DNA of 64,000 bases from Olivibacter sp. SDN3 (GTDB taxonomy: Bacteria; Bacteroidota; Bacteroidia; Sphingobacteriales; Sphingobacteriaceae), in contig NZ_CP060497.1 of NCBI RefSeq assembly GCF_014334135.1, positions 3,720,001 through 3,784,000 of the forward strand. The letters run 5' to 3'. Each line of letters opens with the position of its first letter. The stretch's first letter is position 1. Both the position numbers and the translations under genes were made by a program. A model generated the notes under the pieces. It searched no databases, was not told where the DNA came from, and saw nothing but the letters and a program-made list of their open reading frames with translations. Below, piece after piece: positions 1 through 64,000 of this stretch.

Positions 1-800
1 ACGGGTGTGCCGCATAGCATGGCTTCGGCAACACTCAGCCCGAAAGGTTCATCAAAGGCAATCAGGTGGAGCAAAGCGGCTGCATCACCCAGCAGACGAT
101 TCCTTTCCGCCGGACCAACATTGCCCACATATTGAATCTGTTTACCATTGACGTGGGGTAAAATATAGGTGGAGAAATAATGCTCATCCTGAACTAATCC
201 TGCAATAATAAGCGGCATAGCCGAGCGCTTGGCAACCTCGATGGCCAAATGTGCGCCCTTCTCCGGGTGTATTCGACCGAAGTATAAAAGGTAACTTTTT
301 GGATTGGCAACGAATTGAAATTGCGAAGTAGCTATGCCATTATATACGGTTGCAATATAATCCAATTCCGGAGATCGATCCGCATCACTGATGGAAACAT
401 AGAAACAATGGCGGTTATACTTTTTATAAACGGGGATAATCTTTGGAGAGGAAAATCCATGGATGGTGGTTACCATGGGTGTATGGATGAGCCGTGAATA
501 GGTCAATGGTAGAAAATCGAAATGATTATGGATGATGTCAAAGTCGGCCGCCGCCTCCATAACCTCACTGATGTGCAGGCATTCTTCCACTTTGGCGTCT
601 AAGGAAGGATCTTCCGCGTAGCCACGGAGCGCACTATACCTAAGTCGCCCTTTAGTGATCGAATCCGCCGTAGCGAATAGTGTTACATCAATCCCCTGCT
701 TAATCAGTCCCTCGGTAAGGTTGGAGGCTACCTGTTCCCACGGACCGTACTTACGGGGAGGGGTGCGCCAAGCTATCGGCGCCAGCATGGCTAGCTTCAT
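1..800 (-). CDS. GT4 family glycosyltransferase, C-terminus cut by window edge
   Basis: This is a retaining GT-B glycosyltransferase, probably moving a sugar from a nucleotide-sugar donor in the cytoplasm. The frame is open from the ATG at 798-800 to base 3 (266 codons) and runs off the window. The N-terminus, MKLAMLAPIAWRTPPRKYG, has the glycine-rich start of GT4 enzymes. FGRIHPEKG near residue 175 is the donor-domain motif. The last visible residues include EPFGLSVAEAMLCGTP, the E-x7-E signature of retaining GT4 enzymes. Its start overlaps the end of the upstream glycosyltransferase gene by 50 bases, so the two are probably translated from one mRNA. Donor and acceptor cannot be read from the sequence. 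Confidence 0.85.
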   Translation of the reverse strand, partial: MKLAMLAPIAWRTPPRKYGPWEQVASNLTEGLIKQGIDVTLFATADSITKGRLRYSALRGYAEDPSLDAKVEECLHISEVMEAAADFDIIHNHFDFLPLTYSRLIHTPMVTTIHGFSSPKIIPVYKKYNRHCFYVSISDADRSPELDYIATVYNGIATSQFQFVANPKSYLLYFGRIHPEKGAHLAIEVAKRSAMPLIIAGLVQDEHYFSTYILPHVNGKQIQYVGNVGPAERNRLLGDAAALLHLIAFDEPFGLSVAEAMLCGTP

Positions 801-3036
801 CGTGTGAAAATTTGCTGTAGGGTATTTCAAATGTATGTTGGATGGCCAGGTAAGAGATGAGGTAAGCGAGCGTACTTTCCGCACCCTGATTACGGTTCAC
901 GCCATCCTGTTGCAATCCGTCACAGCAACCGTGAGTCTCAAAATCATACAGACTGACCCGAAGATCATTTTCACCGAGGAACCACATGAATGACGTATAT
1001 AGTAGACTGAGGTATCGTGGCTCACCGGTATAATTGTAAGCTTGAAGATACAAGAGCACCGTGGCCATTGCATCGATAGGTTGTTGGGCGAAAGGAGAGG
1101 GCACATGGCTTTGACGATACCAGTTTTCATTGCCGATAAGACTTAAATAACCTTTCTGTAAGGTGTGCCGCTCCAAAAAGGCCATGCTTTCCAAAGCGGT
1201 TTCCCTAAATGCTGTATTTGTCAAAACCTCGGCTGCACATAGCATTGCTAAAGGAAGGAGTGCATTGTCATAGGCCAACAGGGATTCGTACCAATGCCAG
1301 TCAGCTGTTCGATTGTCCCGGTACTCCGTATGAAGACGCGTGGCAAGTTTTCGCATCAACTCCGTCATTCCTTCATCAGAAGGATTATCTTGGAGGTAAT
1401 GGTACAGTCCTATGACGGTATTGGCAATACTTCGGATAGACTTTAAGTTTTCAAAGTGGGGCATAGCCCTGAAAAATAATTGCCGGGCAACTTGATAATA
1501 GGCATCCACAGGCGCATGAGCCATAGCATAACCCAAAGCCCAAACAGCTCGACCAAAGGCATCCTCAGAACCCACGTCCTCCAGAAAATTGCGATTGAAA
1601 TTCATAAAATTCCGGAACGTACCATCGGGGTTCTGCGCATAAAGGATATAGCCGAGATAAATCGGAATGTTTTGAAGGGCGGTTTCACTTTTGGTACGTC
1701 GATAGGCCATTAGCATCATCAGCAGGGCACGGGCGTTATCGTCCAGACAATAGCCTTCGTTATAATTAGGGATGCCGTAGGTGGCATGTTGAAAAATACC
1801 AACGCTGTCGGTAAGCCGCTTAATATGATCGAAACGTAACGGTGGTAATATGTTACGATCTAAAGCCGGGTCTTTTTTGATAATAGGTTTGCTTGCATTT
1901 TTGGCAAGTTCTTGAGCAAGCGCATAGTATGTGGCTCCTGTTTTTGGCCAAGTGATGGTTTTTCCGTATTCCCCTGCGCGCTGCCGGAGAGCTTCCAATT
2001 GCTGTGGATGGTCAAGTAAATCTAGCAGTACCCTTGATAACTCTTCCGAATCATTGAAATTGAACAACCGCCCCCGACCTTCTGCCAATAACTCCGTAGC
2101 ATGCCAGTAAGGTGTGGATACGGCTGCAGAACCTACACCAACGGCGTAAGATAGGGTACCACTGGTAATTTGGCCCTCATTGAGATAAGGGGTAAGATAG
2201 ATGTCTGAAGCGCTAAGGTATAGAAAAAGGTCGTCTTGCGATGCGTACTGATTCAGAAAGATAACATGCTCTTGAAGATCCAGCTTTTTGACTAGCCGAT
2301 GCAAAAATAACCGATATTCTTCCCCAGCATGTCTCAACACGTTCGGGTGGGTTTTACCAAGTACGATATAGACTACATCGGGGTATTGTGCCACAACGTC
2401 CGGCAAGGAACATATCACCGTTTCGATGCCTTTATTACGACCAATGAAACCGAATGTTAACAACACTTTTTTATCCGTAAGCGCTAATGTTTGTTTTGCA
2501 GCTGTCTTATCATACCGGATATCGGGTACTCCATGAGCTATCTTCTCGATTTTGTCGGCCGGAACTTCATATAGCTCCTGAAGCATTTGTATCGCTTTGT
2601 CTGCCATCACGATTACTTTTTCAGCAACTCTGGCAATTTCCTTCATGATAACCAACTCATTATACGATGGTTTCTTCAGAACGGTATGAAAAGTAGCCAT
2701 TACCGGCACTTCCAGGCTATGTAGCATGGTGAGAATGAACACACCGTTCTGCCCACCGAAAATGCCATATTCATGTTGGATAATACAGATGTTTACCTGT
2801 TGCTGGTTAATAAATTCTGCTGCTTTTATATAAGTGTCGTGATCCTCTTGATCAATGACATAGGCTACCTCAGGTGGGTAATCGTAAGCATTGCCAGGGT
2901 CATTGATTGCTATGACGATATGTTCGGTTTCTTGCGAATATGCTGTTATTCCTTCGATGGTTTCGAATAGGTTTGTTGAGAAGGTTCCAATGCCACATTG
3001 CCTTGGTTTATAGGTGCCTACGATTGCAATTTTCAT
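751..3036 (-). CDS. Two-part protein: GT4 glycosyltransferase plus helical-barrel-like C-terminal domain
   Basis: The protein has 761 residues, about twice the usual GT4 length. Residues 1-390 are a GT4 fold: the N-terminus MKIAIVGTYKPRQCGIGTF has a GxGTF-type loop, FGFIGRNKGIET lies near 195, and PYLNEGQITSGTLSYAVG near 285 holds the donor-site glutamate region. Residues about 405-745 do not look like a glycosyltransferase. They are rich in Trp, Tyr and paired helices (for example DDNARALLMM and WHWYESLLAYDNALLPLAM), resembling an (alpha/alpha)6 barrel as in glycosidases and epimerases. The downstream GT4 gene overlaps its 3' end. The pair may build or trim a glycan or oligosaccharide, but the substrate is unknown. 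The ATG at 3034-3036 fits the family N-terminus. Confidence 0.85.
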   Translation of the reverse strand: MKIAIVGTYKPRQCGIGTFSTNLFETIEGITAYSQETEHIVIAINDPGNAYDYPPEVAYVIDQEDHDTYIKAAEFINQQQVNICIIQHEYGIFGGQNGVFILTMLHSLEVPVMATFHTVLKKPSYNELVIMKEIARVAEKVIVMADKAIQMLQELYEVPADKIEKIAHGVPDIRYDKTAAKQTLALTDKKVLLTFGFIGRNKGIETVICSLPDVVAQYPDVVYIVLGKTHPNVLRHAGEEYRLFLHRLVKKLDLQEHVIFLNQYASQDDLFLYLSASDIYLTPYLNEGQITSGTLSYAVGVGSAAVSTPYWHATELLAEGRGRLFNFNDSEELSRVLLDLLDHPQQLEALRQRAGEYGKTITWPKTGATYYALAQELAKNASKPIIKKDPALDRNILPPLRFDHIKRLTDSVGIFQHATYGIPNYNEGYCLDDNARALLMMLMAYRRTKSETALQNIPIYLGYILYAQNPDGTFRNFMNFNRNFLEDVGSEDAFGRAVWALGYAMAHAPVDAYYQVARQLFFRAMPHFENLKSIRSIANTVIGLYHYLQDNPSDEGMTELMRKLATRLHTEYRDNRTADWHWYESLLAYDNALLPLAMLCAAEVLTNTAFRETALESMAFLERHTLQKGYLSLIGNENWYRQSHVPSPFAQQPIDAMATVLLYLQAYNYTGEPRYLSLLYTSFMWFLGENDLRVSLYDFETHGCCDGLQQDGVNRNQGAESTLAYLISYLAIQHTFEIPYSKFSHDEASHAGADSLAHPSP

Positions 3037-3249
3037 TTTTTCTGTACGTTAACCCTTTGCTTGTGCCCTTACATAAGAAAAACAGATGCAGTTTTGTTTG
3101 TTATATACCTATACTAAAACGAATAATTGACATATTTTGTTGAAAATTAGCTTTTTAAAATGTTGAAGATTCGTATGATACGCCTTCGCTAACCTAATTA
3201 CTTTAAGTGTTCGGAGATTTGCTGTGACCTTCTCATGTAACTATATCTT

Positions 3250-3603
3250 CTAATCAACGTGTGAAAGTATGTTCACCAGCTTATTGAAGGGATCTCTAAC
3301 AAAAAAACGATATACACCCCAAGGTTCGGTTGTTGGCCCATATGTGATCTTAAATCCAGCTTCTTTCATTTGAGAAAAGACGCTGTCCACGTCATCCACT
3401 TCTATAGATATATCCGGAGTTGGCGTACCTGATCCACCTTCATTTGCAAAGCTGATCTGAACCTGCATTTTGCTGTCACTTCCATAGGTACTGATCCACC
3501 CGAAATCCATTAGCGTATCTAAACCAAGTATTTCACCGTAAAATTTCTGGGCTTTTGCAATGTTTGCTGTATGGATATTCGTAACAATCCGTTTCACTTT
3601 CAT
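3250..3603 (-). CDS. VOC superfamily (glyoxalase/bleomycin-resistance-like) protein
   Basis: This is a small cytoplasmic protein of 117 residues, the normal size of a single-module VOC protein made of paired beta-alpha-beta-beta-beta units. Visible family marks are IHTANIAKAQKFYGEILGL near residue 10, VDDVDSVFSQMKEAGF near 68 and the C-terminal strand WGVYRFFVRDPFNKLVNIL. Family members bind a metal between His and Glu residues and act as lyases, isomerases, dioxygenases or drug-binding proteins. The substrate cannot be told here. The gene stands alone, with about 210 bases to the glycosyltransferase start and 414 to the ankyrin operon. Confidence 0.85.
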   Translation of the reverse strand: MKVKRIVTNIHTANIAKAQKFYGEILGLDTLMDFGWISTYGSDSKMQVQISFANEGGSGTPTPDISIEVDDVDSVFSQMKEAGFKITYGPTTEPWGVYRFFVRDPFNKLVNILSHVD

Positions 3604-4017
3604 TTTTTGTTTGTTTAAAGTGTTCCGCCCCAGGAAATTTCTGCAAAATTTTCATGCAGGGCCGATTTACCAAAGTTACCAAAAATTTTATGGGAAGCCG
3701 TTTTGCTCCTCTTGTTCAAAAGTCGGCTGATTGTGTCCAGATATCAGTTTGTGCATAGCTGGTTTAATGTTTTTGCAAACCATTGAATATGCGTAATAAT
3801 ATCAAGTTAACTTGTTTGTTTATAGTTTTTTGTGTTGTTGATGTAGACAATTTGTAGATTCCCGTATACCGTTAATGTAGATGTTTTGTAGGCGTAATCA
3901 AATCATATGACAGGAGGTACAAGTCTTATATTTGGGCCAATGAAATCGGAGCATTTGATTCGATCATATGCTGGTTATTTAAGGCGTATGAAAGATAGCA
4001 GATCAAAATAGAACATA
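3604..4017. other. Gene-free divergent promoter region (VOC gene / ankyrin operon)
   Basis: These 414 bases separate two divergent genes and hold no convincing ORF. Two copies of an ATGTAGA-n3-TTTGT motif lie at 3841-3857 and 3875-3891 and are entered separately. A TATATTTG sequence at 3927-3934 matches the Bacteroidota -7 consensus TAnnTTTG, but I see no good -33 TTG at the right distance. That would fit an activator-dependent promoter for the ankyrin operon. Confidence 0.5.
3841..3891 (+). promoter_or_regulatory. Two direct-repeat motifs upstream of the ankyrin operon
   Basis: ATGTAGACAATTTGTAG (3841-3857) and ATGTAGATGTTTTGTAG (3875-3891) are two versions of one motif, starting 34 bases apart. 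Within each, TGTAG recurs 11 bases later (3842 and 3853; 3876 and 3887), about one helical turn, as expected for a dimeric activator on direct repeats. The pair lies 127-177 bases before the ankyrin ATG and just upstream of a TATATTTG -7 element. A third copy lies upstream of the membrane-protein operon at 15179. The cognate regulator is not identified. Confidence 0.5.
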
Positions 4018-5217
4018 ATGACGAATAACGATTTACGGGATATAACAAATACTGCGAGTAAAAGTGATACTGCGTCGATCATCACTATGATGGAAGACGC
4101 CTCGTTAAAAGTAGAATTTGATACGCACGCACTAAAATCGGCGCTCAGCCAACTGATCCGTTCGTCGCATTATCCAGCATTGGATTTACTGGTTAAAGAA
4201 AACATCATATCGACTGATCTTTACGATTATGATCGTTTTGATACGAGTATTATGCGCGAACTGCTGACGCCGATTTTATCTTCGCAAGACGCTATGGACG
4301 CGTATGTCGGTTGGTTACGTACGTATTTGGAACAGGTGGAAGATATCGACGAAGATGTCAATGGTTTGACCTTACTGGAATTTTCATTGGAGCTTAAGGC
4401 TCCTGTACCGATTATTAAAGCAATTGCTGCGGCAGGAGCTGATGTTCATAGGATGGATAAAAATGGGCAGAACCTGTTGTTTAAGGTGTGTAACTTGCGT
4501 ATGCTACCCGCCCAGTACCTAGAGGAACTGGTAGATTGGTTATTGGAAGAGGGGATTGACCTGAATGCTGTTTCGGTGGAACGCAAAACACCGCTGCATG
4601 TGGCTATTGATTCGGGTAAACCGGAGATCGCCATAAAATTAATAGAGGCAGGAGCAGATCCCAATGCGCCGAATACAAATGGCGAGACTTCTTTTTTTCT
4701 TGCAGCGGTTCATCAACAAAATGCCGATTTGCTGGAGCATTTATTGCAATACCAAATACCTGATTTTTATGCGCAAACGAAACAGGGCGAAAACCTATTG
4801 AATGGCTTTTTGCGCATGATGTATCAGGAAACGCCCCGTAACCTGAAGATCATTGACTTATTGTTAAGCCATGGCGCAGATCTGAAAGAGTCTTCCCTCT
4901 GGTATCATCAAGAGAAAACAGGAGTTGATTGGATGGTGGAAAGATCGGCAGATTTACTTCAAATGGTATTGGAGAAAGGGTATCTGGACGTCGATTATCG
5001 CGATAATCTGGGAAATACGCTACTGCATAAAGTTTGCCGGTTCGATATTAATTTTGACGCAAATAAGGCGCGTGATCTCTATAAAAAAGTGAAATTCCTG
5101 ATCAAAAGCGGTGTAGACACAACAGTAGAAAACACAGAAGATAAGAAGGCGGTAGATTATGCAATGGGTGATGATCTCAAAACGAAAACAGTGGAGTTAT
5201 TATTAAAGAACCAGTAA
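4018..5217 (+). CDS. Ankyrin-repeat protein, first gene of a pair
   Basis: The protein has 399 residues, no signal peptide and no membrane segment, so it is probably cytoplasmic. Residues 1-105 are acidic and helical without clear repeats. From about residue 115 degenerate ankyrin repeats follow, the clearest being KTPLHVAIDSGKPEIAIKLIEAGADPNAPN near 190 and LKIIDLLLSHGADLKES near 280. A last repeat starts GNTLLHKVC near 340. Ankyrin stacks bind other proteins and carry no catalytic activity themselves. Only 22 bases separate it from a second ankyrin gene, so the two should be co-transcribed. No effector or enzymatic domain is visible. Confidence 0.8.
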   Translation: MTNNDLRDITNTASKSDTASIITMMEDASLKVEFDTHALKSALSQLIRSSHYPALDLLVKENIISTDLYDYDRFDTSIMRELLTPILSSQDAMDAYVGWLRTYLEQVEDIDEDVNGLTLLEFSLELKAPVPIIKAIAAAGADVHRMDKNGQNLLFKVCNLRMLPAQYLEELVDWLLEEGIDLNAVSVERKTPLHVAIDSGKPEIAIKLIEAGADPNAPNTNGETSFFLAAVHQQNADLLEHLLQYQIPDFYAQTKQGENLLNGFLRMMYQETPRNLKIIDLLLSHGADLKESSLWYHQEKTGVDWMVERSADLLQMVLEKGYLDVDYRDNLGNTLLHKVCRFDINFDANKARDLYKKVKFLIKSGVDTTVENTEDKKAVDYAMGDDLKTKTVELLLKNQ

Positions 5218-5239
5218 CATTTAAAAATAAAACACATAT

Positions 5240-6586
5240 ATGTCGCAATCATTTATTGTTGCTTGTGAAGGAGGAAAACGTAAGATTGCTGAAATCTTAC
5301 TGGAAAAGAATCAAGTGGAGGTATCCTATACGGATGAGTATGGGCGCACAGCCCTACATTATGTGGCACACAGAGGGTACGTGGATTTAGCGAAGAAACT
5401 GCTTGACGCGGGAGCTTTAATCGATTATGAAGATCATAACGGCGAAACACCTTTGTTTTTTGCCTTATTGCAAAAGCAGAAACAAACAGCCATTTGCTTG
5501 CTGGAACATGGTGCGCAGGTGCATATTAACGATTTTCAGGGAAATACATTACTACACCTCGCTGCCCGTACCGGTCAGCAGGATATGGGAGAAAAACTCA
5601 TTGCGCAGGGATTAGATGTGAACGCCCTGAATAATAAAGCGGAGTCACCGCTTTTGCTGGCGGTAGAATATAAGCACCCGCCTATGGTGAAGTTATTGGT
5701 GCAGCTGGGCGCTAATGTGGATATAACGGATAAGGCTGGCAACACCCCTCTGAATTTGGCGATATCTTGCAACTCGGTGCCCATTGTGAATACCTTATTG
5801 GACAATGGGGCTTCCGTAAATCTTTTAAATGATCAGAGTGAAGGCCCTTTGCTTTTAGCCGTAAAGAATGGCAATCGGATCATTGCGCAAAAGTTGTTAG
5901 AGCAGGGAAGCGATATCTTTGCGGAATCTGCTGAAGGTATTTCTCCGGTATGGTATGTGTGCAACAGTAACCAGAAAGAGTTATTGGCCCTGTTTCTGGA
6001 TAAAGGGCTTTCATCCGATTACGCCCGTGCGGTGGATTCCTTTGATGGGAAGGATGGTGATTACTTGCAGAAATTGACCGCGCGTGCTGGTGGACGTACT
6101 TTTATCCTAGGCTTTGAAACGCATTACGCCGGGGAGACCCTGCTGCAAACAGCAACAAAAATGGGCTTTCTTTCGCTGGTGAAACAGTTGTTGGATAGTG
6201 GCGCGTCGATTGATAAGCAGGATGCTTCCGGTAACACGGCACTCCATTATGCGGCGGCCTATGGCAAGAAGGATGTGCTGCGTTATCTCTTGTCTAATGG
6301 AGCTGCTACCGATATCGCAAATGTGTTGGAACAAAAGCCGATTGACTATGCTAATATGCAGGGATTCAATGAAATTACTGCACTTTTAATTGACTTTGGA
6401 GCAAAAACAAATGATATAAGTGATGGGCCGGTAAAAGCCGGACAGCAACCTAAACCTGAAATACGGCAGGGGATGGACATGACAGACAAGAAACAAGCAC
6501 TATTTGATCTGAAAGATTTATTGGACGCTGGTATTATCAGTCAGGAAGAGTTCGATCTAGAGAAAGCAAAAATCCTGAAAGCATAG
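5240..6586 (+). CDS. Ankyrin-repeat protein with C-terminal SHOCT-like motif
   Basis: The protein has 448 residues built of some ten ankyrin repeats over residues 5-395. Examples are GRTALHYVAHRGYVDLAKKL near 35, GNTLLHLAARTGQQDMGEKL near 100 and GNTALHYAAAYGKKDVLRYL near 332. A linker of about 25 residues leads to the final 30: LFDLKDLLDAGIISQEEFDLEKAKIL, the pattern of a SHOCT motif (short C-terminal helix pair, often an oligomerisation or targeting tail). There is no signal peptide, so it is cytoplasmic by inference. It follows the other ankyrin gene in an apparent operon. Its partner proteins are unknown. Confidence 0.82.
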   Translation: MSQSFIVACEGGKRKIAEILLEKNQVEVSYTDEYGRTALHYVAHRGYVDLAKKLLDAGALIDYEDHNGETPLFFALLQKQKQTAICLLEHGAQVHINDFQGNTLLHLAARTGQQDMGEKLIAQGLDVNALNNKAESPLLLAVEYKHPPMVKLLVQLGANVDITDKAGNTPLNLAISCNSVPIVNTLLDNGASVNLLNDQSEGPLLLAVKNGNRIIAQKLLEQGSDIFAESAEGISPVWYVCNSNQKELLALFLDKGLSSDYARAVDSFDGKDGDYLQKLTARAGGRTFILGFETHYAGETLLQTATKMGFLSLVKQLLDSGASIDKQDASGNTALHYAAAYGKKDVLRYLLSNGAATDIANVLEQKPIDYANMQGFNEITALLIDFGAKTNDISDGPVKAGQQPKPEIRQGMDMTDKKQALFDLKDLLDAGIISQEEFDLEKAKILKA

Positions 6587-6659
6587 TCGCCCGTTGTTCT
6601 CTGGCGTACAGTTAAACGGTATGTCTTAAATTCAATTAACTTAAAAAACTTTGGCAGGG

Positions 6660-7784
6660 TCAATCTAATGTCCCTTCGATGCTCGTAATGCCGATCTCAC
6701 TGGATTTTCCCTTGAGCTTTATCATGCCTAAGGGCTGAGTCTTAAAATGATCTTCAAGTCCGACCTGCCGCACCATCTGGGAAGACGCCAGAAAATCTTT
6801 GTCAAAGTGGTTACAAACGCTTTGAATCCTTGCCGTAGTGTTGATGGTATCGCCATGATAGGCAATATCCCGCTTTATGTCGCCGATTTCCACGGCCGTA
6901 ACCACCCCCATATGAAGGCCGGCTTTGAACTCGGGAAAAAAGCCGTAGTTTTCTTTATAATAATCAAGGCGCTTCAGGAACTGGCTTCGGCAGGCAAAGA
7001 AAAACAGTGCACAGCGATCATATTGCATATCACGATCTATGCGCCAACTCACAACAACTTCATCACCAACATATTGGTATACTTCGGCGTTGTAAGCGGG
7101 CAAAACCTGATTGATGTCATAGAGGCTGTCCCGTATGAACGAACTGTATCTGATATGGCCCAGAATTTCGGCGATGGTGGTAGACGATTTTAGATCCATG
7201 AACATAAATACCCGCATTTCTTCTACCGGTCTCCGGTATTTTCCCAATACCAGTGGAATGAGAACACCGGGTCCGTACTTTTTGTTAACCTGATTAATGA
7301 AGCCTATTAGCAAGGTCATTAGGAGATAATACAGCAGAAAAAGGTAAATGATATATTTCCTCGATAGGAAATTAGCAGGAGAATCTCCAGGTATAGTATA
7401 GGGGACATTGATCTCAACCGAAACCGCAGATAGGATGGCGATTATCACGATAATCATGAGCAGTGAAAGCAGGGCCTTTGCCAGGATGACGCTGCCCAAG
7501 GCCATTTTCCCGAGACGATATTTATCAAGATAATATTCCGTTGCCCCGAGCAATGAGCCGTATAAAATACCCAGCAGGGTGAAGAGCATAAACATTGATC
7601 CGGTCCGGTATTGCAGCTGCAGGCCGAAAACCTGATCGATAGATTTGGCGTGCAGGTAGAGTATAATACCGATTAGATTGTTGGCCATCACCCAGAACGT
7701 GACTTGAATGCCCACATAGCTCAGTGCGGGGAATCTTGACGCAAAACGACGGACATAAGCGGTATAATTGAATTCAGATTGCAT
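6660..7784 (-). CDS. Membrane-bound class III adenylate cyclase
   Basis: The enzyme would convert ATP to cyclic AMP at the inner face of the cytoplasmic membrane. Four hydrophobic segments lie at about residues 22-45, 62-82, 95-122 and 144-165, followed by a class III cyclase domain (190-350). All catalytic positions can be assigned: metal-binding D197 (FMDLKSST) and D241 (YVGDE), adenine-specifying K287 (EFKAGL) and D306 (RDIAYHG), and transition-state N315 and R319 (GDTINTTAR). The K/D pair argues for ATP rather than GTP. The gene stands alone, facing away from the sulfatase upstream. A protein with cyclic-nucleotide-binding-like folds occurs at 34078-35976, but nothing links the two directly. 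Confidence 0.88.
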   Translation of the reverse strand: MQSEFNYTAYVRRFASRFPALSYVGIQVTFWVMANNLIGIILYLHAKSIDQVFGLQLQYRTGSMFMLFTLLGILYGSLLGATEYYLDKYRLGKMALGSVILAKALLSLLMIIVIIAILSAVSVEINVPYTIPGDSPANFLSRKYIIYLFLLYYLLMTLLIGFINQVNKKYGPGVLIPLVLGKYRRPVEEMRVFMFMDLKSSTTIAEILGHIRYSSFIRDSLYDINQVLPAYNAEVYQYVGDEVVVSWRIDRDMQYDRCALFFFACRSQFLKRLDYYKENYGFFPEFKAGLHMGVVTAVEIGDIKRDIAYHGDTINTTARIQSVCNHFDKDFLASSQMVRQVGLEDHFKTQPLGMIKLKGKSSEIGITSIEGTLD

Positions 7785-8039
7785 CCTGTTTCAGGTATCT
7801 GGATAAAGATAACATAATTTGGCGTTGATTGACGAATACCGATCTTATGAATAGAATTGTTTATTTCACCAATCAACTTCGTTAGCATGGGCCCGCCCGA
7901 TAAATAAGGCTTGGTTGTGGGCTTCAGTACATCGGATGGATAATCTGAACTTAATTATGTAGTATTGCGGTATGCAGATGTACGCTTGAAGTTTGCTGAA
8001 ACACAGCATCCGGGCTACGGTAATTAATAAAGCAATTGA

Positions 8040-9458
8040 ATGATGAACAGAACCTTTTTACTGGCAGTATTGCTGCTGCTACTGCAAACAACCGGCAAAG
8101 CGCAGGAGAAGCAACCGAACATTATCTTTATTCTGGCGGACGACTTGGGTTATGGCGATGTAGGTTTTAATGGGCAGCAGTTTATTCTTACACCTAATAT
8201 TGATCGTTTGGCGGCCGAAGGTATACGCTTTAACCAGTTTTACGCCGGCACTACCGTCTGTGCGCCTTCCAGATCTGCTTTGATGAGCGGGCAACATACG
8301 GGTCATACTTTTATCCGTGGAAACCTAGGGGTAGAACCGGAAGGGCAATACCCTATACCCGACTCTCTGTTTACCATGGCGGAGGCATTGAAGCAAGCGG
8401 GATATACAACCGGTGCCTTCGGAAAGTGGGGTTTGGGTCCGGTGAACTCCGAAGGAGATCCCAATAGGCAGGGTTTTGACCATTTCTACGGCTATAACTG
8501 CCAATCCCTGGCACACCGTTATTATCCGACGCATTTATGGGATAACGATAAAAAAGTGGTGCTCGAACAAAATGGGGATTTGCTGTACAATAAGCAATAC
8601 GCGCCGGATCTGATACAACAAGAGGCCTTGGCCTTTATTGATAAGAACAAAGATGAACCCTTCTTTTTGTTCCTACCTTATATTCTCCCGCATGCGGAAC
8701 TTTTAGTGCCAGATGATAGTATCTTTCAATCGTACAAAGGGAAATTCCCGGAGGAGGTTTTTAAAGGTGATGACTACGGAAAGGATGCGCGCCCGAGCGG
8801 CTATGCTTCTCAAGCTTATCCGCATGCTACCTTTGCAGCAATGGTGGCTCGCTTGGATTGGTATGTCGGGCAGATTCTCGACCAACTGAAAACCTTGGGT
8901 ATCGATGAGCAAACCCTTATTGTGTTCAGCAGCGATAACGGACCGCATGTAGAAGGAGGGGCCGATCCTGAATTTTTCAATAGTGGAGGTGGCCTGCGTG
9001 GTTTTAAGCGCGACCTGTACGAGGGAGGAATCCGTGTACCTTTTGCGGCAAGATGGCCAAGTGTGATACAGCCCGGTCAACAGAACGACTTTATCGGTGC
9101 TTTCTGGGATCTGTTTCCTACCTTTACGGCATTAGCGGGTGCAGAACAAACGCAAGGTGTAGATGGCATCTCCATAGTGAACGCGCTGACGGGAAAAGAC
9201 ACACAGAAACAACATACCTACCTTTATTGGGAATTTCACGAACAGGGTGGCAAACAGGCCGTACGCTATGAGCAGTGGAAAGGAATTCGTTTGAAAGCTA
9301 AAGAAGACCCTGGTGGCCCGATTGAACTGTATGATTTATCGCGTGACCTGCAAGAGCAGCAAGATGTCGCTGCTGAACATCCGGAGATCGTCAAAGTAAT
9401 CGCACAGTTTATGGAAGAGGCACGTACAGATAGCGAAATTTTTCCCTTCGATAACTAG
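8040..9458 (+). CDS. Secreted sulfatase (family S1, formylglycine type)
   Basis: The enzyme removes sulfate esters from a carbohydrate or other substrate in the periplasm or outside the cell. Residues 1-21 form a signal peptide ending in GKAQ. ILADDLGYGD (31-40) supplies metal-binding aspartates D34 and D35. C74 in VCAPSRSALMSG is the C-x-P-S-R cysteine that is converted to formylglycine, so it depends on a maturation enzyme not seen in this window. FSSDNGPH near residue 300 gives the second metal-binding pair. Length (472) is normal. The C-terminus (ELYDLSRDLQEQQDVA, then IFPFDN) resembles the orphan sulfatase tail at 31746-31892. Two consecutive ATGs start the gene. Confidence 0.92.
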   Translation: MMNRTFLLAVLLLLLQTTGKAQEKQPNIIFILADDLGYGDVGFNGQQFILTPNIDRLAAEGIRFNQFYAGTTVCAPSRSALMSGQHTGHTFIRGNLGVEPEGQYPIPDSLFTMAEALKQAGYTTGAFGKWGLGPVNSEGDPNRQGFDHFYGYNCQSLAHRYYPTHLWDNDKKVVLEQNGDLLYNKQYAPDLIQQEALAFIDKNKDEPFFLFLPYILPHAELLVPDDSIFQSYKGKFPEEVFKGDDYGKDARPSGYASQAYPHATFAAMVARLDWYVGQILDQLKTLGIDEQTLIVFSSDNGPHVEGGADPEFFNSGGGLRGFKRDLYEGGIRVPFAARWPSVIQPGQQNDFIGAFWDLFPTFTALAGAEQTQGVDGISIVNALTGKDTQKQHTYLYWEFHEQGGKQAVRYEQWKGIRLKAKEDPGGPIELYDLSRDLQEQQDVAAEHPEIVKVIAQFMEEARTDSEIFPFDN

Positions 9459-9720
9459 CTGTTGCGTCTATTTCCAATCCAGAAAACACTGATTTTACAG
9501 TATTCCCGTGATGGGTTTGCTGTGTTGATCTTTTGGAATCAAAAAGGAAAACAATTACATGGATTACTGGGGCTGTTCTGTGGATTTCCGTTCAATTTTT
9601 AGAGAACCGATTGCCTGAGTTATAATTATGTATTTAATAACCAATGTTGTAAATTAGATGAAGTGAAACCTTAACAGTTTGATCGATCTTAAAACAGTAT
9701 AAACTTAAATTTTGTATGAA

Positions 9721-10764
9721 ATGGCTACGCTTAGAAAATCACTCTTTGTATTGGCGGTATGCGTGTTAATAACCATACACACGGATGTCAATAGTTGTAC
9801 ACGGATGGTGTATAAAGGTATCAACGGTACAATACTTACCGCTAGATCTATGGATTGGAAAGATGACATCTTAACTAATCTTTGGATATTTCCTCGGGGT
9901 ATGGAAAGGAATGGGGAGGTAGGACCGCAGTCGGTGAAATGGAAATCAAAATATGGAAGTGTAATTGCCTCCGGTTATGATATCTCGACAACTGATGGGA
10001 TGAACGAAAAGGGATTGGTAGCGAATGTGCTATGGCTTGCCGAATCGGAATATCCAACATGGGACCAGAAAAGCCCAGGCCTTTCGATAGCCGTTTGGGC
10101 GCAATACGTTCTGGATAATTTCGCTACGGTAGCTGAAGCGGTCAGCGATTTAAGCGGTGAACATTTTACGGTCATTACCGCTAATGTTCCGGGACAGGAG
10201 CGGCTCACCACATTACATCTCTCGCTTTCAGACCAATCAGGCGACAATGCCATATTTGAGTATATAAATGGTAAGCTTGTCATTCATCACGATACGTCTT
10301 ATAATGTGATGACCAATTCACCCATATTTGATAAACAATTGGCGCTAAATGAATACTGGGCAGAGATCGGTGGAACCACCATGTTACCCGGTACAAATAG
10401 GGCGGCCGACCGGTTTGCCCGGGCTTCCTTCTACATTGATGCCATTCCTAAGACTGACGATAGGTTGACGGCGGTGGCAAGTGTGTTTAGTGTGATTCGC
10501 AATTGTTCTGTTCCCTTGGGGATCAGTACTCCCGGACAACCTAATATTTCTTCAACGCGGTGGCGCTCGGTTGCTGATCATAAACATTTGGTTTACTACT
10601 TTGAAACCACCACCATGCCGAACACGTTTTGGGTAGACTTTAAAACGGTCGATTTCTCCGAAAATGCGCCTGTAAAAATGTTGACGCTGGGCGGCAATAT
10701 TTATGCGGGTAATGCCATCGATTCTTTTGTCGAAACGGAAGCGTTTAAATTTCAGGGAATTTAG
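9721..10764 (+). CDS. Secreted Ntn hydrolase, choloylglycine-hydrolase/penicillin-acylase family
   Basis: This 347-residue linear amide C-N hydrolase is probably periplasmic. I take the ATG at 9721; a TTG nine bases upstream only adds three residues. Residues 1-25 are a signal peptide ending DVNS, and cleavage there would expose C26 of CTRMVYKG as the N-terminal nucleophile, which is how this family is activated. ARSMDW (about 43-48) carries the conserved Arg and Asp of the active site, and an Asn near 197 (NVMTNSPIFD) completes the pattern. Family members hydrolyse conjugated bile acids, penicillin V or N-acyl-homoserine lactones; which of these applies is not clear from sequence. Confidence 0.88.
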   Translation: MATLRKSLFVLAVCVLITIHTDVNSCTRMVYKGINGTILTARSMDWKDDILTNLWIFPRGMERNGEVGPQSVKWKSKYGSVIASGYDISTTDGMNEKGLVANVLWLAESEYPTWDQKSPGLSIAVWAQYVLDNFATVAEAVSDLSGEHFTVITANVPGQERLTTLHLSLSDQSGDNAIFEYINGKLVIHHDTSYNVMTNSPIFDKQLALNEYWAEIGGTTMLPGTNRAADRFARASFYIDAIPKTDDRLTAVASVFSVIRNCSVPLGISTPGQPNISSTRWRSVADHKHLVYYFETTTMPNTFWVDFKTVDFSENAPVKMLTLGGNIYAGNAIDSFVETEAFKFQGI

Positions 10765-10790
10765 GTGAAAAATACTTGTTAATTTTTCGG

Positions 10791-10822
10791 TTGCAGGGAA
10801 GTGCTGGATACTGATATTTTTG
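10791..10822 (+). promoter_or_regulatory. Candidate Bacteroidota promoter for the PEP-mutase/ada operon
   Basis: TTG at 10791-10793 and TATTTTTG at 10815-10822 (matching TAnnTTTG) are 21 bases apart, within the spacing seen for the primary sigma factor of Bacteroidota. The ATG of the first gene follows 18 bases after the -7 element. Confidence 0.45.
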
Positions 10823-10840
10823 CTAAAAATACTTAAAGTT

Positions 10841-11614
10841 ATGAGCAATCAGGTACAATCTTTCAGCGCATTACATCAATCCGGGAAACCTTTGTTAATA
10901 GGGAATGTTTGGGATGTAGAAAGTGCGAAACGCTATCAGAAACTGTCGTTTAAGGCCCTTGGGACTACCAGTTCGGGAATAGCACGCACCCTGGGATATG
11001 AAGATGGCGAAAACATGTCCTTTGAGCAGTTGTGTTTTCTGGTGGAAAGAATCATAAAAAATATCGATATACCATTGAGCGTTGACATGGAAAGCGGCTA
11101 TGGTAATACCGCGAATGAGGTGGCTGATAATATGATAAAACTCTATCAATTGGGTGTTGCGGGTGTAAATCTGGAAGATAGCGTAGTGATAAATGGTGAA
11201 AGAACGATTATCGATAAAACTATTTTTACGGAAAAGTTAAACCAAATTACCACAATTCTAGCGGAAAATAATGCCAACTTGTTTATCAATATTCGTTGCG
11301 ACGCGTATTTGCTTCAGCTAAATAATCCACTGGACGAAGCGAAGACCAGAATTGAAGCTTATGCTTTGGCGAATATTAATGGTATCTTTTTGCCTTGCTT
11401 AACCAGCTTGGACGATATTAGAATGCTGACCACCTTTACCGAATTACCGATAAACCTAATGTGTATGCCCGATCTAGCGGATTTTAGCACCCTCAAAGCG
11501 GCAGGCGTAAGGCGGATAAGCATGGGCGACTTCATGAATCAGCATATTTATGAATATTTAGAAAACACAACGCAGACTATTTTAAACAGTGAAAATTTTT
11601 CAATACTTTTCTGA
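10841..11614 (+). CDS. Isocitrate lyase/PEP mutase family protein
   Basis: This is a cytoplasmic beta/alpha-barrel enzyme of 257 residues. The ATG at 10841 is preferred over a TTG 21 bases earlier, since SNQVQSFSALHQSGKPLLIGNVWD is the usual family N-terminus. LSVDMESGYGN (79-89) holds the metal-binding D82 and E84, and NLEDS (110-114) the next acidic pair. The KKCGH catalytic motif of true isocitrate lyases is absent, so C-C or P-C bond chemistry of the 2,3-dimethylmalate lyase/oxaloacetase kind is more likely. The reaction is unproven. The stop codon ends one base before the ATG of the ada-type gene, so translation is almost certainly coupled. Confidence 0.85.
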   Translation: MSNQVQSFSALHQSGKPLLIGNVWDVESAKRYQKLSFKALGTTSSGIARTLGYEDGENMSFEQLCFLVERIIKNIDIPLSVDMESGYGNTANEVADNMIKLYQLGVAGVNLEDSVVINGERTIIDKTIFTEKLNQITTILAENNANLFINIRCDAYLLQLNNPLDEAKTRIEAYALANINGIFLPCLTSLDDIRMLTTFTELPINLMCMPDLADFSTLKAAGVRRISMGDFMNQHIYEYLENTTQTILNSENFSILF

Positions 11615-11615
11615 G

Positions 11616-12668
11616 ATGGAATTGACAGATGATATCATGTACCAAGCCTTGCTTGAAAAAGATACGCGCTTTGAAGGCCTGTTCTTTACCGCAGTCAAGT
11701 CAACGGGCATCTTTTGTCGCCCTTCCTGTACAGCTAGAAAGCCAAAGAAAGAGAATGTTGAATTTTTCCATTCTGTGGAAATATGTATGTCAAAAGGTTA
11801 CAGACCGTGCAAGATTTGTAAACCTTTGGAAAACTTGAATGAAACACCTGCTTACATACGACAATTGATCGACGAGTTGGCTGAAAATCCGAGTCGAAAG
11901 ATCAAAGACATTGATCTGGTGCAACGCGGTGTAGAACCTCATCAGATCAGGCGATGGTTCTTAAAAAATCATGGCATTACTTTTCATGCCTATCAACGCA
12001 TGTTTCGCATCAATACCGCTTTCAAGCAAATACAGCAGGGGAGTACTGTCACCGATACGGCCTTCAGTAGTGGTTTTGAGTCACTCAGTGGTTTCGGTGA
12101 TAGGTTTAAGTCTGTGTTTGGCCTTTCCCCGAATAACTCAAGAAAAATTAAGATCATCGATCTAAAAAGGATTGAAACGAAATTGGGTACAATGATTGCC
12201 TGTGCCGTTGAAGAAGGCGTCTGTCTGCTTGAGTTTACGGATCGGAAAATGCTTGAAACTGAATTGAAGGCATTGGCGAAATCCATGGAAGCAACGATAG
12301 TGCAAGGGGAAAATAAGCATTTCCCTATGTTGGAAACGCAGCTGGAGGAATATTTTGAAGGTGAACGGAGAACATTTGATATTCCATTATGCTTGACCGG
12401 TACCAAATTTCAGCAGGAGGTTTGGAGAACGCTTCAAACCATCCCTTATGGGAAAACCAGAACGTATAAAGAACAAGCCCTTGCACTGCAAAAGCCATTA
12501 GGGGTAAGGGCTGTGGCTATGGCCAACGGGATGAATAAGCTTGCTATAGTCATTCCATGCCATAGAGTTATCGGGTCGGGTGGTCAATTAACGGGTTATG
12601 GAGGAGGCTTATGGCGTAAACAATTTTTACTTCAATTGGAGAGTTCTCAGGCTGTTATAGCCTTCTAG
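11616..12668 (+). CDS. ada: Ada-type regulator and O6-methylguanine-DNA methyltransferase
   Basis: This protein repairs alkylated DNA by transferring methyl groups irreversibly to its own cysteines and activates the adaptive response. Residues 5-75 are the zinc-bound N-Ada domain. C34, C38, C65 and C68 have exactly the 4-27-3 spacing of E. coli Ada C38-C42-C69-C72. An AraC-type helix-turn-helix occupies about 85-180. The methyltransferase domain (190-345) ends in IPCHRV, with C315 as acceptor. There is no AlkA glycosylase fusion. I use the ATG at 11616 (350 residues) rather than a GTG 27 bases upstream inside the preceding gene, because the ATG matches the usual start (LTDDIMYQALLEKD) and leaves a one-base gap. 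Confidence 0.93.
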   Translation: MELTDDIMYQALLEKDTRFEGLFFTAVKSTGIFCRPSCTARKPKKENVEFFHSVEICMSKGYRPCKICKPLENLNETPAYIRQLIDELAENPSRKIKDIDLVQRGVEPHQIRRWFLKNHGITFHAYQRMFRINTAFKQIQQGSTVTDTAFSSGFESLSGFGDRFKSVFGLSPNNSRKIKIIDLKRIETKLGTMIACAVEEGVCLLEFTDRKMLETELKALAKSMEATIVQGENKHFPMLETQLEEYFEGERRTFDIPLCLTGTKFQQEVWRTLQTIPYGKTRTYKEQALALQKPLGVRAVAMANGMNKLAIVIPCHRVIGSGGQLTGYGGGLWRKQFLLQLESSQAVIAF

Positions 12669-12743
12669 CGTTTCAATCATTTTTTAATGTTTTTCTTAAA
12701 TTGAGAATGTATTTGTCTGTTTTTTCAACGGTTCACCAATAAG

Positions 12744-13874
12744 TTAATGCTTGGATAAACGTACCTTTTCTAAAATTCCGTGTATGGTCTGCCTTGCTTC
12801 GAGATCCTTCTTAGGGTACTGGTAATGAATATGGAGGTATCTGTTATCTTTAAAATAAGCTTTGGCGCTTCCATGAACCTGTTGATTTTCCTGGTCTTCG
12901 TCATAAAAGATTTTATTTCCCCGGTACGTGTAAACAGCCAAGGCTTCATGTGCCTTATTAAAAGCTACTTCCAGCTCATCCGTATCTTCCAGTGTTGTAA
13001 AGATTTCTACCACTCCCCGGGAAGACTGGTATTGAAAATGGTAATCACCGGTAGTAGGGGCTTGAGATTGTTGCAAAGGTGTATCCTTGATTTTAAGTTG
13101 AACTTCACCCAGCATATATCGTCCGGGATAGAGCCTTATAAAGGGGTCTTTCCAAAAGGTTTCATAGGTGTTTTGTTGTTTCAATTGATTGCTGGCGGCC
13201 TGTTGCCATTCGGTAATTTGTAAACCTAATTGTTGATTGACTTCTTGCAGCTTTGCTAGGGCCTGCGCTTCATTGGAAGACTGGCAGGGAATGGCTACTT
13301 CAAATACCAATTGTTGTTTTTGGTAAAACCCTAGTAGGTATCTTTTGTCTGCCGTTTGTGCCCAATAAATGCCGGTTTTGTATGTCGGAGTTTGACCGAA
13401 TATGCCTGTTTCGTACAAGGAGGCACTATATGTTTGCATGCTACTGGCAATTCCGCCGAAAAGCGGATTGCCTGTTTTGGTAAAATGCCTATCCAAATAA
13501 ACTTCTTCCTCATCATAAATCAACATTGCACTTACGAATAGATCACCCCATTCGGGATCTTGGTATAGCACAATTTCTTTTTTATAGATAAGATTTTCCT
13601 CCCCGTCATTTAACGACCCAATTTCTTCAGTACCGTTATGGAACCTCGCCATAAAAGGGAAGACCTCGTTAGCATTGGTGAATAAAATTTTGTCTTCATC
13701 CTTTTGTTTAAGTTCATTGGAAAATGGTGCCTTACGAAGCCACTTTGAAAGACTTTTGTCTGTTAGCTGGGCTATTGATTCATCCCATACAAATTTGCGT
13801 TCGTGTTTCGCTCCGCAACCCGCTATACAAAACATCAGCAAAATAAATTTTGCAAAGACAGTAGGATATCTCAT
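12744..13874 (-). CDS. Unrecognised lipoprotein
   Basis: I do not recognise this 376-residue family. From the ATG at 13872-13874 the sequence begins MRYPTVFAKFILLMFCIAGC, a type II signal peptide with lipobox IAGC, so it is lipidated and held in a membrane on the periplasmic side. I reject a TTG start nine codons upstream. The mature part is rich in Gln, Tyr and Glu (for example LKQQNTYETFWKDPF), has no cysteines suggesting catalysis, and ends in a basic IHGILEKVRLSKH. It lies 36 bases downstream of two membrane-protein genes on the same strand and probably belongs to their operon. It converges on the ada-type gene. Confidence 0.75.
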   Translation of the reverse strand: MRYPTVFAKFILLMFCIAGCGAKHERKFVWDESIAQLTDKSLSKWLRKAPFSNELKQKDEDKILFTNANEVFPFMARFHNGTEEIGSLNDGEENLIYKKEIVLYQDPEWGDLFVSAMLIYDEEEVYLDRHFTKTGNPLFGGIASSMQTYSASLYETGIFGQTPTYKTGIYWAQTADKRYLLGFYQKQQLVFEVAIPCQSSNEAQALAKLQEVNQQLGLQITEWQQAASNQLKQQNTYETFWKDPFIRLYPGRYMLGEVQLKIKDTPLQQSQAPTTGDYHFQYQSSRGVVEIFTTLEDTDELEVAFNKAHEALAVYTYRGNKIFYDEDQENQQVHGSAKAYFKDNRYLHIHYQYPKKDLEARQTIHGILEKVRLSKH

Positions 13875-13910
13875 CAGTATATTCGTTTTTGTACGTCCCA
13901 ATTACGTTTT

Positions 13911-14477
13911 CTACCACCACTGTGCTTCGGGCACATGATAATAGCTGGTATCTTTTTCATCTTGCCAGGGAGCTAGATCAAATTTCCAGTTATCCGGATT
14001 TCCGTCGAATCTTCTGCTTAAAGACATATCTCCCCAGGAATAGCCGACATAATACGTTTTTCCGTGGTATTTGAGTTTGCCGAATAACCATGCGATTGAG
14101 TTTCCGGAGACACCATTTGTGTAATTCGCTGCTTTTTCGAAGGTAATTTTAGCTCCGGCGGGAACGGTGCTGATCAGCTTCACTTCCGGCGGATCGAGTG
14201 CCATTCGATCTTTATACCACTGATAGTGGCGGTGAGTGCTATCCATGAGCACATAAGGAAAAGCCTTATCGCGTGATGGGAATTCCTGCATCAAATAAGT
14301 CGTAGTGTTTAGTTTTACCGTTTTTTCCAATAAATCGCTGAAGGGAGGGACGTTATGCAGATCTTTAGTTTTTGTTTTTATCGTCGAATACAATGCGAGT
14401 GCAAACAGCCCGCCGAGTACGATAACCGCGCCGAATACATAGGTTAACATTTTAAAAAGTGATATTTTTGAGCTCAT
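13911..14477 (-). CDS. Unrecognised membrane-anchored protein
   Basis: The protein has 188 residues with one transmembrane segment at about 9-30 (LTYVFGAVIVLGGLFALAL) and a soluble domain probably outside the cytoplasm. The soluble part ends in Trp- and Tyr-rich sequence (NWKFDLAPWQDEKDTSYYHV, QWW). It includes WLFGKLKYHGKTYYVGYSWG near residue 130, probably a beta hairpin. No catalytic motif is seen. It lies 18 bases after the 227-residue membrane gene and 36 before the lipoprotein gene, so the three form one likely envelope operon of unknown function. Confidence 0.7.
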   Translation of the reverse strand: MSSKISLFKMLTYVFGAVIVLGGLFALALYSTIKTKTKDLHNVPPFSDLLEKTVKLNTTTYLMQEFPSRDKAFPYVLMDSTHRHYQWYKDRMALDPPEVKLISTVPAGAKITFEKAANYTNGVSGNSIAWLFGKLKYHGKTYYVGYSWGDMSLSRRFDGNPDNWKFDLAPWQDEKDTSYYHVPEAQWW

Positions 14478-14495
14478 GTTTTTATATCGATAAAG

Positions 14496-15179
14496 CTATT
14501 TTTTAGAATCAAAATAGTACTCCGTTTTTTCGTCGACAGACAACATCCGAATGCTGTAGGTTTCTCGGGTTTTGATCAGCGCTGGAGTGCTTTCCTCCTC
14601 GAAATCTGTGCTGTTTAACGTTTCTTTGGCCTTATACACTTTGTTCATTTCCCTTGCAGGGGCGATGAAAAATGTATCTTGTTCAACAGAAACGACTTTA
14701 AACCAGCCAAATCTGACGCGCGCGCCCAAAGGGTCTCCTTTTACTTTAAATGCTTCAAGGTGGCCAAAGAAAACATCGCCAACGTTTATAGCTTCTTCCA
14801 TGGCGATAGCTTCCCGGGATTTAGGTAGTGGAGGCTTTGTTGAGTCATAGGTGAGATAAGCAAAAAAAGCGATAATGGCAAGGATAAAGATGTATCCAAA
14901 GATCGTGAACTTAAATGTATAAGGTGCGCGCGGAACCGCTGTTATCTTTTCGTCATGGAACGTGCGCATTGCCGGGGTCCAATGCCGTCTGGCAATCTTT
15001 CGTTTTTGAACAGTGTCCCAATATTCTCCCCTTGGCTTTTTAGAATAAGCATTGCAGATCGCAGTCCCCAACCAGGTACGATAAAAAACTAATACCATGG
15101 CGTTTGCAGGCGCTATGGGATTCGCTAAACTTTCAGTTTCAAAAACTGCTTCTTCAAATTGTTCAACCCTAAAAAACAT
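14496..15179 (-). CDS. Unrecognised membrane protein, first gene of a three-gene operon
   Basis: The protein has 227 residues and one clear transmembrane segment at about 93-112 (FGYIFILAIIAFFAYLTY). The first 90 residues are basic and probably cytoplasmic. The last 110 probably lie outside: INVGDVFFGHLEAFKV and a beta-rich stretch RVRFGWFKVVSVEQDTFFIAP. I do not recognise the family. It leads an operon with the 188-residue protein and the lipoprotein. About 140 bases upstream of its ATG is a copy of the motif also found twice before the ankyrin operon, in matching orientation. Confidence 0.7.
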   Translation of the reverse strand: MFFRVEQFEEAVFETESLANPIAPANAMVLVFYRTWLGTAICNAYSKKPRGEYWDTVQKRKIARRHWTPAMRTFHDEKITAVPRAPYTFKFTIFGYIFILAIIAFFAYLTYDSTKPPLPKSREAIAMEEAINVGDVFFGHLEAFKVKGDPLGARVRFGWFKVVSVEQDTFFIAPAREMNKVYKAKETLNSTDFEEESTPALIKTRETYSIRMLSVDEKTEYYFDSKK

Positions 15180-15315
15180 AATTTTCCTGTTAGTTTTAAT
15201 GCCGAGTACGGCGCATTCACCACCGCAATGTACTTTTCGGTAATGCTAATCGCCTAAGAATTATAGCCATGCAAATTTGTAAATAAAACCTGGGGTAAGT
15301 GCGATTTTAGATGAC

Positions 15316-15331
15316 ACAAAACGTCTACATC
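15316..15331 (-). promoter_or_regulatory. Third copy of the ankyrin-operon motif
   Basis: Read on the minus strand, toward the gene starting at 15179, this is GATGTAGACGTTTTGT. It matches the copies at 3841-3857 and 3875-3891 at all fixed positions (ATGTAGA, then TTTGT after three bases). The second TGTAG half is degenerate here. The distance to the start codon, about 136 bases, resembles the 127 bases in front of the ankyrin operon. Confidence 0.45.
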
Positions 15332-15338
15332 ATCAAAT

Positions 15339-15354
15339 CTTTGTATATACAAAG
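15339..15354. repeat. 16-bp perfect palindrome
   Basis: CTTTGTATATACAAAG reads the same on both strands. It lies 8 bases beyond the shared motif in the promoter region of the 15179 operon and could be a dimeric repressor site. No second copy was noticed in the window. Confidence 0.45.
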
Positions 15355-15707
15355 TATATACAGATCTGCTAACTATAACATACCAACTAATTTCTAACCA
15401 ACTTCTAACGAGTATCATTTTTTGCCTGGCTTTTATCTATCATTTTATCGGGATTCCCCCGATAAATCCTTGGATACCGCCCGATCAATCCCCGATGAAT
15501 CTTGTTAAATGATGCCTTTGCAGTGTTTTTGATCCGAGGTTCGTAAAGACATACCAGGATCGGTATGATACCCGCCTATTACTCCGGTGACCTCCATTAT
15601 CGATGCTAATTTTGGCAAGCCAGCATAATTATAAATGTAAAGAATTTAATATTTATATTTTTACGCTATTGGTGTTAGACACTATCTGAACATCCTAAAT
15701 ATTGCAA
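15355..15707. other. Gene-free stretch with an orphan hairpin
   Basis: No convincing ORF is present on either strand. At 15444-15466 TTTATCGGG and CCCGATAAA pair across a 5-base loop, giving a GC-rich 9-bp hairpin. No gene ends next to it on either strand and no clear T-run follows, so a terminator role is not supported. Further CCCGAT-type sequence follows to about 15500. Confidence 0.4.
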
Positions 15708-15863
15708 ATGATGACACAAAAAGATTTACGGGAACTTACATTGGAAGAGCTGGAGAAAAAGGCGAAGGCCGCTACAGCTTCCATGCCTATGCAACGTGGA
15801 CTTACGGCAATCACCTAAGCTATAAGGTAAATGGCAATATCAAAAAGTTTAAATAAAAGCTTC
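15708..15863 (+). pseudogene. Remnant of small protein gene(s)
   Basis: An ATG-ATG start opens a 36-codon frame, MMTQKDLRELTLEELEKKAKA and on to ..MQRGLTAIT, stopping at 15818. The charged amphipathic start resembles the cytoplasmic N-terminus of small Bacteroidota membrane proteins, but the membrane part is missing. In another frame, bases 15786-15863 read YATWTYGNHLSYKVNGNIKK.., ending at a stop, which looks like a coding C-terminus. I read this as decayed or rearranged coding DNA. A real 36-residue peptide cannot be excluded. Confidence 0.3.
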
Positions 15864-16003
15864 TTTCAGATAAATAAACTGTGTTGTTTAACGAGTAGTT
15901 TTGAAAGATGGTTCCGGAACGTTTATTCAGGTGGAGTTTACCGCAATAATAATGGGATGCCATATAGAGGTGCTGTCGAAAAACAGGTATAAAAGTTTTT
16001 AAC

Positions 16004-16837
16004 ATGGACATAAAAGTACTTAGCCCTTTATGGGGCCATGAACATCTTGATTACAAGGAGTTTTTAGAAAAAGTAAGAACTGCTGATTATGACGGTTTTG
16101 ATCTGTGGATCCCTCACTGCCCCACAGAAAAAAAGCTGTTGTTTGATTTTCTCCAAAAGCATGAAATGTTTATTGTGACACAACAGCATAGCGCAGCGGG
16201 GGATACGTTTGAAAGTTTTAGGGACTCTTATGTGAAAAAATTATACGAATGTGCGGAGCCCGGTCCTCTGCTTATCAATTCACATACGGGCAGAGATTAT
16301 TTTTCGTTGGAGCAGCATCTTGAACTACTGGATGCAGCGCAGGAGTTTACGGAGAAAACGGGTATCACCGTGGCGCATGAAACACATCGGGGAAGGCTAG
16401 GGTATTCGCCACAGCAAATGGAGCAGATCTTTAAACTTAGGGACGGCATTAAAATAACGGCAGATTTTTCGCATTGGACTTGTGTCACAGAGAGTATGCT
16501 GGAGAATTTTACAGACACGGTTACCGAGGCAATAAGCCGTACCAGACATGTTCATGCCCGCGCGGGCTACGAACAAGGCCCTCAGGTAGCTGACCCCCGG
16601 GCGCCGGAATGGGATTATGCGTTACAGCATTTTTTGCAATGGTGGGATAGGATAGTTGATTGCAATGCGCAGATCGGCAGCAAACAATTAACCTTTACCA
16701 CAGAATTTGGCCCTGCACCGTATATGCCGCAGATCCCCTTTACCTGCAAAGCGGTAGCAAACCAGTTTGAGATCAACTGCTTTATGAAGGATTTGCTCAA
16801 GCATCGATATAAAAAAATTAATTTTTCTTCATTCTAA
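16004..16837 (+). CDS. Sugar phosphate isomerase/epimerase-like TIM-barrel protein
   Basis: The protein has 277 residues, no signal peptide, and a xylose-isomerase-like beta/alpha-barrel fold. Visible marks are KTGITVAHETHRGRLGYSP near residue 120, where His-Glu and the following residues are typical metal ligands, DFSHWT near 157, HVHARAGYEQGPQ near 185, and a late FTTEFGPAPYMP with a metal-site glutamate near 235. It probably isomerises or epimerises a sugar, sugar acid or inositol derivative; the exact substrate is unknown. Its 3' end overlaps the convergent AraC regulator by 20 bases. The rhamnosidase-type hydrolase and the oxygenase next door suggest a shared catabolic route. Confidence 0.82.
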   Translation: MDIKVLSPLWGHEHLDYKEFLEKVRTADYDGFDLWIPHCPTEKKLLFDFLQKHEMFIVTQQHSAAGDTFESFRDSYVKKLYECAEPGPLLINSHTGRDYFSLEQHLELLDAAQEFTEKTGITVAHETHRGRLGYSPQQMEQIFKLRDGIKITADFSHWTCVTESMLENFTDTVTEAISRTRHVHARAGYEQGPQVADPRAPEWDYALQHFLQWWDRIVDCNAQIGSKQLTFTTEFGPAPYMPQIPFTCKAVANQFEINCFMKDLLKHRYKKINFSSF

Positions 16838-17696
16838 ATGCCTTTGGGGAGCGACCATTTTTTTTCTTGAATAAACGTGAGAAATAAAATATGGAACCAA
16901 AACCTGTTTTATAGGCGATTTCGTTGATGGTTAAGTTGGTCGATGAAAGAAGCTCCTTCGCTTTATCTAAGCGGAGGTCAAGATGGTATTGGTTGGGTGA
17001 TACGCCCGTGATGGCTTTAAAGCTTTTTCTGAATTTTGAATAGCCCATGGGTAACTCCTTGACCATTTCTTCCAAATTTATTGGATTTTCAATGGATTCC
17101 TGTAAGAGAAACTTCGCTTTAGAGATCAATTTTGATTGATGGTCTACTTCGAAGGTGCGGTATTTGGATACGGTATTTAACAGGCCTAAAATCTGTAAGG
17201 TAATTCCTGTGATGATTTGACGGTAACCTGCTTCTGCTGAGATGACATGACTGATAAGATTGCGGAAGAGCTGTAATAGCTCTTCGCTCATCCCTACCTC
17301 GATAAATGGATTTCCAGTGCTGAATATATCTTTTTGCATCAGTTCATTTGGATAAGCTCCATTAAATCCTACCCAATACTCTTCCCATCCGGAATGTGGA
17401 TGCGGTTTATACCGATGCCATACACCGGGAAATAATAGAAAGCAGGTGCCTGCTCTTACGTTGCACGGCTTTGTTTTTGCGGATTCCAGTATGCCTTCAC
17501 CCTTGGTGATAAAAACGATATAGTAACCATCGAGTATCCTTCCCTTGTCCCAGGTAAAAGAATGATCTATTGGGTGTTCCCGATTATTCGGGTAGTTTTT
17601 ATTCGGGCCAACTCTGGCAGAGCCTACCGTAGTGACATAAAAACCCCAGTCTTTCTCTAAACTGCTAATGTTAAGATATTTAACGTAGTTTTCCAT
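16818..17696 (-). CDS. AraC family transcriptional regulator
   Basis: The protein has 292 residues. The N-terminal half carries a cupin-like ligand pocket (GYYIVFITKGEGILESAKTK near 60, FLLFPGVWHRYKPH near 88). The C-terminal 100 residues hold two helix-turn-helix units: LEEMVKELPMGYSKFRKSFKA and INEIAYKTGFGSIFYFSRLFKK followed by GRSPKAFR, the AraC signature. It probably activates the neighbouring sugar genes when a pathway sugar binds the cupin. It is transcribed away from the oxygenase gene; the intervening 290 bases contain a 7-3-7 inverted repeat. It converges on, and overlaps by 20 bases, the TIM-barrel isomerase gene. Confidence 0.9.
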   Translation of the reverse strand: MENYVKYLNISSLEKDWGFYVTTVGSARVGPNKNYPNNREHPIDHSFTWDKGRILDGYYIVFITKGEGILESAKTKPCNVRAGTCFLLFPGVWHRYKPHPHSGWEEYWVGFNGAYPNELMQKDIFSTGNPFIEVGMSEELLQLFRNLISHVISAEAGYRQIITGITLQILGLLNTVSKYRTFEVDHQSKLISKAKFLLQESIENPINLEEMVKELPMGYSKFRKSFKAITGVSPNQYHLDLRLDKAKELLSSTNLTINEIAYKTGFGSIFYFSRLFKKKNGRSPKAFRMKKN

Positions 17697-17830
17697 GATA
17701 GTAGTTGACGGCCAATATAAAACTGAAACAAAGAATAAATAGCGTTTTAAATATCAACAGTTTACTTGTTTATATCGCTTAAATATAGCTGCTTAAACCT
17801 GCTGTTTTTATTATAACGGTTATGGTTCAG

Positions 17831-17847
17831 CAATATTAACAATATTG
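17831..17847. promoter_or_regulatory. Inverted repeat in the AraC/oxygenase divergent promoter
   Basis: CAATATT-aac-AATATTG is a perfect 7-3-7 inverted repeat midway between the divergent starts at 17696 and 17987. A half-like GATATTG follows at 17851-17857. It is a plausible operator, but AraC proteins more often bind direct repeats, so the binder is uncertain. Confidence 0.4.
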
Positions 17848-17986
17848 AGGGATATTGTATCGATGAAGACACACTTTTATATCAAAAAAGACAAACAAAA
17901 GTGTTTTTTGGTAAAATATAAATGGTTGGGTAATGGCTACTTTTGTTGAACCAATTAAAAATTATTAACCGTAAAAGATTATTATT

Positions 17987-18808
17987 ATGAACACAACGAT
18001 CACACCGGCCCAGATAGCATATTATCAGCAGAATGGTTACCTTGTTATCGATGATTTTCTTGATCGTTCGGAACTGGAGTATTGGCGGGCGGCAGTTGAA
18101 GAGGCCCTGGCCGAGAGAAATGGGCAAAAAATGCCAGGTAAAGAGGGGAAGATCGGTGACGATGACGGGATCAATAAAGACGCAGAATATTACGGTAAGG
18201 TGTTCGACCAGTTGATAAACCTTTGGCAGACCAACGAGAAGATGAAAGATCTGATGTGCGACGCTAGGATAGGCGAGATGGCTGCAAAACTTGCCGAGGT
18301 GGATGGTATCCGGATCTGGCATGATCAGGCCTTGATAAAAAAGCCTTGGGCAAACCCCACTTCTTGGCATCTGGACACACCGTTTTGGTCCTTTTCTGAT
18401 CGTCGGGCCTTGTCCATTTGGGTGGCGCTAGACGATGCCACGCTTGAAAATGGCTGTCTTTTTTTTATTCCAGGCAGCCACAGGGAAACTACGTTTGAAA
18501 ACCCGGGGATAGGGAAGAATATGGATGCTATTTTTACATTTTACCCATCATTTGTAAAATCTAAATCTGTAGCGGCGCCGATGAGAGCAGGAAGCTGTTC
18601 GTTTCATAACGGTCTCACGATTCACGGCGCACATGCCAACATGACCTCAGGTGTGCGACGGGCAATGACATGTGCTTATATGCCGAACGGGAACGTCTAT
18701 AACGGTATACCCAACATTTTGCCACAGGATTATCTCGATAAAATAAAAGAAGGGGATCTATTGGATAATGAAGATCAAAACCCATTAATATTCAGTACTG
18801 GATCTTAA
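17987..18808 (+). CDS. Phytanoyl-CoA dioxygenase family Fe(II)/2-oxoglutarate oxygenase
   Basis: The protein has 273 residues and a cytoplasmic double-stranded beta-helix oxygenase fold. The facial triad is visible: H128 and D130 in SWHLDTPFW and H213 in LTIHGAH. R224/R225 lie where the 2-oxoglutarate-binding arginine sits. NGCLFFIPGSH near 155 is also typical. Bacterial members hydroxylate diverse small molecules rather than phytanoyl-CoA. Its place beside a rhamnosidase-type hydrolase, an isomerase and an AraC regulator suggests a sugar- or glycoside-derived substrate, but this is inference. The rhamnosidase gene follows after 117 bases on the same strand. Confidence 0.87.
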   Translation: MNTTITPAQIAYYQQNGYLVIDDFLDRSELEYWRAAVEEALAERNGQKMPGKEGKIGDDDGINKDAEYYGKVFDQLINLWQTNEKMKDLMCDARIGEMAAKLAEVDGIRIWHDQALIKKPWANPTSWHLDTPFWSFSDRRALSIWVALDDATLENGCLFFIPGSHRETTFENPGIGKNMDAIFTFYPSFVKSKSVAAPMRAGSCSFHNGLTIHGAHANMTSGVRRAMTCAYMPNGNVYNGIPNILPQDYLDKIKEGDLLDNEDQNPLIFSTGS

Positions 18809-18925
18809 CCTTTATTCAGACCCACCTTGCAGTGACAGATGACGTAGTTGAGACAGTGATATAGGATGATGAAATAGTGAGATGGTTAGCTTTACACTGT
18901 GAAGTTTTATTAAAATTTTAAACGA

Positions 18926-21763
18926 ATGAACATTAACAGAAGGCGTTTTATCAAAGTAAGTTCGTTAACAGCTGTTGGTTTACCTTTACTTCCAATGGGC
19001 AGCCTACTGGCCGTTCCAGCTAAAGGAGGCGATAGTTCGCCAGTATTAAATGAAGAATTTTACAGGGCCTTTAAAGATCCAGCTAACTCGTATAGACCAT
19101 TTGTACGATGGTGGTGGAACGGTAACCGATTAGATGCGCAGGAGATCATCCGCGAATTAGATGTGATGAAGGCAGCAGGAATCGGAGGTGTGGAAATTAA
19201 CCCGATACGGTTTCCGGGAGATACCGATGATCTCGGTATCGCAACACTCGACTGGCTGAGCGATGAGTGGATTGAGATGTTAAAGGTGGCCTTAAAAGGC
19301 GCCAAGGAAAGAGGTATTGTGTGCGACATGATTGTCGGTTCTGGCTGGCCTTTTGGTGGTGAATTTTTAAGTCGCAATGACCAGTCGCAGATGATCGCCT
19401 TGGAAACGAGAAACCTGCAGGGAGGAAAGACATATAAACTATCAGCACAGGAGCTCTTGGATGTTGTCGACCCCGAATTCCATTCAAAACATGAAGACAA
19501 GTTGAAAGAGTTGGTTATGGTTAAACTGGTGCCGATGCAGTTAAGTGATCTGAACTCTTGCTTAGACCTAACAGAACAAATCGGCGGTGATAGCATCAGT
19601 GTTGACGTGCCGGATGGCGAGTATGTATTGTATTACCTGGTAAAGCTTACCGGCTTTATGGCGGTTATTAATGGTGCACCGGGGGCTGGTGGCCCCGTTT
19701 TGAACCATTACAGTAAAACGGCTGTGGAGCGATACCTGAACAGAATGTCTGATAAACTGAAAGAGCATATCGGGCCTTTGGGAGATTATTTCAGATCATT
19801 TTTTACCGATAGTTTAGAACTGGAGGGCGCTAACTGGTGTGAAGATATGTTCGAACAGTTTAAGCAAAGAAAGGGCTACGATCTTGCCGGGTATTTTCCT
19901 TTTGTATTGTTCAAGGTAGGTGAGATGGGCAATGCCTCAAAGGAAGCTTATGGAGCGGATGTCAGTGACGATTTGCGGGAGCTTTTCAATCGCGTTCGCT
20001 ATGACTTTGAAGATGTACGTGTTGCGCTCTTCAAAGAAAGATTTATTGATACTTTTACGGCGTGGTGTAAGGAGAATCATGTGCAATCAAGAATGCAAGC
20101 TTATGGAAGGGAATGCAATCCTTTAGAAGGTAGTCTCTCCATCGATATACCGGAGTGCGAAACTTGGTTGGGAAGCGGGGAAGGCAAAGAATTTAGTGAT
20201 GAAGATTATCGCAGAGGCAGGGCATACAGTATGAGCAATAAGTTTGTTTCTTCCGCTGCTCATCTTTCCGGTAAGCAGATTATCAGCTGCGAAGAGATGA
20301 CGAATACCAGTATGGTGTTCAATGCTTCCCTGGAATTAATAAAGATTGCGGGCGATCAGAGCATCTTGTCGGGGGTTACACATTCGGTGCTGCATGGATT
20401 TAATTATAGTCCGGCAGAGGCCCCCTTCCCGGGGTGGATACGCTATGGCACATACTTTAATGAGCGAAACACCTGGTGGCCATATTTTAAACTGTGGGCA
20501 GATTATAAGGCAAGAACTTATGCATTACTGCAGCACGGCCAGATGCAGGCAGATATTGCTGTGCTACCGCCATTGGCAGATCTATCTATGAAATTTGGTT
20601 TTCAGCGTGATCCTTTTCCGTCTTTCGCCTATCCCAAGTATGTGTTTCAGATCTGGGAAGCTATCCACCAGAATGGTAATGGCTGCGATTACGTTACAGA
20701 GAATATTATTGAACAGGCAAGTATTGAAAACGGGAGATTGGTGTATGGAACACGTAGCTATCATACCCTCCTGTTGATACACGTGGAAGCAATATTACCC
20801 AATACAGCTAATAAAATAAAGGCCTTTACTGCGGCAGGTGGTAAACTTATTTGTATTGAAAAGACCCCAAGTAGCTCGCCTACTTATCAGCAATTGTCTG
20901 GTACCAACGAAGCGATAGATATACTTAAGGATACCGACAGTAAACTTGCAGGTACCGTTCCGGCACCTGAAAAGGATTTTGTAAAATGGTATAAAAATAT
21001 TCAGCAACAGTTCAGTATCAGCCCGTATGTGGAGATGGACAACGCCAGTCCTTTTGTAAGCCAGGTTTATTACAAGGTTGGCAATCTGGATGTTTTCTTT
21101 TTCAGCAATTACAGTTTCAGGGAAGAACATTTGCTCCATGCGAAATTTAACCTGAGTGATAAAAATGCGTGGTTATGGGATCCGGAAACAGGTAAGCGTT
21201 ACCTATACCCCACAGAAGCAACAGCTAACGAATTAGTGATAAAACTCGGCCCCTCAGAATCGAAAATGATCGTTTTTGATGAGGCAATAAGGGGGGAGAT
21301 GTTTAATGCCCGGCAGTTTGATGAAACAGCTGCAGTTACTATTGATACGCCGTGGAAGGTGGAGTTACAGGGCATAAATGGTAAAACCGATAGTTTTCAA
21401 TTGGATAAGCTTGTTGATTTCGGCAAACGAGAAGATCTTCAGACCTTTGGTGGTGCTATTCTCTACGAGAACACCTTTCTATCAGCACAGCATAATAGAC
21501 GGAAATACCTTCATCTGGGCGAAGTATACGGTGTTGTGGAAGTAGAAGTGAATGGAGAAAAAGTAGGTTTGCAATGGTACGGTGAATCGGTATTTGATAT
21601 AACCGATATGGTGAAAGACAGGGAAAACACGCTGCGAATCAGATGTGTCACCACATTAGGAAATCACTTAAAATCATTAAAAGAAAACAAGGTAGCCCAG
21701 CAATGGACACATTATCAGCCCTTCTTCCCTATGGGTGTGGTCGGGCCGGTTCGACATGTATAA
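18926..21763 (+). CDS. Glycoside hydrolase, GH106 alpha-L-rhamnosidase type, Tat-exported
   Basis: This 945-residue enzyme probably removes terminal alpha-L-rhamnose from glycans or plant glycosides outside the cytoplasm. INRRRFIKVSS at residues 3-13 is a Tat signal followed by a hydrophobic stretch (to about 28). The GH106 hallmark follows: SYRPFVRWWWNGNRL (53-67) and MKAAGIGGVEINPI (80-93), the start of the barrel, continuing with LKGAKERGIVCDMIVGSGWPFGG. The middle contains conserved acidic and aromatic stretches such as NWCEDMFEQFKQRKGYD. The last 130 residues look like a galactose-binding-like beta-sandwich (VNGEKVGLQWYGESVFDITD). The family call rests on motif resemblance. Confidence 0.82.
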   Translation: MNINRRRFIKVSSLTAVGLPLLPMGSLLAVPAKGGDSSPVLNEEFYRAFKDPANSYRPFVRWWWNGNRLDAQEIIRELDVMKAAGIGGVEINPIRFPGDTDDLGIATLDWLSDEWIEMLKVALKGAKERGIVCDMIVGSGWPFGGEFLSRNDQSQMIALETRNLQGGKTYKLSAQELLDVVDPEFHSKHEDKLKELVMVKLVPMQLSDLNSCLDLTEQIGGDSISVDVPDGEYVLYYLVKLTGFMAVINGAPGAGGPVLNHYSKTAVERYLNRMSDKLKEHIGPLGDYFRSFFTDSLELEGANWCEDMFEQFKQRKGYDLAGYFPFVLFKVGEMGNASKEAYGADVSDDLRELFNRVRYDFEDVRVALFKERFIDTFTAWCKENHVQSRMQAYGRECNPLEGSLSIDIPECETWLGSGEGKEFSDEDYRRGRAYSMSNKFVSSAAHLSGKQIISCEEMTNTSMVFNASLELIKIAGDQSILSGVTHSVLHGFNYSPAEAPFPGWIRYGTYFNERNTWWPYFKLWADYKARTYALLQHGQMQADIAVLPPLADLSMKFGFQRDPFPSFAYPKYVFQIWEAIHQNGNGCDYVTENIIEQASIENGRLVYGTRSYHTLLLIHVEAILPNTANKIKAFTAAGGKLICIEKTPSSSPTYQQLSGTNEAIDILKDTDSKLAGTVPAPEKDFVKWYKNIQQQFSISPYVEMDNASPFVSQVYYKVGNLDVFFFSNYSFREEHLLHAKFNLSDKNAWLWDPETGKRYLYPTEATANELVIKLGPSESKMIVFDEAIRGEMFNARQFDETAAVTIDTPWKVELQGINGKTDSFQLDKLVDFGKREDLQTFGGAILYENTFLSAQHNRRKYLHLGEVYGVVEVEVNGEKVGLQWYGESVFDITDMVKDRENTLRIRCVTTLGNHLKSLKENKVAQQWTHYQPFFPMGVVGPVRHV

Positions 21764-21783
21764 ACTTATATAATTTTCCTTAA

Positions 21784-21814
21784 CTTGCGCATCGAAGTGA
21801 TTGATCTAAGTTTG
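21784..21814 (+). promoter_or_regulatory. Candidate promoter for the MarR-type gene
   Basis: CTTG (21784-21787) and TAAGTTTG (21807-21814) are separated by 19 bases, matching the Bacteroidota -33/-7 pattern TTTG-n19-TAnnTTTG except at one -33 base. The ATG lies 13 bases downstream, so the leader would be very short. Confidence 0.5.
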
Positions 21815-21827
21815 TACAAAAAAGAAA

Positions 21828-22526
21828 ATGAAACCTATCGTTGAACTAATTACAGAATGGGACACTTATGCGAGCGCACATAGTGAGGTCAACGTGGAGG
21901 AGTTTTGCAAATACTACTTGGCAAAAAAAGAGGCTTTGGAAAAAAGAAATTTATTTGCTGGAATGTTACCTCCGGATACCGATTCTGTGCTTGCCAAATT
22001 GCTTGGACGTATCGCTGCCATATATGGAACTTATAGCAAAATGGCCTTACGTGACAAGCTGGAGCTGGACGCGTTTTATTTTCTCAATTCGATCTATCAC
22101 CGGCGGGAATCGCAGAAGAAAGATATCATCCAATTTCACTTTGTAGAGCAATCCACGGGTATGGATATTCTGCGTAGATTACTTTTAGCCGGGTACATTA
22201 AAGAACGCGAAGACCCTGCCGATAAGAGAGCAAAACTGGTTAGTATAACCACCAAGGGCGAAAAACTATTACTTGAGGTTTACCAATTGCTCCTCAAACC
22301 AACACTCCTCATGTTCCGGCCAATACCGGATAGCGAAAAACAGTTGTTGATCGATATGTTGAGCCCACTTGAGGTAAAACATGGTGAGATACTTGCTAAA
22401 AATCGAAACAAACGATTAGACGATATCCTGCTCCAGGAAGTTGGTGAACAGGAGATTCATAAAGCTTACAGTGACTTTTCGGAACAGATCAAAGAATTTG
22501 TTAAACACAAGTCGCCATCGAAATAA
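21828..22526 (+). CDS. MarR-like winged-helix transcriptional regulator
   Basis: The protein has 232 residues, longer than the usual MarR length of about 150. A winged helix lies in the centre: IIQFHFVEQSTGMDILRRLLLAGYIKEREDPADKRAKLVSITTKGEKLL (about 103-150), with the DxR wing (DPADKR) that marks MarR proteins. The first 95 residues are helical and would form the dimer interface. The C-terminal tail (MLSPLEVKHGEILAKNRNKRLDD) is charged. A near-consensus promoter lies just upstream. Which genes it controls is unclear. Confidence 0.8.
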   Translation: MKPIVELITEWDTYASAHSEVNVEEFCKYYLAKKEALEKRNLFAGMLPPDTDSVLAKLLGRIAAIYGTYSKMALRDKLELDAFYFLNSIYHRRESQKKDIIQFHFVEQSTGMDILRRLLLAGYIKEREDPADKRAKLVSITTKGEKLLLEVYQLLLKPTLLMFRPIPDSEKQLLIDMLSPLEVKHGEILAKNRNKRLDDILLQEVGEQEIHKAYSDFSEQIKEFVKHKSPSK

Positions 22527-22782
22527 AGGCTGCTCTCATAATTTAAAAAAAGAACCTACTCATACTGATCCTGGATTTTTTCACGGTTACTTAATAGTGC
22601 ATACCGGGTTTCATAAGCGTTAATTCATCCATAACCTGCCCGAGTTAGCGTTATCTCTTTAATGCCTGCAATGACCGATGCAAGCAGACCGCTATTATCG
22701 AAATAAAAATACATCGAAAAAAATATTATTTGTAACGAATCCGTTTTTTATACGTCTTATTAGAAAACTAAAAGGCAGTATT

Positions 22783-23343
22783 ATGAAAAAATACATCACA
22801 TTTAAAACTGGATTTATCACACTGTTAACCATCAATATGTTGATTATCGCAGCAAACTATATTTATGTAACCCCTCCGATTAATAATACAACCTTGCCGT
22901 TGCCGGAGGGGAAAACTAACGATGTGAAAGAAATAATGGCACTTGAAAAACTTTCGGCGGCAGGTTGGGCAGCTGGTGATGGTGAGATGCTGGCTTCGGT
23001 ATACACAGATAGAGCTGACTATGTAACGTTCAACGGTGAATGGCTGCAATCGAAAAAAGAGATTGATTTAGTTCATCAAGATTTGTTTGATGGTGTGCTG
23101 AAAGGCTCATCGATTGAAAATAGAGAAGTGCGGAGCATCCGATTCATTACCGATAGTGTTGCTCTTGTGCATATGACAGGTGCAGTAAAACATAAAGGCC
23201 GTAAAAGGCCAGCCAAAAGTAGAGCTTCTATCCAAACCTTGGTTGCGCTGAAAACAGCTGGTGAGTGGAAATTTACAGCCTTTCATAATGCCCGCATAAG
23301 TCGAATCTCGCTTTGGGAGGGTATCAAAATGTCTTTCAATTGA
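22783..23343 (+). CDS. SnoaL/NTF2-like protein with N-terminal membrane anchor
   Basis: I start at the ATG at 22783 (186 residues), because MKKYITFKTGFITLLTINMLIIAANYIY forms a proper signal peptide or anchor; the 35 codons upstream do not look coding. The mature part is a DUF4440/SnoaL-type cone: EIMALEKLSAAGWAAGDGEMLASVYTDRADYVTFNGEW (about 53-90), and RSIRFITDSVALVHMTGAV with KTAGEWKFTAFHNAR at the end. Such proteins bind small hydrophobic molecules or act as isomerases or hydrolases. No catalytic residue can be named. It is exported, unlike most of the family. Confidence 0.8.
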   Translation: MKKYITFKTGFITLLTINMLIIAANYIYVTPPINNTTLPLPEGKTNDVKEIMALEKLSAAGWAAGDGEMLASVYTDRADYVTFNGEWLQSKKEIDLVHQDLFDGVLKGSSIENREVRSIRFITDSVALVHMTGAVKHKGRKRPAKSRASIQTLVALKTAGEWKFTAFHNARISRISLWEGIKMSFN

Positions 23344-23522
23344 TTATGTTTTTAACCTACTCCTGTGCAGGCTTTGCAAAGCGGGCGGCTTATTAGTTTT
23401 CTACGGCCATCGCTACTTAACTGTAATGATTTCTGTATATTGCTTTTCCAAATGGGTTGCATACCATAAACCGTGCTACATGGCGGAAATGTATAAGTTG
23501 AATCATTAAATAACTATAAAAC

Positions 23523-24579
23523 ATGGCTACATACGAAATCAAAGCTTTCGGTACGGAATCAGCCGACGCCGACTTAAAAAAAATGAATATACAGCGCCGC
23601 GAAGCGACCCCGAAAGACGTGGAGATTGAAATCTTATATTGTGGCGTTTGCCACTCGGACCTCCATACGGCGAGAAATGATTGGGGCGGAACAATATACC
23701 CCACGGTACCAGGCCATGAAATTGTAGGGAAGGTAACGAAAGTGGGGGATGAAGTTACTCATTTCAAAGTGGGAGATCTGGCTGCTGTAGGCTGTATGGT
23801 GGATAGTTGTCGTACCTGCGATAGCTGTAAACAGGATTTGGAACAGTACTGTCTCAACGGATTTACGGGAACCTATAACGGAAAGGATAAGCACCTCGAT
23901 AGCCAGACTTTTGGAGGTTACGCAGAGAAGATAGTCGTAGATGAACATTTTGTGCTGCGCGTTCCTGAAAATTTAGATTTGGCCGCCGTTGCACCTTTAC
24001 TTTGTGCCGGAATTACGACTTGGTCACCTTTAAAGCATTGGAATGTAGGTGAAAATTCGAAGGTAGCGGTTATTGGGCTGGGAGGATTAGGACATATGGC
24101 CATCAAACTTGCTAAAGGTTTGGGTGCCGAGGTCACTTTATTCTCACGTACTCCGGGCAAAACAGAACAAGCTAAAGAGCTGGGAGCTGATCAGGTGGTG
24201 ATATCTACCGATGAGGGGCAGATGGAAACGGTAGCGGGTAAATTTGATCTCATCATCGATACCGTACCTTATATACATGATGTGAATCCTTGTGTCTACG
24301 CTAAATATTAATGGCACATTGGTGTTGGTAGGCTATTTGGGGGGACTGGAACCTATCTTAAATACGGGCCCTATGATCATGGGCAGAAAATCCGTGGCGG
24401 GATCTGTTATAGGAGGAATAGCAGAAACCCAGGAACTGTTGGACTTCTGTGGTGAGAAAGGAATTGTTTCTGATATTGAAAAGATCAAAATGCAGGATAT
24501 TAACCAGGCCTACGAGCGTATGCTGAAGAGTGATGTGAGGTACCGTTTTGTAATCGATATGGCCTCATTGAAAAACTAA
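23523..24579 (+). pseudogene. Zinc-dependent NAD(P) alcohol dehydrogenase with a frameshift
   Basis: The two parts together make a full-length (about 350-residue) medium-chain alcohol dehydrogenase of the YahK/cinnamyl-alcohol type. Part one (23523-24311) has the catalytic-zinc start CGVCHSDLHTARNDWG, a structural-zinc cluster (CRTCDSCKQDLEQYC) and the Rossmann motif GLGGLGHMAIKLAKG. It then runs into a false end, NPCVYAKY. Part two continues in another frame from base 24292. Removing one T at 24290-24291 restores DVNPVSTLNINGTLVLVG, the expected family sequence, so this is a one-base insertion. Nothing else is damaged, so it may be a recent mutation or a sequencing error. The intact enzyme would reduce aldehydes with NADPH. 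Confidence 0.85.
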
Positions 24580-24853
24580 TTGAATAACACACATTTTTTT
24601 GCACTTTCAAAAGACTGGTGTTTCATTATAGGGGAGCCATTCTGGCTTTTTTAGGAACGCTCGTTTCTATTGCGTTAAATCAGGAAATAAGTGACGTTCA
24701 AAAGTGGTGTTGAATACCATATGCTTGGCGAAACGGATACTAAAACTGGTGGGGTAGCTTTGGAGCGATATCCCGATGGTTACAAATCCGCTCTCGACAG
24801 CAGAGAGTTACGACACTGCGCGTTCACCGATCAGTGATGTACTCCATAATAGG
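24580..24853. other. Intergenic region with a short open frame
   Basis: Between the dehydrogenase and the convergent bestrophin gene, bases 24721-24837 encode a 38-codon frame, MLGETDTKTGGVALERYPDG.., ending TDQ. Its composition is protein-like but I recognise no family and see no promoter. It may be the tail of a lost gene. Nothing else is supported here. Confidence 0.25.
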
Positions 24854-25876
24854 CTACATCAGTATGCCGTTTTTCGGTTGTATAGGTTTCGGAATATTGT
24901 TCTCTCCCAGCATCTGTAGGAGATCGATCTCGATGGTCCGGCAGATGGATAACATAGGTGCGTCGTTGAACAGGCCTTCGAATGGATTTTCTGAATAGTC
25001 GCCGATCATCTCCATGAGTACATAAATCCAACCAACAAGCACGCCAAATGGGATACAAAGCCATACCACGTCATCGCCCAATTTACTGAATTCGGCAACA
25101 ATACCGAAAGGCAGTAAAAAGACGAAGATGCTTACAAAAACCAAACTAAAGCTGCCGTACTGTCTCGGAAAAGGGAACTTTTTGATACGCTCGGCTTTGC
25201 CCTGTTCGTCATAAAAACTATTTAATACCCGTTGTAATTCAATATGTTGCATCATGTTTACACAGCCATTTCTATAAAGTTTGGCCAAATCCTCGGTCTG
25301 TCTGTCGATGAGGTGCGTAGCTTTATTGGCTAAACCTTCATACGATGCTAACTCCTCACTCTCGAGGTAGGGCCTGGTGGAAAGTTCTTCCAGTTCTTTT
25401 CGGTATGCCGTCCACAACCTGTCCCTTCGTTTACGGTTATAAGAACCGAAAAGCCAGCGTAAATTAACGTGTTCCCATTCTGTAGGTACCAGAAGCTGTT
25501 CCCTTAAGGTATACAGGTAGGCGATATGCCTATATAACATGCGTTTCTTTAGCTGCTGAAGCGTTTGCTGATCGATCGTATCACTTGCCACGAAATGTTT
25601 GACCATTGTGGCCAACATTCTACTGTTGTTGATGATGGCACCCCATATTTTCCGGCTTTCCCAAAGACGGTCATAAGACTGATTGTTCTTGAAGCCCACA
25701 TAAAAGGCCACAGCAGTACCGATGACCGACATAGGTAACCAAGGAATCGTGATCCATTTCCAATGTGTATAGTGATATAGCACGGTTATTAAAGACATCC
25801 AGGCAGCAAGCCACCACAAATGGTGACCGCCGAATTCGTAAATTGCTTTGAGGTTAAGGGTCTTTCTGACGATCAT
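24854..25876 (-). CDS. Bestrophin-family (UPF0187) anion channel
   Basis: This is a 340-residue inner-membrane protein, expected to form a pentameric chloride or anion channel. Hydrophobic helices lie at about 20-40 and 45-62 (WLPMSVIGTAVAFYVGFKNN), then QSYDRLWESRKIWGAIINNSR (63-84), the most conserved block of the family. Later helices lie near 232-258 (FSLVFVSIFVFLLPFGIVAEF) and 268-290 (WLCIPFGVLVGWIYVLMEMIGDYSENPFEG). The last of these ends in the conserved NPFEG motif, near the eukaryotic calcium clasp. The C-terminus reaches FNDAPMLSICRTIEIDLLQML, as in bacterial members. The gene stands alone. Confidence 0.9.
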   Translation of the reverse strand: MIVRKTLNLKAIYEFGGHHLWWLAAWMSLITVLYHYTHWKWITIPWLPMSVIGTAVAFYVGFKNNQSYDRLWESRKIWGAIINNSRMLATMVKHFVASDTIDQQTLQQLKKRMLYRHIAYLYTLREQLLVPTEWEHVNLRWLFGSYNRKRRDRLWTAYRKELEELSTRPYLESEELASYEGLANKATHLIDRQTEDLAKLYRNGCVNMMQHIELQRVLNSFYDEQGKAERIKKFPFPRQYGSFSLVFVSIFVFLLPFGIVAEFSKLGDDVVWLCIPFGVLVGWIYVLMEMIGDYSENPFEGLFNDAPMLSICRTIEIDLLQMLGENNIPKPIQPKNGILM

Positions 25877-25991
25877 AACGGTTGTTGGAAAAGCCTAAAA
25901 TTAGTTAAATTACGTATAAAGGTAGGAATTGCTCGGAAGATATGCCCACAGCAATTTTTAATTTTTTTGAAGTATCAACAGATAGGTCAAG

Positions 25992-26369
25992 TCAAACCTG
26001 GATAATGTAACTTGTAATTTTTTTTATTTTGCTTGACCCTGCTGAAGTAAATTCATAATGATCGGCAAAAGCAAATGTCTTTTTCTGGAATACGAATGAA
26101 CCATTACTTGCTGCAAATTTACCATGACTTATTAACTGTGCTATGGTAAATTCCCGTAGTTCTTCATTTTCAGCCGTTTTTATGTGATTTAACACCTGAT
26201 CTATTCCCGTGACTACTTCTGCCCCCACAATATCTAAAATTATATCTGGAGCAAGGTGATTTTGAATGAAGTCGATATCTTTCTTTATAAAAGCGATGCG
26301 CAGATCACGTATTAACCGCCTTTTTGGTGCCTTATCACAATCTTTTGGAACATGGATGTTAACGGGCAT
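25992..26369 (-). CDS. Small SnoaL/NTF2-like protein
   Basis: This is a cytoplasmic protein of 125 residues from the ATG at 26369. An ATG 51 bases upstream is possible, but the start PVNIHVPKDCDKAPKRRLIRDL looks like the natural N-terminus. The sequence LRIAFIKKDIDFIQNHLAPDIILDIVGAEVVTGIDQVLNHI is the first half of an NTF2-like cone. GKFAASNGSFVFQKKTFAFADHYEF forms the second beta half. No active-site residues stand out. The gene lies alone, convergent with nothing and upstream of the bestrophin-type gene on the same strand after a 115-base gap. Confidence 0.7.
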   Translation of the reverse strand: MPVNIHVPKDCDKAPKRRLIRDLRIAFIKKDIDFIQNHLAPDIILDIVGAEVVTGIDQVLNHIKTAENEELREFTIAQLISHGKFAASNGSFVFQKKTFAFADHYEFTSAGSSKIKKITSYIIQV

Positions 26370-26575
26370 AGCATAGTTTTTTATAATGAGGCCAATAAGT
26401 ATATCGGCCTTTAGAAACATTCGTTAAGCTAAATTAACAAATGTTATTGGAGTTTGCGCAAAAGACAGTTCCCTCGCACTAAACCCGGATAGCCTATGGC
26501 ATCAGCTAACGCAAATATTTACTAATACTTTATATATTATTTTTAATAAGCTCATGGTAAATTACTTTTCCTGTA

Positions 26576-28165
26576 TTACCATCCCGGGTTCTGCGTAAGG
26601 TTTTCATTGAGATAGCGCTCGTTTTGTGGGATCGGCCACAGGTAATGTCTGCTAACGAAATTCCGTTCCACCGCTACCACACGCACTGTGACGGCTTCTC
26701 CGCTGTTATTAACATAGGTCATACCATAAACGGGCCCCGGTAATACTTGCTCTGCGCTTTTCCAACGCCTGATGTCAAATAGGTGTAGCCCTTCGAAAGC
26801 TAATTCAATCGTACGTTCCCGTCGAATTATTTCACGCAGATCGTCAGTATTTCTGGTCGTAACCGACGGTTGTTTAACATCTGTTCGGCCATTACGTAAC
26901 TGATTCAGTGCTTGGTAAAGTGTTTCATCAAGTTGTCCCAACTCCAATTTTGCTTCAGCGAGTGTAAGAAGAACTTCCGCATAACGAATAAGCATGAGCG
27001 GAATACCACTATTTCCAGGGTTGGCGAAGTCTTCCTGTACTACGTACTTCTTGACGTTAAACCCGGTGGTAGAGGCAATATAGGTACCACCAATGGCATC
27101 TGCAGTGCCGCTGTTTGGTGCAGGGTTAAAGGTAGCATTGCTAGGAAGCTGATCGCCCTTGGTATACACGCTAAATTTCAGTCGGTTATCTCTATTATTT
27201 GTTGGTTCTAAAGGATTGTAGTTTGGATTGCCGGTAATCAAACTGCCGTCTACCATTTCGTAAAGATCAACTAGTTGACGTGTAGGTACATAAGTGCTAT
27301 TTCCGTTCTGTTGACTGTAGGGAGCTAGTATTTGAAAGGCATTGTGTGGATAGCTGTTTTTTTGATATTGCCTGGCTAGTATCGTTTCCGAACCATTCGC
27401 TGCATCATAACCAAAAAGACTACCATATGTGGGGTGTAGACTATATACGCCCAAATTGATCACGGCAGTGGCCGCATCAGCTGCTTGTTGATAGCGCTCA
27501 GCCCATAAATTTGCTCTGGCCTTCAAAGCTAGGGCAGCGCCTTTCGTTATTCGACCGATATCACCACCGGTGTACGATAAAGGTAGGGCCTGCGCGGCTT
27601 CCTCAAGTTCTTTGTCTACGAAATCCCATATGTTTTCCGAAGGTGTACGAGTTAAGGTACGAGCATCCTCCACCGAAATAGTTTCGGTGATAAGCGGGAC
27701 ATCACCAAACAGGCCAACGAGCTTAATATACTGATAAGCCCTTAATGTTTTTGCCTCTGCTTTATATCTAGCCAAAAGGTCGGCGTCGTCAAGTGCTACT
27801 CTATCTACATTTTCGAGAAAATAATTGGTCGCACGAATCCCTTTATAGGCATTTGCCCACTCTGCATCGACTTTACTATTCGTGCCATCATATACGCCCA
27901 ATGCGATTTGAGCATCAACGGCAAAGTTTTGGTTAACATGGCCGATTTCAGTCAAAGCGTCAAAGCTGAAAATATTGGTGGTATCTAAATCTAAATATAG
28001 GGCATTAACGGCGGATGAAGCATCTGCCGGAGAATTCCAAAAGACGTCCTCGGAAACCCGGTCTGTAGGGACTGTTTCCAGCAGGTCGCGGTCGCACGAT
28101 ACCATGAGGAACGTGATCATGATAGCTGCCGTTGCCGGGAATATTTGATGGAGAGTTGTTTTCAT
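26576..28165 (-). CDS. SusD/RagB-type outer-membrane nutrient-binding lipoprotein
   Basis: This protein binds a glycan or other nutrient at the cell surface and hands it to the SusC channel encoded just upstream. I use the ATG at 28165 (529 residues), which gives the lipoprotein signal MKTTLHQIFPATAAIMITFL ending in lipobox MVSC; 13 codons upstream are not needed. Visible family marks are LRAYQYIKLVGLFGDVPLIT (near 145), ALALKARANLWAERYQQA (near 210), RYAEVLLTLAEAKLELG (near 395) and the C-terminal ERTIELAFEGLHLFDIRRW with LTQNPGW at the end. The substrate is unknown, but the divergent sulfatase suggests a sulfated one. Confidence 0.93.
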   Translation of the reverse strand: MKTTLHQIFPATAAIMITFLMVSCDRDLLETVPTDRVSEDVFWNSPADASSAVNALYLDLDTTNIFSFDALTEIGHVNQNFAVDAQIALGVYDGTNSKVDAEWANAYKGIRATNYFLENVDRVALDDADLLARYKAEAKTLRAYQYIKLVGLFGDVPLITETISVEDARTLTRTPSENIWDFVDKELEEAAQALPLSYTGGDIGRITKGAALALKARANLWAERYQQAADAATAVINLGVYSLHPTYGSLFGYDAANGSETILARQYQKNSYPHNAFQILAPYSQQNGNSTYVPTRQLVDLYEMVDGSLITGNPNYNPLEPTNNRDNRLKFSVYTKGDQLPSNATFNPAPNSGTADAIGGTYIASTTGFNVKKYVVQEDFANPGNSGIPLMLIRYAEVLLTLAEAKLELGQLDETLYQALNQLRNGRTDVKQPSVTTRNTDDLREIIRRERTIELAFEGLHLFDIRRWKSAEQVLPGPVYGMTYVNNSGEAVTVRVVAVERNFVSRHYLWPIPQNERYLNENLTQNPGW

Positions 28166-28216
28166 CTGTTTGTTTATAAATATTTTAATCCTGTTGGGGT
28201 TCATTTCTCAGTTTGT

Positions 28217-31200
28217 TTAGTAGGTTAAATTTATGCCAAGGGTGTAAAGCGACGTTTGCGGATAATAAACCGCGCGGCCCGATCCTACTTCAGGATCGAG
28301 ATTCCATTCGTTTAGTTTGGAAAATGTCAGCAGATTTGTTCCTGATATGTAAACGCGCGCCCGCTGTAGGTGTAGTTTCTTGGCAACTTGCTCTGGTAAC
28401 GCATAAGCTAACTGAACGTTCTTCAATCGAAGATAGGATGCATCAACTACCAGTCGGTCTGAAGTAGCCACATTTCGTAAGTCAAATTTGATTGGCCTTG
28501 GGAATCTTGCATCTGGATGCTCTGGTGTCCAATAGTTATTGGCATATACCTGATGGGTAAAACCTTCTTGATTACCCATTTCAGCAAGCGCACCCGCCAG
28601 TCGTGTGTCTACGTCCGCAGCCCCCTGTAAGAGTACGTTGAGTTCGAATGACTTGTAACTGAATGATGAATTTAGACCAAAGGTATAGATGGGAAATGGG
28701 TTGCCTATAGCTTCCATATCATTGGAATTAATCAGCCCATCTCCGTTCAGATCGAGGTATTTAACATCACCAGGCTGTGTATTGGCGGCATATGTGGCGC
28801 CATAGGCAGCAATTTCCTCTGCGGATTGAAAGAGACCATCTGTCCGGTAACCCCATAAGGTATTTACTGGTAAACCTGTTTGTATGATATAACGTGGATC
28901 GATATCTGAGCCATTAATGTAGGGGCCTGTACCTTTGAGGTCGATTACCTCATTATGATTGATGTTAAAATTTGCCGAGACACTATAATTAAATCGATCT
29001 GCCCCTCTATTGGAGTTATACCCCAAGCTGAATTCCCAGCCCTTATTTTCTACAGACCCGGCGTTTTGAGGAGGAGCGATTAACCCAACCGTGGATGGGA
29101 TATCGAGATTTAAGAGAATGTCATTAGTCACTTTTCGATAGTAATCTATGGTGAGATTAAGTTTGCTGTTCAGTAATAGCGCATCGATCCCGATATCCAG
29201 CTGCGTAGTAGACTCCCAGCCAAGATCTGTATTGGCCAGAATCTGTTGGCGATAACCCTGGGCAATGGTACTGCCGAAGGGGTAGCCTACCGCTTCTAAA
29301 GCGGCATAGTAGCTGTACAGGTCAACGGACTGATTACCTGTTTCACCCCATGACCCCCTAAGTTTTAGATCGTTTATCGTTGATCTTATATTTTCAAAGA
29401 ATGACTCATCAGCTATCCGCCAGCCAAGGGAGAACGAGGGGAAGAAACTGTATTGCCTGGCACCTGTAAACTTAGAGGAACCGTCATAACGACCGTTTAC
29501 TTCTAAGAGGTACCGATTAAACAAAGCATAATTTATCCGACCGAAATAGGAGCGTAGACCAAATTCGTGGTCCCATCCGTCATTGTCCTTAGTCCCGTCG
29601 TCGGCACCCTGACCGATGGAATTGATATCATTACTATGAAACCGTTCGCGATAGGCTGTCAGGTAATTGCGTGTGTTTCCTATTTGGGAATAACCGATTA
29701 AACCCTTTAAGTAATGGTCTTGAAACGTACGTTCGTACGTGAGTAAGTTGTTGATGGTATATTCCTTAAAATTATCGCGACGTTCTAATAAACTGTTGTT
29801 AACCACAGTTTTGGTGATGTTGGTATTCTGGTCGGTATTGGAGTATGCATTTGTAAAATTTTTATCATTTGTAAAGTTGGCGCGCCCTGCCAGCTGGACG
29901 GAAAAGTCGAGTCCTTCCAGGATATGGATGTCGGCCTTGACATACCCCGATAACAGATCGTCCTTCCGTCTTGATAGTCCGCCCTGTTCTGCAAACATTA
30001 AGGGGTTGTTTCCCTGTGTACTCAATCCATAGGTTCCATCGGGGTATTTTGGAACAGCCCATAAGGAGCCATGGAAAAAGTTGTTGATGGGATCTACTGT
30101 GGGTGCCGTTGATTGGTTGTACCGATAATTTACGTCGCCGCTGAAAGTGAGCTGTTTCGATACGTGATAGATCGAATTGAATTTGGCTTCGGCCAACTTG
30201 TTATCAAAATTGGTGATAATACCATCCTGGCTATTATAGCGAACACTTAAGCGATTCCGGGTTTTATCATTTCCACCGGAAACAGCAATGTGGTGGTTTT
30301 GGTGAGGTGCGGTATGCAGCATGGTTTGAAACCAGGTATTTGGAAGTGGATATTGATACCGGTCTGTGGCGTTAACCCAGGTTTGTATCGATTCTTCAGT
30401 GAATCTGTCGGGTACCGCGACCCCCGCGTTACTATAGGCTACGGCCTGTAGGTTCATATATTGCTCCAAAGCCATCATCTTAGGTCTGTTGATCGCGTTC
30501 TGCAAAGCATAATAGCCGTTGTAGTCAACCTGCACCTGACTCTCTTTGGCTTTCTTTGTAGTAATTAATACTACACCATTGGTGGCTCTCGATCCGTAGA
30601 TAGCGGTGCTGGCAGCATCTTTAAGTACCGTGATATTTTCGATATCATCGGGATTAATGTCCGTCATCCGTTGTTCAAATCCATCCACAATAACCAGTGC
30701 TTCATTTTTGCTCAGATCAAATCCATCTGTAGAGGCAAGATTACTGTTGAAGGTGGTGATGCCTCTAACGCGTATGTTGGCCGTTGATCTGCCAGGAGCT
30801 CCTCCACGATCTTGAATGGTTACACCTGGCATGGTACCTTGCATAGCTTGCTGGATATTAGAAACCGGGCGTTGAGTGAGCTGCGTACCGTCAATACTGG
30901 CAACTGAATTAGTTAATGATGAGCGTTTTTGGCTGCCGTAGCCAACAACGACAACCTCGTCCAACTGTCCTGCATCTGGCTGTAAGGCTAGGGTGAGCTG
31001 ATGTTGATTGGCAACGAGCTCCAAGGCAGTGTAACCTATATATTGTACGCGAATGGTAACCGGCAGTTCCTGGGAAAGTTTTAAAATAAAACTGCCGTTT
31101 TCATCTGACTTAGTAGATAAGGAAGTGCCTATCACATTAACCGTAGCGCCGGGGAGCTTTTCTCCAGTTTGTTCGTCGATAATGGTTCCGCTTAGTGTTG

Positions 31201-31330
31201 TCGGTTCTTGCTGTTGCGCAGAGGTAAAGTTAGGCCACATATAACAAGTGAAGGAGATAGCAAGAGACAATAAGGTACGTAGTGGCAATAGCCTTTCTTT
31301 AGGCCGATTGCCGCGATAAGTTGCTGACAT
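28217..31330 (-). CDS. SusC/RagA-type TonB-dependent outer-membrane transporter
   Basis: This 1037-residue protein forms the plug-and-barrel partner of the SusD gene that follows. After a signal region (to about 38) comes a carboxypeptidase-regulatory-like domain (TLSGTIIDEQTGEKLPGATVN, 44-64). The SusC hallmark VVVGYGSQKRSS lies near 128 and the plug ends in YGSRATNGVVLITTKKAKE near 245. The rest is the 22-strand barrel, ending GINLTY with a terminal aromatic. The ATG matches the hydrophobic LLSLAISFTCYM signal downstream. An 18-bp palindrome lies 40 bases before the start. It probably imports oligomers released by the neighbouring sulfatase and SGNH hydrolase. Confidence 0.93.
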   Translation of the reverse strand: MSATYRGNRPKERLLPLRTLLSLAISFTCYMWPNFTSAQQQEPTTLSGTIIDEQTGEKLPGATVNVIGTSLSTKSDENGSFILKLSQELPVTIRVQYIGYTALELVANQHQLTLALQPDAGQLDEVVVVGYGSQKRSSLTNSVASIDGTQLTQRPVSNIQQAMQGTMPGVTIQDRGGAPGRSTANIRVRGITTFNSNLASTDGFDLSKNEALVIVDGFEQRMTDINPDDIENITVLKDAASTAIYGSRATNGVVLITTKKAKESQVQVDYNGYYALQNAINRPKMMALEQYMNLQAVAYSNAGVAVPDRFTEESIQTWVNATDRYQYPLPNTWFQTMLHTAPHQNHHIAVSGGNDKTRNRLSVRYNSQDGIITNFDNKLAEAKFNSIYHVSKQLTFSGDVNYRYNQSTAPTVDPINNFFHGSLWAVPKYPDGTYGLSTQGNNPLMFAEQGGLSRRKDDLLSGYVKADIHILEGLDFSVQLAGRANFTNDKNFTNAYSNTDQNTNITKTVVNNSLLERRDNFKEYTINNLLTYERTFQDHYLKGLIGYSQIGNTRNYLTAYRERFHSNDINSIGQGADDGTKDNDGWDHEFGLRSYFGRINYALFNRYLLEVNGRYDGSSKFTGARQYSFFPSFSLGWRIADESFFENIRSTINDLKLRGSWGETGNQSVDLYSYYAALEAVGYPFGSTIAQGYRQQILANTDLGWESTTQLDIGIDALLLNSKLNLTIDYYRKVTNDILLNLDIPSTVGLIAPPQNAGSVENKGWEFSLGYNSNRGADRFNYSVSANFNINHNEVIDLKGTGPYINGSDIDPRYIIQTGLPVNTLWGYRTDGLFQSAEEIAAYGATYAANTQPGDVKYLDLNGDGLINSNDMEAIGNPFPIYTFGLNSSFSYKSFELNVLLQGAADVDTRLAGALAEMGNQEGFTHQVYANNYWTPEHPDARFPRPIKFDLRNVATSDRLVVDASYLRLKNVQLAYALPEQVAKKLHLQRARVYISGTNLLTFSKLNEWNLDPEVGSGRAVYYPQTSLYTLGINLTY

Positions 31331-31649
31331 AAATTAATTTTTATATATCCGATTGGGTTGTGATAATCCGTAGAAATTAATTTCTACAGATGCGAACGCT
31401 GCAAATATAGAGGAGGTTGAAATTAAAACCAAATTAAATCTATATATTTTATAGTCTTTTTTTTAATTTGCAGGTGTTTCTGTGTGTGTAATTTGATTAT
31501 TTTATTGTTAAAATATTTTTATTCAAATACTTATGAATTTTATATGAACTGTTTGTTTGTTTTTGATTTTAGAAAAATACCCGTTAAGGATGGTATTTTA
31601 GAACAGCGCTGAGGCATATGCAGGATCAAGCGAGGTATATTTTGTTCCT
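31331..31649. other. SusC upstream region, AT-rich, no gene
   Basis: Apart from the palindrome at 31370-31387, these 319 bases are AT-rich with T-runs and no convincing ORF. They must carry the promoter for the susCD operon (minus strand), but I could not assign a clear -33/-7 pair. Confidence 0.5.
31370..31387. promoter_or_regulatory. 18-bp perfect palindrome upstream of susC
   Basis: GTAGAAATTAATTTCTAC is fully self-complementary and lies 40-57 bases before the SusC start codon, where a repressor or regulator dimer would overlap the promoter. No second copy was noticed. Confidence 0.5.
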
Positions 31650-31745
31650 ATGATACGTATATTTTTTTCGTCTTTTCTTGTGATTTTATACCTTAATTTT
31701 ATCCCATGTCTGCCTCTGCTGAGGGTAATACTACGGTCGCTTTTC

Positions 31746-31892
31746 CTTTTAATGTATGATTTATCACAGGACTCAGAGGAGGAGGATAATGTGGCAACTA
31801 ATTATCCCGATACCATCGAGAAGATACAAGCCTTTATGAAAGCAGCTCATAGAGAAAATGCTGTTTTTCCTTTTCAACATGAAAGTGATTGA
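31746..31892 (+). pseudogene. C-terminal remnant of a sulfatase gene
   Basis: The frame reads MYDLSQDSEEEDNVATNYPD and continues to AHRENAVFPFQHESD and a stop. This is the standard end of an S1 sulfatase; compare ELYDLSRDLQEQQDVA and DSEIFPFDN at the end of the intact sulfatase at 8040-9458. Upstream of about 31746 the frame turns into hydrophobic sequence unrelated to sulfatases, and no formylglycine motif precedes it. The first 400 or so residues are gone. The remnant ends 50 bases before an intact sulfatase of a different subtype. Confidence 0.65.
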
Positions 31893-31942
31893 AGCGAAGG
31901 CTAGGTTGCTCTTTTTCAAAAAAATTAAATAAAATATAAAGA

Positions 31943-33346
31943 ATGAATAAACTATTCCGAAGATTACTTTTCCTGGTAAGCGCTGTTAGCTTTACCTTTT
32001 GCTTGGCTCGTGCACAACAGCACAATATAAAAAGAAAACCTAATTTTATTGTCGTTTTCACAGACGACCAGGGCTATGGAGATTTAGGTACTTATGGCAG
32101 TCCGACAATTAAAACTCCAAATATTGATCAAATGGCCAACGAAGGCCAGAAATGGACAAATTTTTATGTGGCGGCTAACGTGTGTACACCTTCGAGGGCA
32201 GGTTTGCTGACAGGGCGTTTACCCATCCGTAGTGGTATGCAAGGTGATAGCGCACGTGTATTATTCCCGCACTCAAAAGGCGGATTGCCGGAAACCGAGA
32301 TTACGATCGCCAGTCTGTTGAAACAACAGCAATATCAAACAGCCATTATCGGCAAATGGCATTTGGGAAGTCAGCCAGAATTTTTGCCGACTAAACACGG
32401 CTTCGACTATTATTTCGGTATTCCTTACAGCAATGATATGGATAGGGTAGACTCCGTGCCCTACGTAAAAGCAATAACGGAACCTAAAAACGAATACTTT
32501 CAGGTGCCCTTAATGCGAAATGAGGAGATTATTGAACGTCCTGCCATTCAAAACACGCTCACAGAACGTTATACCGAGGAGGCCGTTCAATACATACGTT
32601 CGCATCAGCAGCAACCTTTCTTTCTGTATTTAGCTCACTCGATGCCACATGTGCCTCTATTTGCGAATAAAAAGTTTGAAGGTAAAAGTGCTCGTGGACT
32701 CTACGGAGATGTCATTGAAGAAATAGATTGGAGTGTTGGCGAAATTTTAAAAACCTTAAAGGATACAGGGCTTGATCAGGATACTTATGTGGTTTTCATA
32801 ACGGACAATGGCCCGTGGAAATTATTTAGAGAGCTCGGAGGATCTTCCGGTCCGTTATACGGCGCAAAAGGAAATAGTTACGAGGGCGGTGTACGTGTTC
32901 CTGCTGTTTTTTGGGCGCCAGGCAGGGTCAAACATCGCCAGGTAACTGAAATTGGAAGTACTCTGGATATTCTTAGTACGATAGCGAGCTTGGCAGATGC
33001 TAAATTACCAACAGATCGCGTATATGATGGCTTTGATTTGAGCGATGTATTAATTGGTAAAAGTGAAAAAAGCCCGAGAGAGGAAATGTTTTATTACCAC
33101 GGTTCAAAACTGGTAGCTGTTCGAAAAGGTGCCTATAAGCTCAATTTGTATAGTAATAGCGAATTGGGCTATCCTGAAGCTTTAGAGAAGCTGGAGAAGC
33201 CTCAGCTTTTTAATTTGAACGAAGACATAGCTGAAAACTATGATGTGGCAGATAAACACTCAGACACCGTAGATGAACTAGTAAGGTTGGTAGATGAACA
33301 TAAAAGAACAGTGAAACCTGTGGTCAGCCAGCTGGATATTTATTAA
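31943..33346 (+). CDS. Secreted sulfatase (arylsulfatase A-like, S1 family)
   Basis: This is a 467-residue exported enzyme that cleaves sulfate esters. The signal peptide ends near residue 25 (LARAQ). D41 and D42 in FTDDQGYGD bind calcium. C81 of VCTPSRAGLLTGRLPIRSGM is the cysteine converted to formylglycine. IGKWHLG near 135 provides the conserved Lys and His, and FITDNGPW near 288 the second Asp-Asn metal pair. Its closest general pattern is that of arylsulfatase A-type enzymes. Together with the divergent SusCD pair it suggests uptake of a sulfated glycan. It differs clearly from the sulfatase at 8040 (CTPSR versus CAPSR context, different C-terminus). Confidence 0.92.
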   Translation: MNKLFRRLLFLVSAVSFTFCLARAQQHNIKRKPNFIVVFTDDQGYGDLGTYGSPTIKTPNIDQMANEGQKWTNFYVAANVCTPSRAGLLTGRLPIRSGMQGDSARVLFPHSKGGLPETEITIASLLKQQQYQTAIIGKWHLGSQPEFLPTKHGFDYYFGIPYSNDMDRVDSVPYVKAITEPKNEYFQVPLMRNEEIIERPAIQNTLTERYTEEAVQYIRSHQQQPFFLYLAHSMPHVPLFANKKFEGKSARGLYGDVIEEIDWSVGEILKTLKDTGLDQDTYVVFITDNGPWKLFRELGGSSGPLYGAKGNSYEGGVRVPAVFWAPGRVKHRQVTEIGSTLDILSTIASLADAKLPTDRVYDGFDLSDVLIGKSEKSPREEMFYYHGSKLVAVRKGAYKLNLYSNSELGYPEALEKLEKPQLFNLNEDIAENYDVADKHSDTVDELVRLVDEHKRTVKPVVSQLDIY

Positions 33347-33412
33347 TCAGGAAGCCGTGTACGATATACTGGAGAATTGTTCGTTTCAACGTGCAGAAGT
33401 AGCTTTGTAGGT

Positions 33413-34021
33413 CTATATACCTTTAAAATAATCCAAAAGTGTTTCGGCCCAAATTCGGTATCCTTGTGCATTCATATGAAGATCGTCTTCCAAAAACAGC
33501 TCTTTTCTAGGTTGTTTTTTATTATTTAGCATTAGTGAAAACACATCAATATAGCTACCGCCTATCCTGTTAATAGACTGCTGCAGCATGTTATTGGTTC
33601 GTATAATATCAGGAAGTAAATGGAGCCTCGATAGACTTGGTTTGATGCTAATAACGGCCAATGCTTGGTTTGGGTATTTCCCTTGGATTTTGTTCACTAA
33701 CGCTTTAAATGAGTTCAGGATAGCGGTAGGGGTTTCGCCATTTGCAATATCATTGTCGCCACCGTATAAAACAATATTTTTCGGATACACTCCAGCAAAT
33801 ACCGTGTCGAAATAATATAAGCAATCCTTATAGGTAGATCCGCCAAAACCCATATTCAGCGTATGTAGTGGGCAAAGATCATCTTTCATGTTCGCCCATA
33901 GCCGGAAGGAAGAGCTTCCATAAAATGCCACTAGATCGTTGCTATGCTTTAGCTTGGCGGTGCGCTTTTTTATTAAAGAGATTTCCTCATCCCATTGTTC
34001 TTGTATTAGATTTTCCTGCAT
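33413..34021 (-). CDS. SGNH/GDSL-type hydrolase
   Basis: The protein has 202 residues and no signal peptide. The block I region is VAFYGSSSFRLW (31-42), with the nucleophile serine in GSSS. YGGDNDIANG near 90 matches the GxND block III, and DDLHMNAQGYRIWAE near 178 gives the catalytic Asp and His of block V. Such enzymes are esterases or deacetylases; many Bacteroidota members act on acetylated sugars. It follows the sulfatase in convergent orientation, so a role in deacetylating the same glycan is possible but not shown. Its cytoplasmic location would mean it acts after import. Confidence 0.85.
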   Translation of the reverse strand: MQENLIQEQWDEEISLIKKRTAKLKHSNDLVAFYGSSSFRLWANMKDDLCPLHTLNMGFGGSTYKDCLYYFDTVFAGVYPKNIVLYGGDNDIANGETPTAILNSFKALVNKIQGKYPNQALAVISIKPSLSRLHLLPDIIRTNNMLQQSINRIGGSYIDVFSLMLNNKKQPRKELFLEDDLHMNAQGYRIWAETLLDYFKGI

Positions 34022-34077
34022 ATTATTTAGTTTATGTTATACATCAATTAAGAAAATGTAGTTCATCAATCAATTGC

Positions 34078-35976
34078 TTACAGTTTACGCTTAGCTTGCT
34101 CCAGCTCTTGCTTAAAAGCTGAGCGGTATTTGTTTACAAAATCTGTTATGCCTAACTTCTGATCGAACAATGGGTGCTCACTTATTTTGAAAGGCTTTAA
34201 AATCTCACAATATCTTTTTGCTTCATGAATTCGTTTGTCGAAATAAAGCATGACGATGGGTACTATCATGGGTTCGGGATCAGTTTCTAAGGCTAATCGA
34301 AAGGCACCGGGCTTGAACTCACCCGGGATATCGTCTTCGGTACGATAAGAGGTTCCCTCCGGACTGATGATGATGTTGTAGCCATCAAGCAAAAAAGCCT
34401 TAGCGGTATCGAAAAAATGATTGCGCGCAGCATCGCGTTTATTGGTGTCCGTACTATCTGACTCTTTGGTGAATACATTGATATAACCTAATTTTTCATA
34501 ATAATCTTGATGGGCAAACTCTCTTGATCGGCCAATCCGTACGGTGCGTATACCGGGATCGCCATATTTAACATCAAGAATCATCGCACTGATGAAATGA
34601 GATTCCAAAGTGATCTGAAAATTGTTGTTGAGGGTGTAATCAGGGTGATTAAGTAAATGGTTGTAAATAAAAATATGACCAGGTTTATCGGGTAGGTGAT
34701 GCCAACCTTCCATTTGATAGTCAAAGAAGGTACAAAGCCTGCGCACAGCAGCTGAACAGGCTTTTCGTGTTTCTGCAGCGTCTGGTTCCCGATTAGTATC
34801 AGTGACTACCTCATACACCTCCTGTAAGTGCCTTAAGAAAAGCATCTCCTGTTTTTCTGCTCGCAGCAAATCAAGACAGATGGATGCTATTCGACGTTCA
34901 CGTGAAGTACCCACTTCTATTAACTGATGTAAAATTTCGAAAGCTAAGTATTTCGTTGTGCGGTGCTTGAGCAAATGCGGTATTTGATGAAGCTCAGAGG
35001 ATGCTTTGATCTGTGTTTGATAGCTCTCAATAAGGTATTGGATGGTGAGCTGATTAGCATTGAAGTGTAAACTTAAAAAACGGATAAACGCAGCGTTAAT
35101 GTGGTTATCTACTAACCAATTTAAGCGGGTATAAAAACGCAGGGCAAAACTATTATCTGACTTCAGGAGCGAGTTAAGGCGCGTATTTTCGATGAAGTAC
35201 GTAGATGTCCTGCGAACGACATATGCCGTACAGATTTCTTTCTCTGCGATCATACAAGGCCAACCGAAAATAAAGCCCTGGTCGGAAATGGGCCACTGAC
35301 TTAATCGTTGCGTGTGTTCAATACGCTCCATCCGGATGTTGCCCTCGATTAAAATATAAAGTCCATCCGAAAAAGTATCCTGTTGAAAAACAACGTCGTC
35401 AGGACGGTATTCCCTGCGGACAGCTTGCTTTGCGATAAGCATCAGTTCTGTATCTTCAAAAAACTCGAAAAAAGGGGATCTCTTTAAAAGCCCCATGATC
35501 GCTTGGGGTTGCTGAGCAACAGAATCGTAATGGTGATCATGATCTTGCGTTTTTATTGCACTATCTGGAGGAAGGATGCTTTGCTGATTTAATACAGCTT
35601 TTTTAAGGAGCAAAAACTGCTTTTTGCAAACATGTATATGGAGGTTTACATCGGTGAGTGTATGAAGAAAAGTGTGGTAGGCGTGCAATTCTACCCGGAA
35701 GAAAGTTGCTCGTTCAGAAGCGACAAGTACATTTTTCGTATGTCTTCCGGGTGGGTTGAGTCCATTCCATCCGATAGGTAGCGCTTGACCGGTAAATTGA
35801 CATACTTCGATTTCAGGATCTCCTTCATTTAGCGCAACATAAAAGCGTACACTGCCTGCTAAGAGCCAATGGATATACTCGACTTTTTTGTGTATGTGAC
35901 ACACAAGTGTGTCTTTTGTTAGTTCGACACACGTTCCGTCTGGGAAATAACGTTTTAAAACTGCTGAATTGATCAA
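34078..35976 (-). CDS. Fusion of cyclic-nucleotide-binding-like domains with a PlsC-type acyltransferase
   Basis: This 632-residue protein has no signal peptide or clear membrane segment. Residues 15-125 and 165-275 each resemble a CNB (CRP-like) beta-roll; the second has RREYRPDDVVFQQDTFSDGLYILIEG. The usual phosphate-binding Glu and Arg-Ala motif is not seen, so cAMP binding is doubtful. Residues 300-415 are helical. Residues 430-600 resemble 1-acylglycerol-3-phosphate acyltransferases: NHLLNHPDY (439-447), ISPEGTSYR (537-545) and FKPGAFRLALE (554-564). The His and Asp are spaced H-x5-D instead of the canonical H-x4-D. A regulated lipid acyltransferase is the best guess. Confidence 0.72.
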   Translation of the reverse strand: MINSAVLKRYFPDGTCVELTKDTLVCHIHKKVEYIHWLLAGSVRFYVALNEGDPEIEVCQFTGQALPIGWNGLNPPGRHTKNVLVASERATFFRVELHAYHTFLHTLTDVNLHIHVCKKQFLLLKKAVLNQQSILPPDSAIKTQDHDHHYDSVAQQPQAIMGLLKRSPFFEFFEDTELMLIAKQAVRREYRPDDVVFQQDTFSDGLYILIEGNIRMERIEHTQRLSQWPISDQGFIFGWPCMIAEKEICTAYVVRRTSTYFIENTRLNSLLKSDNSFALRFYTRLNWLVDNHINAAFIRFLSLHFNANQLTIQYLIESYQTQIKASSELHQIPHLLKHRTTKYLAFEILHQLIEVGTSRERRIASICLDLLRAEKQEMLFLRHLQEVYEVVTDTNREPDAAETRKACSAAVRRLCTFFDYQMEGWHHLPDKPGHIFIYNHLLNHPDYTLNNNFQITLESHFISAMILDVKYGDPGIRTVRIGRSREFAHQDYYEKLGYINVFTKESDSTDTNKRDAARNHFFDTAKAFLLDGYNIIISPEGTSYRTEDDIPGEFKPGAFRLALETDPEPMIVPIVMLYFDKRIHEAKRYCEILKPFKISEHPLFDQKLGITDFVNKYRSAFKQELEQAKRKL

Positions 35977-36369
35977 TATGCTGTTAATAAGAACAAAATC
36001 TGTTGATATTATTGTTGTTTGGCTTCCTTATTGCCTAATAAATAGTGTATTTATTTTTAATGCTTTGTTTTGTGCTGCTTTTTGGTTAAAAATAATAAAA
36101 AATATTTACGTTATTGATTAAAAAATAAAGATATGAATAGCTTCTTTAAGGTTATTTTGCTTTATTCATTATTTAAAATACGAAATTAGTTGATGTTACC
36201 TCTATAAAAGGCATTAGATGCCTAACACTTGGCATGAGTTGTAACACAAAACAGAGAATCTAATAATGGAAATAGCTCCCAACTTAGGAAAGTTTTGTAT
36301 GATCATCTATTTTCTTGTATATACGTTGATTTTCCTGTCAGGAGCATATGATGCAAAGCAGCTGTACGT
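35977..36369. other. AT-rich intergenic region
   Basis: This 393-base region lies upstream of the CNB/acyltransferase gene and downstream of the peroxidase gene. It has long A/T runs (36020-36180). A 36-codon open frame at 36266 to about 36373 (MEIAPNLGKFCMIIYFL..) contains a hydrophobic run but overlaps the peroxidase stop and has no other support. No terminator hairpin was recognised. Confidence 0.4.
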
Positions 36370-37521
36370 TTAACGAGGTAACGTTTCTGGCCTGTGCATT
36401 TTGTACTGGCTGGCGGTTACCGATTCCAGGAATGCGGCCAGTGCCTGAATTTCTTCTTTGCTGAGATGGAGTTCTTGTAATAGGGGGTCGGTAACCGGAT
36501 GTAAAGGATCTGCTGCCTTTTGTTCATCAGTGGCCGTGTTCATCTGCATTCCACTGTTATATATGTTTAGCACACCGATCATGTTGTCAAAAAGGCCATT
36601 ATGCATCCAAGGGTTGGTTTTCATCACATCACGTAGCGAAGGGGTGCGGAATTTGCCAACGTCTTCGGCCTTTCCGGTTACGTGATAACGACCAAGATCT
36701 TCATATTTACGTTTATAATAGGTGAGGCCGATATTGTGGAATTCTTCGTCTGTCAGGTATTGCCCATAATGGCAGTTCATGCAACGTGCTTTCGTGCGGA
36801 ACAGATGCATGCCATAAAGCTCCTGATCAGATAGCCGTTTGTATTCGCCATTGAGAAAGCGATCAAATCGGCTTTGCCGACTTTTCAGGGTGCGCTGGAA
36901 AGCGGCCAGCGCCTGTGCAATATAGTCGAAAGTGATGCTATCGGTACCATAGGCTTGATGGAAAAGTTTCCGATAGGCAGTTATTTTATGGAGCTTCCGT
37001 GGCAGGGCCTTGACATCCATGGCCATCTCATTATGAGCCTCGATTGGACTTTTGGCCTGTTCTTCCAGTGAACCTGCACGCCCATCCCAGAAGAAACTTT
37101 TCCGTTGATCGACATTCAGCAGTGAAAGGGTATTCCGCCTCCCAGACTGATGATCATGTCCCACAGGCACCGATAAATTGTCTGCCCAAGAGGTTTGCGG
37201 ATCATGACAACTGCTACAGGAAATTTGGTTGGAGCCCGATAAAATAGGGTCAAAAAACAGGTTTTTACCTAAAACAACATCTGCTTGTTCCATCAGACGG
37301 AAGTAGGAGGAGTCAGCAGAAGGTAGTGCACTAAACTCTTTCCAGTAAATACCGGAATCGACCGTAGGTTGGGGCCATGCGGTGATAGGCCGTTCATATA
37401 ACTGACGAAGACTATCCATGGGAACCTGCTTCGGCTGAAGCTCAGGAAAACGGAAAGCATCCAAAAAGATATATCCGACAAGAAGAACGCTGATAAGATA
37501 AAGGGCATACGATCGTCTCAT
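36370..37521 (-). CDS. Di-heme cytochrome c peroxidase (CcpA/MauG superfamily)
   Basis: The protein has 383 residues from the ATG at 37521. An upstream ATG at 37599 would place the promoter and motif inside the gene, and this start gives a proper anchor (YALYLISVLLVGYIFLDAF). Two c-type heme sites are present: C102-x2-C105-H106 (SCSSCHD) and C247-x2-C250-H251 (RCMNCHY). GRRNTLSLLNVDQRKSFFWDGRAGSLEEQA (127-156) is the family hallmark. FRTPSLRDV and MHNG lie near 305-325. The protein is periplasmic or membrane-tethered. It reduces hydrogen peroxide, or as in MauG/MbnH relatives oxidises a partner protein. It is transcribed away from a TonB receptor that shares a promoter motif with it. Confidence 0.9.
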   Translation of the reverse strand: MRRSYALYLISVLLVGYIFLDAFRFPELQPKQVPMDSLRQLYERPITAWPQPTVDSGIYWKEFSALPSADSSYFRLMEQADVVLGKNLFFDPILSGSNQISCSSCHDPQTSWADNLSVPVGHDHQSGRRNTLSLLNVDQRKSFFWDGRAGSLEEQAKSPIEAHNEMAMDVKALPRKLHKITAYRKLFHQAYGTDSITFDYIAQALAAFQRTLKSRQSRFDRFLNGEYKRLSDQELYGMHLFRTKARCMNCHYGQYLTDEEFHNIGLTYYKRKYEDLGRYHVTGKAEDVGKFRTPSLRDVMKTNPWMHNGLFDNMIGVLNIYNSGMQMNTATDEQKAADPLHPVTDPLLQELHLSKEEIQALAAFLESVTASQYKMHRPETLPR

Positions 37522-37542
37522 GGCGGCAAATCTACAGTATTG

Positions 37543-37562
37543 TTTAGAATTATTATAAATAA
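37543..37562 (-). promoter_or_regulatory. 20-bp motif, copy facing the peroxidase gene
   Basis: On the minus strand the sequence is TTATTTATAATAATTCTAAA, ending 21 bases before the peroxidase ATG. It matches the copy facing the TonB receptor gene at 16 of 20 positions, in the same orientation relative to its gene. It has a partly dyadic TTATTT...AAA layout, as Fur-family sites do; the binder is unknown. Confidence 0.5.
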
Positions 37563-37599
37563 TTTGACTTATATGACGGGGTTTCTTACATTTGGCCAT

Positions 37600-37619
37600 T
37601 TATTTGAATCAATTCTAAA
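37600..37619 (+). promoter_or_regulatory. 20-bp motif, copy facing the TonB receptor gene
   Basis: TTATTTGAATCAATTCTAAA lies 6 bases before the TonB receptor ATG. With the next three bases it forms an imperfect dyad (TTATTT at one end, AAATAA at the other). Its partner is at 37543-37562. A site this close to the start codon would block transcription or translation initiation when occupied. Confidence 0.5.
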
Positions 37620-37625
37620 TAACTA

Positions 37626-40394
37626 ATGGGTTTTGTTGGAAAGAGCTTACTGTTTTTGGCTTTTTTTGTGGGATATACAAGAGGTTTCGTCTGGGGGCAA
37701 GAGCAGCTGCAGGGGAGGGTGCTGGATGACCAAGGTAAACCTTTAGCAAATGTTTCGGTTCGTTGGCGAGAGGGATCTTTAAACACCTTTACCGATAACA
37801 GGGGTAGCTTCGTTTTTAAACGAGAACTGTTGGGCCGTGATACCTGTACTTTGGTCTTCTCTTACATAGGCAAGAAAACGGAAGAAAAACGCTTCTTACC
37901 TGCCGGCCAGTCGACAGACCTACCCACTGTGATATTGAGTGACCTGTCGCTGGCCCTGGACCAAATTGAAATCAAGGCGAAGACGGACGGCGGCTCTACC
38001 AATTCTTCGCTCATCATCGATCGGGAAATGTTGGAGCGTTACCCTTCCCTCAGTTTGAATGATCTCTTGAATTTCTTACCGAACCGACGTATTGCAGCAC
38101 CTTCCTTACAGGATATGCAGCAGGCAACCTTAAGGGCGGCTTTTCGGCAGCCAACAGCTGGATCAAGAAATGTACAGGAACTGAACAACGCTTTTGGGGT
38201 ATCGCTGATCGTCGATGATATCGTCATGAGCAACAATGCCAACATGCAAAGTCGCAATGCCGGCATTCGGGGTTTGAATAGCGCAAATTTATCCATACCG
38301 CCTTCGAATTATGGAGATCTTTCGACAACAAGGCACTATAGTGGAGAAAGTACCTTTGGTGGGATTGATCTCCGGCAGATTCCGACGGAAAATATTGAAC
38401 GTATTGAGGTCATCACCGGTGTGCCGTCTGTCCGTTACGGTGATCTGAACAGTGGAGCCATCATCGTAGAGCGCCAGGCAGGCAAAGCGCCTGCTTTTTT
38501 TCGTATGCAGTTGCGCGGCGACGCCACGTCCTATGGCTTTTCCGCTAGTGCGCCATTGCCGGAAAAACTGGGCGACCTTAATTTCGATTTGGGGTATACC
38601 AATTCTTATGCCGATAATCGGGACAAAATCAAACAGTACAATCGTGTTAATGGCTCCCTGATCTGGACACAACGCTGGGGCGGAGGCGAAAAATGGAAAC
38701 ATACTTTTTCGGCAACCTATAGTAAAATTATCGATGGGGTGAAAAAAGATCCGGATGATCCGCAGTCTCCCCGGGTTAAATACGATAATTGGAACCTCAA
38801 TATGAGCAGTCGCTGGTCCTACCAACCCAGCGCTGGCTTTTTTAAGCGGGTAGGACTAAACCTGGGCTATAGTACCAGTCACCAGGAATCGTATCGCGAC
38901 TATTTTTATAATGGGGCTTTTGTGCTGTACACGCAGGCTTTGGAGACGGGTGTTGTGGAAGGGACCTACGGACCCGGCATTTATCGGGCAGAGGATCATA
39001 TCGATGGCCGACCGATGAATATCACGGGACGCCTGGAAACTTATGGCCTATGGCATACGGGTGATGTTCGGCATACCCTGAACCTGGGCATGACGGCCGA
39101 TTATTCGATCAATAGGGGAAGAGGGCGCCTGGCAGATCCTTCGCTTCCGGTGGCCTACCTGGGTGGTAACTTTTCCGACCGCTATTACGATTATAGTTTG
39201 ATTGTGCCGATATGGGATTATGGCTTTTATGCGGAAGATCGCTTTCAGGTATCCATCTCGGGGCGGCCGCTATCGGTAAATGCGGGTGTACGGGGAGATG
39301 TGCAGAACGGCTTTGCCTCTTTTTCACCCCGGACGAACATTAATTACCGCTTGAGTGAATCGCTGCAGTTGGGCCTTGCCTATGGTCTGGCTTTTAAAGC
39401 GCCGGGCCTGGCCCACCGTTATCCGGGGCCGATATTTTCGGAGATCGTTTTACTGAATGCCTATAACGGAAGGGAAGCGGAAAGCACTTCACGTATCTAT
39501 GTCGACCGCTTCGATCCGCCCAGTGAACAACTGAAACCCAGTAGGAGTCAAACCTTGGAATTGACGGCACGTTGGAATAAGCAGGGCCATAATATCGCCC
39601 TCAACCTCTTCCATCGAACCAATAGCCATGGTATTGACTCTTATGAACAGTATGAGTACCCTGCATTACCCAACTACCAAGCTATACCGGTGCCCGGGGA
39701 AAAACCGGAGGTGATTCAGACGGGATTACGCGTCTACGAAATCGAGCGCAAGTTGATGGCGAACTTGTTGCGCTCCCAGGATAATGGCATAGAGCTGCTG
39801 TACAATAGTCCGAAATATGCGCCCTTAGCTACCTCGCTGCATGCCAGCGGCGGGATTTACCGTTCAGCAAGTTCTTCCAATGCGCGTGTAGAGGAGCGGT
39901 TAGGCACTACGGGGACCGATCCAGAGGATGTCATCCGAGGCTATTTCAATCCTGACCGCCAGATCAGCTACAGTAGCAATGCCCGTGTGGGGACTGCCAC
40001 GCACCTGCCGAGATTGAAGCTGGTGTTTGAATTTACGGCCGACTTTCAGTTGATGAACTACAGTAAGTTGCTTTGGGAAAATGCAGTACCAACGGCTTAT
40101 ATAACACGCGACTATACAGAACATGTGGTTGATCCCTTTGATCCGGCTAACCCCATCCATCAAATGCTTTACGACAGAAGGGAGCAGCGCATACGAGCGG
40201 CTAATGAAACGAATTTGTTCGTTGCCAACTTTCATTTCAGTATGGCCAAGGAGATTGGTGAAAGGCTTCGGCTATCCTTCAATGTGTATAATTTTCTGGA
40301 TTATCAGCCCCGTTCTTATTATGAAGTGAGGGATTCTGTACGTATGCCCAACAGTGCTCCGAATTTCGGGGCAATGATCACCTATAAACTATAG
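37626..40394 (+). CDS. TonB-dependent outer-membrane receptor
   Basis: The protein has 922 residues. A signal peptide (to about 23, RGFVWGQ) leads to a carboxypeptidase-regulatory-like domain (LQGRVLDDQGKPLANVSVRW, 28-47). A plug follows (SLSLNDLLNFLPNRRI near 135, IPTENIERIEVITGVPSVRYGDLNSGAIIVE near 252), and the rest is the barrel. The plug has YGDLNSGAIIV, the classical TonB-receptor pattern, not the SusC VVVGYG hallmark. It starts an operon with a DUF4876 lipoprotein and an outer-membrane barrel gene. Together with the divergent di-heme peroxidase it may import a metal complex, heme or similar. No substrate can be read from sequence. Confidence 0.9.
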   Translation: MGFVGKSLLFLAFFVGYTRGFVWGQEQLQGRVLDDQGKPLANVSVRWREGSLNTFTDNRGSFVFKRELLGRDTCTLVFSYIGKKTEEKRFLPAGQSTDLPTVILSDLSLALDQIEIKAKTDGGSTNSSLIIDREMLERYPSLSLNDLLNFLPNRRIAAPSLQDMQQATLRAAFRQPTAGSRNVQELNNAFGVSLIVDDIVMSNNANMQSRNAGIRGLNSANLSIPPSNYGDLSTTRHYSGESTFGGIDLRQIPTENIERIEVITGVPSVRYGDLNSGAIIVERQAGKAPAFFRMQLRGDATSYGFSASAPLPEKLGDLNFDLGYTNSYADNRDKIKQYNRVNGSLIWTQRWGGGEKWKHTFSATYSKIIDGVKKDPDDPQSPRVKYDNWNLNMSSRWSYQPSAGFFKRVGLNLGYSTSHQESYRDYFYNGAFVLYTQALETGVVEGTYGPGIYRAEDHIDGRPMNITGRLETYGLWHTGDVRHTLNLGMTADYSINRGRGRLADPSLPVAYLGGNFSDRYYDYSLIVPIWDYGFYAEDRFQVSISGRPLSVNAGVRGDVQNGFASFSPRTNINYRLSESLQLGLAYGLAFKAPGLAHRYPGPIFSEIVLLNAYNGREAESTSRIYVDRFDPPSEQLKPSRSQTLELTARWNKQGHNIALNLFHRTNSHGIDSYEQYEYPALPNYQAIPVPGEKPEVIQTGLRVYEIERKLMANLLRSQDNGIELLYNSPKYAPLATSLHASGGIYRSASSSNARVEERLGTTGTDPEDVIRGYFNPDRQISYSSNARVGTATHLPRLKLVFEFTADFQLMNYSKLLWENAVPTAYITRDYTEHVVDPFDPANPIHQMLYDRREQRIRAANETNLFVANFHFSMAKEIGERLRLSFNVYNFLDYQPRSYYEVRDSVRMPNSAPNFGAMITYKL

Positions 40395-40421
40395 CTTATG
40401 TTCAACTTAATAAATTACGAT

Positions 40422-41750
40422 ATGAAAAAGTTTTTATTGCTATTATGCACCCTTGCTTTATTTACGGCCTGTAAAAGGGATAATCCCGATGTTGTGCCGG
40501 TCGATTTGAATATTTCATTGAGTCATGCACTCCAAACAGAAGGGGAAGGCACTTTCCCTTGGGAAGAAGTACAGGTCACGCTGATTAATCTTCGTACGCA
40601 TACGGAGACGGTACAGTCGCCAAGTGCTTCGGGCGAACTGGTTTTCGAGGGTATCGCGGCAGGTGAATATGACGTACGTGCTGTCATTACGCTTAGCGAG
40701 GATGCCTATTTTGACCTTACGGGAGTGGAGGTAGGAGCTGATGTCACCTTGAATGCTTCGGCGACGAATCTGTCTGTCCCTGCAGGTTATTCAGAGGTGC
40801 TTGCTATGGAGCTGGTAACCGGCACGGCCGGTCAATTTGTGATCAAGCAGGTCTACTATGCCGGTTCGGATAATCGGGACGGTGCAATGTTCCGTGATCA
40901 ATTCGTGGAGATCCATAATAATACCGGTGAAGTACTTTATGCGGATGGTTTGTATATTGCCCGTGCCTGGGGACGGCAGACCATAAATCGGGAAGATCAG
41001 CACTATCAAGCTAACGGGCAGTTGGATTGGAGCCAATCGGAGGGAATGCCTAATAATATCAACGCGAATGAGGATTATGTGTATTTACGTGATCTCTTCA
41101 AGGTGCCGGGCTCCGGTGCGGACCATCCAGTGCAACCGGGAGAGAGCATCGTGATTGCCCAGAATGCATTGAATCATAAGGTGCCTTTTACCGACAACAA
41201 CGGTAGAGAGATATCGGTGAATGATCCGGATCTGACGGTCGACTTAAGTAGGGCCGATTTCGAAGTGTATTATGGAGATATACCGGGAATCAATCCGCTG
41301 CCCTCTGATATTGACAATCCGGAGGTACCCAATATGGAAGCGATAAAATATGACGGTCGTGATTGGATTTTGGATAATCCGGGAAGAGACAGCTACCTTA
41401 TTTTCTGGGGGAACGAGCAAGCAGATGTGGAAAACTTGCCGGCTTATCCTGCGCCAACCCTCGTGCCGCCTACTAATGAATCCAATAGCTATATCCAGTT
41501 GCCGGTAGCGGCGGTGATGGATGCGGTCGAAGTGCAACCTAATCTTGCTGATGATCGGATTCCAAAGAAACTGCATCCGGAACAGGATGCCGGTTTTACT
41601 TTTGTGACCGAGGGCTCTTACTCTTCGCAGTCGGTAATCCGAAGGACACAGTTGAACGAAGGTGGCAGGCGTATTTTACAGGATACCAATAACTCCTCGG
41701 AAGATTTTGTGGTGATCAAGGCCAATCCGGGAGCTTTTGCGGACGAATAA
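40422..41750 (+). CDS. DUF4876-type surface lipoprotein
   Basis: The protein has 442 residues. I choose the ATG at 40422, because MKKFLLLLCTLALFTACKRD is a clean type II signal (lipobox FTAC); an ATG eight codons upstream is unlikely. Residues 30-130 form an Ig-like, carboxypeptidase-regulatory-type domain (SGELVFEGIAAGEYDVRAV). The remainder matches my recollection of DUF4876: FVIKQVYYAGSDNRDGAMFRDQFVEIHNNTGEVLYADGLYIARAWG (about 137-180), ending SQSVIRRTQLNEGGRR. It contains several tryptophans. It starts 27 bases after the receptor stop and 9 bases before the next gene. I infer a receptor-associated surface protein. Its function is unknown. Confidence 0.82.
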   Translation: MKKFLLLLCTLALFTACKRDNPDVVPVDLNISLSHALQTEGEGTFPWEEVQVTLINLRTHTETVQSPSASGELVFEGIAAGEYDVRAVITLSEDAYFDLTGVEVGADVTLNASATNLSVPAGYSEVLAMELVTGTAGQFVIKQVYYAGSDNRDGAMFRDQFVEIHNNTGEVLYADGLYIARAWGRQTINREDQHYQANGQLDWSQSEGMPNNINANEDYVYLRDLFKVPGSGADHPVQPGESIVIAQNALNHKVPFTDNNGREISVNDPDLTVDLSRADFEVYYGDIPGINPLPSDIDNPEVPNMEAIKYDGRDWILDNPGRDSYLIFWGNEQADVENLPAYPAPTLVPPTNESNSYIQLPVAAVMDAVEVQPNLADDRIPKKLHPEQDAGFTFVTEGSYSSQSVIRRTQLNEGGRRILQDTNNSSEDFVVIKANPGAFADE

Positions 41751-41759
41751 GATTGACAT

Positions 41760-43316
41760 ATGTGGCGAATGAAAGTGTTGTTGATCGCTATGGTTTTAGG
41801 CAGTGTTTGGCGGTTCACGGCTCAACTACATGCATCGGTTAAACAGGATAGTCTTTCGAGGCTATCCTATGCCATTGATACGGTATATGGTATGGAACGA
41901 AGCTATATACGGCAATATCCGATTTGGACAGCTGATTGGAAGAACAATTTCAATCGTCTGGAGGCCGGTGCGGCAGTAGAAAAGGGAGAATGGATCCGGG
42001 CACAGGGCAGCACAAAAACACAAACCTATCGCTTGGACACAGAAGGAAAAACCACATGGAAAGGCGTGCACCTGTATGGACGCTTCTCTTACATGCATGC
42101 TTTTGAAGACAGCACCCGTCTCCGTCACCAAACACGTATCAATGAAAGCGCTCCAGTATATTTTGGTTCGCTGCGTTATAACCGTTACGAGCGGTCAGTA
42201 TACCAACTGAAAGCCGTTTTACAGAAGGATCTGAAAAAAAATAACTTACCATTAACCCTGGGTATCGATTACCGGGTTGGAGAGCACTTCTCGAATAATG
42301 ATCCGCGTGGTGCTATAAATGATTTTCAGCTGAACCTTTTGGCTGGTCTGGGTTTTCGGCGAGGAGCCTGGGAATACCATATAGATAGTAAGTATGGCTA
42401 CGGTCGTGAACGCGTGCAGGTTTCGTATAAGAACGAAAAATATACGGAGAACACGGCTGATTCGCTATACGTCAATTGGTTGATGAACGGCTATGGCAAT
42501 GCTTATGAAAAGCTGTCGGAAATTCACTACAATGACGATATGCGTCGCTTTGGAGCAGGTTTTCACCTGAGATATCAACCTACTCCCGGTTCTACCTGGA
42601 AGGCAGATCTGGAATGGCTACGGGAGCAGCAGGACTTCAAGCAGTATACCCAATCATCCAACTTATTTAATTTGCTGAACACTTACCTAAAGGATCAATG
42701 GAGAGCCTCGTTGTTTTGGCATCGACAATGGGCATCTAACAGGCACTTTATATGGCTATTTGCGGCCGATGCGGTAGAGGGATGGGATGAGCATCCGGAA
42801 TTTGCAGTAAATAACTATGTTTATCGGCGAACGGTCTACGCAACCGAATTGAACATGCGTTACGAACAGTGGCTGTATAGTGCAGGTGTTAAGCATGTGC
42901 ATACCGAAAGGCATGACGGGAATACAGGCGTAGGTAATCAGTTCGCTCAGATAGATGCCCAACTGGGATTCGGAAGGAGCCTATATGGAATAGGTAAGGG
43001 ACAGTTGCAGCTGCTTGGTAGTTTGGATTATCGCTTGCCGCTAGATGCCTCTCTACAGTTCAATGCCCTTAACGAAACGGTTTTTACCAGACATATTCTC
43101 TATTACGACTACTATTATAGTCAGGTCGCATCGTGGAAAGTTGGGCTTAACGCAACATATTTTTTTACAACAGAAAATGGTCAATTTACCTGGTCGGTCG
43201 GCCTATCGGCGGATTATGCCCAGCGGAGAGCATTTGAAGAGGATACCGGCCATCCGTTTATGCTTCCCGGAAAAGATCGTTGGAGCAGCATGCTACAAAT
43301 ACGGTTGTTTTTTTAG
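41760..43316 (+). CDS. Outer-membrane beta-barrel protein of the DUF6850 type
   Basis: The protein has 518 residues. The signal peptide (LLIAMVLGSVWRFTAQLHA) runs to about residue 22. The rest alternates polar and aromatic residues in amphipathic strands (for example YELNMRYEQWLYSAGVKHVH and GKGQLQLLGSLDYRLPL). The chain ends MLQIRLFF, a terminal aromatic as the barrel-assembly machinery requires. The family name is from memory of proteins found beside DUF4876 genes. It is the last gene of the receptor/DUF4876 operon (9-base gap), so it probably forms a second pore or a receptor partner. Confidence 0.72.
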   Translation: MWRMKVLLIAMVLGSVWRFTAQLHASVKQDSLSRLSYAIDTVYGMERSYIRQYPIWTADWKNNFNRLEAGAAVEKGEWIRAQGSTKTQTYRLDTEGKTTWKGVHLYGRFSYMHAFEDSTRLRHQTRINESAPVYFGSLRYNRYERSVYQLKAVLQKDLKKNNLPLTLGIDYRVGEHFSNNDPRGAINDFQLNLLAGLGFRRGAWEYHIDSKYGYGRERVQVSYKNEKYTENTADSLYVNWLMNGYGNAYEKLSEIHYNDDMRRFGAGFHLRYQPTPGSTWKADLEWLREQQDFKQYTQSSNLFNLLNTYLKDQWRASLFWHRQWASNRHFIWLFAADAVEGWDEHPEFAVNNYVYRRTVYATELNMRYEQWLYSAGVKHVHTERHDGNTGVGNQFAQIDAQLGFGRSLYGIGKGQLQLLGSLDYRLPLDASLQFNALNETVFTRHILYYDYYYSQVASWKVGLNATYFFTTENGQFTWSVGLSADYAQRRAFEEDTGHPFMLPGKDRWSSMLQIRLFF

Positions 43317-43633
43317 CTGTATCTGTTTGTATGTACAAGAAAGAATGACATAGCTGCTTTGTGAAGCGTTTTGTTCATAACATTTGGCCTTTTTGTTGAA
43401 ATTCACATTGGCAACTCTAAGAAGCTTCTATAGTGAATTCAAATGAAAGCAATCGCGTATCTGTCAATAATAAAGAAGTGGCTAAGTTAAAAGTTAACGA
43501 TCGACCGATTTAATTGACTTGGAAGGTTGTTCATTGGTATACAAAATGTTTTTAGAAAATAAAGAGAAAAATAGCAGATTCTGTAAGCAGAATACTATCG
43601 ATCATAGACCTGATACTGATTGTATGTAGGTGT
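43317..43633. other. Intergenic region between convergent genes
   Basis: These 317 bases separate the barrel gene from the convergent STAS-like gene. A frame at 43432-43512 (VNSNESNRVSVNNKEVAKLKVNDRPI, no ATG) looks faintly protein-like but I recognise nothing in it. No hairpin terminator was identified. Confidence 0.35.
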
Positions 43634-44101
43634 TCAACTTTTATTTTTTTTGAACAGGCTTGTCGCCAATAAAATGCCAAAAGCAGCCAAGATAACTGTT
43701 TTTAAGGGAAATTTCTTCTTGTTTTTCGTTTGTTCGCTTTTTTCCGATAGCCATGTAATAGCGTTGGTAACCTCGCTATGGCTAAACCCTTTGGCTTCAC
43801 CCGGTGCTACTTTGCTGAAAGCGTCAGTAAACCTGCGGACACCTTTTTCGTCAGTGACGATTGCCATTTTTTTCCATTGGGAAAAATGCTTGATACCTGC
43901 TAACATATCCTGAAACCATGCGGTGGCCGTAAAGTTTTTTACTGGAGTATATAATACGAGTAAATAATAGATTTCGCCATAGCGGTATGTTAACTCCTCT
44001 AAACCAGGAATTAGAACATTTTTTAAATCCTCTCCGGTAACTTCCTTTGTAGCTTTCACGCCGAAAACATGTGCTGGAAGGTCCTGTATATTTTCTAACA
44101 T
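43634..44101 (-). CDS. STAS/SpoIIAA-like protein with C-terminal membrane anchor
   Basis: The protein has 155 residues. Residues 1-120 match the SpoIIAA-like (DUF3478) pattern: LPAHVFGVKATKEVTGEDLKNVLIPGLEEL and the strand YYLLVLYTPVKNFTATAWFQD. FSQWKKMAIVTDEKGVRRF follows near 92. A stretch rich in lysine and a hydrophobic helix (TVILAAFGILLATSLF, 135-150) end the protein, suggesting a tail anchor in the cytoplasmic membrane. The fold carries no catalytic site and may bind lipid or a partner. It is probably cotranscribed with, or independent of, the membrane gene upstream (244-base gap with an inverted repeat). Confidence 0.78.
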   Translation of the reverse strand: MLENIQDLPAHVFGVKATKEVTGEDLKNVLIPGLEELTYRYGEIYYLLVLYTPVKNFTATAWFQDMLAGIKHFSQWKKMAIVTDEKGVRRFTDAFSKVAPGEAKGFSHSEVTNAITWLSEKSEQTKNKKKFPLKTVILAAFGILLATSLFKKNKS

Positions 44102-44290
44102 AATATGGTATATTCGTACATGCCCCTAACAAGTTAAAGGATGTAAATGTTTTAAATTGCACCAAATCTATTTCTACTGTTTACTTATTGCCGTATTACA
44201 TTAGCATAGCTGTTTTTTGATAAAAGCTAAATGGAAGCCAATAAAACACAGAGACGAATTGAATAAATGACGTCTTTTGCTTCGAGTTTG

Positions 44291-44333
44291 ATACGTCATA
44301 AGATTATGATACAGTCTTAATTTTATGACGTAT
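44291..44333. repeat. Long imperfect hairpin with 11-bp perfect outer stem
   Basis: ATACGTCATAA (44291-44301) and TTATGACGTAT (44323-44333) are perfect inverted copies across 21 bases. Inside, AAGA and TCTT can pair further. It sits 12 bases beyond the stop of the membrane gene at 44345 on the minus strand. No U-run follows in either direction, so an intrinsic terminator is not well supported; it may be an mRNA 3'-end structure or a protein-binding site. Confidence 0.4.
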
Positions 44334-44344
44334 TGATTACCGTG

Positions 44345-44818
44345 TTAAAACGGCCTGAAAGACGGTCTGCTGGTCAGCGGTGAGAATGACCAGGGGATGG
44401 AGGTCAGGATGATGAAAAGTCCGACAGTAAACCAAATGGCCATAGTTTTATATTTTTCCACCGCTGTTGGTTTTCGCTTAGCTTTTGCCGAGCCGATTGT
44501 AATGACCACCACTGCTATTAGCATCATCAGACTGTGTTCCATTCCGAAGAATCGGATTTCACGAAGATGGACAGCTTCTTTGAAATGATGCAGGAAGTAA
44601 TTAACCAGCGGACTGATAACGTACAGCCCCAAGCCAAACAGCAATTGTATGTGTACGATGGTAGCTATCCAGTGTCTCACACCATTATCAAAAGTTGAGA
44701 AAGGCTTTCTAGATAACCAACCGTGGTAAGCACGGATGATGGCAAAGAGCAGGCTTATGAGCACGAACCAGCGAGCTGAAGAGTGCAAAGCCAATAGAGT
44801 AGGGTAGATATTATGCAC
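44345..44818 (-). CDS. Four-helix membrane protein, cytochrome b-like
   Basis: The protein has 157 residues and four predicted membrane helices (about 12-30, 50-70, 92-110, 124-145). Histidines H12, H49, H56 and H95 lie near membrane faces, which could allow heme ligation as in small cytochrome-b-type proteins. Similar Bacteroidota proteins carry this label, but no heme-binding motif is certain. The start MHNIYPTLLALHSSARW is typical of that group. The terminator at 44866-44893 belongs to the upstream enolase-type gene, so this gene is likely transcribed alone. Function unknown. Confidence 0.7.
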   Translation of the reverse strand: MHNIYPTLLALHSSARWFVLISLLFAIIRAYHGWLSRKPFSTFDNGVRHWIATIVHIQLLFGLGLYVISPLVNYFLHHFKEAVHLREIRFFGMEHSLMMLIAVVVITIGSAKAKRKPTAVEKYKTMAIWFTVGLFIILTSIPWSFSPLTSRPSFRPF

Positions 44819-44865
44819 GACCGATCACCTGATTTGATATGAGTGTGCTAAGATAATAAAAACTA

Positions 44866-44893
44866 ATGGGCACTTTCAATGAAAAGTGCCCAT
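44866..44893 (-). terminator. Intrinsic terminator of the enolase-superfamily gene
   Basis: ATGGGCACTTT and AAAGTGCCCAT form an 11-bp perfect stem with a 6-base loop (CAATGA). On the minus strand it is followed by TAGTTTTTATTATC, a U-rich tract. It lies 25 bases after the stop of the gene at 44918. Confidence 0.75.
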
Positions 44894-44917
44894 GAATTTG
44901 TTTGCTCGCGAATGCAC

Positions 44918-46138
44918 TTATATCTTTTTTAACAAAGGCATTCCAAAACCGGGTGAAGTAGATGGAATAAGTTTACCGTTTTCTAAGCGATAATTGCTCA
45001 AATCCACATCATCCGATGAACAGGTTACACCTTCAATAGTTGGCGTATTACCTAGAGCGCCTGTTAGATGCGCGGTATAATGGGTTTTCAATAATGTACC
45101 CCATGCATGTGGTGAGGCCAATATGCCCATTTGTTTTAATTCGGGCATGAGTTGGCGCCAGGGCGTAAAGCCATAACCTAGGATGTCGGTGAGGTGTACA
45201 TCAATGAGCTTTTGTTCTTCCAGCTCGCGTAATAGTTTGTCGTCTGGATTATGTTCCCCGTCTGCAAGTAGGGTGTTTTTTATATTGTTGGCATGCAGCC
45301 ATGCCCGTAGTTTACGGTAGTCTTCCGCGGTTTCAAGAAAGGGCTCTTCGATCCAGAACAACGGAATGTCGCCAATACCCTCTAGGTATTGAATGAACTC
45401 TTCCACAGTAAAGCCGTCATTGCCATCCACGAGTATGGCACAATCCGGAAACTGTTTGGCCACCGCTTTGGTGATTTCAATATCGCGTTGGACACCTTCT
45501 TGTTTTGGCATCCATTTGTTTCCACGACCAATCTTCAGTTTAAATTGACGATAGCCCAGATCGTAGTCCTGTTGACATTCCTCCACCACTTTATTGATAC
45601 CGGCAGGATTGTCTTTGGGATCGAGATCATCAAAATAAAGCATGCCACTATAGCAGTCGGTAATCGTAGGTTGTTCTGCTCCCATGACTGCGTAAACCGG
45701 TTTTTGCAGGATAACGCCTGCGAGATCATGTAAGGCAATGTCATACGGAAGATAGTCCATATCGGTGATGCCTATTTGTGTGTTGAAAACATCGCTGACT
45801 TTCTTCCCGGATAGTCTTGATAATATTTGCTCTGCCTCTTTTTTTCCTCTTACCATGCCCCATCCGCTTGCGCCATGATCGGTTTGAATAACGCAAATAT
45901 CTGATGTTTCTCCAAAACCATGATCATCCAGGCGGGCATTTTTACCGACCTTACGTGGCCATTTCAATTCGACGCTGCCGAACTTAACGGCTGTAATGGT
46001 ATGATACGCCAATTCCTTTTCTTTTTGAGCAAACGTTTGCTCAGCAAGGCGTGAAGCATAGGTAAATAGCGGGTTGCTAAAAAGATAGGAGCTGATGGTA
46101 CCGCATTTTACGGCTTGGATAAAATCTCGTCTTTTCAT
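44918..46138 (-). CDS. Enolase-superfamily (mandelate racemase/muconate lactonising) enzyme, Tat-exported
   Basis: The protein has 406 residues. MKRRDFIQAVKCG is a Tat signal (RRxFI), so this member of a normally cytoplasmic superfamily is probably periplasmic. The barrel carries K200-x-K202 (FKLKIG), metal ligands D238 (LVDGND), E264 or E265 (WIEEPF) and D293 (LADGEH), and H344 in SPHAWG. The pattern is complete, so it should be active. Members abstract a proton next to a carboxylate; acid sugar dehydration or epimerisation is likely, but the substrate cannot be named. It is transcribed alone, with a terminator after it. Confidence 0.87.
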   Translation of the reverse strand: MKRRDFIQAVKCGTISSYLFSNPLFTYASRLAEQTFAQKEKELAYHTITAVKFGSVELKWPRKVGKNARLDDHGFGETSDICVIQTDHGASGWGMVRGKKEAEQILSRLSGKKVSDVFNTQIGITDMDYLPYDIALHDLAGVILQKPVYAVMGAEQPTITDCYSGMLYFDDLDPKDNPAGINKVVEECQQDYDLGYRQFKLKIGRGNKWMPKQEGVQRDIEITKAVAKQFPDCAILVDGNDGFTVEEFIQYLEGIGDIPLFWIEEPFLETAEDYRKLRAWLHANNIKNTLLADGEHNPDDKLLRELEEQKLIDVHLTDILGYGFTPWRQLMPELKQMGILASPHAWGTLLKTHYTAHLTGALGNTPTIEGVTCSSDDVDLSNYRLENGKLIPSTSPGFGMPLLKKI

Positions 46139-46328
46139 AATGAGGATGTTCTGATCGAATTAACGTTAACTAATATGGTTTATAAGAGGCTACCTTTTGG
46201 TGGCATCGTCAGAAAACAAAGTTATTAAAGATTATCAGGATGCTAAAATGTTTTTTCAAATAATGAGGCCTAATATTCAAACATCCTCGCTGGCGATTTT
46301 AAATCCAAACAGATCCTGCCTTGAAAAC

Positions 46329-46362
46329 ACTGCTTGGTTGACAAATCTATCGACCAAGCAGT
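46329..46362 (-). terminator. Hairpin at the end of the SRPBCC gene
   Basis: ACTGCTTGGT and ACCAAGCAGT pair perfectly (10 bp) across 14 bases, starting 15 bases past the stop of the gene ending at 46377. On the minus strand GTTTTC follows, a short U-run, so a modest intrinsic terminator is likely. Confidence 0.55.
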
Positions 46363-46376
46363 ACAGAAAGAAGCTC

Positions 46377-46820
46377 TTATTCACAAATTTCTTTTAATTT
46401 ATCCAATGCCTTGGGGTAGGTTTCCCGGAAGTAATCCCGCATTTGGTCGTTTACATCAATATCGACGGTTACGGTTGTCTGGTTTCCAGAAGTTTCGAAA
46501 CTATAGTTTTCAAAACCGGCCCATTCCTCCGCTATCGATCCTGTTGTAATTTCATTTTCGCCATCAAGTAAACCTATATATTCAATAGAAACAAATTGAG
46601 GTCGATCCAATTCGCGGATAATCCCTACCATGCCTTCTTTTTTGCCGACTTCGTTGGTGCCGACAAATAGGATTTTTGACCCTTTTTTCCATTCTCCTTC
46701 AAAGTCAGAACTCGGGTTAAATACCGTGGTCCAAAGTTTGAAGGTATCTTTTCCAATCATCGTATCAAACACTTTTGATACCGCTGCGCTGATGGTTGTT
46801 TTAAATTGCATCTTTTCCAT
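46377..46820 (-). CDS. SRPBCC (AHSA1/START-like) domain protein
   Basis: This is a cytoplasmic protein of 147 residues, the usual length for a stand-alone AHSA1-type domain. FKTTISAAVSKVFDTMIGKDTFKLWTTVFNPSSDFEG (about 5-42), with its helix and first strand, is the typical start. It continues GSKILFVGTNEVGKKEGMVGIIRELDRPQFVSIEYIG, then a C-terminal helix MRDYFRETYPKALDKLKEIC. The fold holds a deep hydrophobic cavity that binds lipids or other small ligands. There is no conserved catalytic site. It stands alone, divergent from the alpha-2-macroglobulin gene. Confidence 0.85.
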   Translation of the reverse strand: MEKMQFKTTISAAVSKVFDTMIGKDTFKLWTTVFNPSSDFEGEWKKGSKILFVGTNEVGKKEGMVGIIRELDRPQFVSIEYIGLLDGENEITTGSIAEEWAGFENYSFETSGNQTTVTVDIDVNDQMRDYFRETYPKALDKLKEICE

Positions 46821-47105
46821 TGTAAAAAATTAAATTTTAATAATAAGTAACAATATGCCCTGTTTATTTCAAAATTAAATAGTTTCCGGTTGACAGCCCA
46901 TAGACGTTTGCGTCAATTTGCAGGGGCATTTGTGACAAAAAACATTAACAGGTATTCATTTCTTTATTGCTTAGGTACCGTTGTGGTTCTGCGAAATCTC
47001 TCCTAAGGAACAGCTGAAATATCCGCGAGGAAATTTTTTATGGATATTTATCATTATTTTCATCCTTATTCAAGATGCAGTATGTAAAATGTAATAAACC
47101 TTTAT

Positions 47106-50100
47106 ATGAATAATAATTATAGTCTTCGACATTTAATCAATAAAATACAGATACTGTTTGTTTTAATTCTGAGCTATAGTTTAAGCGTCGCCCAATCTTA
47201 TCCTTACCATGATAAATGGAAGGAAATCGAAAAGCAAGAAGTAGAAGGTCTGTTAAAAAGCATGCAGGGAACGGTGGATGAAATCTACACCCAAGCTAAG
47301 AAAGATCATCTTCCGCACCAAAAAATAAAGGCCCTGCTTTACCATGCCAAAATAGTGATGTTTACAGAAGATAGCTTACGACCGGAGGCTAAGCTGCTGG
47401 TTCGTTTCAAGCAGGAAATTGCGGAGGCGGGTCCGATAGAAAAAAACATTCTTCAATCCCTAACAGCAGAGTTGCTCCAGGAGTACTATCAGAACAATCG
47501 CTACCGGATCGATCATCGCACAGATGCGGAGGGAGCCGAAGAAACAGATGATTTCCTAACCTGGACAGGGTCTTCCTTTAAAAAGGAAGTGATGGAGCTG
47601 TATGATGCCTCGTTGAATCCGAGCAAGGACCTACAGCAGGTACCCATTGCCGATTGGGCTTTTCTCTTGGATACAGCCGTTCGATACCGCGAGCTCAAAC
47701 CGACCTTATTTGATATATTGGCACATCGGGCGATAGACTATTATGCTTTGGATCATCAAACACGTGAAAAAGGGCAGGAATTGCTGCAAAAATTGATGCT
47801 GCAACATGAGGAACCTGAAACAAAGAACGCATATTTATATAACTATTTGCAATATTTAAAAAGAGCAGACTTCTCTGAAAATGTATCTCAACGGATAAAT
47901 CAACTGCGAAACCTCGTTGAAAAGTTTCCAACAGCTTGGTACACCACAGAATTGTTGTTGCAAATGGCACAGGATTATCAGGGCTTACTCGGGAATTCCT
48001 ATTGGCGAGTGGATGGGCCAAAAGAAGATTTTGCGAAAAAAAAGCAATATGCAGATACGATTCTTAAGATCTGTAATCAAGCGCAGCGGCTATTTCCCAA
48101 AACCTATGGGGCAAAACAACTACAATTGATAAAACGCAATATATTACATCCGGATTTCAGTATACAACTTGAAAAAGTGATCGTTCCGGAACAGCCCGTT
48201 CCCGTATACGTATCGCATAAAAATACAGACAAGTTGTATGTGAAGATACTGGATTATAAGGTCTCTCCAAGAGGATATCTAGCCAATCAATTAATGACCT
48301 GGCGCGATGTAAAAACGCAAAAAGATATCGATTCTGTGTTTCATCTGTATGAGAGTGTACAGGATTATACGGTTGACTTGAAAGCTTTCGACGATTATCA
48401 GTTCCATGCTACCATCACAAAGTTTGAACCATTGGTGGGAGGCGAATACCTGATGGTAGTGGCTAATAATCCTTCCTTTCAACTCGATACAACCAATATG
48501 GTTGTTTTTCATCGCTTGAAGGTTAGCCCACATGCCGTCGCTTGGCGCGGACAAGAGCTGTTGTTAACAGACCGGGAAACGGGAAAACCGGTCGGGAGAA
48601 AGTCGGTTAGCCTTTATAGGGAGGCCGGTAATGACAGGGATATTGATCTGATGGAACGATTGCTTACCGACGCGGATGGACGTGCTGAAAGTAAAAGAAT
48701 TGCGGGCGCAGAAAAAAGACGGCAGTACTACCGGTTATTTTATCAGGTGGAAGGCGATGATGTTTTCTTTGAGTCTGACACCCATTTCCCACAGGTGAAC
48801 GTTGAGGATACCGCACAGGCACCGAAAACCCAAGTGCAATTTTTTACAGATCGGGCCATTTACCGTCCGGGACAAACGGTGTATTTTAAGGGAATTGTTT
48901 ATCAGAATAGCAAAGGAAAACAACAGGTACTAAGTGGTCACAAGACTACGGTTAACCTATACGATGCCAACGGGGAGGGGACATCGAAGGTAGAGCTGAC
49001 CAGTAATACCTATGGTTCGGTTTTTGGCAGTTTTGTACTGCCGGTGGATAAATTGAACGGAACGTTTTACCTAGCGCATGATGATACGAACGATAGGAAG
49101 GAATTTCGTGTGGAAGAATACAAAAGACCAAGTTTTGAAGTGGCGATGGATACCGTGAAAAAATTGTTTAAAATAGGCGACACGATCAACGCAAAGGGCA
49201 AGGCGGAGGCATATTCGGGGGCACCCATTGCACAGGGAAAGGTGCAGTATAGGATTGTACGTCATGCACATTATCCTTACCGTACGTGGGATACGGGCAG
49301 GCCTTATTACCCACAGAATGGTCAGGAGATTAGAGTGGGTGAAACGATAACGGATGCAAATGGAAACTTTGAGCTATTTTTTCCTGCTGAGCCTGCTGCT
49401 GAAAAAAAAGAGGGGGTCTTTAGGTTTTACAATTATCGGGTGGAAGTAACGGTCACTGATGTAAATGGCGAAACACATGAAGGAAACCAAACTATAGCCG
49501 TTGGCGATAAATCGATTGTCCTGCGCATACCGCTTGCTGAAAAGGTAAACATAGAACAACTGGATAGCATTGGTTTTCAAACAAGCAACTTGAATGGCCA
49601 GCCGGTGACTGCCATTGGAAATATTCGGCTAACGAAGCTGAAGGGGCCAGAAAGGGTGCTGGCGAATACTTCTTTCGGTGTAGTGGATTATATGCTGCTA
49701 GACAGTCTGAGATTTATTGAGCTTTTTCCGCATTTGCCTTATAAAAACGAGCAGCACGTAACAGATTGGCCAAGGCAGAAGGTGATGCTAAATCTTGATT
49801 TTAACTCGGCCGAAACTAAGCATGTAAGGCTGGATGCGAGTGTTTTGGAAGAAGGGATGTATGTGCTGGAGGCTTATGTACTGGATGGCAAGGATACATT
49901 GCGTACCTCGCAACAAGTGCAGTTATACCGAACGAAAAGTAAGAAGCCTGCTTCCGGTGAGTTCTTACAGGTATCGACAGGCAAAAGCTTTTACGCCGCT
50001 GGGGAGCAGGCTGAAATTATATTTTCTTCGGCCATTCCGAAGGCAACGGTTTTTGTAACGGTTGAACAGGATGGAAAGATCCTGAAACAGGAGCAGCTTA

Positions 50101-53100
50101 CCCTCCATAATAACATAAAGAAATGGATATTGCCGATAGCTAAAGATACATACGAAAATAATGTATATGTACATTACTATCTGGGCCATTATAATGCAGT
50201 AAAAAGTGGTGTGCTCGAAATTCCTATTATGCAGCAATCGGTTGATCTTCAGGTGAGTATAGGTACATTTAGAGATAAAATCCAGCCAGGACAGGAGGAG
50301 ACTTGGGAATTGAATATTAAAGGGCAGAACAAAGATAAAGTTTCAGCTGAACTGCTGGCTACTATGTATGACGCTTCTCTGAATGAATTTGCAGAGAACT
50401 ATTTCTATTTTCCACAAGGGGTTAACTACACTTTGTCCAAATTGCCGCAATGGAATATTTCCGCTGCTTTTGGTATGCAGAATGGAAGCGCTGTGACTCG
50501 TCATTATCCCAATAATGATTATATGCCGGTGCTTAAATATGAAGATTTGGAACTCTTCGGTTTTAGCTTTGTAGCGAATTCCTGGCGGCAACGGGCTTAT
50601 GTTAATAGCTTATCGAAACTTTACAACAGGGATGTGCAGCAAAGTGATGTGATGGATTTTAACTCCGTGGATGGTGCCTTTGATACAAATCAGGTATTGG
50701 AGGAAGTGGCAGTGGTGGAGTATGGTGCAAGTCGTAAGGTGTCAACAAGTGCTGCACCGGGTGTTCAGATACGGGGAGAAGCTCCCCCGGAGCCTGCCGA
50801 AGCACTTTATGTGGTGGATGGCGAGATAAAAGCAGACATTAGTTCATTAGATCCGAATGATATTGCCTCTATGGAGGTGTTAAAAGGAGCGGAAGCCGTT
50901 GCGCTGTATGGTACGCGGGGCGCGAAAGGGGTGGTGCTCATTACCACTCAAAAGGCAGCTGAAGAGGTTTTGTTACAACAGGTGAAGACACGGACAAATT
51001 TAAAGGAGACGGCCTTCTTTTACCCTGATCTACAGACGGACGCGGAGGGGAATGTGAAAATACGCTTCACAACACCTGAGCGTTTGACCCAATGGAAGTT
51101 TATGGCGTTTGCACATACACCTGACCTGCAAACGGGCTACCTGGAGGAAACAGTACGCACTAGTAAAGCGTTAATGGTAGTGCCCAACGTACCACGTTTT
51201 TTGCGTGAAGGAGATGAGCTGGTGTTGAGCACCAAAATTATGAACCTTTCGGATACTAACCTGAAGGGGTCGGCTAAACTGATGCTGTTTGATGCTTATA
51301 CCATGCAACCAATGGATTCCTTATTTGCACTTACAGAAAGCACACAACAGTTTGCGGCCGAAAAAAAGGGGGCGACACAGCTTTCTTGGTTACTGAAGAT
51401 CCCCGGATCGCAGCGGGCGGTTGTTTATCGTGTGGTGGCTTCAGCTGGCGACTTTAGCGACGGCGAAGAAGCTGCTCTACCTATATTGCCGAATCGTATG
51501 CTGATAACAGAAAGTTTACCCGTTTACGCAAGAGAAGGGGAAACTAAGCAGTTCACGCTATCCGCTTTGGCGAAGGCGTCGTCCACCACAAAACACCAGC
51601 GCCTGAGTTTGGAAATGACAACTAATCCGACATGGTATGCCATCCAGGCCTTGCCATATTTAGAGGAATATCCCTACGAATGTTCGGAGCAACTGTTTGC
51701 TAAATTATATGCAACACTGGTGGCCAAAAAGATCATGGATGCGTCGCCGAAAATAAAGGCGATTTTCGAGGAATGGCAGAAAAAGGACATGCTACAGTCA
51801 AAGCTGGAAGCGAATCAGGAATTAAAATCCATCTTGTTGGAAGAGACACCTTGGGTGCGGGAGTCGGAGGATGAAGAAACCCGAATGAAAAGATTGGCGC
51901 TCTTGTTCGACGTAAATAACCTGCGAAACCAGTGGCAAAAAACTTATCAGAGGTTTGCAGGCCGACAACTACCATCAGGTGCCTTTCCCTGGTTTGAAGG
52001 TGGTAATGCTAATCATGCCATTACGACCCATATCGTTGCAGGTTTTGGTCATTTACGGAAATTACAGGTGGATATGGAAGGGCTAGATGATAGTACTTAT
52101 AAAAAAGTGCTGCAACAATCAATAGGCTATTTGGATAAGGCTACAGCAACAGCTTTGGATAACGAAGGGCCGCTCACGCACTTGTCGTATCATACCCTAA
52201 GCCATTACCTGTATGCCAGAAGTTTCTTTTTAGATCGATATCCGATAAAGGAGGGTATCTGGAAAAAAGCATCTGCAGTTCTGGAGAAAACAGCCGAAAG
52301 GCCCCTAGCAGCGCATTTGCAGGAACGGGCGATGCTCGCAGTAGTTTATAAGCGCTTTGGCGAAGAGGAAAAAGCAAGAAAAATACTGCGATCTCTAAAA
52401 GAATATGCGGTAGATGATGAGGAGCGGGGGATGTATTGGAAAGAAAATGAAGTCGACTGGGATTGGTGGAAAAGCCCGATTGAAACACAGGCCGTTTTAA
52501 TAGAGGCTTTTGAGGAAATTGCCGATGTTGCAAATGTTGAACAGCTGAAGTTGTGGCTGATCAAAAATAAACAAAGTAACCACTGGGGCAGTACAAAAGC
52601 CACCACAGAAGCGATATATGCCTTATTGTTCAGTGGAAAGCAATGGCTGGCCGAGGAAGGTGATGTTCAGGTAAAAGTAGGTGAGCAAGCGGTAAACCTT
52701 AAAGACATTACAGCAACCGCTGGTTATATGAAAACGTCATGGGAACCACAGGCTATTGAGCCAACTATGGCGGAAGTGGAAATAAGCAAAACGGGCGCAG
52801 GGCCGGTATGGGGGGCTTTTTACTGGCAACGTTATGAGCAATTAGACGAGATAGAAGACGCATCTACGGGCGTAAAGCTGGAAAAGATGCTGTTTTTGAA
52901 ACAAAATACACTTAACGGACCGGTATTAAAGGCTATTAACGCAAAGACATCCATAAAGGTAGGTGATTTGATAACCGTACGCTTGGTATTGCGTGCAGAT
53001 CGTGATTTGTCATTCATTCATCTGAAAGATATGCGGGCCAGTGGTTTTGAACCTGTCAATGTACTTTCAAGTTATAAGTGGCAGGACGCTTTAGGTTATT

Positions 53101-53291
53101 ACGAAAGTACAAAAGATGCCGCTACAAACTTTTTTATAGATAACATGCAAAAAGGAACTTATGTGTTTGAGTACGACTTGAGGGCTAATAATGCCGGAGT
53201 ATTTGCTAACGGTATCAGCACTATACAGAGTATGTACGCACCGGAAATGAGTGCCCGCAGTGAGGGAGTTACGGTGCAAATACAAGAGTAA
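47106..53291 (+). CDS. Giant alpha-2-macroglobulin family protein with a TonB-plug-like insert
   Basis: The protein has 2061 residues. A signal peptide (residues 12-29, ending SVAQS) is followed by helical repeats, then macroglobulin beta-sandwich domains, including FFTDRAIYRPGQTVYFKGIVYQ (about 580-602). Residues about 1199-1282 resemble a shortened SusC/TonB plug: EEVAVVEYGASRKV, then LYVVDGEI, and SMEVLKGAEAVALYGTRGAKGVVLITT. The thioester region is PYECSEQLFA, where C1526-S-E-Q keeps the C-x-E-Q of the E. coli and human proteins, so a covalent bond to a protease target is possible. The rest is the thioester and receptor-binding region (to 2061). The protein probably traps proteases at the envelope. 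It is transcribed alone. Confidence 0.85.
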   Translation: MNNNYSLRHLINKIQILFVLILSYSLSVAQSYPYHDKWKEIEKQEVEGLLKSMQGTVDEIYTQAKKDHLPHQKIKALLYHAKIVMFTEDSLRPEAKLLVRFKQEIAEAGPIEKNILQSLTAELLQEYYQNNRYRIDHRTDAEGAEETDDFLTWTGSSFKKEVMELYDASLNPSKDLQQVPIADWAFLLDTAVRYRELKPTLFDILAHRAIDYYALDHQTREKGQELLQKLMLQHEEPETKNAYLYNYLQYLKRADFSENVSQRINQLRNLVEKFPTAWYTTELLLQMAQDYQGLLGNSYWRVDGPKEDFAKKKQYADTILKICNQAQRLFPKTYGAKQLQLIKRNILHPDFSIQLEKVIVPEQPVPVYVSHKNTDKLYVKILDYKVSPRGYLANQLMTWRDVKTQKDIDSVFHLYESVQDYTVDLKAFDDYQFHATITKFEPLVGGEYLMVVANNPSFQLDTTNMVVFHRLKVSPHAVAWRGQELLLTDRETGKPVGRKSVSLYREAGNDRDIDLMERLLTDADGRAESKRIAGAEKRRQYYRLFYQVEGDDVFFESDTHFPQVNVEDTAQAPKTQVQFFTDRAIYRPGQTVYFKGIVYQNSKGKQQVLSGHKTTVNLYDANGEGTSKVELTSNTYGSVFGSFVLPVDKLNGTFYLAHDDTNDRKEFRVEEYKRPSFEVAMDTVKKLFKIGDTINAKGKAEAYSGAPIAQGKVQYRIVRHAHYPYRTWDTGRPYYPQNGQEIRVGETITDANGNFELFFPAEPAAEKKEGVFRFYNYRVEVTVTDVNGETHEGNQTIAVGDKSIVLRIPLAEKVNIEQLDSIGFQTSNLNGQPVTAIGNIRLTKLKGPERVLANTSFGVVDYMLLDSLRFIELFPHLPYKNEQHVTDWPRQKVMLNLDFNSAETKHVRLDASVLEEGMYVLEAYVLDGKDTLRTSQQVQLYRTKSKKPASGEFLQVSTGKSFYAAGEQAEIIFSSAIPKATVFVTVEQDGKILKQEQLTLHNNIKKWILPIAKDTYENNVYVHYYLGHYNAVKSGVLEIPIMQQSVDLQVSIGTFRDKIQPGQEETWELNIKGQNKDKVSAELLATMYDASLNEFAENYFYFPQGVNYTLSKLPQWNISAAFGMQNGSAVTRHYPNNDYMPVLKYEDLELFGFSFVANSWRQRAYVNSLSKLYNRDVQQSDVMDFNSVDGAFDTNQVLEEVAVVEYGASRKVSTSAAPGVQIRGEAPPEPAEALYVVDGEIKADISSLDPNDIASMEVLKGAEAVALYGTRGAKGVVLITTQKAAEEVLLQQVKTRTNLKETAFFYPDLQTDAEGNVKIRFTTPERLTQWKFMAFAHTPDLQTGYLEETVRTSKALMVVPNVPRFLREGDELVLSTKIMNLSDTNLKGSAKLMLFDAYTMQPMDSLFALTESTQQFAAEKKGATQLSWLLKIPGSQRAVVYRVVASAGDFSDGEEAALPILPNRMLITESLPVYAREGETKQFTLSALAKASSTTKHQRLSLEMTTNPTWYAIQALPYLEEYPYECSEQLFAKLYATLVAKKIMDASPKIKAIFEEWQKKDMLQSKLEANQELKSILLEETPWVRESEDEETRMKRLALLFDVNNLRNQWQKTYQRFAGRQLPSGAFPWFEGGNANHAITTHIVAGFGHLRKLQVDMEGLDDSTYKKVLQQSIGYLDKATATALDNEGPLTHLSYHTLSHYLYARSFFLDRYPIKEGIWKKASAVLEKTAERPLAAHLQERAMLAVVYKRFGEEEKARKILRSLKEYAVDDEERGMYWKENEVDWDWWKSPIETQAVLIEAFEEIADVANVEQLKLWLIKNKQSNHWGSTKATTEAIYALLFSGKQWLAEEGDVQVKVGEQAVNLKDITATAGYMKTSWEPQAIEPTMAEVEISKTGAGPVWGAFYWQRYEQLDEIEDASTGVKLEKMLFLKQNTLNGPVLKAINAKTSIKVGDLITVRLVLRADRDLSFIHLKDMRASGFEPVNVLSSYKWQDALGYYESTKDAATNFFIDNMQKGTYVFEYDLRANNAGVFANGISTIQSMYAPEMSARSEGVTVQIQE

Positions 53292-53430
53292 GACACCCAC
53301 TCTCGAGCTAAACACGTAACTGCAGTTAAAAATGGGAGGGCTAATAGTGGTACACAATGGGTTTTGGAAGGAGATTCCCTAGGTATGTTTTCCAATTGAT
53401 GATAGCAAACATCCATGATAAGGAAATGAT

Positions 53431-53589
53431 CTAAACTTGATCTCGCTTATGCTTATTCGGTTTCATTTCAGAAGTTTTGATCTTTCTTTCCAGGTTTTTT
53501 TGATCCCGCTGATTTCTCCTGATTAGCCAGACAATTAGCACGACGACGGCAAGGATAGTCAAAGCGATAATTGCGTAATTTACTTCCAT
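53431..53589 (-). CDS. 52-residue single-pass membrane protein
   Basis: The frame reads MEVNYAIIALTILAVVVLIV, then WLIRRNQRDQKNLERKIKTS and EMKPNKHKRDQV, then stop. It has one transmembrane helix (about 6-23), a positive RR anchor facing the cytoplasm, and a charged coiled tail. The family pattern (short hydrophobic start, RRN, DQKxLERK) looks familiar from Sphingobacteriaceae, but I know no function. The gene is missed by length filters. The orientation is convergent with the alpha-2-macroglobulin gene, 139 bases away. Confidence 0.7.
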   Translation of the reverse strand: MEVNYAIIALTILAVVVLIVWLIRRNQRDQKNLERKIKTSEMKPNKHKRDQV

Positions 53590-54002
53590 TTTTTCTTCGG
53601 CTAACTGTTTTTAAAGAACAACTAATTTTACGAATGGTTTGGTATATAGAACTTCCTTTTGCTGTTAATTTAGAAGGAAAGTCAAAAATTAACGATTCAG
53701 TTTACCGTAATTCCAAACACAGCATACCGGATTACTTTAGTCTGGTGTTCAACGAAAACTAATGGAGCTGATTTCATCATAAAGATGATTCCATTGCCAA
53801 ATAAGCTGATCACCTACCGCTATTTCTTCAGTTTGGGAAATTGAACGATTAGAACATCGGGGTTTGTAAAGGATTATGGTAAAAAGTGAAGCCTACAAAA
53901 CAAACGTTGAATAAAAAATAATTAATAAGTTTGCGCCGATAGAATTTTTTGTATCCATAAGTTAGCTGTTGTTAGACCATAGTCAGAATATACCTTATTA
54001 TT
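53590..54002. other. Intergenic region with a short open frame
   Basis: A 42-codon frame at 53634-53762 (MVWYIELPFAVNLEGKSKIN..) stops cleanly and has a protein-like composition, but no recognised family or promoter supports it. TAAGTTTG at 53926-53933 fits a -7 element about 70 bases before the metallopeptidase gene, with TTG 16 bases upstream (short spacing). Nothing else was found. Confidence 0.35.
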
Positions 54003-54908
54003 ATGTTGAAATTATTTGTGTGTAAATTTTTCTTTTTAAGCTGTTTGTTAGCTACGATACCTTTTTTTAGTCATGCTCAAAAACATGATTTCCCAGAAAG
54101 CCCGATGGAAGCAGAATTTGTCACATCAGATCTCGCTAATTTTTGGACTGCCTTTGACTCGGTAGGTATTGCCGGGAATAATCCTTTTGATCGATATATT
54201 AGTTTGGGTTCAAAAGGTGTTAAGGGTTTTATACCGCAAAGAATTATTTCAGCGGATTCCTTATTGAGTATGGTGAGAAGAGAAATGGAAACCTATGAAC
54301 GCTTCAGAAATATAGAGGTAACCATTCGGGAAAAGGAGAAGGAAATAAGACCCTATTTTTATGCGCTGAAGTACTGGTACCCCGACGCCGTTTATCCCCC
54401 GGTATACTTTGTTTTCGGGCGCTTTAACAGTGGAGGAACGATATCTGAAGATGGACTGATTATTGGCGCCGAAAAAATAAATGATGTGGATGGTTTGCCA
54501 AACCTCATTGTGCATGAGGCTATACATTTTCAGCAAAAATGGCCTGAACACACACCTACCTTATTGCAACAATCGATTTTTGAGGGCAGTGCAGATTTTC
54601 TTGCAGAATTGGTAACAGGTAGGTCTGGTAATGAAAAAGCTTATATATACGGAAATCAACATGAAGATGAACTGTTGAAGGAGTTTGTGAAGATTATGGA
54701 TGGAACTGATTATAACGATTGGTTATATGGAACTTCGGGTAAGGATGACAGGCCGAACGATCTGGGCTATTGGATAGGGTATAAGATCGTAGAGGCCTAT
54801 TTCCACAAGGCGGTAGATAAACACCAGGCTGTTAAAGAAATATTGACCGTGGAGAATTGTGAAGAGTTTCTGAAGGCGAGTGGTTTTTTGAATAACTATG
54901 CGCATTGA
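54003..54908 (+). CDS. Exported zinc metallopeptidase-like protein (HExxH; DUF2268-like)
   Basis: The protein has 301 residues. The signal peptide (LFVCKFFFLSCLLATIPFFSHAQ) runs to about residue 26. H171-E172-A-I-H175 is an HExxH zinc motif, and E194 in the following FEGSADFLAEL is in position to be the third ligand, as in gluzincins. DUF2268-type proteins have this arrangement, but the family name is uncertain. The sequence around it (GLPNLIVHEAIHFQQKW) is hydrophobic and typical of the active-site helix. It is presumably periplasmic or secreted. It is transcribed alone, toward the convergent MocR-type gene. Confidence 0.78.
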   Translation: MLKLFVCKFFFLSCLLATIPFFSHAQKHDFPESPMEAEFVTSDLANFWTAFDSVGIAGNNPFDRYISLGSKGVKGFIPQRIISADSLLSMVRREMETYERFRNIEVTIREKEKEIRPYFYALKYWYPDAVYPPVYFVFGRFNSGGTISEDGLIIGAEKINDVDGLPNLIVHEAIHFQQKWPEHTPTLLQQSIFEGSADFLAELVTGRSGNEKAYIYGNQHEDELLKEFVKIMDGTDYNDWLYGTSGKDDRPNDLGYWIGYKIVEAYFHKAVDKHQAVKEILTVENCEEFLKASGFLNNYAH

Positions 54909-55010
54909 AAAACTTCTCCGATTTCAGAGGGGCAGCCCAGCCGTTAAGCTCGTAATAAAGACCTATGAGATCCTTTTGCTAGATGCTATAGCGTGTTTAT
55001 AAACTTTTTT

Positions 55011-56522
55011 TTAATGCCGAAACGTTTGAATGCTTGAGAAATGGTAAAGATCTGCTGAGTTGGATGAATTAATTTTATCCGCTAAACTATGCTGGAGGAT
55101 GTCTACTATTTCATCCACTTCATGTTTGTCAAGTGAGGCAAAACCTAATCGCATTCCTCGCAGCTTATGATTAAAGGTAAATGGCAGGCCACTAAAGTTG
55201 ATTCCCCTATTTTTAGCAAGGGCAATCGCTTTCGTCAGCGGAAACTCTTCTTTGAACTGAACCCATAATGCCATACCCCCGTTTGGGACATTAAAATATA
55301 CCTGATCACCTAATTTTAATCGGAGCTGTTGGATGAGATAGTCCCGACGTTCACGATAGATCTTGGTGGTCTTTTTGATATGGCGCGATAAATCACCATT
55401 ATTGATGAGTGCCGCCAAAGTGTTTTCCATAATTTCATCTCCCATGATGTTGATGAGCCTGCGTAAACGGTACGCTTTTTTAATAAGCGTGGCATTGGCA
55501 ATTAAAAATCCAATACGCAAGTATGGCGAAATTACTTTGGAGAATGAACCGACGTAAACAATATCAACCTCTTTCGCCAAACTATAGAGTGGCAGATAGG
55601 CGGAATCGTCATACTGAAAATCATAGTCATAATCATCTTCAATAATAATGAAGCGGTATTTTTTAGCTAATTCGAGCAGTTTGTTGCGTCTTTGGGCACA
55701 GAGCGTGACTGTGGTAGGATAATGGTGATGCGGAATACAATACACGACGCGAATGGGATGTTCTTGGCATAATATTTCTAAGGCATTCACGTCGATTCCG
55801 TCTTGATCAACCGGTATCTGATGTAGTATGGCATCTACATGGCCAAAAACTTCGTCTGCCAAATGATAGCCAGGTGTACCAACTACTACGTGATCTCCCT
55901 TTTTCAGCAGGGAGATGGCCGTTAGATAGATACCCATTTGTGCGCCATTGGTTACCATAATATGATCCAGCCGGGTAGATATGCCTCGGGTTTTATGCAG
56001 ATAATTTACTAACGTATCTCTTAAAGAAGCGGCTCCCCAAGGTAATAAGGGATCTTCCATGGATTGTAAAGCCTTCTGTTTCAGAGAAAAACGATATTCG
56101 CGAGTAATCAGTTCGTGTGGAAAAAGGCGAATATCAGGGTACCCGTCATTAACAACGATGCGATGCACTGCTATCGGTTCCTCAGTGGACATCACAGCCT
56201 GTGAGAAATGATCCATTTGGCGTGTTTCCTGCCCATCCTCCCATGACCTTGGGCCGAGATCGGGTAACAAATCGACTACCCTAACGCTTTTCCTGGGATT
56301 AATATCTATCCAAGACTGGGCGTATAATTCGTCGTAAGCCGAAATAATAGTCTTACGGTGTACATTGAGTGTCTTAGCTAGCGTACGGGTACCCGGTAAG
56401 GTCGATCCGCTCTCTATGACACCATTTTGAATAGCCTCGATCATGCCCGACGCAATTTGCTGATAGAGGGCGGTATCCGATGTTCTATCTATCGGAATAA
56501 GATGTTTAAAAGGTAACATCAA
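55011..56522 (-). CDS. MocR-type transcriptional regulator (GntR HTH plus PLP aminotransferase domain)
   Basis: The protein has 503 residues. Residues 10-80 are a GntR winged helix (LYQQIASGMIEAIQNGVI, then LPGTRTLAKTLNVHRKTI). Residues 125-490 form a type I aminotransferase fold that senses pyridoxal phosphate or an amino-compound. IIIEDDYDYDF (293-301) supplies the cofactor-binding Asp, and K329 in GSFSKV is the Schiff-base lysine. The complete aminotransferase site means it can bind PLP, as PdxR and GabR do. It is divergent from a SusC operon (254 bases between starts), which it may control; no operator was found. Confidence 0.9.
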   Translation of the reverse strand: MMLPFKHLIPIDRTSDTALYQQIASGMIEAIQNGVIESGSTLPGTRTLAKTLNVHRKTIISAYDELYAQSWIDINPRKSVRVVDLLPDLGPRSWEDGQETRQMDHFSQAVMSTEEPIAVHRIVVNDGYPDIRLFPHELITREYRFSLKQKALQSMEDPLLPWGAASLRDTLVNYLHKTRGISTRLDHIMVTNGAQMGIYLTAISLLKKGDHVVVGTPGYHLADEVFGHVDAILHQIPVDQDGIDVNALEILCQEHPIRVVYCIPHHHYPTTVTLCAQRRNKLLELAKKYRFIIIEDDYDYDFQYDDSAYLPLYSLAKEVDIVYVGSFSKVISPYLRIGFLIANATLIKKAYRLRRLINIMGDEIMENTLAALINNGDLSRHIKKTTKIYRERRDYLIQQLRLKLGDQVYFNVPNGGMALWVQFKEEFPLTKAIALAKNRGINFSGLPFTFNHKLRGMRLGFASLDKHEVDEIVDILQHSLADKINSSNSADLYHFSSIQTFRH

Positions 56523-56776
56523 TTTGTTGGTTTTGGTAAACTGGACTGCTATGTTTTGAAAAACTGGACTCCAATAACTATATCCTTCTCGTATAACTTT
56601 GAGTAAATCTACAAAAAAAACGGATTTTTATTGTGTTTTTTAAAAATAGTTGTGCTTAATGTTGATAATGTTACCGAAAATACATGATTTCTTTATTCAA
56701 AATAGAATGAAAGAGCTTAAATGTAGTCAATCCCGACTTCTAAGCCAATATTTACAAATAAATCACCTTAATCTTA

Positions 56777-59700
56777 ATGCTTATGTTTAAAAATAACTTT
56801 TTATGGGTGCTGTTTGTGTGTTTTTGCGTACAAATTTCCTATGCGCAAACCGAACGGACCATTTATGGAACAGTTCGTTCGGCTGAGACAAAAGAAACGC
56901 TTCCCGGTGTGTCAGTTCGGGTGAAAGAAACGAATTCGGGGGTAACGACCGACGCTGAGGGAGGCTTTTCCCTGCGCGTCCCGCAAACAGCCAAAACCTT
57001 GATTTTTTCATCTATCGGTTTACAAAGTAAAGAGGTACCTGTTCCGAGCACAGATGACCGATTGGATGTCGATCTGGAAGGTACGGACGTTGGATTAAAT
57101 GAGGTAGTAGTGGTAGGTTATGGAACACAGCGAAGGGGTGAGGTATCGGGTGCAATAGCTTCGGTGAAGGGAGCAAGTATAGAAAACCTGCCTTCGGTGA
57201 GTTTGGACAAGGCTATGCAAGGGCGAGCTGCCGGTGTGCAGGTGAATGCGAATAATGGTTTGCCGGGCGGTGCCACAGAAGTGCGGATTAGGGGAGTTGG
57301 TTCTGTAAATGCAGGTAATCAGCCTTTGTATATTGTAGATGGTGTGCAGATAAATCCTGCAGCACGATCGACAAACCTGGCTTCTTCAAATCCTTTGAGT
57401 GGTATCAATGCAAACGACATCGAATCCATCGATATCTTAAAGGATGCTGCTGCGGCTTCGGTTTACGGGGCGCAAGCCGGTAATGGGGTAGTGATTATTA
57501 CCACTAAAAGAGGAAAATCGGGTAAACCCCGCTTTAATCTGAATGCGTACACGGGTAACAGCCAGATCCTAAAGAAACCCGATCTTCTGACAGGTCCGCA
57601 ATGGGTAGAACTTACGCGAGAAGGTGCGGTCAACTCAAGAGATTTAACCGCTGCCCACAATATCGATATGACCTATGGCCCTGCGGCGGATGCACCAACC
57701 TATGATTGGATGGATGCGGTAACCAGAAATGGCGTGGTACAGAATTATGAGCTTTCGGTAAATGGTGGGACAGACCATACCAAATATTACTTGGGAGGGT
57801 CTTTTAACGACACGAAATATCACTTTGTGGGTTATGATTTTCAGCGGGGGTCATTCAGGGCTAACCTGGATAATAAACTTTCGGAAAAGGTTTCACTTGA
57901 AACAAAAATAAACCTGAGCACGGTTCGCCAAAACTCCGCTGATATTCCGTCTTTTCAATTATACAATATCTTCATTACGGGGCTATCTGGTGTTCCTGTT
58001 GAACCGATATATAATGAAGACGGTTCCTTTAATACCAACCTTAGAGCGGGAGATAATCCCTTGCAAGTGGCTCAGCAAAATAGGAACCTTGGCGTTACCA
58101 ATCAGCTCGTGGGCAACTTTGCTTTAAACTATGATATTTTGCCTGGCCTGAGATTTCGGTCATCCTATTCACTGGAATATAGCGGAGTTAATGAGGAGCG
58201 CTTTTATGACCCGCGCAACAATGCTGGTGCAGCAGTTGGTGGATCGGTTTATTTTAATGATTCCCGAGTGGTGAACTGGCAAACCGACCAAACCTTGACC
58301 TATAACAAGGTATTCCATGAAGATCATAATTTTACCGCACTCTTGGGGTTTAATTACCGTAATGAAGTGTTCACCATACATGGCTCACAGGGAAATGGCG
58401 TAGCTACACCGGCTTTTGGTAACACGCTTACAGGTACTACGCCGGTATTGGTGTCTTCTACCTACGACCAATTTAAACTCGCCGGTGTTTTTGGTCGCAT
58501 AGGTTATACCTTTAAAGATAAATATATCGCTCAATTTACCCTGCGCAGGGATGGATCTTCTCGTTTTGGGGCTAATAACGTTTTTGGATACTTCCCCGCA
58601 GCTTCGGCGGCGTGGCGTTTAGTAGATGAGGATTTTATGAAGCCCTTAGCGGTATTCTCGGAGTTAAAGCTACGCGCCAGTTATGGCGAAACGGGCAATA
58701 GTGAATTGATGACGAATACCGCAGGTGTGGGGTCATATTACCCGGCATTGTCGTTATTTTCAACCACGCCGGAGGCTTCTTACGATGGTGCTGCTGGGAT
58801 CAGTTTTTTTCAGTTGGGGAACGCTAATTTGGGATGGGAACGAAATGTAACCAAAAATATCGGTTTAGATTACGGATTGTTTAAGGGACGCATCAGTGGT
58901 TCTGTGGATTATTTTATTCGGACCACGAAAGATCTACTGCTGAACAGGCCACTACCGAACACCTCGGGTTTTACCACGATAGCTGAAAATGTAGGTTCGC
59001 TGGAAAACCGTGGTCTGGAACTCGGATTGAATACCATGAATCTGGTAGGTGAGTTTACCTGGAGCACCGATATTAATTTTACTTTCCTTAAAAATAAAGT
59101 ATTGTCACTTATTAACGATGGACAGGATTTACCGGCCAATAACCTTTGGGTAGGTAGACCTTTGGGAGAACAGTTTCTCGTCTCCTGGGCGGGTGTAAAT
59201 CCGGCAGATGGCCGGCCCATGTGGTATGACGCCAATGACAATATTAGCTATGTACCTGTAGCGGCAGATAGGCGCTTTGGTATCGGGAGTAATCTCATAC
59301 CGGATTACTACGGCGGCGTCACCAACAATTTCTCCTATAAGGGCTTTGAGTTGGGGATCTTCTTTCAGTTCCAGGTGGGCACGGTGCAGCAGGATCAACC
59401 TACAGGTTGGCTGTTGAGCGATTTTCGTTATGCCTTTAATCAGGATGCTGCAATCCTTAACCGCTGGACCGACCCCGGGCAGGTAACAGCTATTCCGAGA
59501 ATATATCCGGGAGCGACGTTTCCCGGAACCTCCAGTTCTCTTTTTGGTTCTACTGGAGCTGCTTCCGACCGCTTTTTTTCAGATGCATCCTATATCCGCC
59601 TGAAAACGGTAACCTTCGGATATACTTTCCCGGCATCTTGGCTGGAACGGACGAAAATCAGCAATGCACGCATTTACCTGCAAGGCTACAATTTATGGAC

Positions 59701-59809
59701 TGGCACCAATTATACAGGGCTGGATCCCGAGTTTACTTCGGGCGGCTATAATATGGGCCTGGCACCGCAGGGTAAATCGTATACATTGGGCATACAGGTA
59801 GGTTTTTAA
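56777..59809 (+). CDS. SusC/RagA-type TonB-dependent outer-membrane transporter
   Basis: The protein has 1010 residues and is the first gene of a four-gene operon. A signal peptide (to about 24, YAQ) is followed by the regulatory-like domain (IYGTVRSAETKETLPGVSVRV, 29-49). The SusC hallmark NEVVVVGYGTQRRGE lies near 110 and the plug ends VYGAQAGNGVVIITTKRGKSG near 235. A barrel follows, ending GIQVGF. It resembles the SusC at 28217-31330 but is not a close copy. The partner SusD gene begins 20 bases after its stop. The neighbouring amidohydrolase-type enzyme suggests an unusual, perhaps non-carbohydrate, nutrient. Confidence 0.93.
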   Translation: MLMFKNNFLWVLFVCFCVQISYAQTERTIYGTVRSAETKETLPGVSVRVKETNSGVTTDAEGGFSLRVPQTAKTLIFSSIGLQSKEVPVPSTDDRLDVDLEGTDVGLNEVVVVGYGTQRRGEVSGAIASVKGASIENLPSVSLDKAMQGRAAGVQVNANNGLPGGATEVRIRGVGSVNAGNQPLYIVDGVQINPAARSTNLASSNPLSGINANDIESIDILKDAAAASVYGAQAGNGVVIITTKRGKSGKPRFNLNAYTGNSQILKKPDLLTGPQWVELTREGAVNSRDLTAAHNIDMTYGPAADAPTYDWMDAVTRNGVVQNYELSVNGGTDHTKYYLGGSFNDTKYHFVGYDFQRGSFRANLDNKLSEKVSLETKINLSTVRQNSADIPSFQLYNIFITGLSGVPVEPIYNEDGSFNTNLRAGDNPLQVAQQNRNLGVTNQLVGNFALNYDILPGLRFRSSYSLEYSGVNEERFYDPRNNAGAAVGGSVYFNDSRVVNWQTDQTLTYNKVFHEDHNFTALLGFNYRNEVFTIHGSQGNGVATPAFGNTLTGTTPVLVSSTYDQFKLAGVFGRIGYTFKDKYIAQFTLRRDGSSRFGANNVFGYFPAASAAWRLVDEDFMKPLAVFSELKLRASYGETGNSELMTNTAGVGSYYPALSLFSTTPEASYDGAAGISFFQLGNANLGWERNVTKNIGLDYGLFKGRISGSVDYFIRTTKDLLLNRPLPNTSGFTTIAENVGSLENRGLELGLNTMNLVGEFTWSTDINFTFLKNKVLSLINDGQDLPANNLWVGRPLGEQFLVSWAGVNPADGRPMWYDANDNISYVPVAADRRFGIGSNLIPDYYGGVTNNFSYKGFELGIFFQFQVGTVQQDQPTGWLLSDFRYAFNQDAAILNRWTDPGQVTAIPRIYPGATFPGTSSSLFGSTGAASDRFFSDASYIRLKTVTFGYTFPASWLERTKISNARIYLQGYNLWTGTNYTGLDPEFTSGGYNMGLAPQGKSYTLGIQVGF

Positions 59810-59829
59810 TCTTATTGAACGTAAAAGAG

Positions 59830-61275
59830 ATGAAAAGAAAATTGAAATACATATGGATGGCTATCGCACTGATGACCACTAGTTGTGAAAGTATGCTGGA
59901 AGTAGAACCACGCACTTACGTGGAATCTGAACAGGCATTAAACTCAGTACTGGGCTTGGAAGCTGCCGTAAATGGCGCTTATGCCAATCTGAGACATAAC
60001 ACTTACTATGGTTTGGGAATGGTGGTGTACCCAGAGTTATTGGCCGATAATGCGCGCTTAGTGCAGGCCGCTACCCAAAGTGGTCGAGGTGTGGGTTATG
60101 ATGTGAACAATCCGGGAACGCACTTAAACATCTGGACGGAAGCATATTCTGCCATTAATCGGGCTAGCTTGGTCATCGATGCTGCAGATGCGGTGGCAGA
60201 TGGCACGGATGCCCAGAAAGCCTCATTTAAGGCGCAGGCTTATTTCCTGAGGGGCTTGGTTTATTTTGATCTGTTGAAAATTTATGCCTACAACCCTAAG
60301 CATATTCAGGAACAGGCAGATATGGGAGTGCCGTTGCTCACCGAGGGGATTGACGATTTAACAAAAATTATCTTACCCGAGCGGACGGGTATCTTAGCGG
60401 GTTACCAGCTGGTAGAACAGGATTTATTAACCGCAATCGCTAATTTCGAGCAGCCGGGAGTAAACACGCAGACAGGGGCTCCTTATTATGGTACCAAGGG
60501 TGCTGCACATGCGCTTTTATCACGACTTTATCTCTATTGGGGCGAAGAAAAGTGGGCGGATTGTGTGGAGCAGGCCGACTTGGCTATTGCCGAAGGAGTC
60601 GGCGTTTTTCAGACGAGTCCAAGTGCCTACCGGAGTATGTGGACGCAACCGAGCAACCCAGAATCGGTTTTTGAAGTGCAGTTTGCCAATATCAATGAAG
60701 TGCCGCAAACCAGTAACAACAATACTATCCAAGCTTTCTATCAACAAGAGCGCAGTGGTGGACAAGTGCTGGGGTGGGGCGATGTCGTAATGGCAAACAA
60801 TTTTCTTTCGCTATTTGAGGAGAACGATGTGCGGAGACAGGTGGTGGTTCCTTATACCCGAACCAATGGGGAGCAAGTGGTGCAAACAGACAAGTTTTCC
60901 GGCAGCAAGGGAATTTTTGGATGGGATAATGTGCCTGTAATACGTATTTCGGAGGTTTACCTTAACCGAGCAGAGGCTAATGCACGTTTAGGGAATGCTG
61001 CTGGTGCACAGGAAGATCTCAACCTGATTAGAACACGTGTGGGCTTGCCCTCGGTGACTCCTGTAGGTACGGCATTGGTAGATGCCGTGCTAAGGGAGAG
61101 ACGCTTGGAGTTGGCTTTTGAAGGACAGCGTTTCTTTGATCTTACCCGCTTGGGTGTAGATATCCCGAAAGAAAGTATTTCGCCCATTCCGTTTTCCGAC
61201 TACCGTATACTAGCCCCGATACCACAGTCAGAAATAGATATTAACACTAATTTAATTCAAAATAGAGGTTATTAA
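59830..61275 (+). CDS. SusD/RagB-type nutrient-binding lipoprotein
   Basis: The protein has 481 residues from the ATG at 59830. A TTG five codons earlier is rejected, because MKRKLKYIWMAIALMTTSC is a clean lipoprotein signal (lipobox TTSC). SusD marks: KAQAYFLRGLVYFDLLKIYA (near 135), AHALLSRLYLYWGEEKWADC (near 220), RISEVYLNRAEANARLG (near 372) and LRERRLELAFEGQRFFDLTRLG (near 420), then LIQNRGY. It is shorter than the SusD at 26576. It should be anchored at the outer surface over the SusC pore. Confidence 0.93.
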   Translation: MKRKLKYIWMAIALMTTSCESMLEVEPRTYVESEQALNSVLGLEAAVNGAYANLRHNTYYGLGMVVYPELLADNARLVQAATQSGRGVGYDVNNPGTHLNIWTEAYSAINRASLVIDAADAVADGTDAQKASFKAQAYFLRGLVYFDLLKIYAYNPKHIQEQADMGVPLLTEGIDDLTKIILPERTGILAGYQLVEQDLLTAIANFEQPGVNTQTGAPYYGTKGAAHALLSRLYLYWGEEKWADCVEQADLAIAEGVGVFQTSPSAYRSMWTQPSNPESVFEVQFANINEVPQTSNNNTIQAFYQQERSGGQVLGWGDVVMANNFLSLFEENDVRRQVVVPYTRTNGEQVVQTDKFSGSKGIFGWDNVPVIRISEVYLNRAEANARLGNAAGAQEDLNLIRTRVGLPSVTPVGTALVDAVLRERRLELAFEGQRFFDLTRLGVDIPKESISPIPFSDYRILAPIPQSEIDINTNLIQNRGY

Positions 61276-61285
61276 TTGCATAGAT

Positions 61286-62227
61286 ATGAAAAGAATTTGG
61301 ATTCACACCTATATACTGCTCATCATGATCGGCCTGTTTTCGGCCTGTCGCAAAGAACGTGATTTGAGCTACCAGGGAGCAACGGTAGTTGAGTTTAGCA
61401 ATCCGATTACAGGTACCAACACCAAGGCCTTGGGAGCCAGCATAGGCGGTGGCGATCTGCTGGGGGATAATCCATCAATTACCATAAAAGGGAATCGCGA
61501 TAGCGTCTTGATTCAACTAGTAGGCCCACAGCGAGACGCACCGATACAGGTGAACTATGAACTGCTTGACGGTACGGCAGAAGAAGGTGTAGACTTTGAG
61601 ATTATCGGCGAACGGGGTTATGTAACCATCGAACCGAACACTAGTTCGGCTTCGATCTATTTACGCTTGCTGAATGAAGATACCGACCCTTCTGCAGTTA
61701 AAAACCTGCAGATCCGTATCACGGATACCGATCAGGCAGATGTAATGCCCAGTGCGAACTATAGTACGTTCTCGTTGAGTATTTTTCCAATGAGGGTGTA
61801 CCTCGATCGGCAATTGACAGCAGATGCGCCTTATTTTTCGCTGGCTGATGGGGAATCCTATGCACTGCCCACAGGGAACACAGTAGCATTAGATTTCGCT
61901 TATGAAAATGGTGCTACGCCGCAACTGGTTTCACCGGAAGGACGAACGACGTTGTTTTCACAAAGGTTGTTTACACCAGATGACGGCGTGCCGGCACATT
62001 TGCAAGCTTCGCATGTAACTTTACAACTAAACAATGCCACAAGTACTACCATCAATGCGATTCCGGAATCGGGAACGGCCAGTAATGCCGTTACGGCTAA
62101 TTCGGCGTCGCTGGTTGTTAATGGCGTATATGCTTTTAAAACAACTGAGGGTAAGAAAGGCTATATTCGGATAAAAGAAGGAAGTACTAACGATATTTGG
62201 CTGTTTGATGTCATGTTCCAGCCTTAA
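61286..62227 (+). CDS. SusE-position lipoprotein (DUF4843-like, Calx-beta-like)
   Basis: The protein has 313 residues. The lipoprotein signal MKRIWIHTYILLIMIGLFSAC (lipobox FSAC) starts it, ten bases after the SusD stop. The mature part resembles a Calx-beta/DUF4843 sandwich: ITIKGNRDSVLIQLVGPQRD, NYELLDGTAEEGVDFEIIGERGYVTIEPN (near 92-120) and LQIRITDTDQAD. The last 80 residues form a second beta domain. Such proteins sit in the SusE position and help bind the substrate at the surface. The ligand is unknown. The next gene starts four bases after its stop. Confidence 0.75.
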   Translation: MKRIWIHTYILLIMIGLFSACRKERDLSYQGATVVEFSNPITGTNTKALGASIGGGDLLGDNPSITIKGNRDSVLIQLVGPQRDAPIQVNYELLDGTAEEGVDFEIIGERGYVTIEPNTSSASIYLRLLNEDTDPSAVKNLQIRITDTDQADVMPSANYSTFSLSIFPMRVYLDRQLTADAPYFSLADGESYALPTGNTVALDFAYENGATPQLVSPEGRTTLFSQRLFTPDDGVPAHLQASHVTLQLNNATSTTINAIPESGTASNAVTANSASLVVNGVYAFKTTEGKKGYIRIKEGSTNDIWLFDVMFQP

Positions 62228-62230
62228 GAT

Positions 62231-64000
62231 ATGTTTATGAGAAAATATAAAATATGGATAATACGGGCAATCCTAATCGGATTATCTTATCCGGGCCTAA
62301 ACACCTGTCTGTACGCACAAGAAACCAATGAATTGCCCCTCAAGGGAACGAGAGAAGTGCAAATCGATACGGATGAAGCCACCTGGTTGGCCTTGGATGT
62401 AGCTCCCGACGGGAAAACATTGGTGTTTTCGCTGTTGGGCGATTTATACGAATTGCCTATTAATGGAGGGGAGGCAAAAGCCTTGACGTCCGGTATAGCC
62501 ATGGACGTGCAGCCGAAATACAGTCCGGATGGTAAATCGATAGCTTTTATATCGGATCGCAATGGTGCAGAGAATGTATGGATACTGGATGTTGCGAGTG
62601 GTACCTATGAGCAGGTAACCAAAAGCACCGACGAGTATATGGAAGGGTTAAGCTGGACGAGGGATGGGCAATATCTCATTGTATCAAAAGGCGTAGGTAT
62701 TCCGAAGTTACATATCGTTCATCGCAATGGTGGGGCTGGCAGTGCACTTACTCCTGAGCCTGCTAACATGAAAGCCATTGAACCTGCTGTAGCCGTAAAC
62801 GACAGTTTGATTTGGTTTGCCCGAAGAACAGGTATGTGGGATTATAATGCTCAGTTTCCTCAATATCAGTTGAATAGTTATGATAGGGTGACGGGGAAAG
62901 TCGAAGTAAAAACTTCCCGTTATGGCTCTGCTTTTAGTCCGACACTCTCTCCCGATGGCCAATGGCTGGTATACGGGACCCGTTATGACGAGCACACAGC
63001 TTTGGTATTGCATCAGCTGGCAACGGGTGAGGAGGAGGTTTTGGCTCACCCAGTGCAGCGAGATGACCAGGAGGCTTTAGCTGCTATGGGTGTGCTTCCC
63101 ACCATGGCCTTTACACCGGATAGTAAAAAGCTGATCGCCGCCTATGGTGGGAAAATACAGGCGATCAACTTGGCTGATAAAAAGGTAGAGCAAATCCCTT
63201 TCCGGGTGAAAACTACGCTGGCGATAGGTCCGGCACTGGACTTTAAATTTCCAATTGAAGATCAGGATGAATTTATGGCCTCGCAGATTAGGGATTTGGC
63301 GCTTTCGCCTGACAGTAAAAAACTTGCCTTTACCGTGGCAGACCGTCTTTATGTGATGGATTATCCAAATGGCAAGCCAATACGAGTGACGAATATGGAG
63401 CAAACAGAAGCTCAGCCAGCTTGGTCGCCAGACGGACACAGTTTAGCTTTTGTCACATGGGACGGGAACCAAGGGGCTTTATATACCTGCGGTGTGAATG
63501 GTAAAACGGCTCCAAAGAAGTTGACGGAGCAGCCAGGATTGTTTCAGGAACCTGCTTGGTCTGCTAATGGCGAGCGTATAGTGTTTGTGGCGGGTAAGGC
63601 TGCCGCAAATCGAATCGGCACGAGCAACACTATGGGTGGCAGAGAATGGATCGGTTGGATAGCAGCCACAGGAGGGGATATCCACCACATCGCCAAAGCG
63701 GAAGGGAGTAACCCGCATTTTGGGGAAGATGAAAATAGAATTTTCCTTTATAGCAATGCCGAAGGCTTATATTCGATCAACTGGAGTGGACATGATAAAA
63801 AACAGCACCTTAAACTTTCGGGTATACGTACCTATGCCTTTTCGAATGATCATGGCGGAGAATTTCAGTTCTTTAGAAGCAACGCACAGCCTAGTGTTAT
63901 CAAAATTGCGCCCAAAGGAAATAAAGCATTTGCCAAAATATCGAATGAGATTTATGTGGTGGAAATCCCGATGTTGGGCAATACGGTGCCGGTAATACAT
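62231..64000 (+). CDS. Exported beta-propeller (TolB/PD40-type) enzyme subunit, cut at the window edge
   Basis: 590 residues are visible and the frame is still open at base 64000. A signal peptide (about 8-30, LSYPGLNTCLYAQ) is followed by repeated PD40/WD40-like blades: FSLLGDLYELPINGGEAKALT, YSPDGKSIAFISDRNGAENVW, LSPDGQWLVYGTRY, LSPDSKKLAFTVADRLYVMD and WSPDGHSLAFVTWDG. Proteins of this layout in Bacteroidota often continue into an amidohydrolase or peptidase domain beyond residue 600, so a catalytic part may lie outside the window. It starts four bases after the SusE-position gene and so belongs to the second SusCD operon. Confidence 0.78.
   Translation, partial: MFMRKYKIWIIRAILIGLSYPGLNTCLYAQETNELPLKGTREVQIDTDEATWLALDVAPDGKTLVFSLLGDLYELPINGGEAKALTSGIAMDVQPKYSPDGKSIAFISDRNGAENVWILDVASGTYEQVTKSTDEYMEGLSWTRDGQYLIVSKGVGIPKLHIVHRNGGAGSALTPEPANMKAIEPAVAVNDSLIWFARRTGMWDYNAQFPQYQLNSYDRVTGKVEVKTSRYGSAFSPTLSPDGQWLVYGTRYDEHTALVLHQLATGEEEVLAHPVQRDDQEALAAMGVLPTMAFTPDSKKLIAAYGGKIQAINLADKKVEQIPFRVKTTLAIGPALDFKFPIEDQDEFMASQIRDLALSPDSKKLAFTVADRLYVMDYPNGKPIRVTNMEQTEAQPAWSPDGHSLAFVTWDGNQGALYTCGVNGKTAPKKLTEQPGLFQEPAWSANGERIVFVAGKAAANRIGTSNTMGGREWIGWIAATGGDIHHIAKAEGSNPHFGEDENRIFLYSNAEGLYSINWSGHDKKQHLKLSGIRTYAFSNDHGGEFQFFRSNAQPSVIKIAPKGNKAFAKISNEIYVVEIPMLGNTVPVIH

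Follow-up and report, generated by a model that had tools for sequence, protein, structure and literature searches.

Loci that pair a TonB receptor with a DUF4876 protein (TonB/DUF4876 loci) are among the most iron-responsive both in P. gingivalis, at 20.8- to 214.5-fold under iron depletion, and in B. thetaiotaomicron, at 36.7- to 128-fold (PMC10434189). They are also strongly hemin-dependent (PMC10470040). This receptor/DUF4876 core has been published as iron-regulated, without an assigned function or mention of a di-heme enzyme (PMC10434189, PMC10470040). An earlier note on the locus described here, made from its sequence alone, knew of no described function for its set of gene families together; that holds for the function and for the di-heme enzyme, but the strong iron regulation of the core was already in print. 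When we searched the literature for MauG-like enzymes associated with TonB in Bacteroidetes, nothing relevant emerged, and we found the combination of this importer with a two-heme enzyme described nowhere.

The window, meaning the whole stretch of 64,000 nucleotides from Olivibacter sp. SDN3 that we analysed, contains a gene for a di-heme enzyme back to back with a three-gene operon for a TonB receptor, a DUF4876 lipoprotein and a DUF6850 barrel. The earlier note had reported this arrangement, and we verified its coordinates: gaps of 27 bases (receptor to lipoprotein) and 9 bases (lipoprotein to barrel) separate the operon genes, and the divergent promoter region between enzyme and receptor is 104 bp long. 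Along the window, the features are:

36370..37521, minus strand: MauG-superfamily di-heme enzyme, 383 aa, with an N-terminal signal/anchor and two CXXCH motifs (CCP_MauG, E 6.7e-54)
36559..36561, minus strand: codon of enzyme Tyr321, by alignment the equivalent of the MauG axial ligand Tyr294
36769..36783, minus strand: second heme-c motif, CMNCH, residues 247-251
37204..37218, minus strand: first heme-c motif, CSSCH, residues 102-106
37540..37562, no strand assigned: predicted Fur box TTGTTTAGAATTATTATAAATAA, 22.7 bits, 18 bp 5' of the enzyme start
37563..37594, plus strand: Bacteroidota-type promoter as read from the sequence, TTTG at 37563-37566 and TACATTTG at 37587-37594, spacing 20
37600..37622, no strand assigned: predicted Fur box TTATTTGAATCAATTCTAAATAA, 19.5 bits, 3 bp 5' of the receptor start
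37626..40394, plus strand: TonB-dependent receptor of non-SusC type, 922 aa (carboxypeptidase-like domain, Plug, barrel)
40422..41750, plus strand: DUF4876 lipoprotein, 442 aa, with lipidated Cys17 followed by KRD (DUF4876, E 2e-32; solved relative 4Q1Z, BT_1938, Z 29.5)
41760..43316, plus strand: DUF6850 outer-membrane beta-barrel, about 18 strands, aromatic C-terminus (DUF6850, E 1.1e-65)

The Bacteroidota-type promoter thus sits between the two predicted Fur boxes. The enzyme's reading frame is open as far as 37599, beyond the start given here, and that of the lipoprotein is open from 40398. Elsewhere in the window, positions 34078-35976 encode a large protein with cyclic-nucleotide-binding and acyltransferase domains, which, among four further genomes from the genus, occurs in only one.

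The four protein families

The enzyme has two heme-c motifs and, at the position of MauG Tyr294, a tyrosine (Tyr321) that is invariant in 18 aligned relatives. In the alignment this Tyr stands where classical cytochrome c peroxidases have Met as the distal ligand of the high-potential heme, so the protein is of the MauG type within the CcpA/MauG-type family to which the earlier note had assigned it, and it may work like MauG, perhaps through bis-Fe(IV) chemistry. The nearest NCBIfam models are MauG, MbnH and SAM_quin_mod (about 170-220 bits each), and it falls below the cut-off of every one: it scores 218 bits against the MbnH family TIGR04039 (curated cut-off 362.85) and 201 bits against MauG TIGR03791 (443.85). 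Its relatives score 208-231 bits against TIGR04039 and, like the window enzyme, stay below the cut-offs. The enzyme belongs instead to a distinct subfamily, whose profile, run over 121 Sphingobacteriaceae genomes, retrieved 32 proteins at 461-663 bits; a single further protein scored 313 bits, and all the rest scored 264 bits or less.

The receptor carries the Plug and barrel domains PF07715 and PF00593 of TonB receptors. We rejected a SusC/RagA identity (TIGR04056, 37 bits against a cut-off of 368.25), in agreement with the earlier note, and there is no SusD partner among the four genes. The lipoprotein scores 113 bits against DUF4876 (Pfam gathering score 27.9). Its predicted model (pLDDT 91.6) matches 4Q1Z, B. 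thetaiotaomicron BT_1938, with Z 29.5 over 265 residues, and comprises a transthyretin/CnaB-like domain and a lamin-tail-like domain, the latter a weak match (Z 8.0). Its relatives mostly have SSD, SKDD or KKD after the lipidated Cys, which resembles the surface-export signals of Bacteroidota, and the lipoprotein is probably located at the surface. What the earlier note had called an aromatic-ended barrel is indeed an outer-membrane barrel and can now be named DUF6850 (223 bits; Pfam gathering score 27). Its predicted model (pLDDT 87.5) has about 18 long strands. We rejected its identification as a known transporter, because the fold matches generic porin-like barrels (the best is CymA, Z 19.6, at 8-9% identity), from which no function can be deduced.

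Conservation of the four-gene unit

Among the 121 Sphingobacteriaceae genomes, 32 DUF4876 genes occur in 26 genomes, and the same 26 genomes contain 32 DUF6850 genes scoring above the cut-off. By coordinates the two are adjacent in all 32 cases, and a receptor gene precedes the pair in every case when the surrounding DNA is read. Of the 32 subfamily enzymes, 21 lie beside a DUF4876-DUF6850 pair, either as the final gene of the operon or divergently, and 11 are located elsewhere; the chance expectation for one enzyme per genome to fall within about 10 kb of a pair is below 1%. With the enzyme as the only query, named genomes yielded 79 loci, 71 of them with adjacent receptor, DUF4876 and DUF6850 genes. 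That search was blind to neighbors, but its query was built from DUF4876-adjacent enzymes, so 21 of 32 is the less biased figure. The 79 loci span Sphingobacteriaceae, Flavobacteriales and Chitinophagaceae, and cassettes were found in Sphingobacterium, Pedobacter, Parapedobacter, Chryseobacterium, Flavobacterium, Myroides, Empedobacter, Apibacter, Tenacibaculum, Chitinophaga, Niabella and Mucilaginibacter.

Across the phylum, DUF4876 is present in 37 of 395 genomes. DUF6850 accompanies it in 32 of the 34 DUF4876 genomes outside the window's family, and seven of the nine subfamily enzymes in those genomes adjoin DUF6850. None of these seven is in a genome with short, split DUF4876 matches, a group that we take to be Bacteroidales, and every cassette found in these presumed Bacteroidales is without the enzyme. 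The surroundings of the cassettes differ among loci and flanking genes recur only within close relatives, which makes the set of four genes the conserved unit. The earlier note had seen the four families together in one genome; their co-occurrence is clearly conserved. For the same reason we discarded the neighbors beyond the four genes as a clue to the substrate, synteny holding at the species level only, apart from one cassette (L036) that adjoins a heme oxygenase, a siderophore-interacting protein and a siderophore-type ABC transporter.

Several side observations concern variants of the cassette. Enzyme-less cassettes (L053:3571-6480, L054, L059, L048, L047:10555-12774 and L050:12890-15112) often have a HEAT-repeat protein of about 740 aa and a protein of about 206 aa that belongs to no Pfam family in place of the enzyme, possibly as an alternative processing module. 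Some lie near genes for a no-family lipoprotein of about 285 aa and an amino-acid permease (L047:12785-14849, L049:1233-3258, L055:10612-12698, L059:15569-17001), which might hint at a peptide-like cargo. Solitary subfamily enzymes in L142:9285-10424 and L143:8922-10061 stand between genes for a MATE-like transporter and a DNA polymerase IV-like protein. Complete cassettes of L033 and L040 have the same flanks, which would fit a loss of the trio that spared the enzyme. In Myroides (L100, L108, L109), two different complete cassettes occur in tandem, with enzymes about 70% and DUF4876 proteins about 35% identical, which suggests that they serve different cargos.

Predicted Fur boxes and the metal

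A box model, built by iteration over 72 cassette promoters with a palindrome as the seed, gave TTATTTAGAATNATTCTAAATAA. Sites of at least 14 bits are present in 62 of the 72 promoters, in none of the 720 shuffled sequences and in 1.7% of randomly drawn segments, although this enrichment on its own is partly circular because the model was trained on the same promoters. In the 64-kb window only two sites reach 8 bits, the predicted boxes at 37540-37562 and 37600-37622, both between the enzyme and receptor genes. The window's own genome has 21 sites with at most three mismatches to the consensus (0 for the reversed control), and those that we read precede FeoA-FeoB, a siderophore-interacting protein, many TonB-receptor-like genes and an ABC ATPase. 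Riemerella promoters containing ATTTAGAATTATCCTAAAT and ATTTAAAATTATTCTAAAT are bound by Fur in EMSA (PMC5609570), and the window boxes are of the same sequence type. From the boxes, their neighbors genome-wide, the Riemerella match and the published iron transcriptomes of relatives, the metal of the cassette is very probably iron, through Fur. The earlier note's link to metal uptake therefore stands, and the metal that it had left open is narrowed to iron.

Eight of nine truly divergent cassettes, including that of the window, have two boxes, one per direction (a tenth apparently divergent case, L050, is a truncated second cassette and was left out). One box is present in 54 of 81 colinear cassettes. 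Of nine divergent-type loci with a box, eight have the motif TAnnTTTG directly 5' of the proximal one, and the solitary enzymes of L140 and L091 each retain a box directly upstream. The paired boxes of the divergent loci and the boxes of these solitary enzymes indicate that the enzyme is part of the regulon. We are highly confident that the four genes belong together as a genuine unit under iron regulation. Iron acquisition is thereby the probable function of DUF4876 and DUF6850, two hitherto uncharacterised families that are paired almost without exception across Bacteroidota. Both are also connected with genes that iron starvation strongly induces in gut and oral bacteria and whose role had not been assigned.

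The di-heme enzyme and known systems

The three outer-membrane proteins evolve together (pairwise distances correlate at r 0.92-0.95), and the enzyme follows them much less closely (0.62-0.65). In the receptor tree the window groups with L031, L033, L034 and L037 (support 1.0), and in the enzyme tree with L031, L044 and L052 (support 0.95). The enzyme tree conflicts with both the receptor and lipoprotein trees with good support, so the enzyme has been exchanged between cassette lineages. Relatives of the enzyme also occur in SusC-SusD-lipoprotein operons (L144-L150) and beside an unrelated TonB receptor (L119, L126), pointing to a MauG-like subfamily repeatedly attached to iron importers. In a column-by-column comparison of enzyme-positive with enzyme-negative cassettes, no Trp reaches 70% conservation in the enzyme-linked partners; the best columns are 59% in DUF4876, 69% in DUF6850 and 65% in the receptor. 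The Trp columns, distances and trees all speak against a fixed protein substrate. Because the enzyme is swapped among cassettes and is present in unlike importers, a common task on imported iron complexes fits best.

Two types of these importers merit description. In L144-L150 the enzyme is terminal in SusC-SusD-213-aa lipoprotein operons with FecR-like genes, and no Fur box was found at the SusC or enzyme gene of these operons. In L065 and L066 it is terminal in SusCD/zinc metallohydrolase/DUF4302/clostripain operons, with TIGR04549, that adjoin an ECF sigma gene bearing a Fur box.

Narrowly, on balance, we read the locus as a Fur-repressed iron-acquisition cassette with an exchangeable di-heme enzyme that acts on the imported ferric complex. 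Iron starvation would switch on both divergent promoters, each with its Fur box; the DUF4876 lipoprotein would capture or lid the iron complex at the surface, the TonB receptor would pump it inward to the periplasm, with the DUF6850 barrel as a possible auxiliary channel or assembly partner. The periplasmic MauG-type enzyme would then use oxidising equivalents from peroxide to act on the ferric complex, whether siderophore or heme, making its iron available. The enzyme is most likely a periplasmic accessory that processes the imported complex, an alternative that the earlier note had also raised and that we favor. A two-heme enzyme uses up iron just when the cell is starved of it, so the economical reading would be that it helps to obtain iron. 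The enzyme is not essential to import, because many cassettes work without it. Oxidation as the specific form of processing has at best about an even chance. The hemes of MauG are buried, which is easier to reconcile with a bound protein being oxidised than with a free small molecule, and this counts against action on the cargo. The 11 subfamily enzymes located away from the pair and the box-less operons of L144-L150 also weigh against the reading. The usual routes of iron release are reduction, ester hydrolysis and heme oxygenase. More tentative is the proposal that the enzyme is a dedicated iron-releasing oxidase, Fur-induced and peroxide-driven, which oxidises the ligand of the imported ferric complex in the periplasm and serves as a plug-in common to several unrelated Bacteroidota iron importers.

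The enzyme could instead be a periplasmic H2O2 reductase, co-induced to limit Fenton damage during iron import. Classical peroxidases are among the solved structures nearest to it by whole-length score, and both its loose evolutionary coupling to the trio and the lack of enzyme-positive cassettes among the presumed Bacteroidales genomes would suit such a role. However, the MauG-type Tyr replaces the Met of classical peroxidases, derepression through Fur at low iron is the opposite of peak Fenton risk, and the enzyme is linked to particular importers, not to catalase or AhpC genes. We therefore consider peroxide defence unlikely.

More doubtful still is maturation of the MbnH/MauG kind, in which the enzyme would oxidise Trp or Tyr residues of DUF4876 (or of the barrel or receptor) before export and so build a metal-binding site. 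In its favor are the Tyr at the Tyr294 position and the pairing, known from MbnP/MbnT, of a surface-type lipoprotein with a TonB receptor. Tyr83, Tyr173 and His252 of DUF4876 are near-invariant as well, but these Tyr and His residues are just as conserved in cassettes without the enzyme. Nor do enzyme and lipoprotein travel together: the close enzyme of L044 (71% identity to that of the window) serves a DUF4876 protein only 24% identical, and the nearer lipoprotein of L034 (about 45%) has a remote enzyme (51%). With no conserved Trp in the partners and discordant trees, the earlier note's suggestion that a Trp of DUF4876 is the substrate is not borne out, and the enzyme may at most oxidise a Tyr or lineage-specific Trp residues.

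Import of another metal or cofactor, such as copper or cobalamin, merely under Fur control is very improbable: the receptor resembles siderophore, B12 and heme receptor models only weakly and MbnT/P/H is a copper system, but iron and hemin are the signals in published transcriptomes (PMC10434189, PMC10470040), the L036 cassette has heme and siderophore genes beside it, the receptor is below the TIGR01779 (B12) cut-off, and we rejected the copper reading on family scores below cut-off and on regulation that indicates iron.

Several described systems come close to the cassette. PG1019-PG1022 of P. gingivalis and BT3631-BT3633 and BT1938-BT1939 of B. thetaiotaomicron combine DUF4876 with a TonB receptor, like the window trio, and are strongly induced by iron depletion, but their publication assigns no function and mentions no di-heme enzyme (PMC10434189). 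The solved DUF4876 relative, 4Q1Z, is BT_1938 of the BT1938-BT1939 locus, and BT1933-39, a DUF4876 locus, lists a HEAT-repeat protein. The methanobactin copper uptake system MbnH/MbnP/MbnT likewise combines a MauG-superfamily enzyme with axial Tyr, a TonB transporter and an envelope protein; the window enzyme is under the MbnH cut-off, its setting is iron rather than copper, no conserved Trp is present, and family-model searches found no MbnP-type match for DUF4876. MauG, which matures tryptophan tryptophylquinone, and BthA (6e1c) share two hemes c, the Tyr294 equivalent and, judging by sequence, a similar fold, but the window enzyme scores 201 against the MauG cut-off of 444 and is found with iron import, not with methylamine dehydrogenase.

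The iron capture system (ICS) of Capnocytophaga and Riemerella is also an iron-induced outer-membrane capture system (PMC5429918). It has SusC and SusD, and the window cassette has neither; the ICS-like SusCD/TIGR04549 operons of L065 and L066, which resemble the Riemerella iron-induced capture cluster (PMC5429918), carry the window's enzyme subfamily. The HmuRY and RhuRA-RhuH heme systems of Bacteroidota have a Fur-controlled TonB receptor with accessory proteins and the same type of Fur box (PMC5609570, PMC11967795), and differ in that the window cassette has no HmuY-like hemophore.
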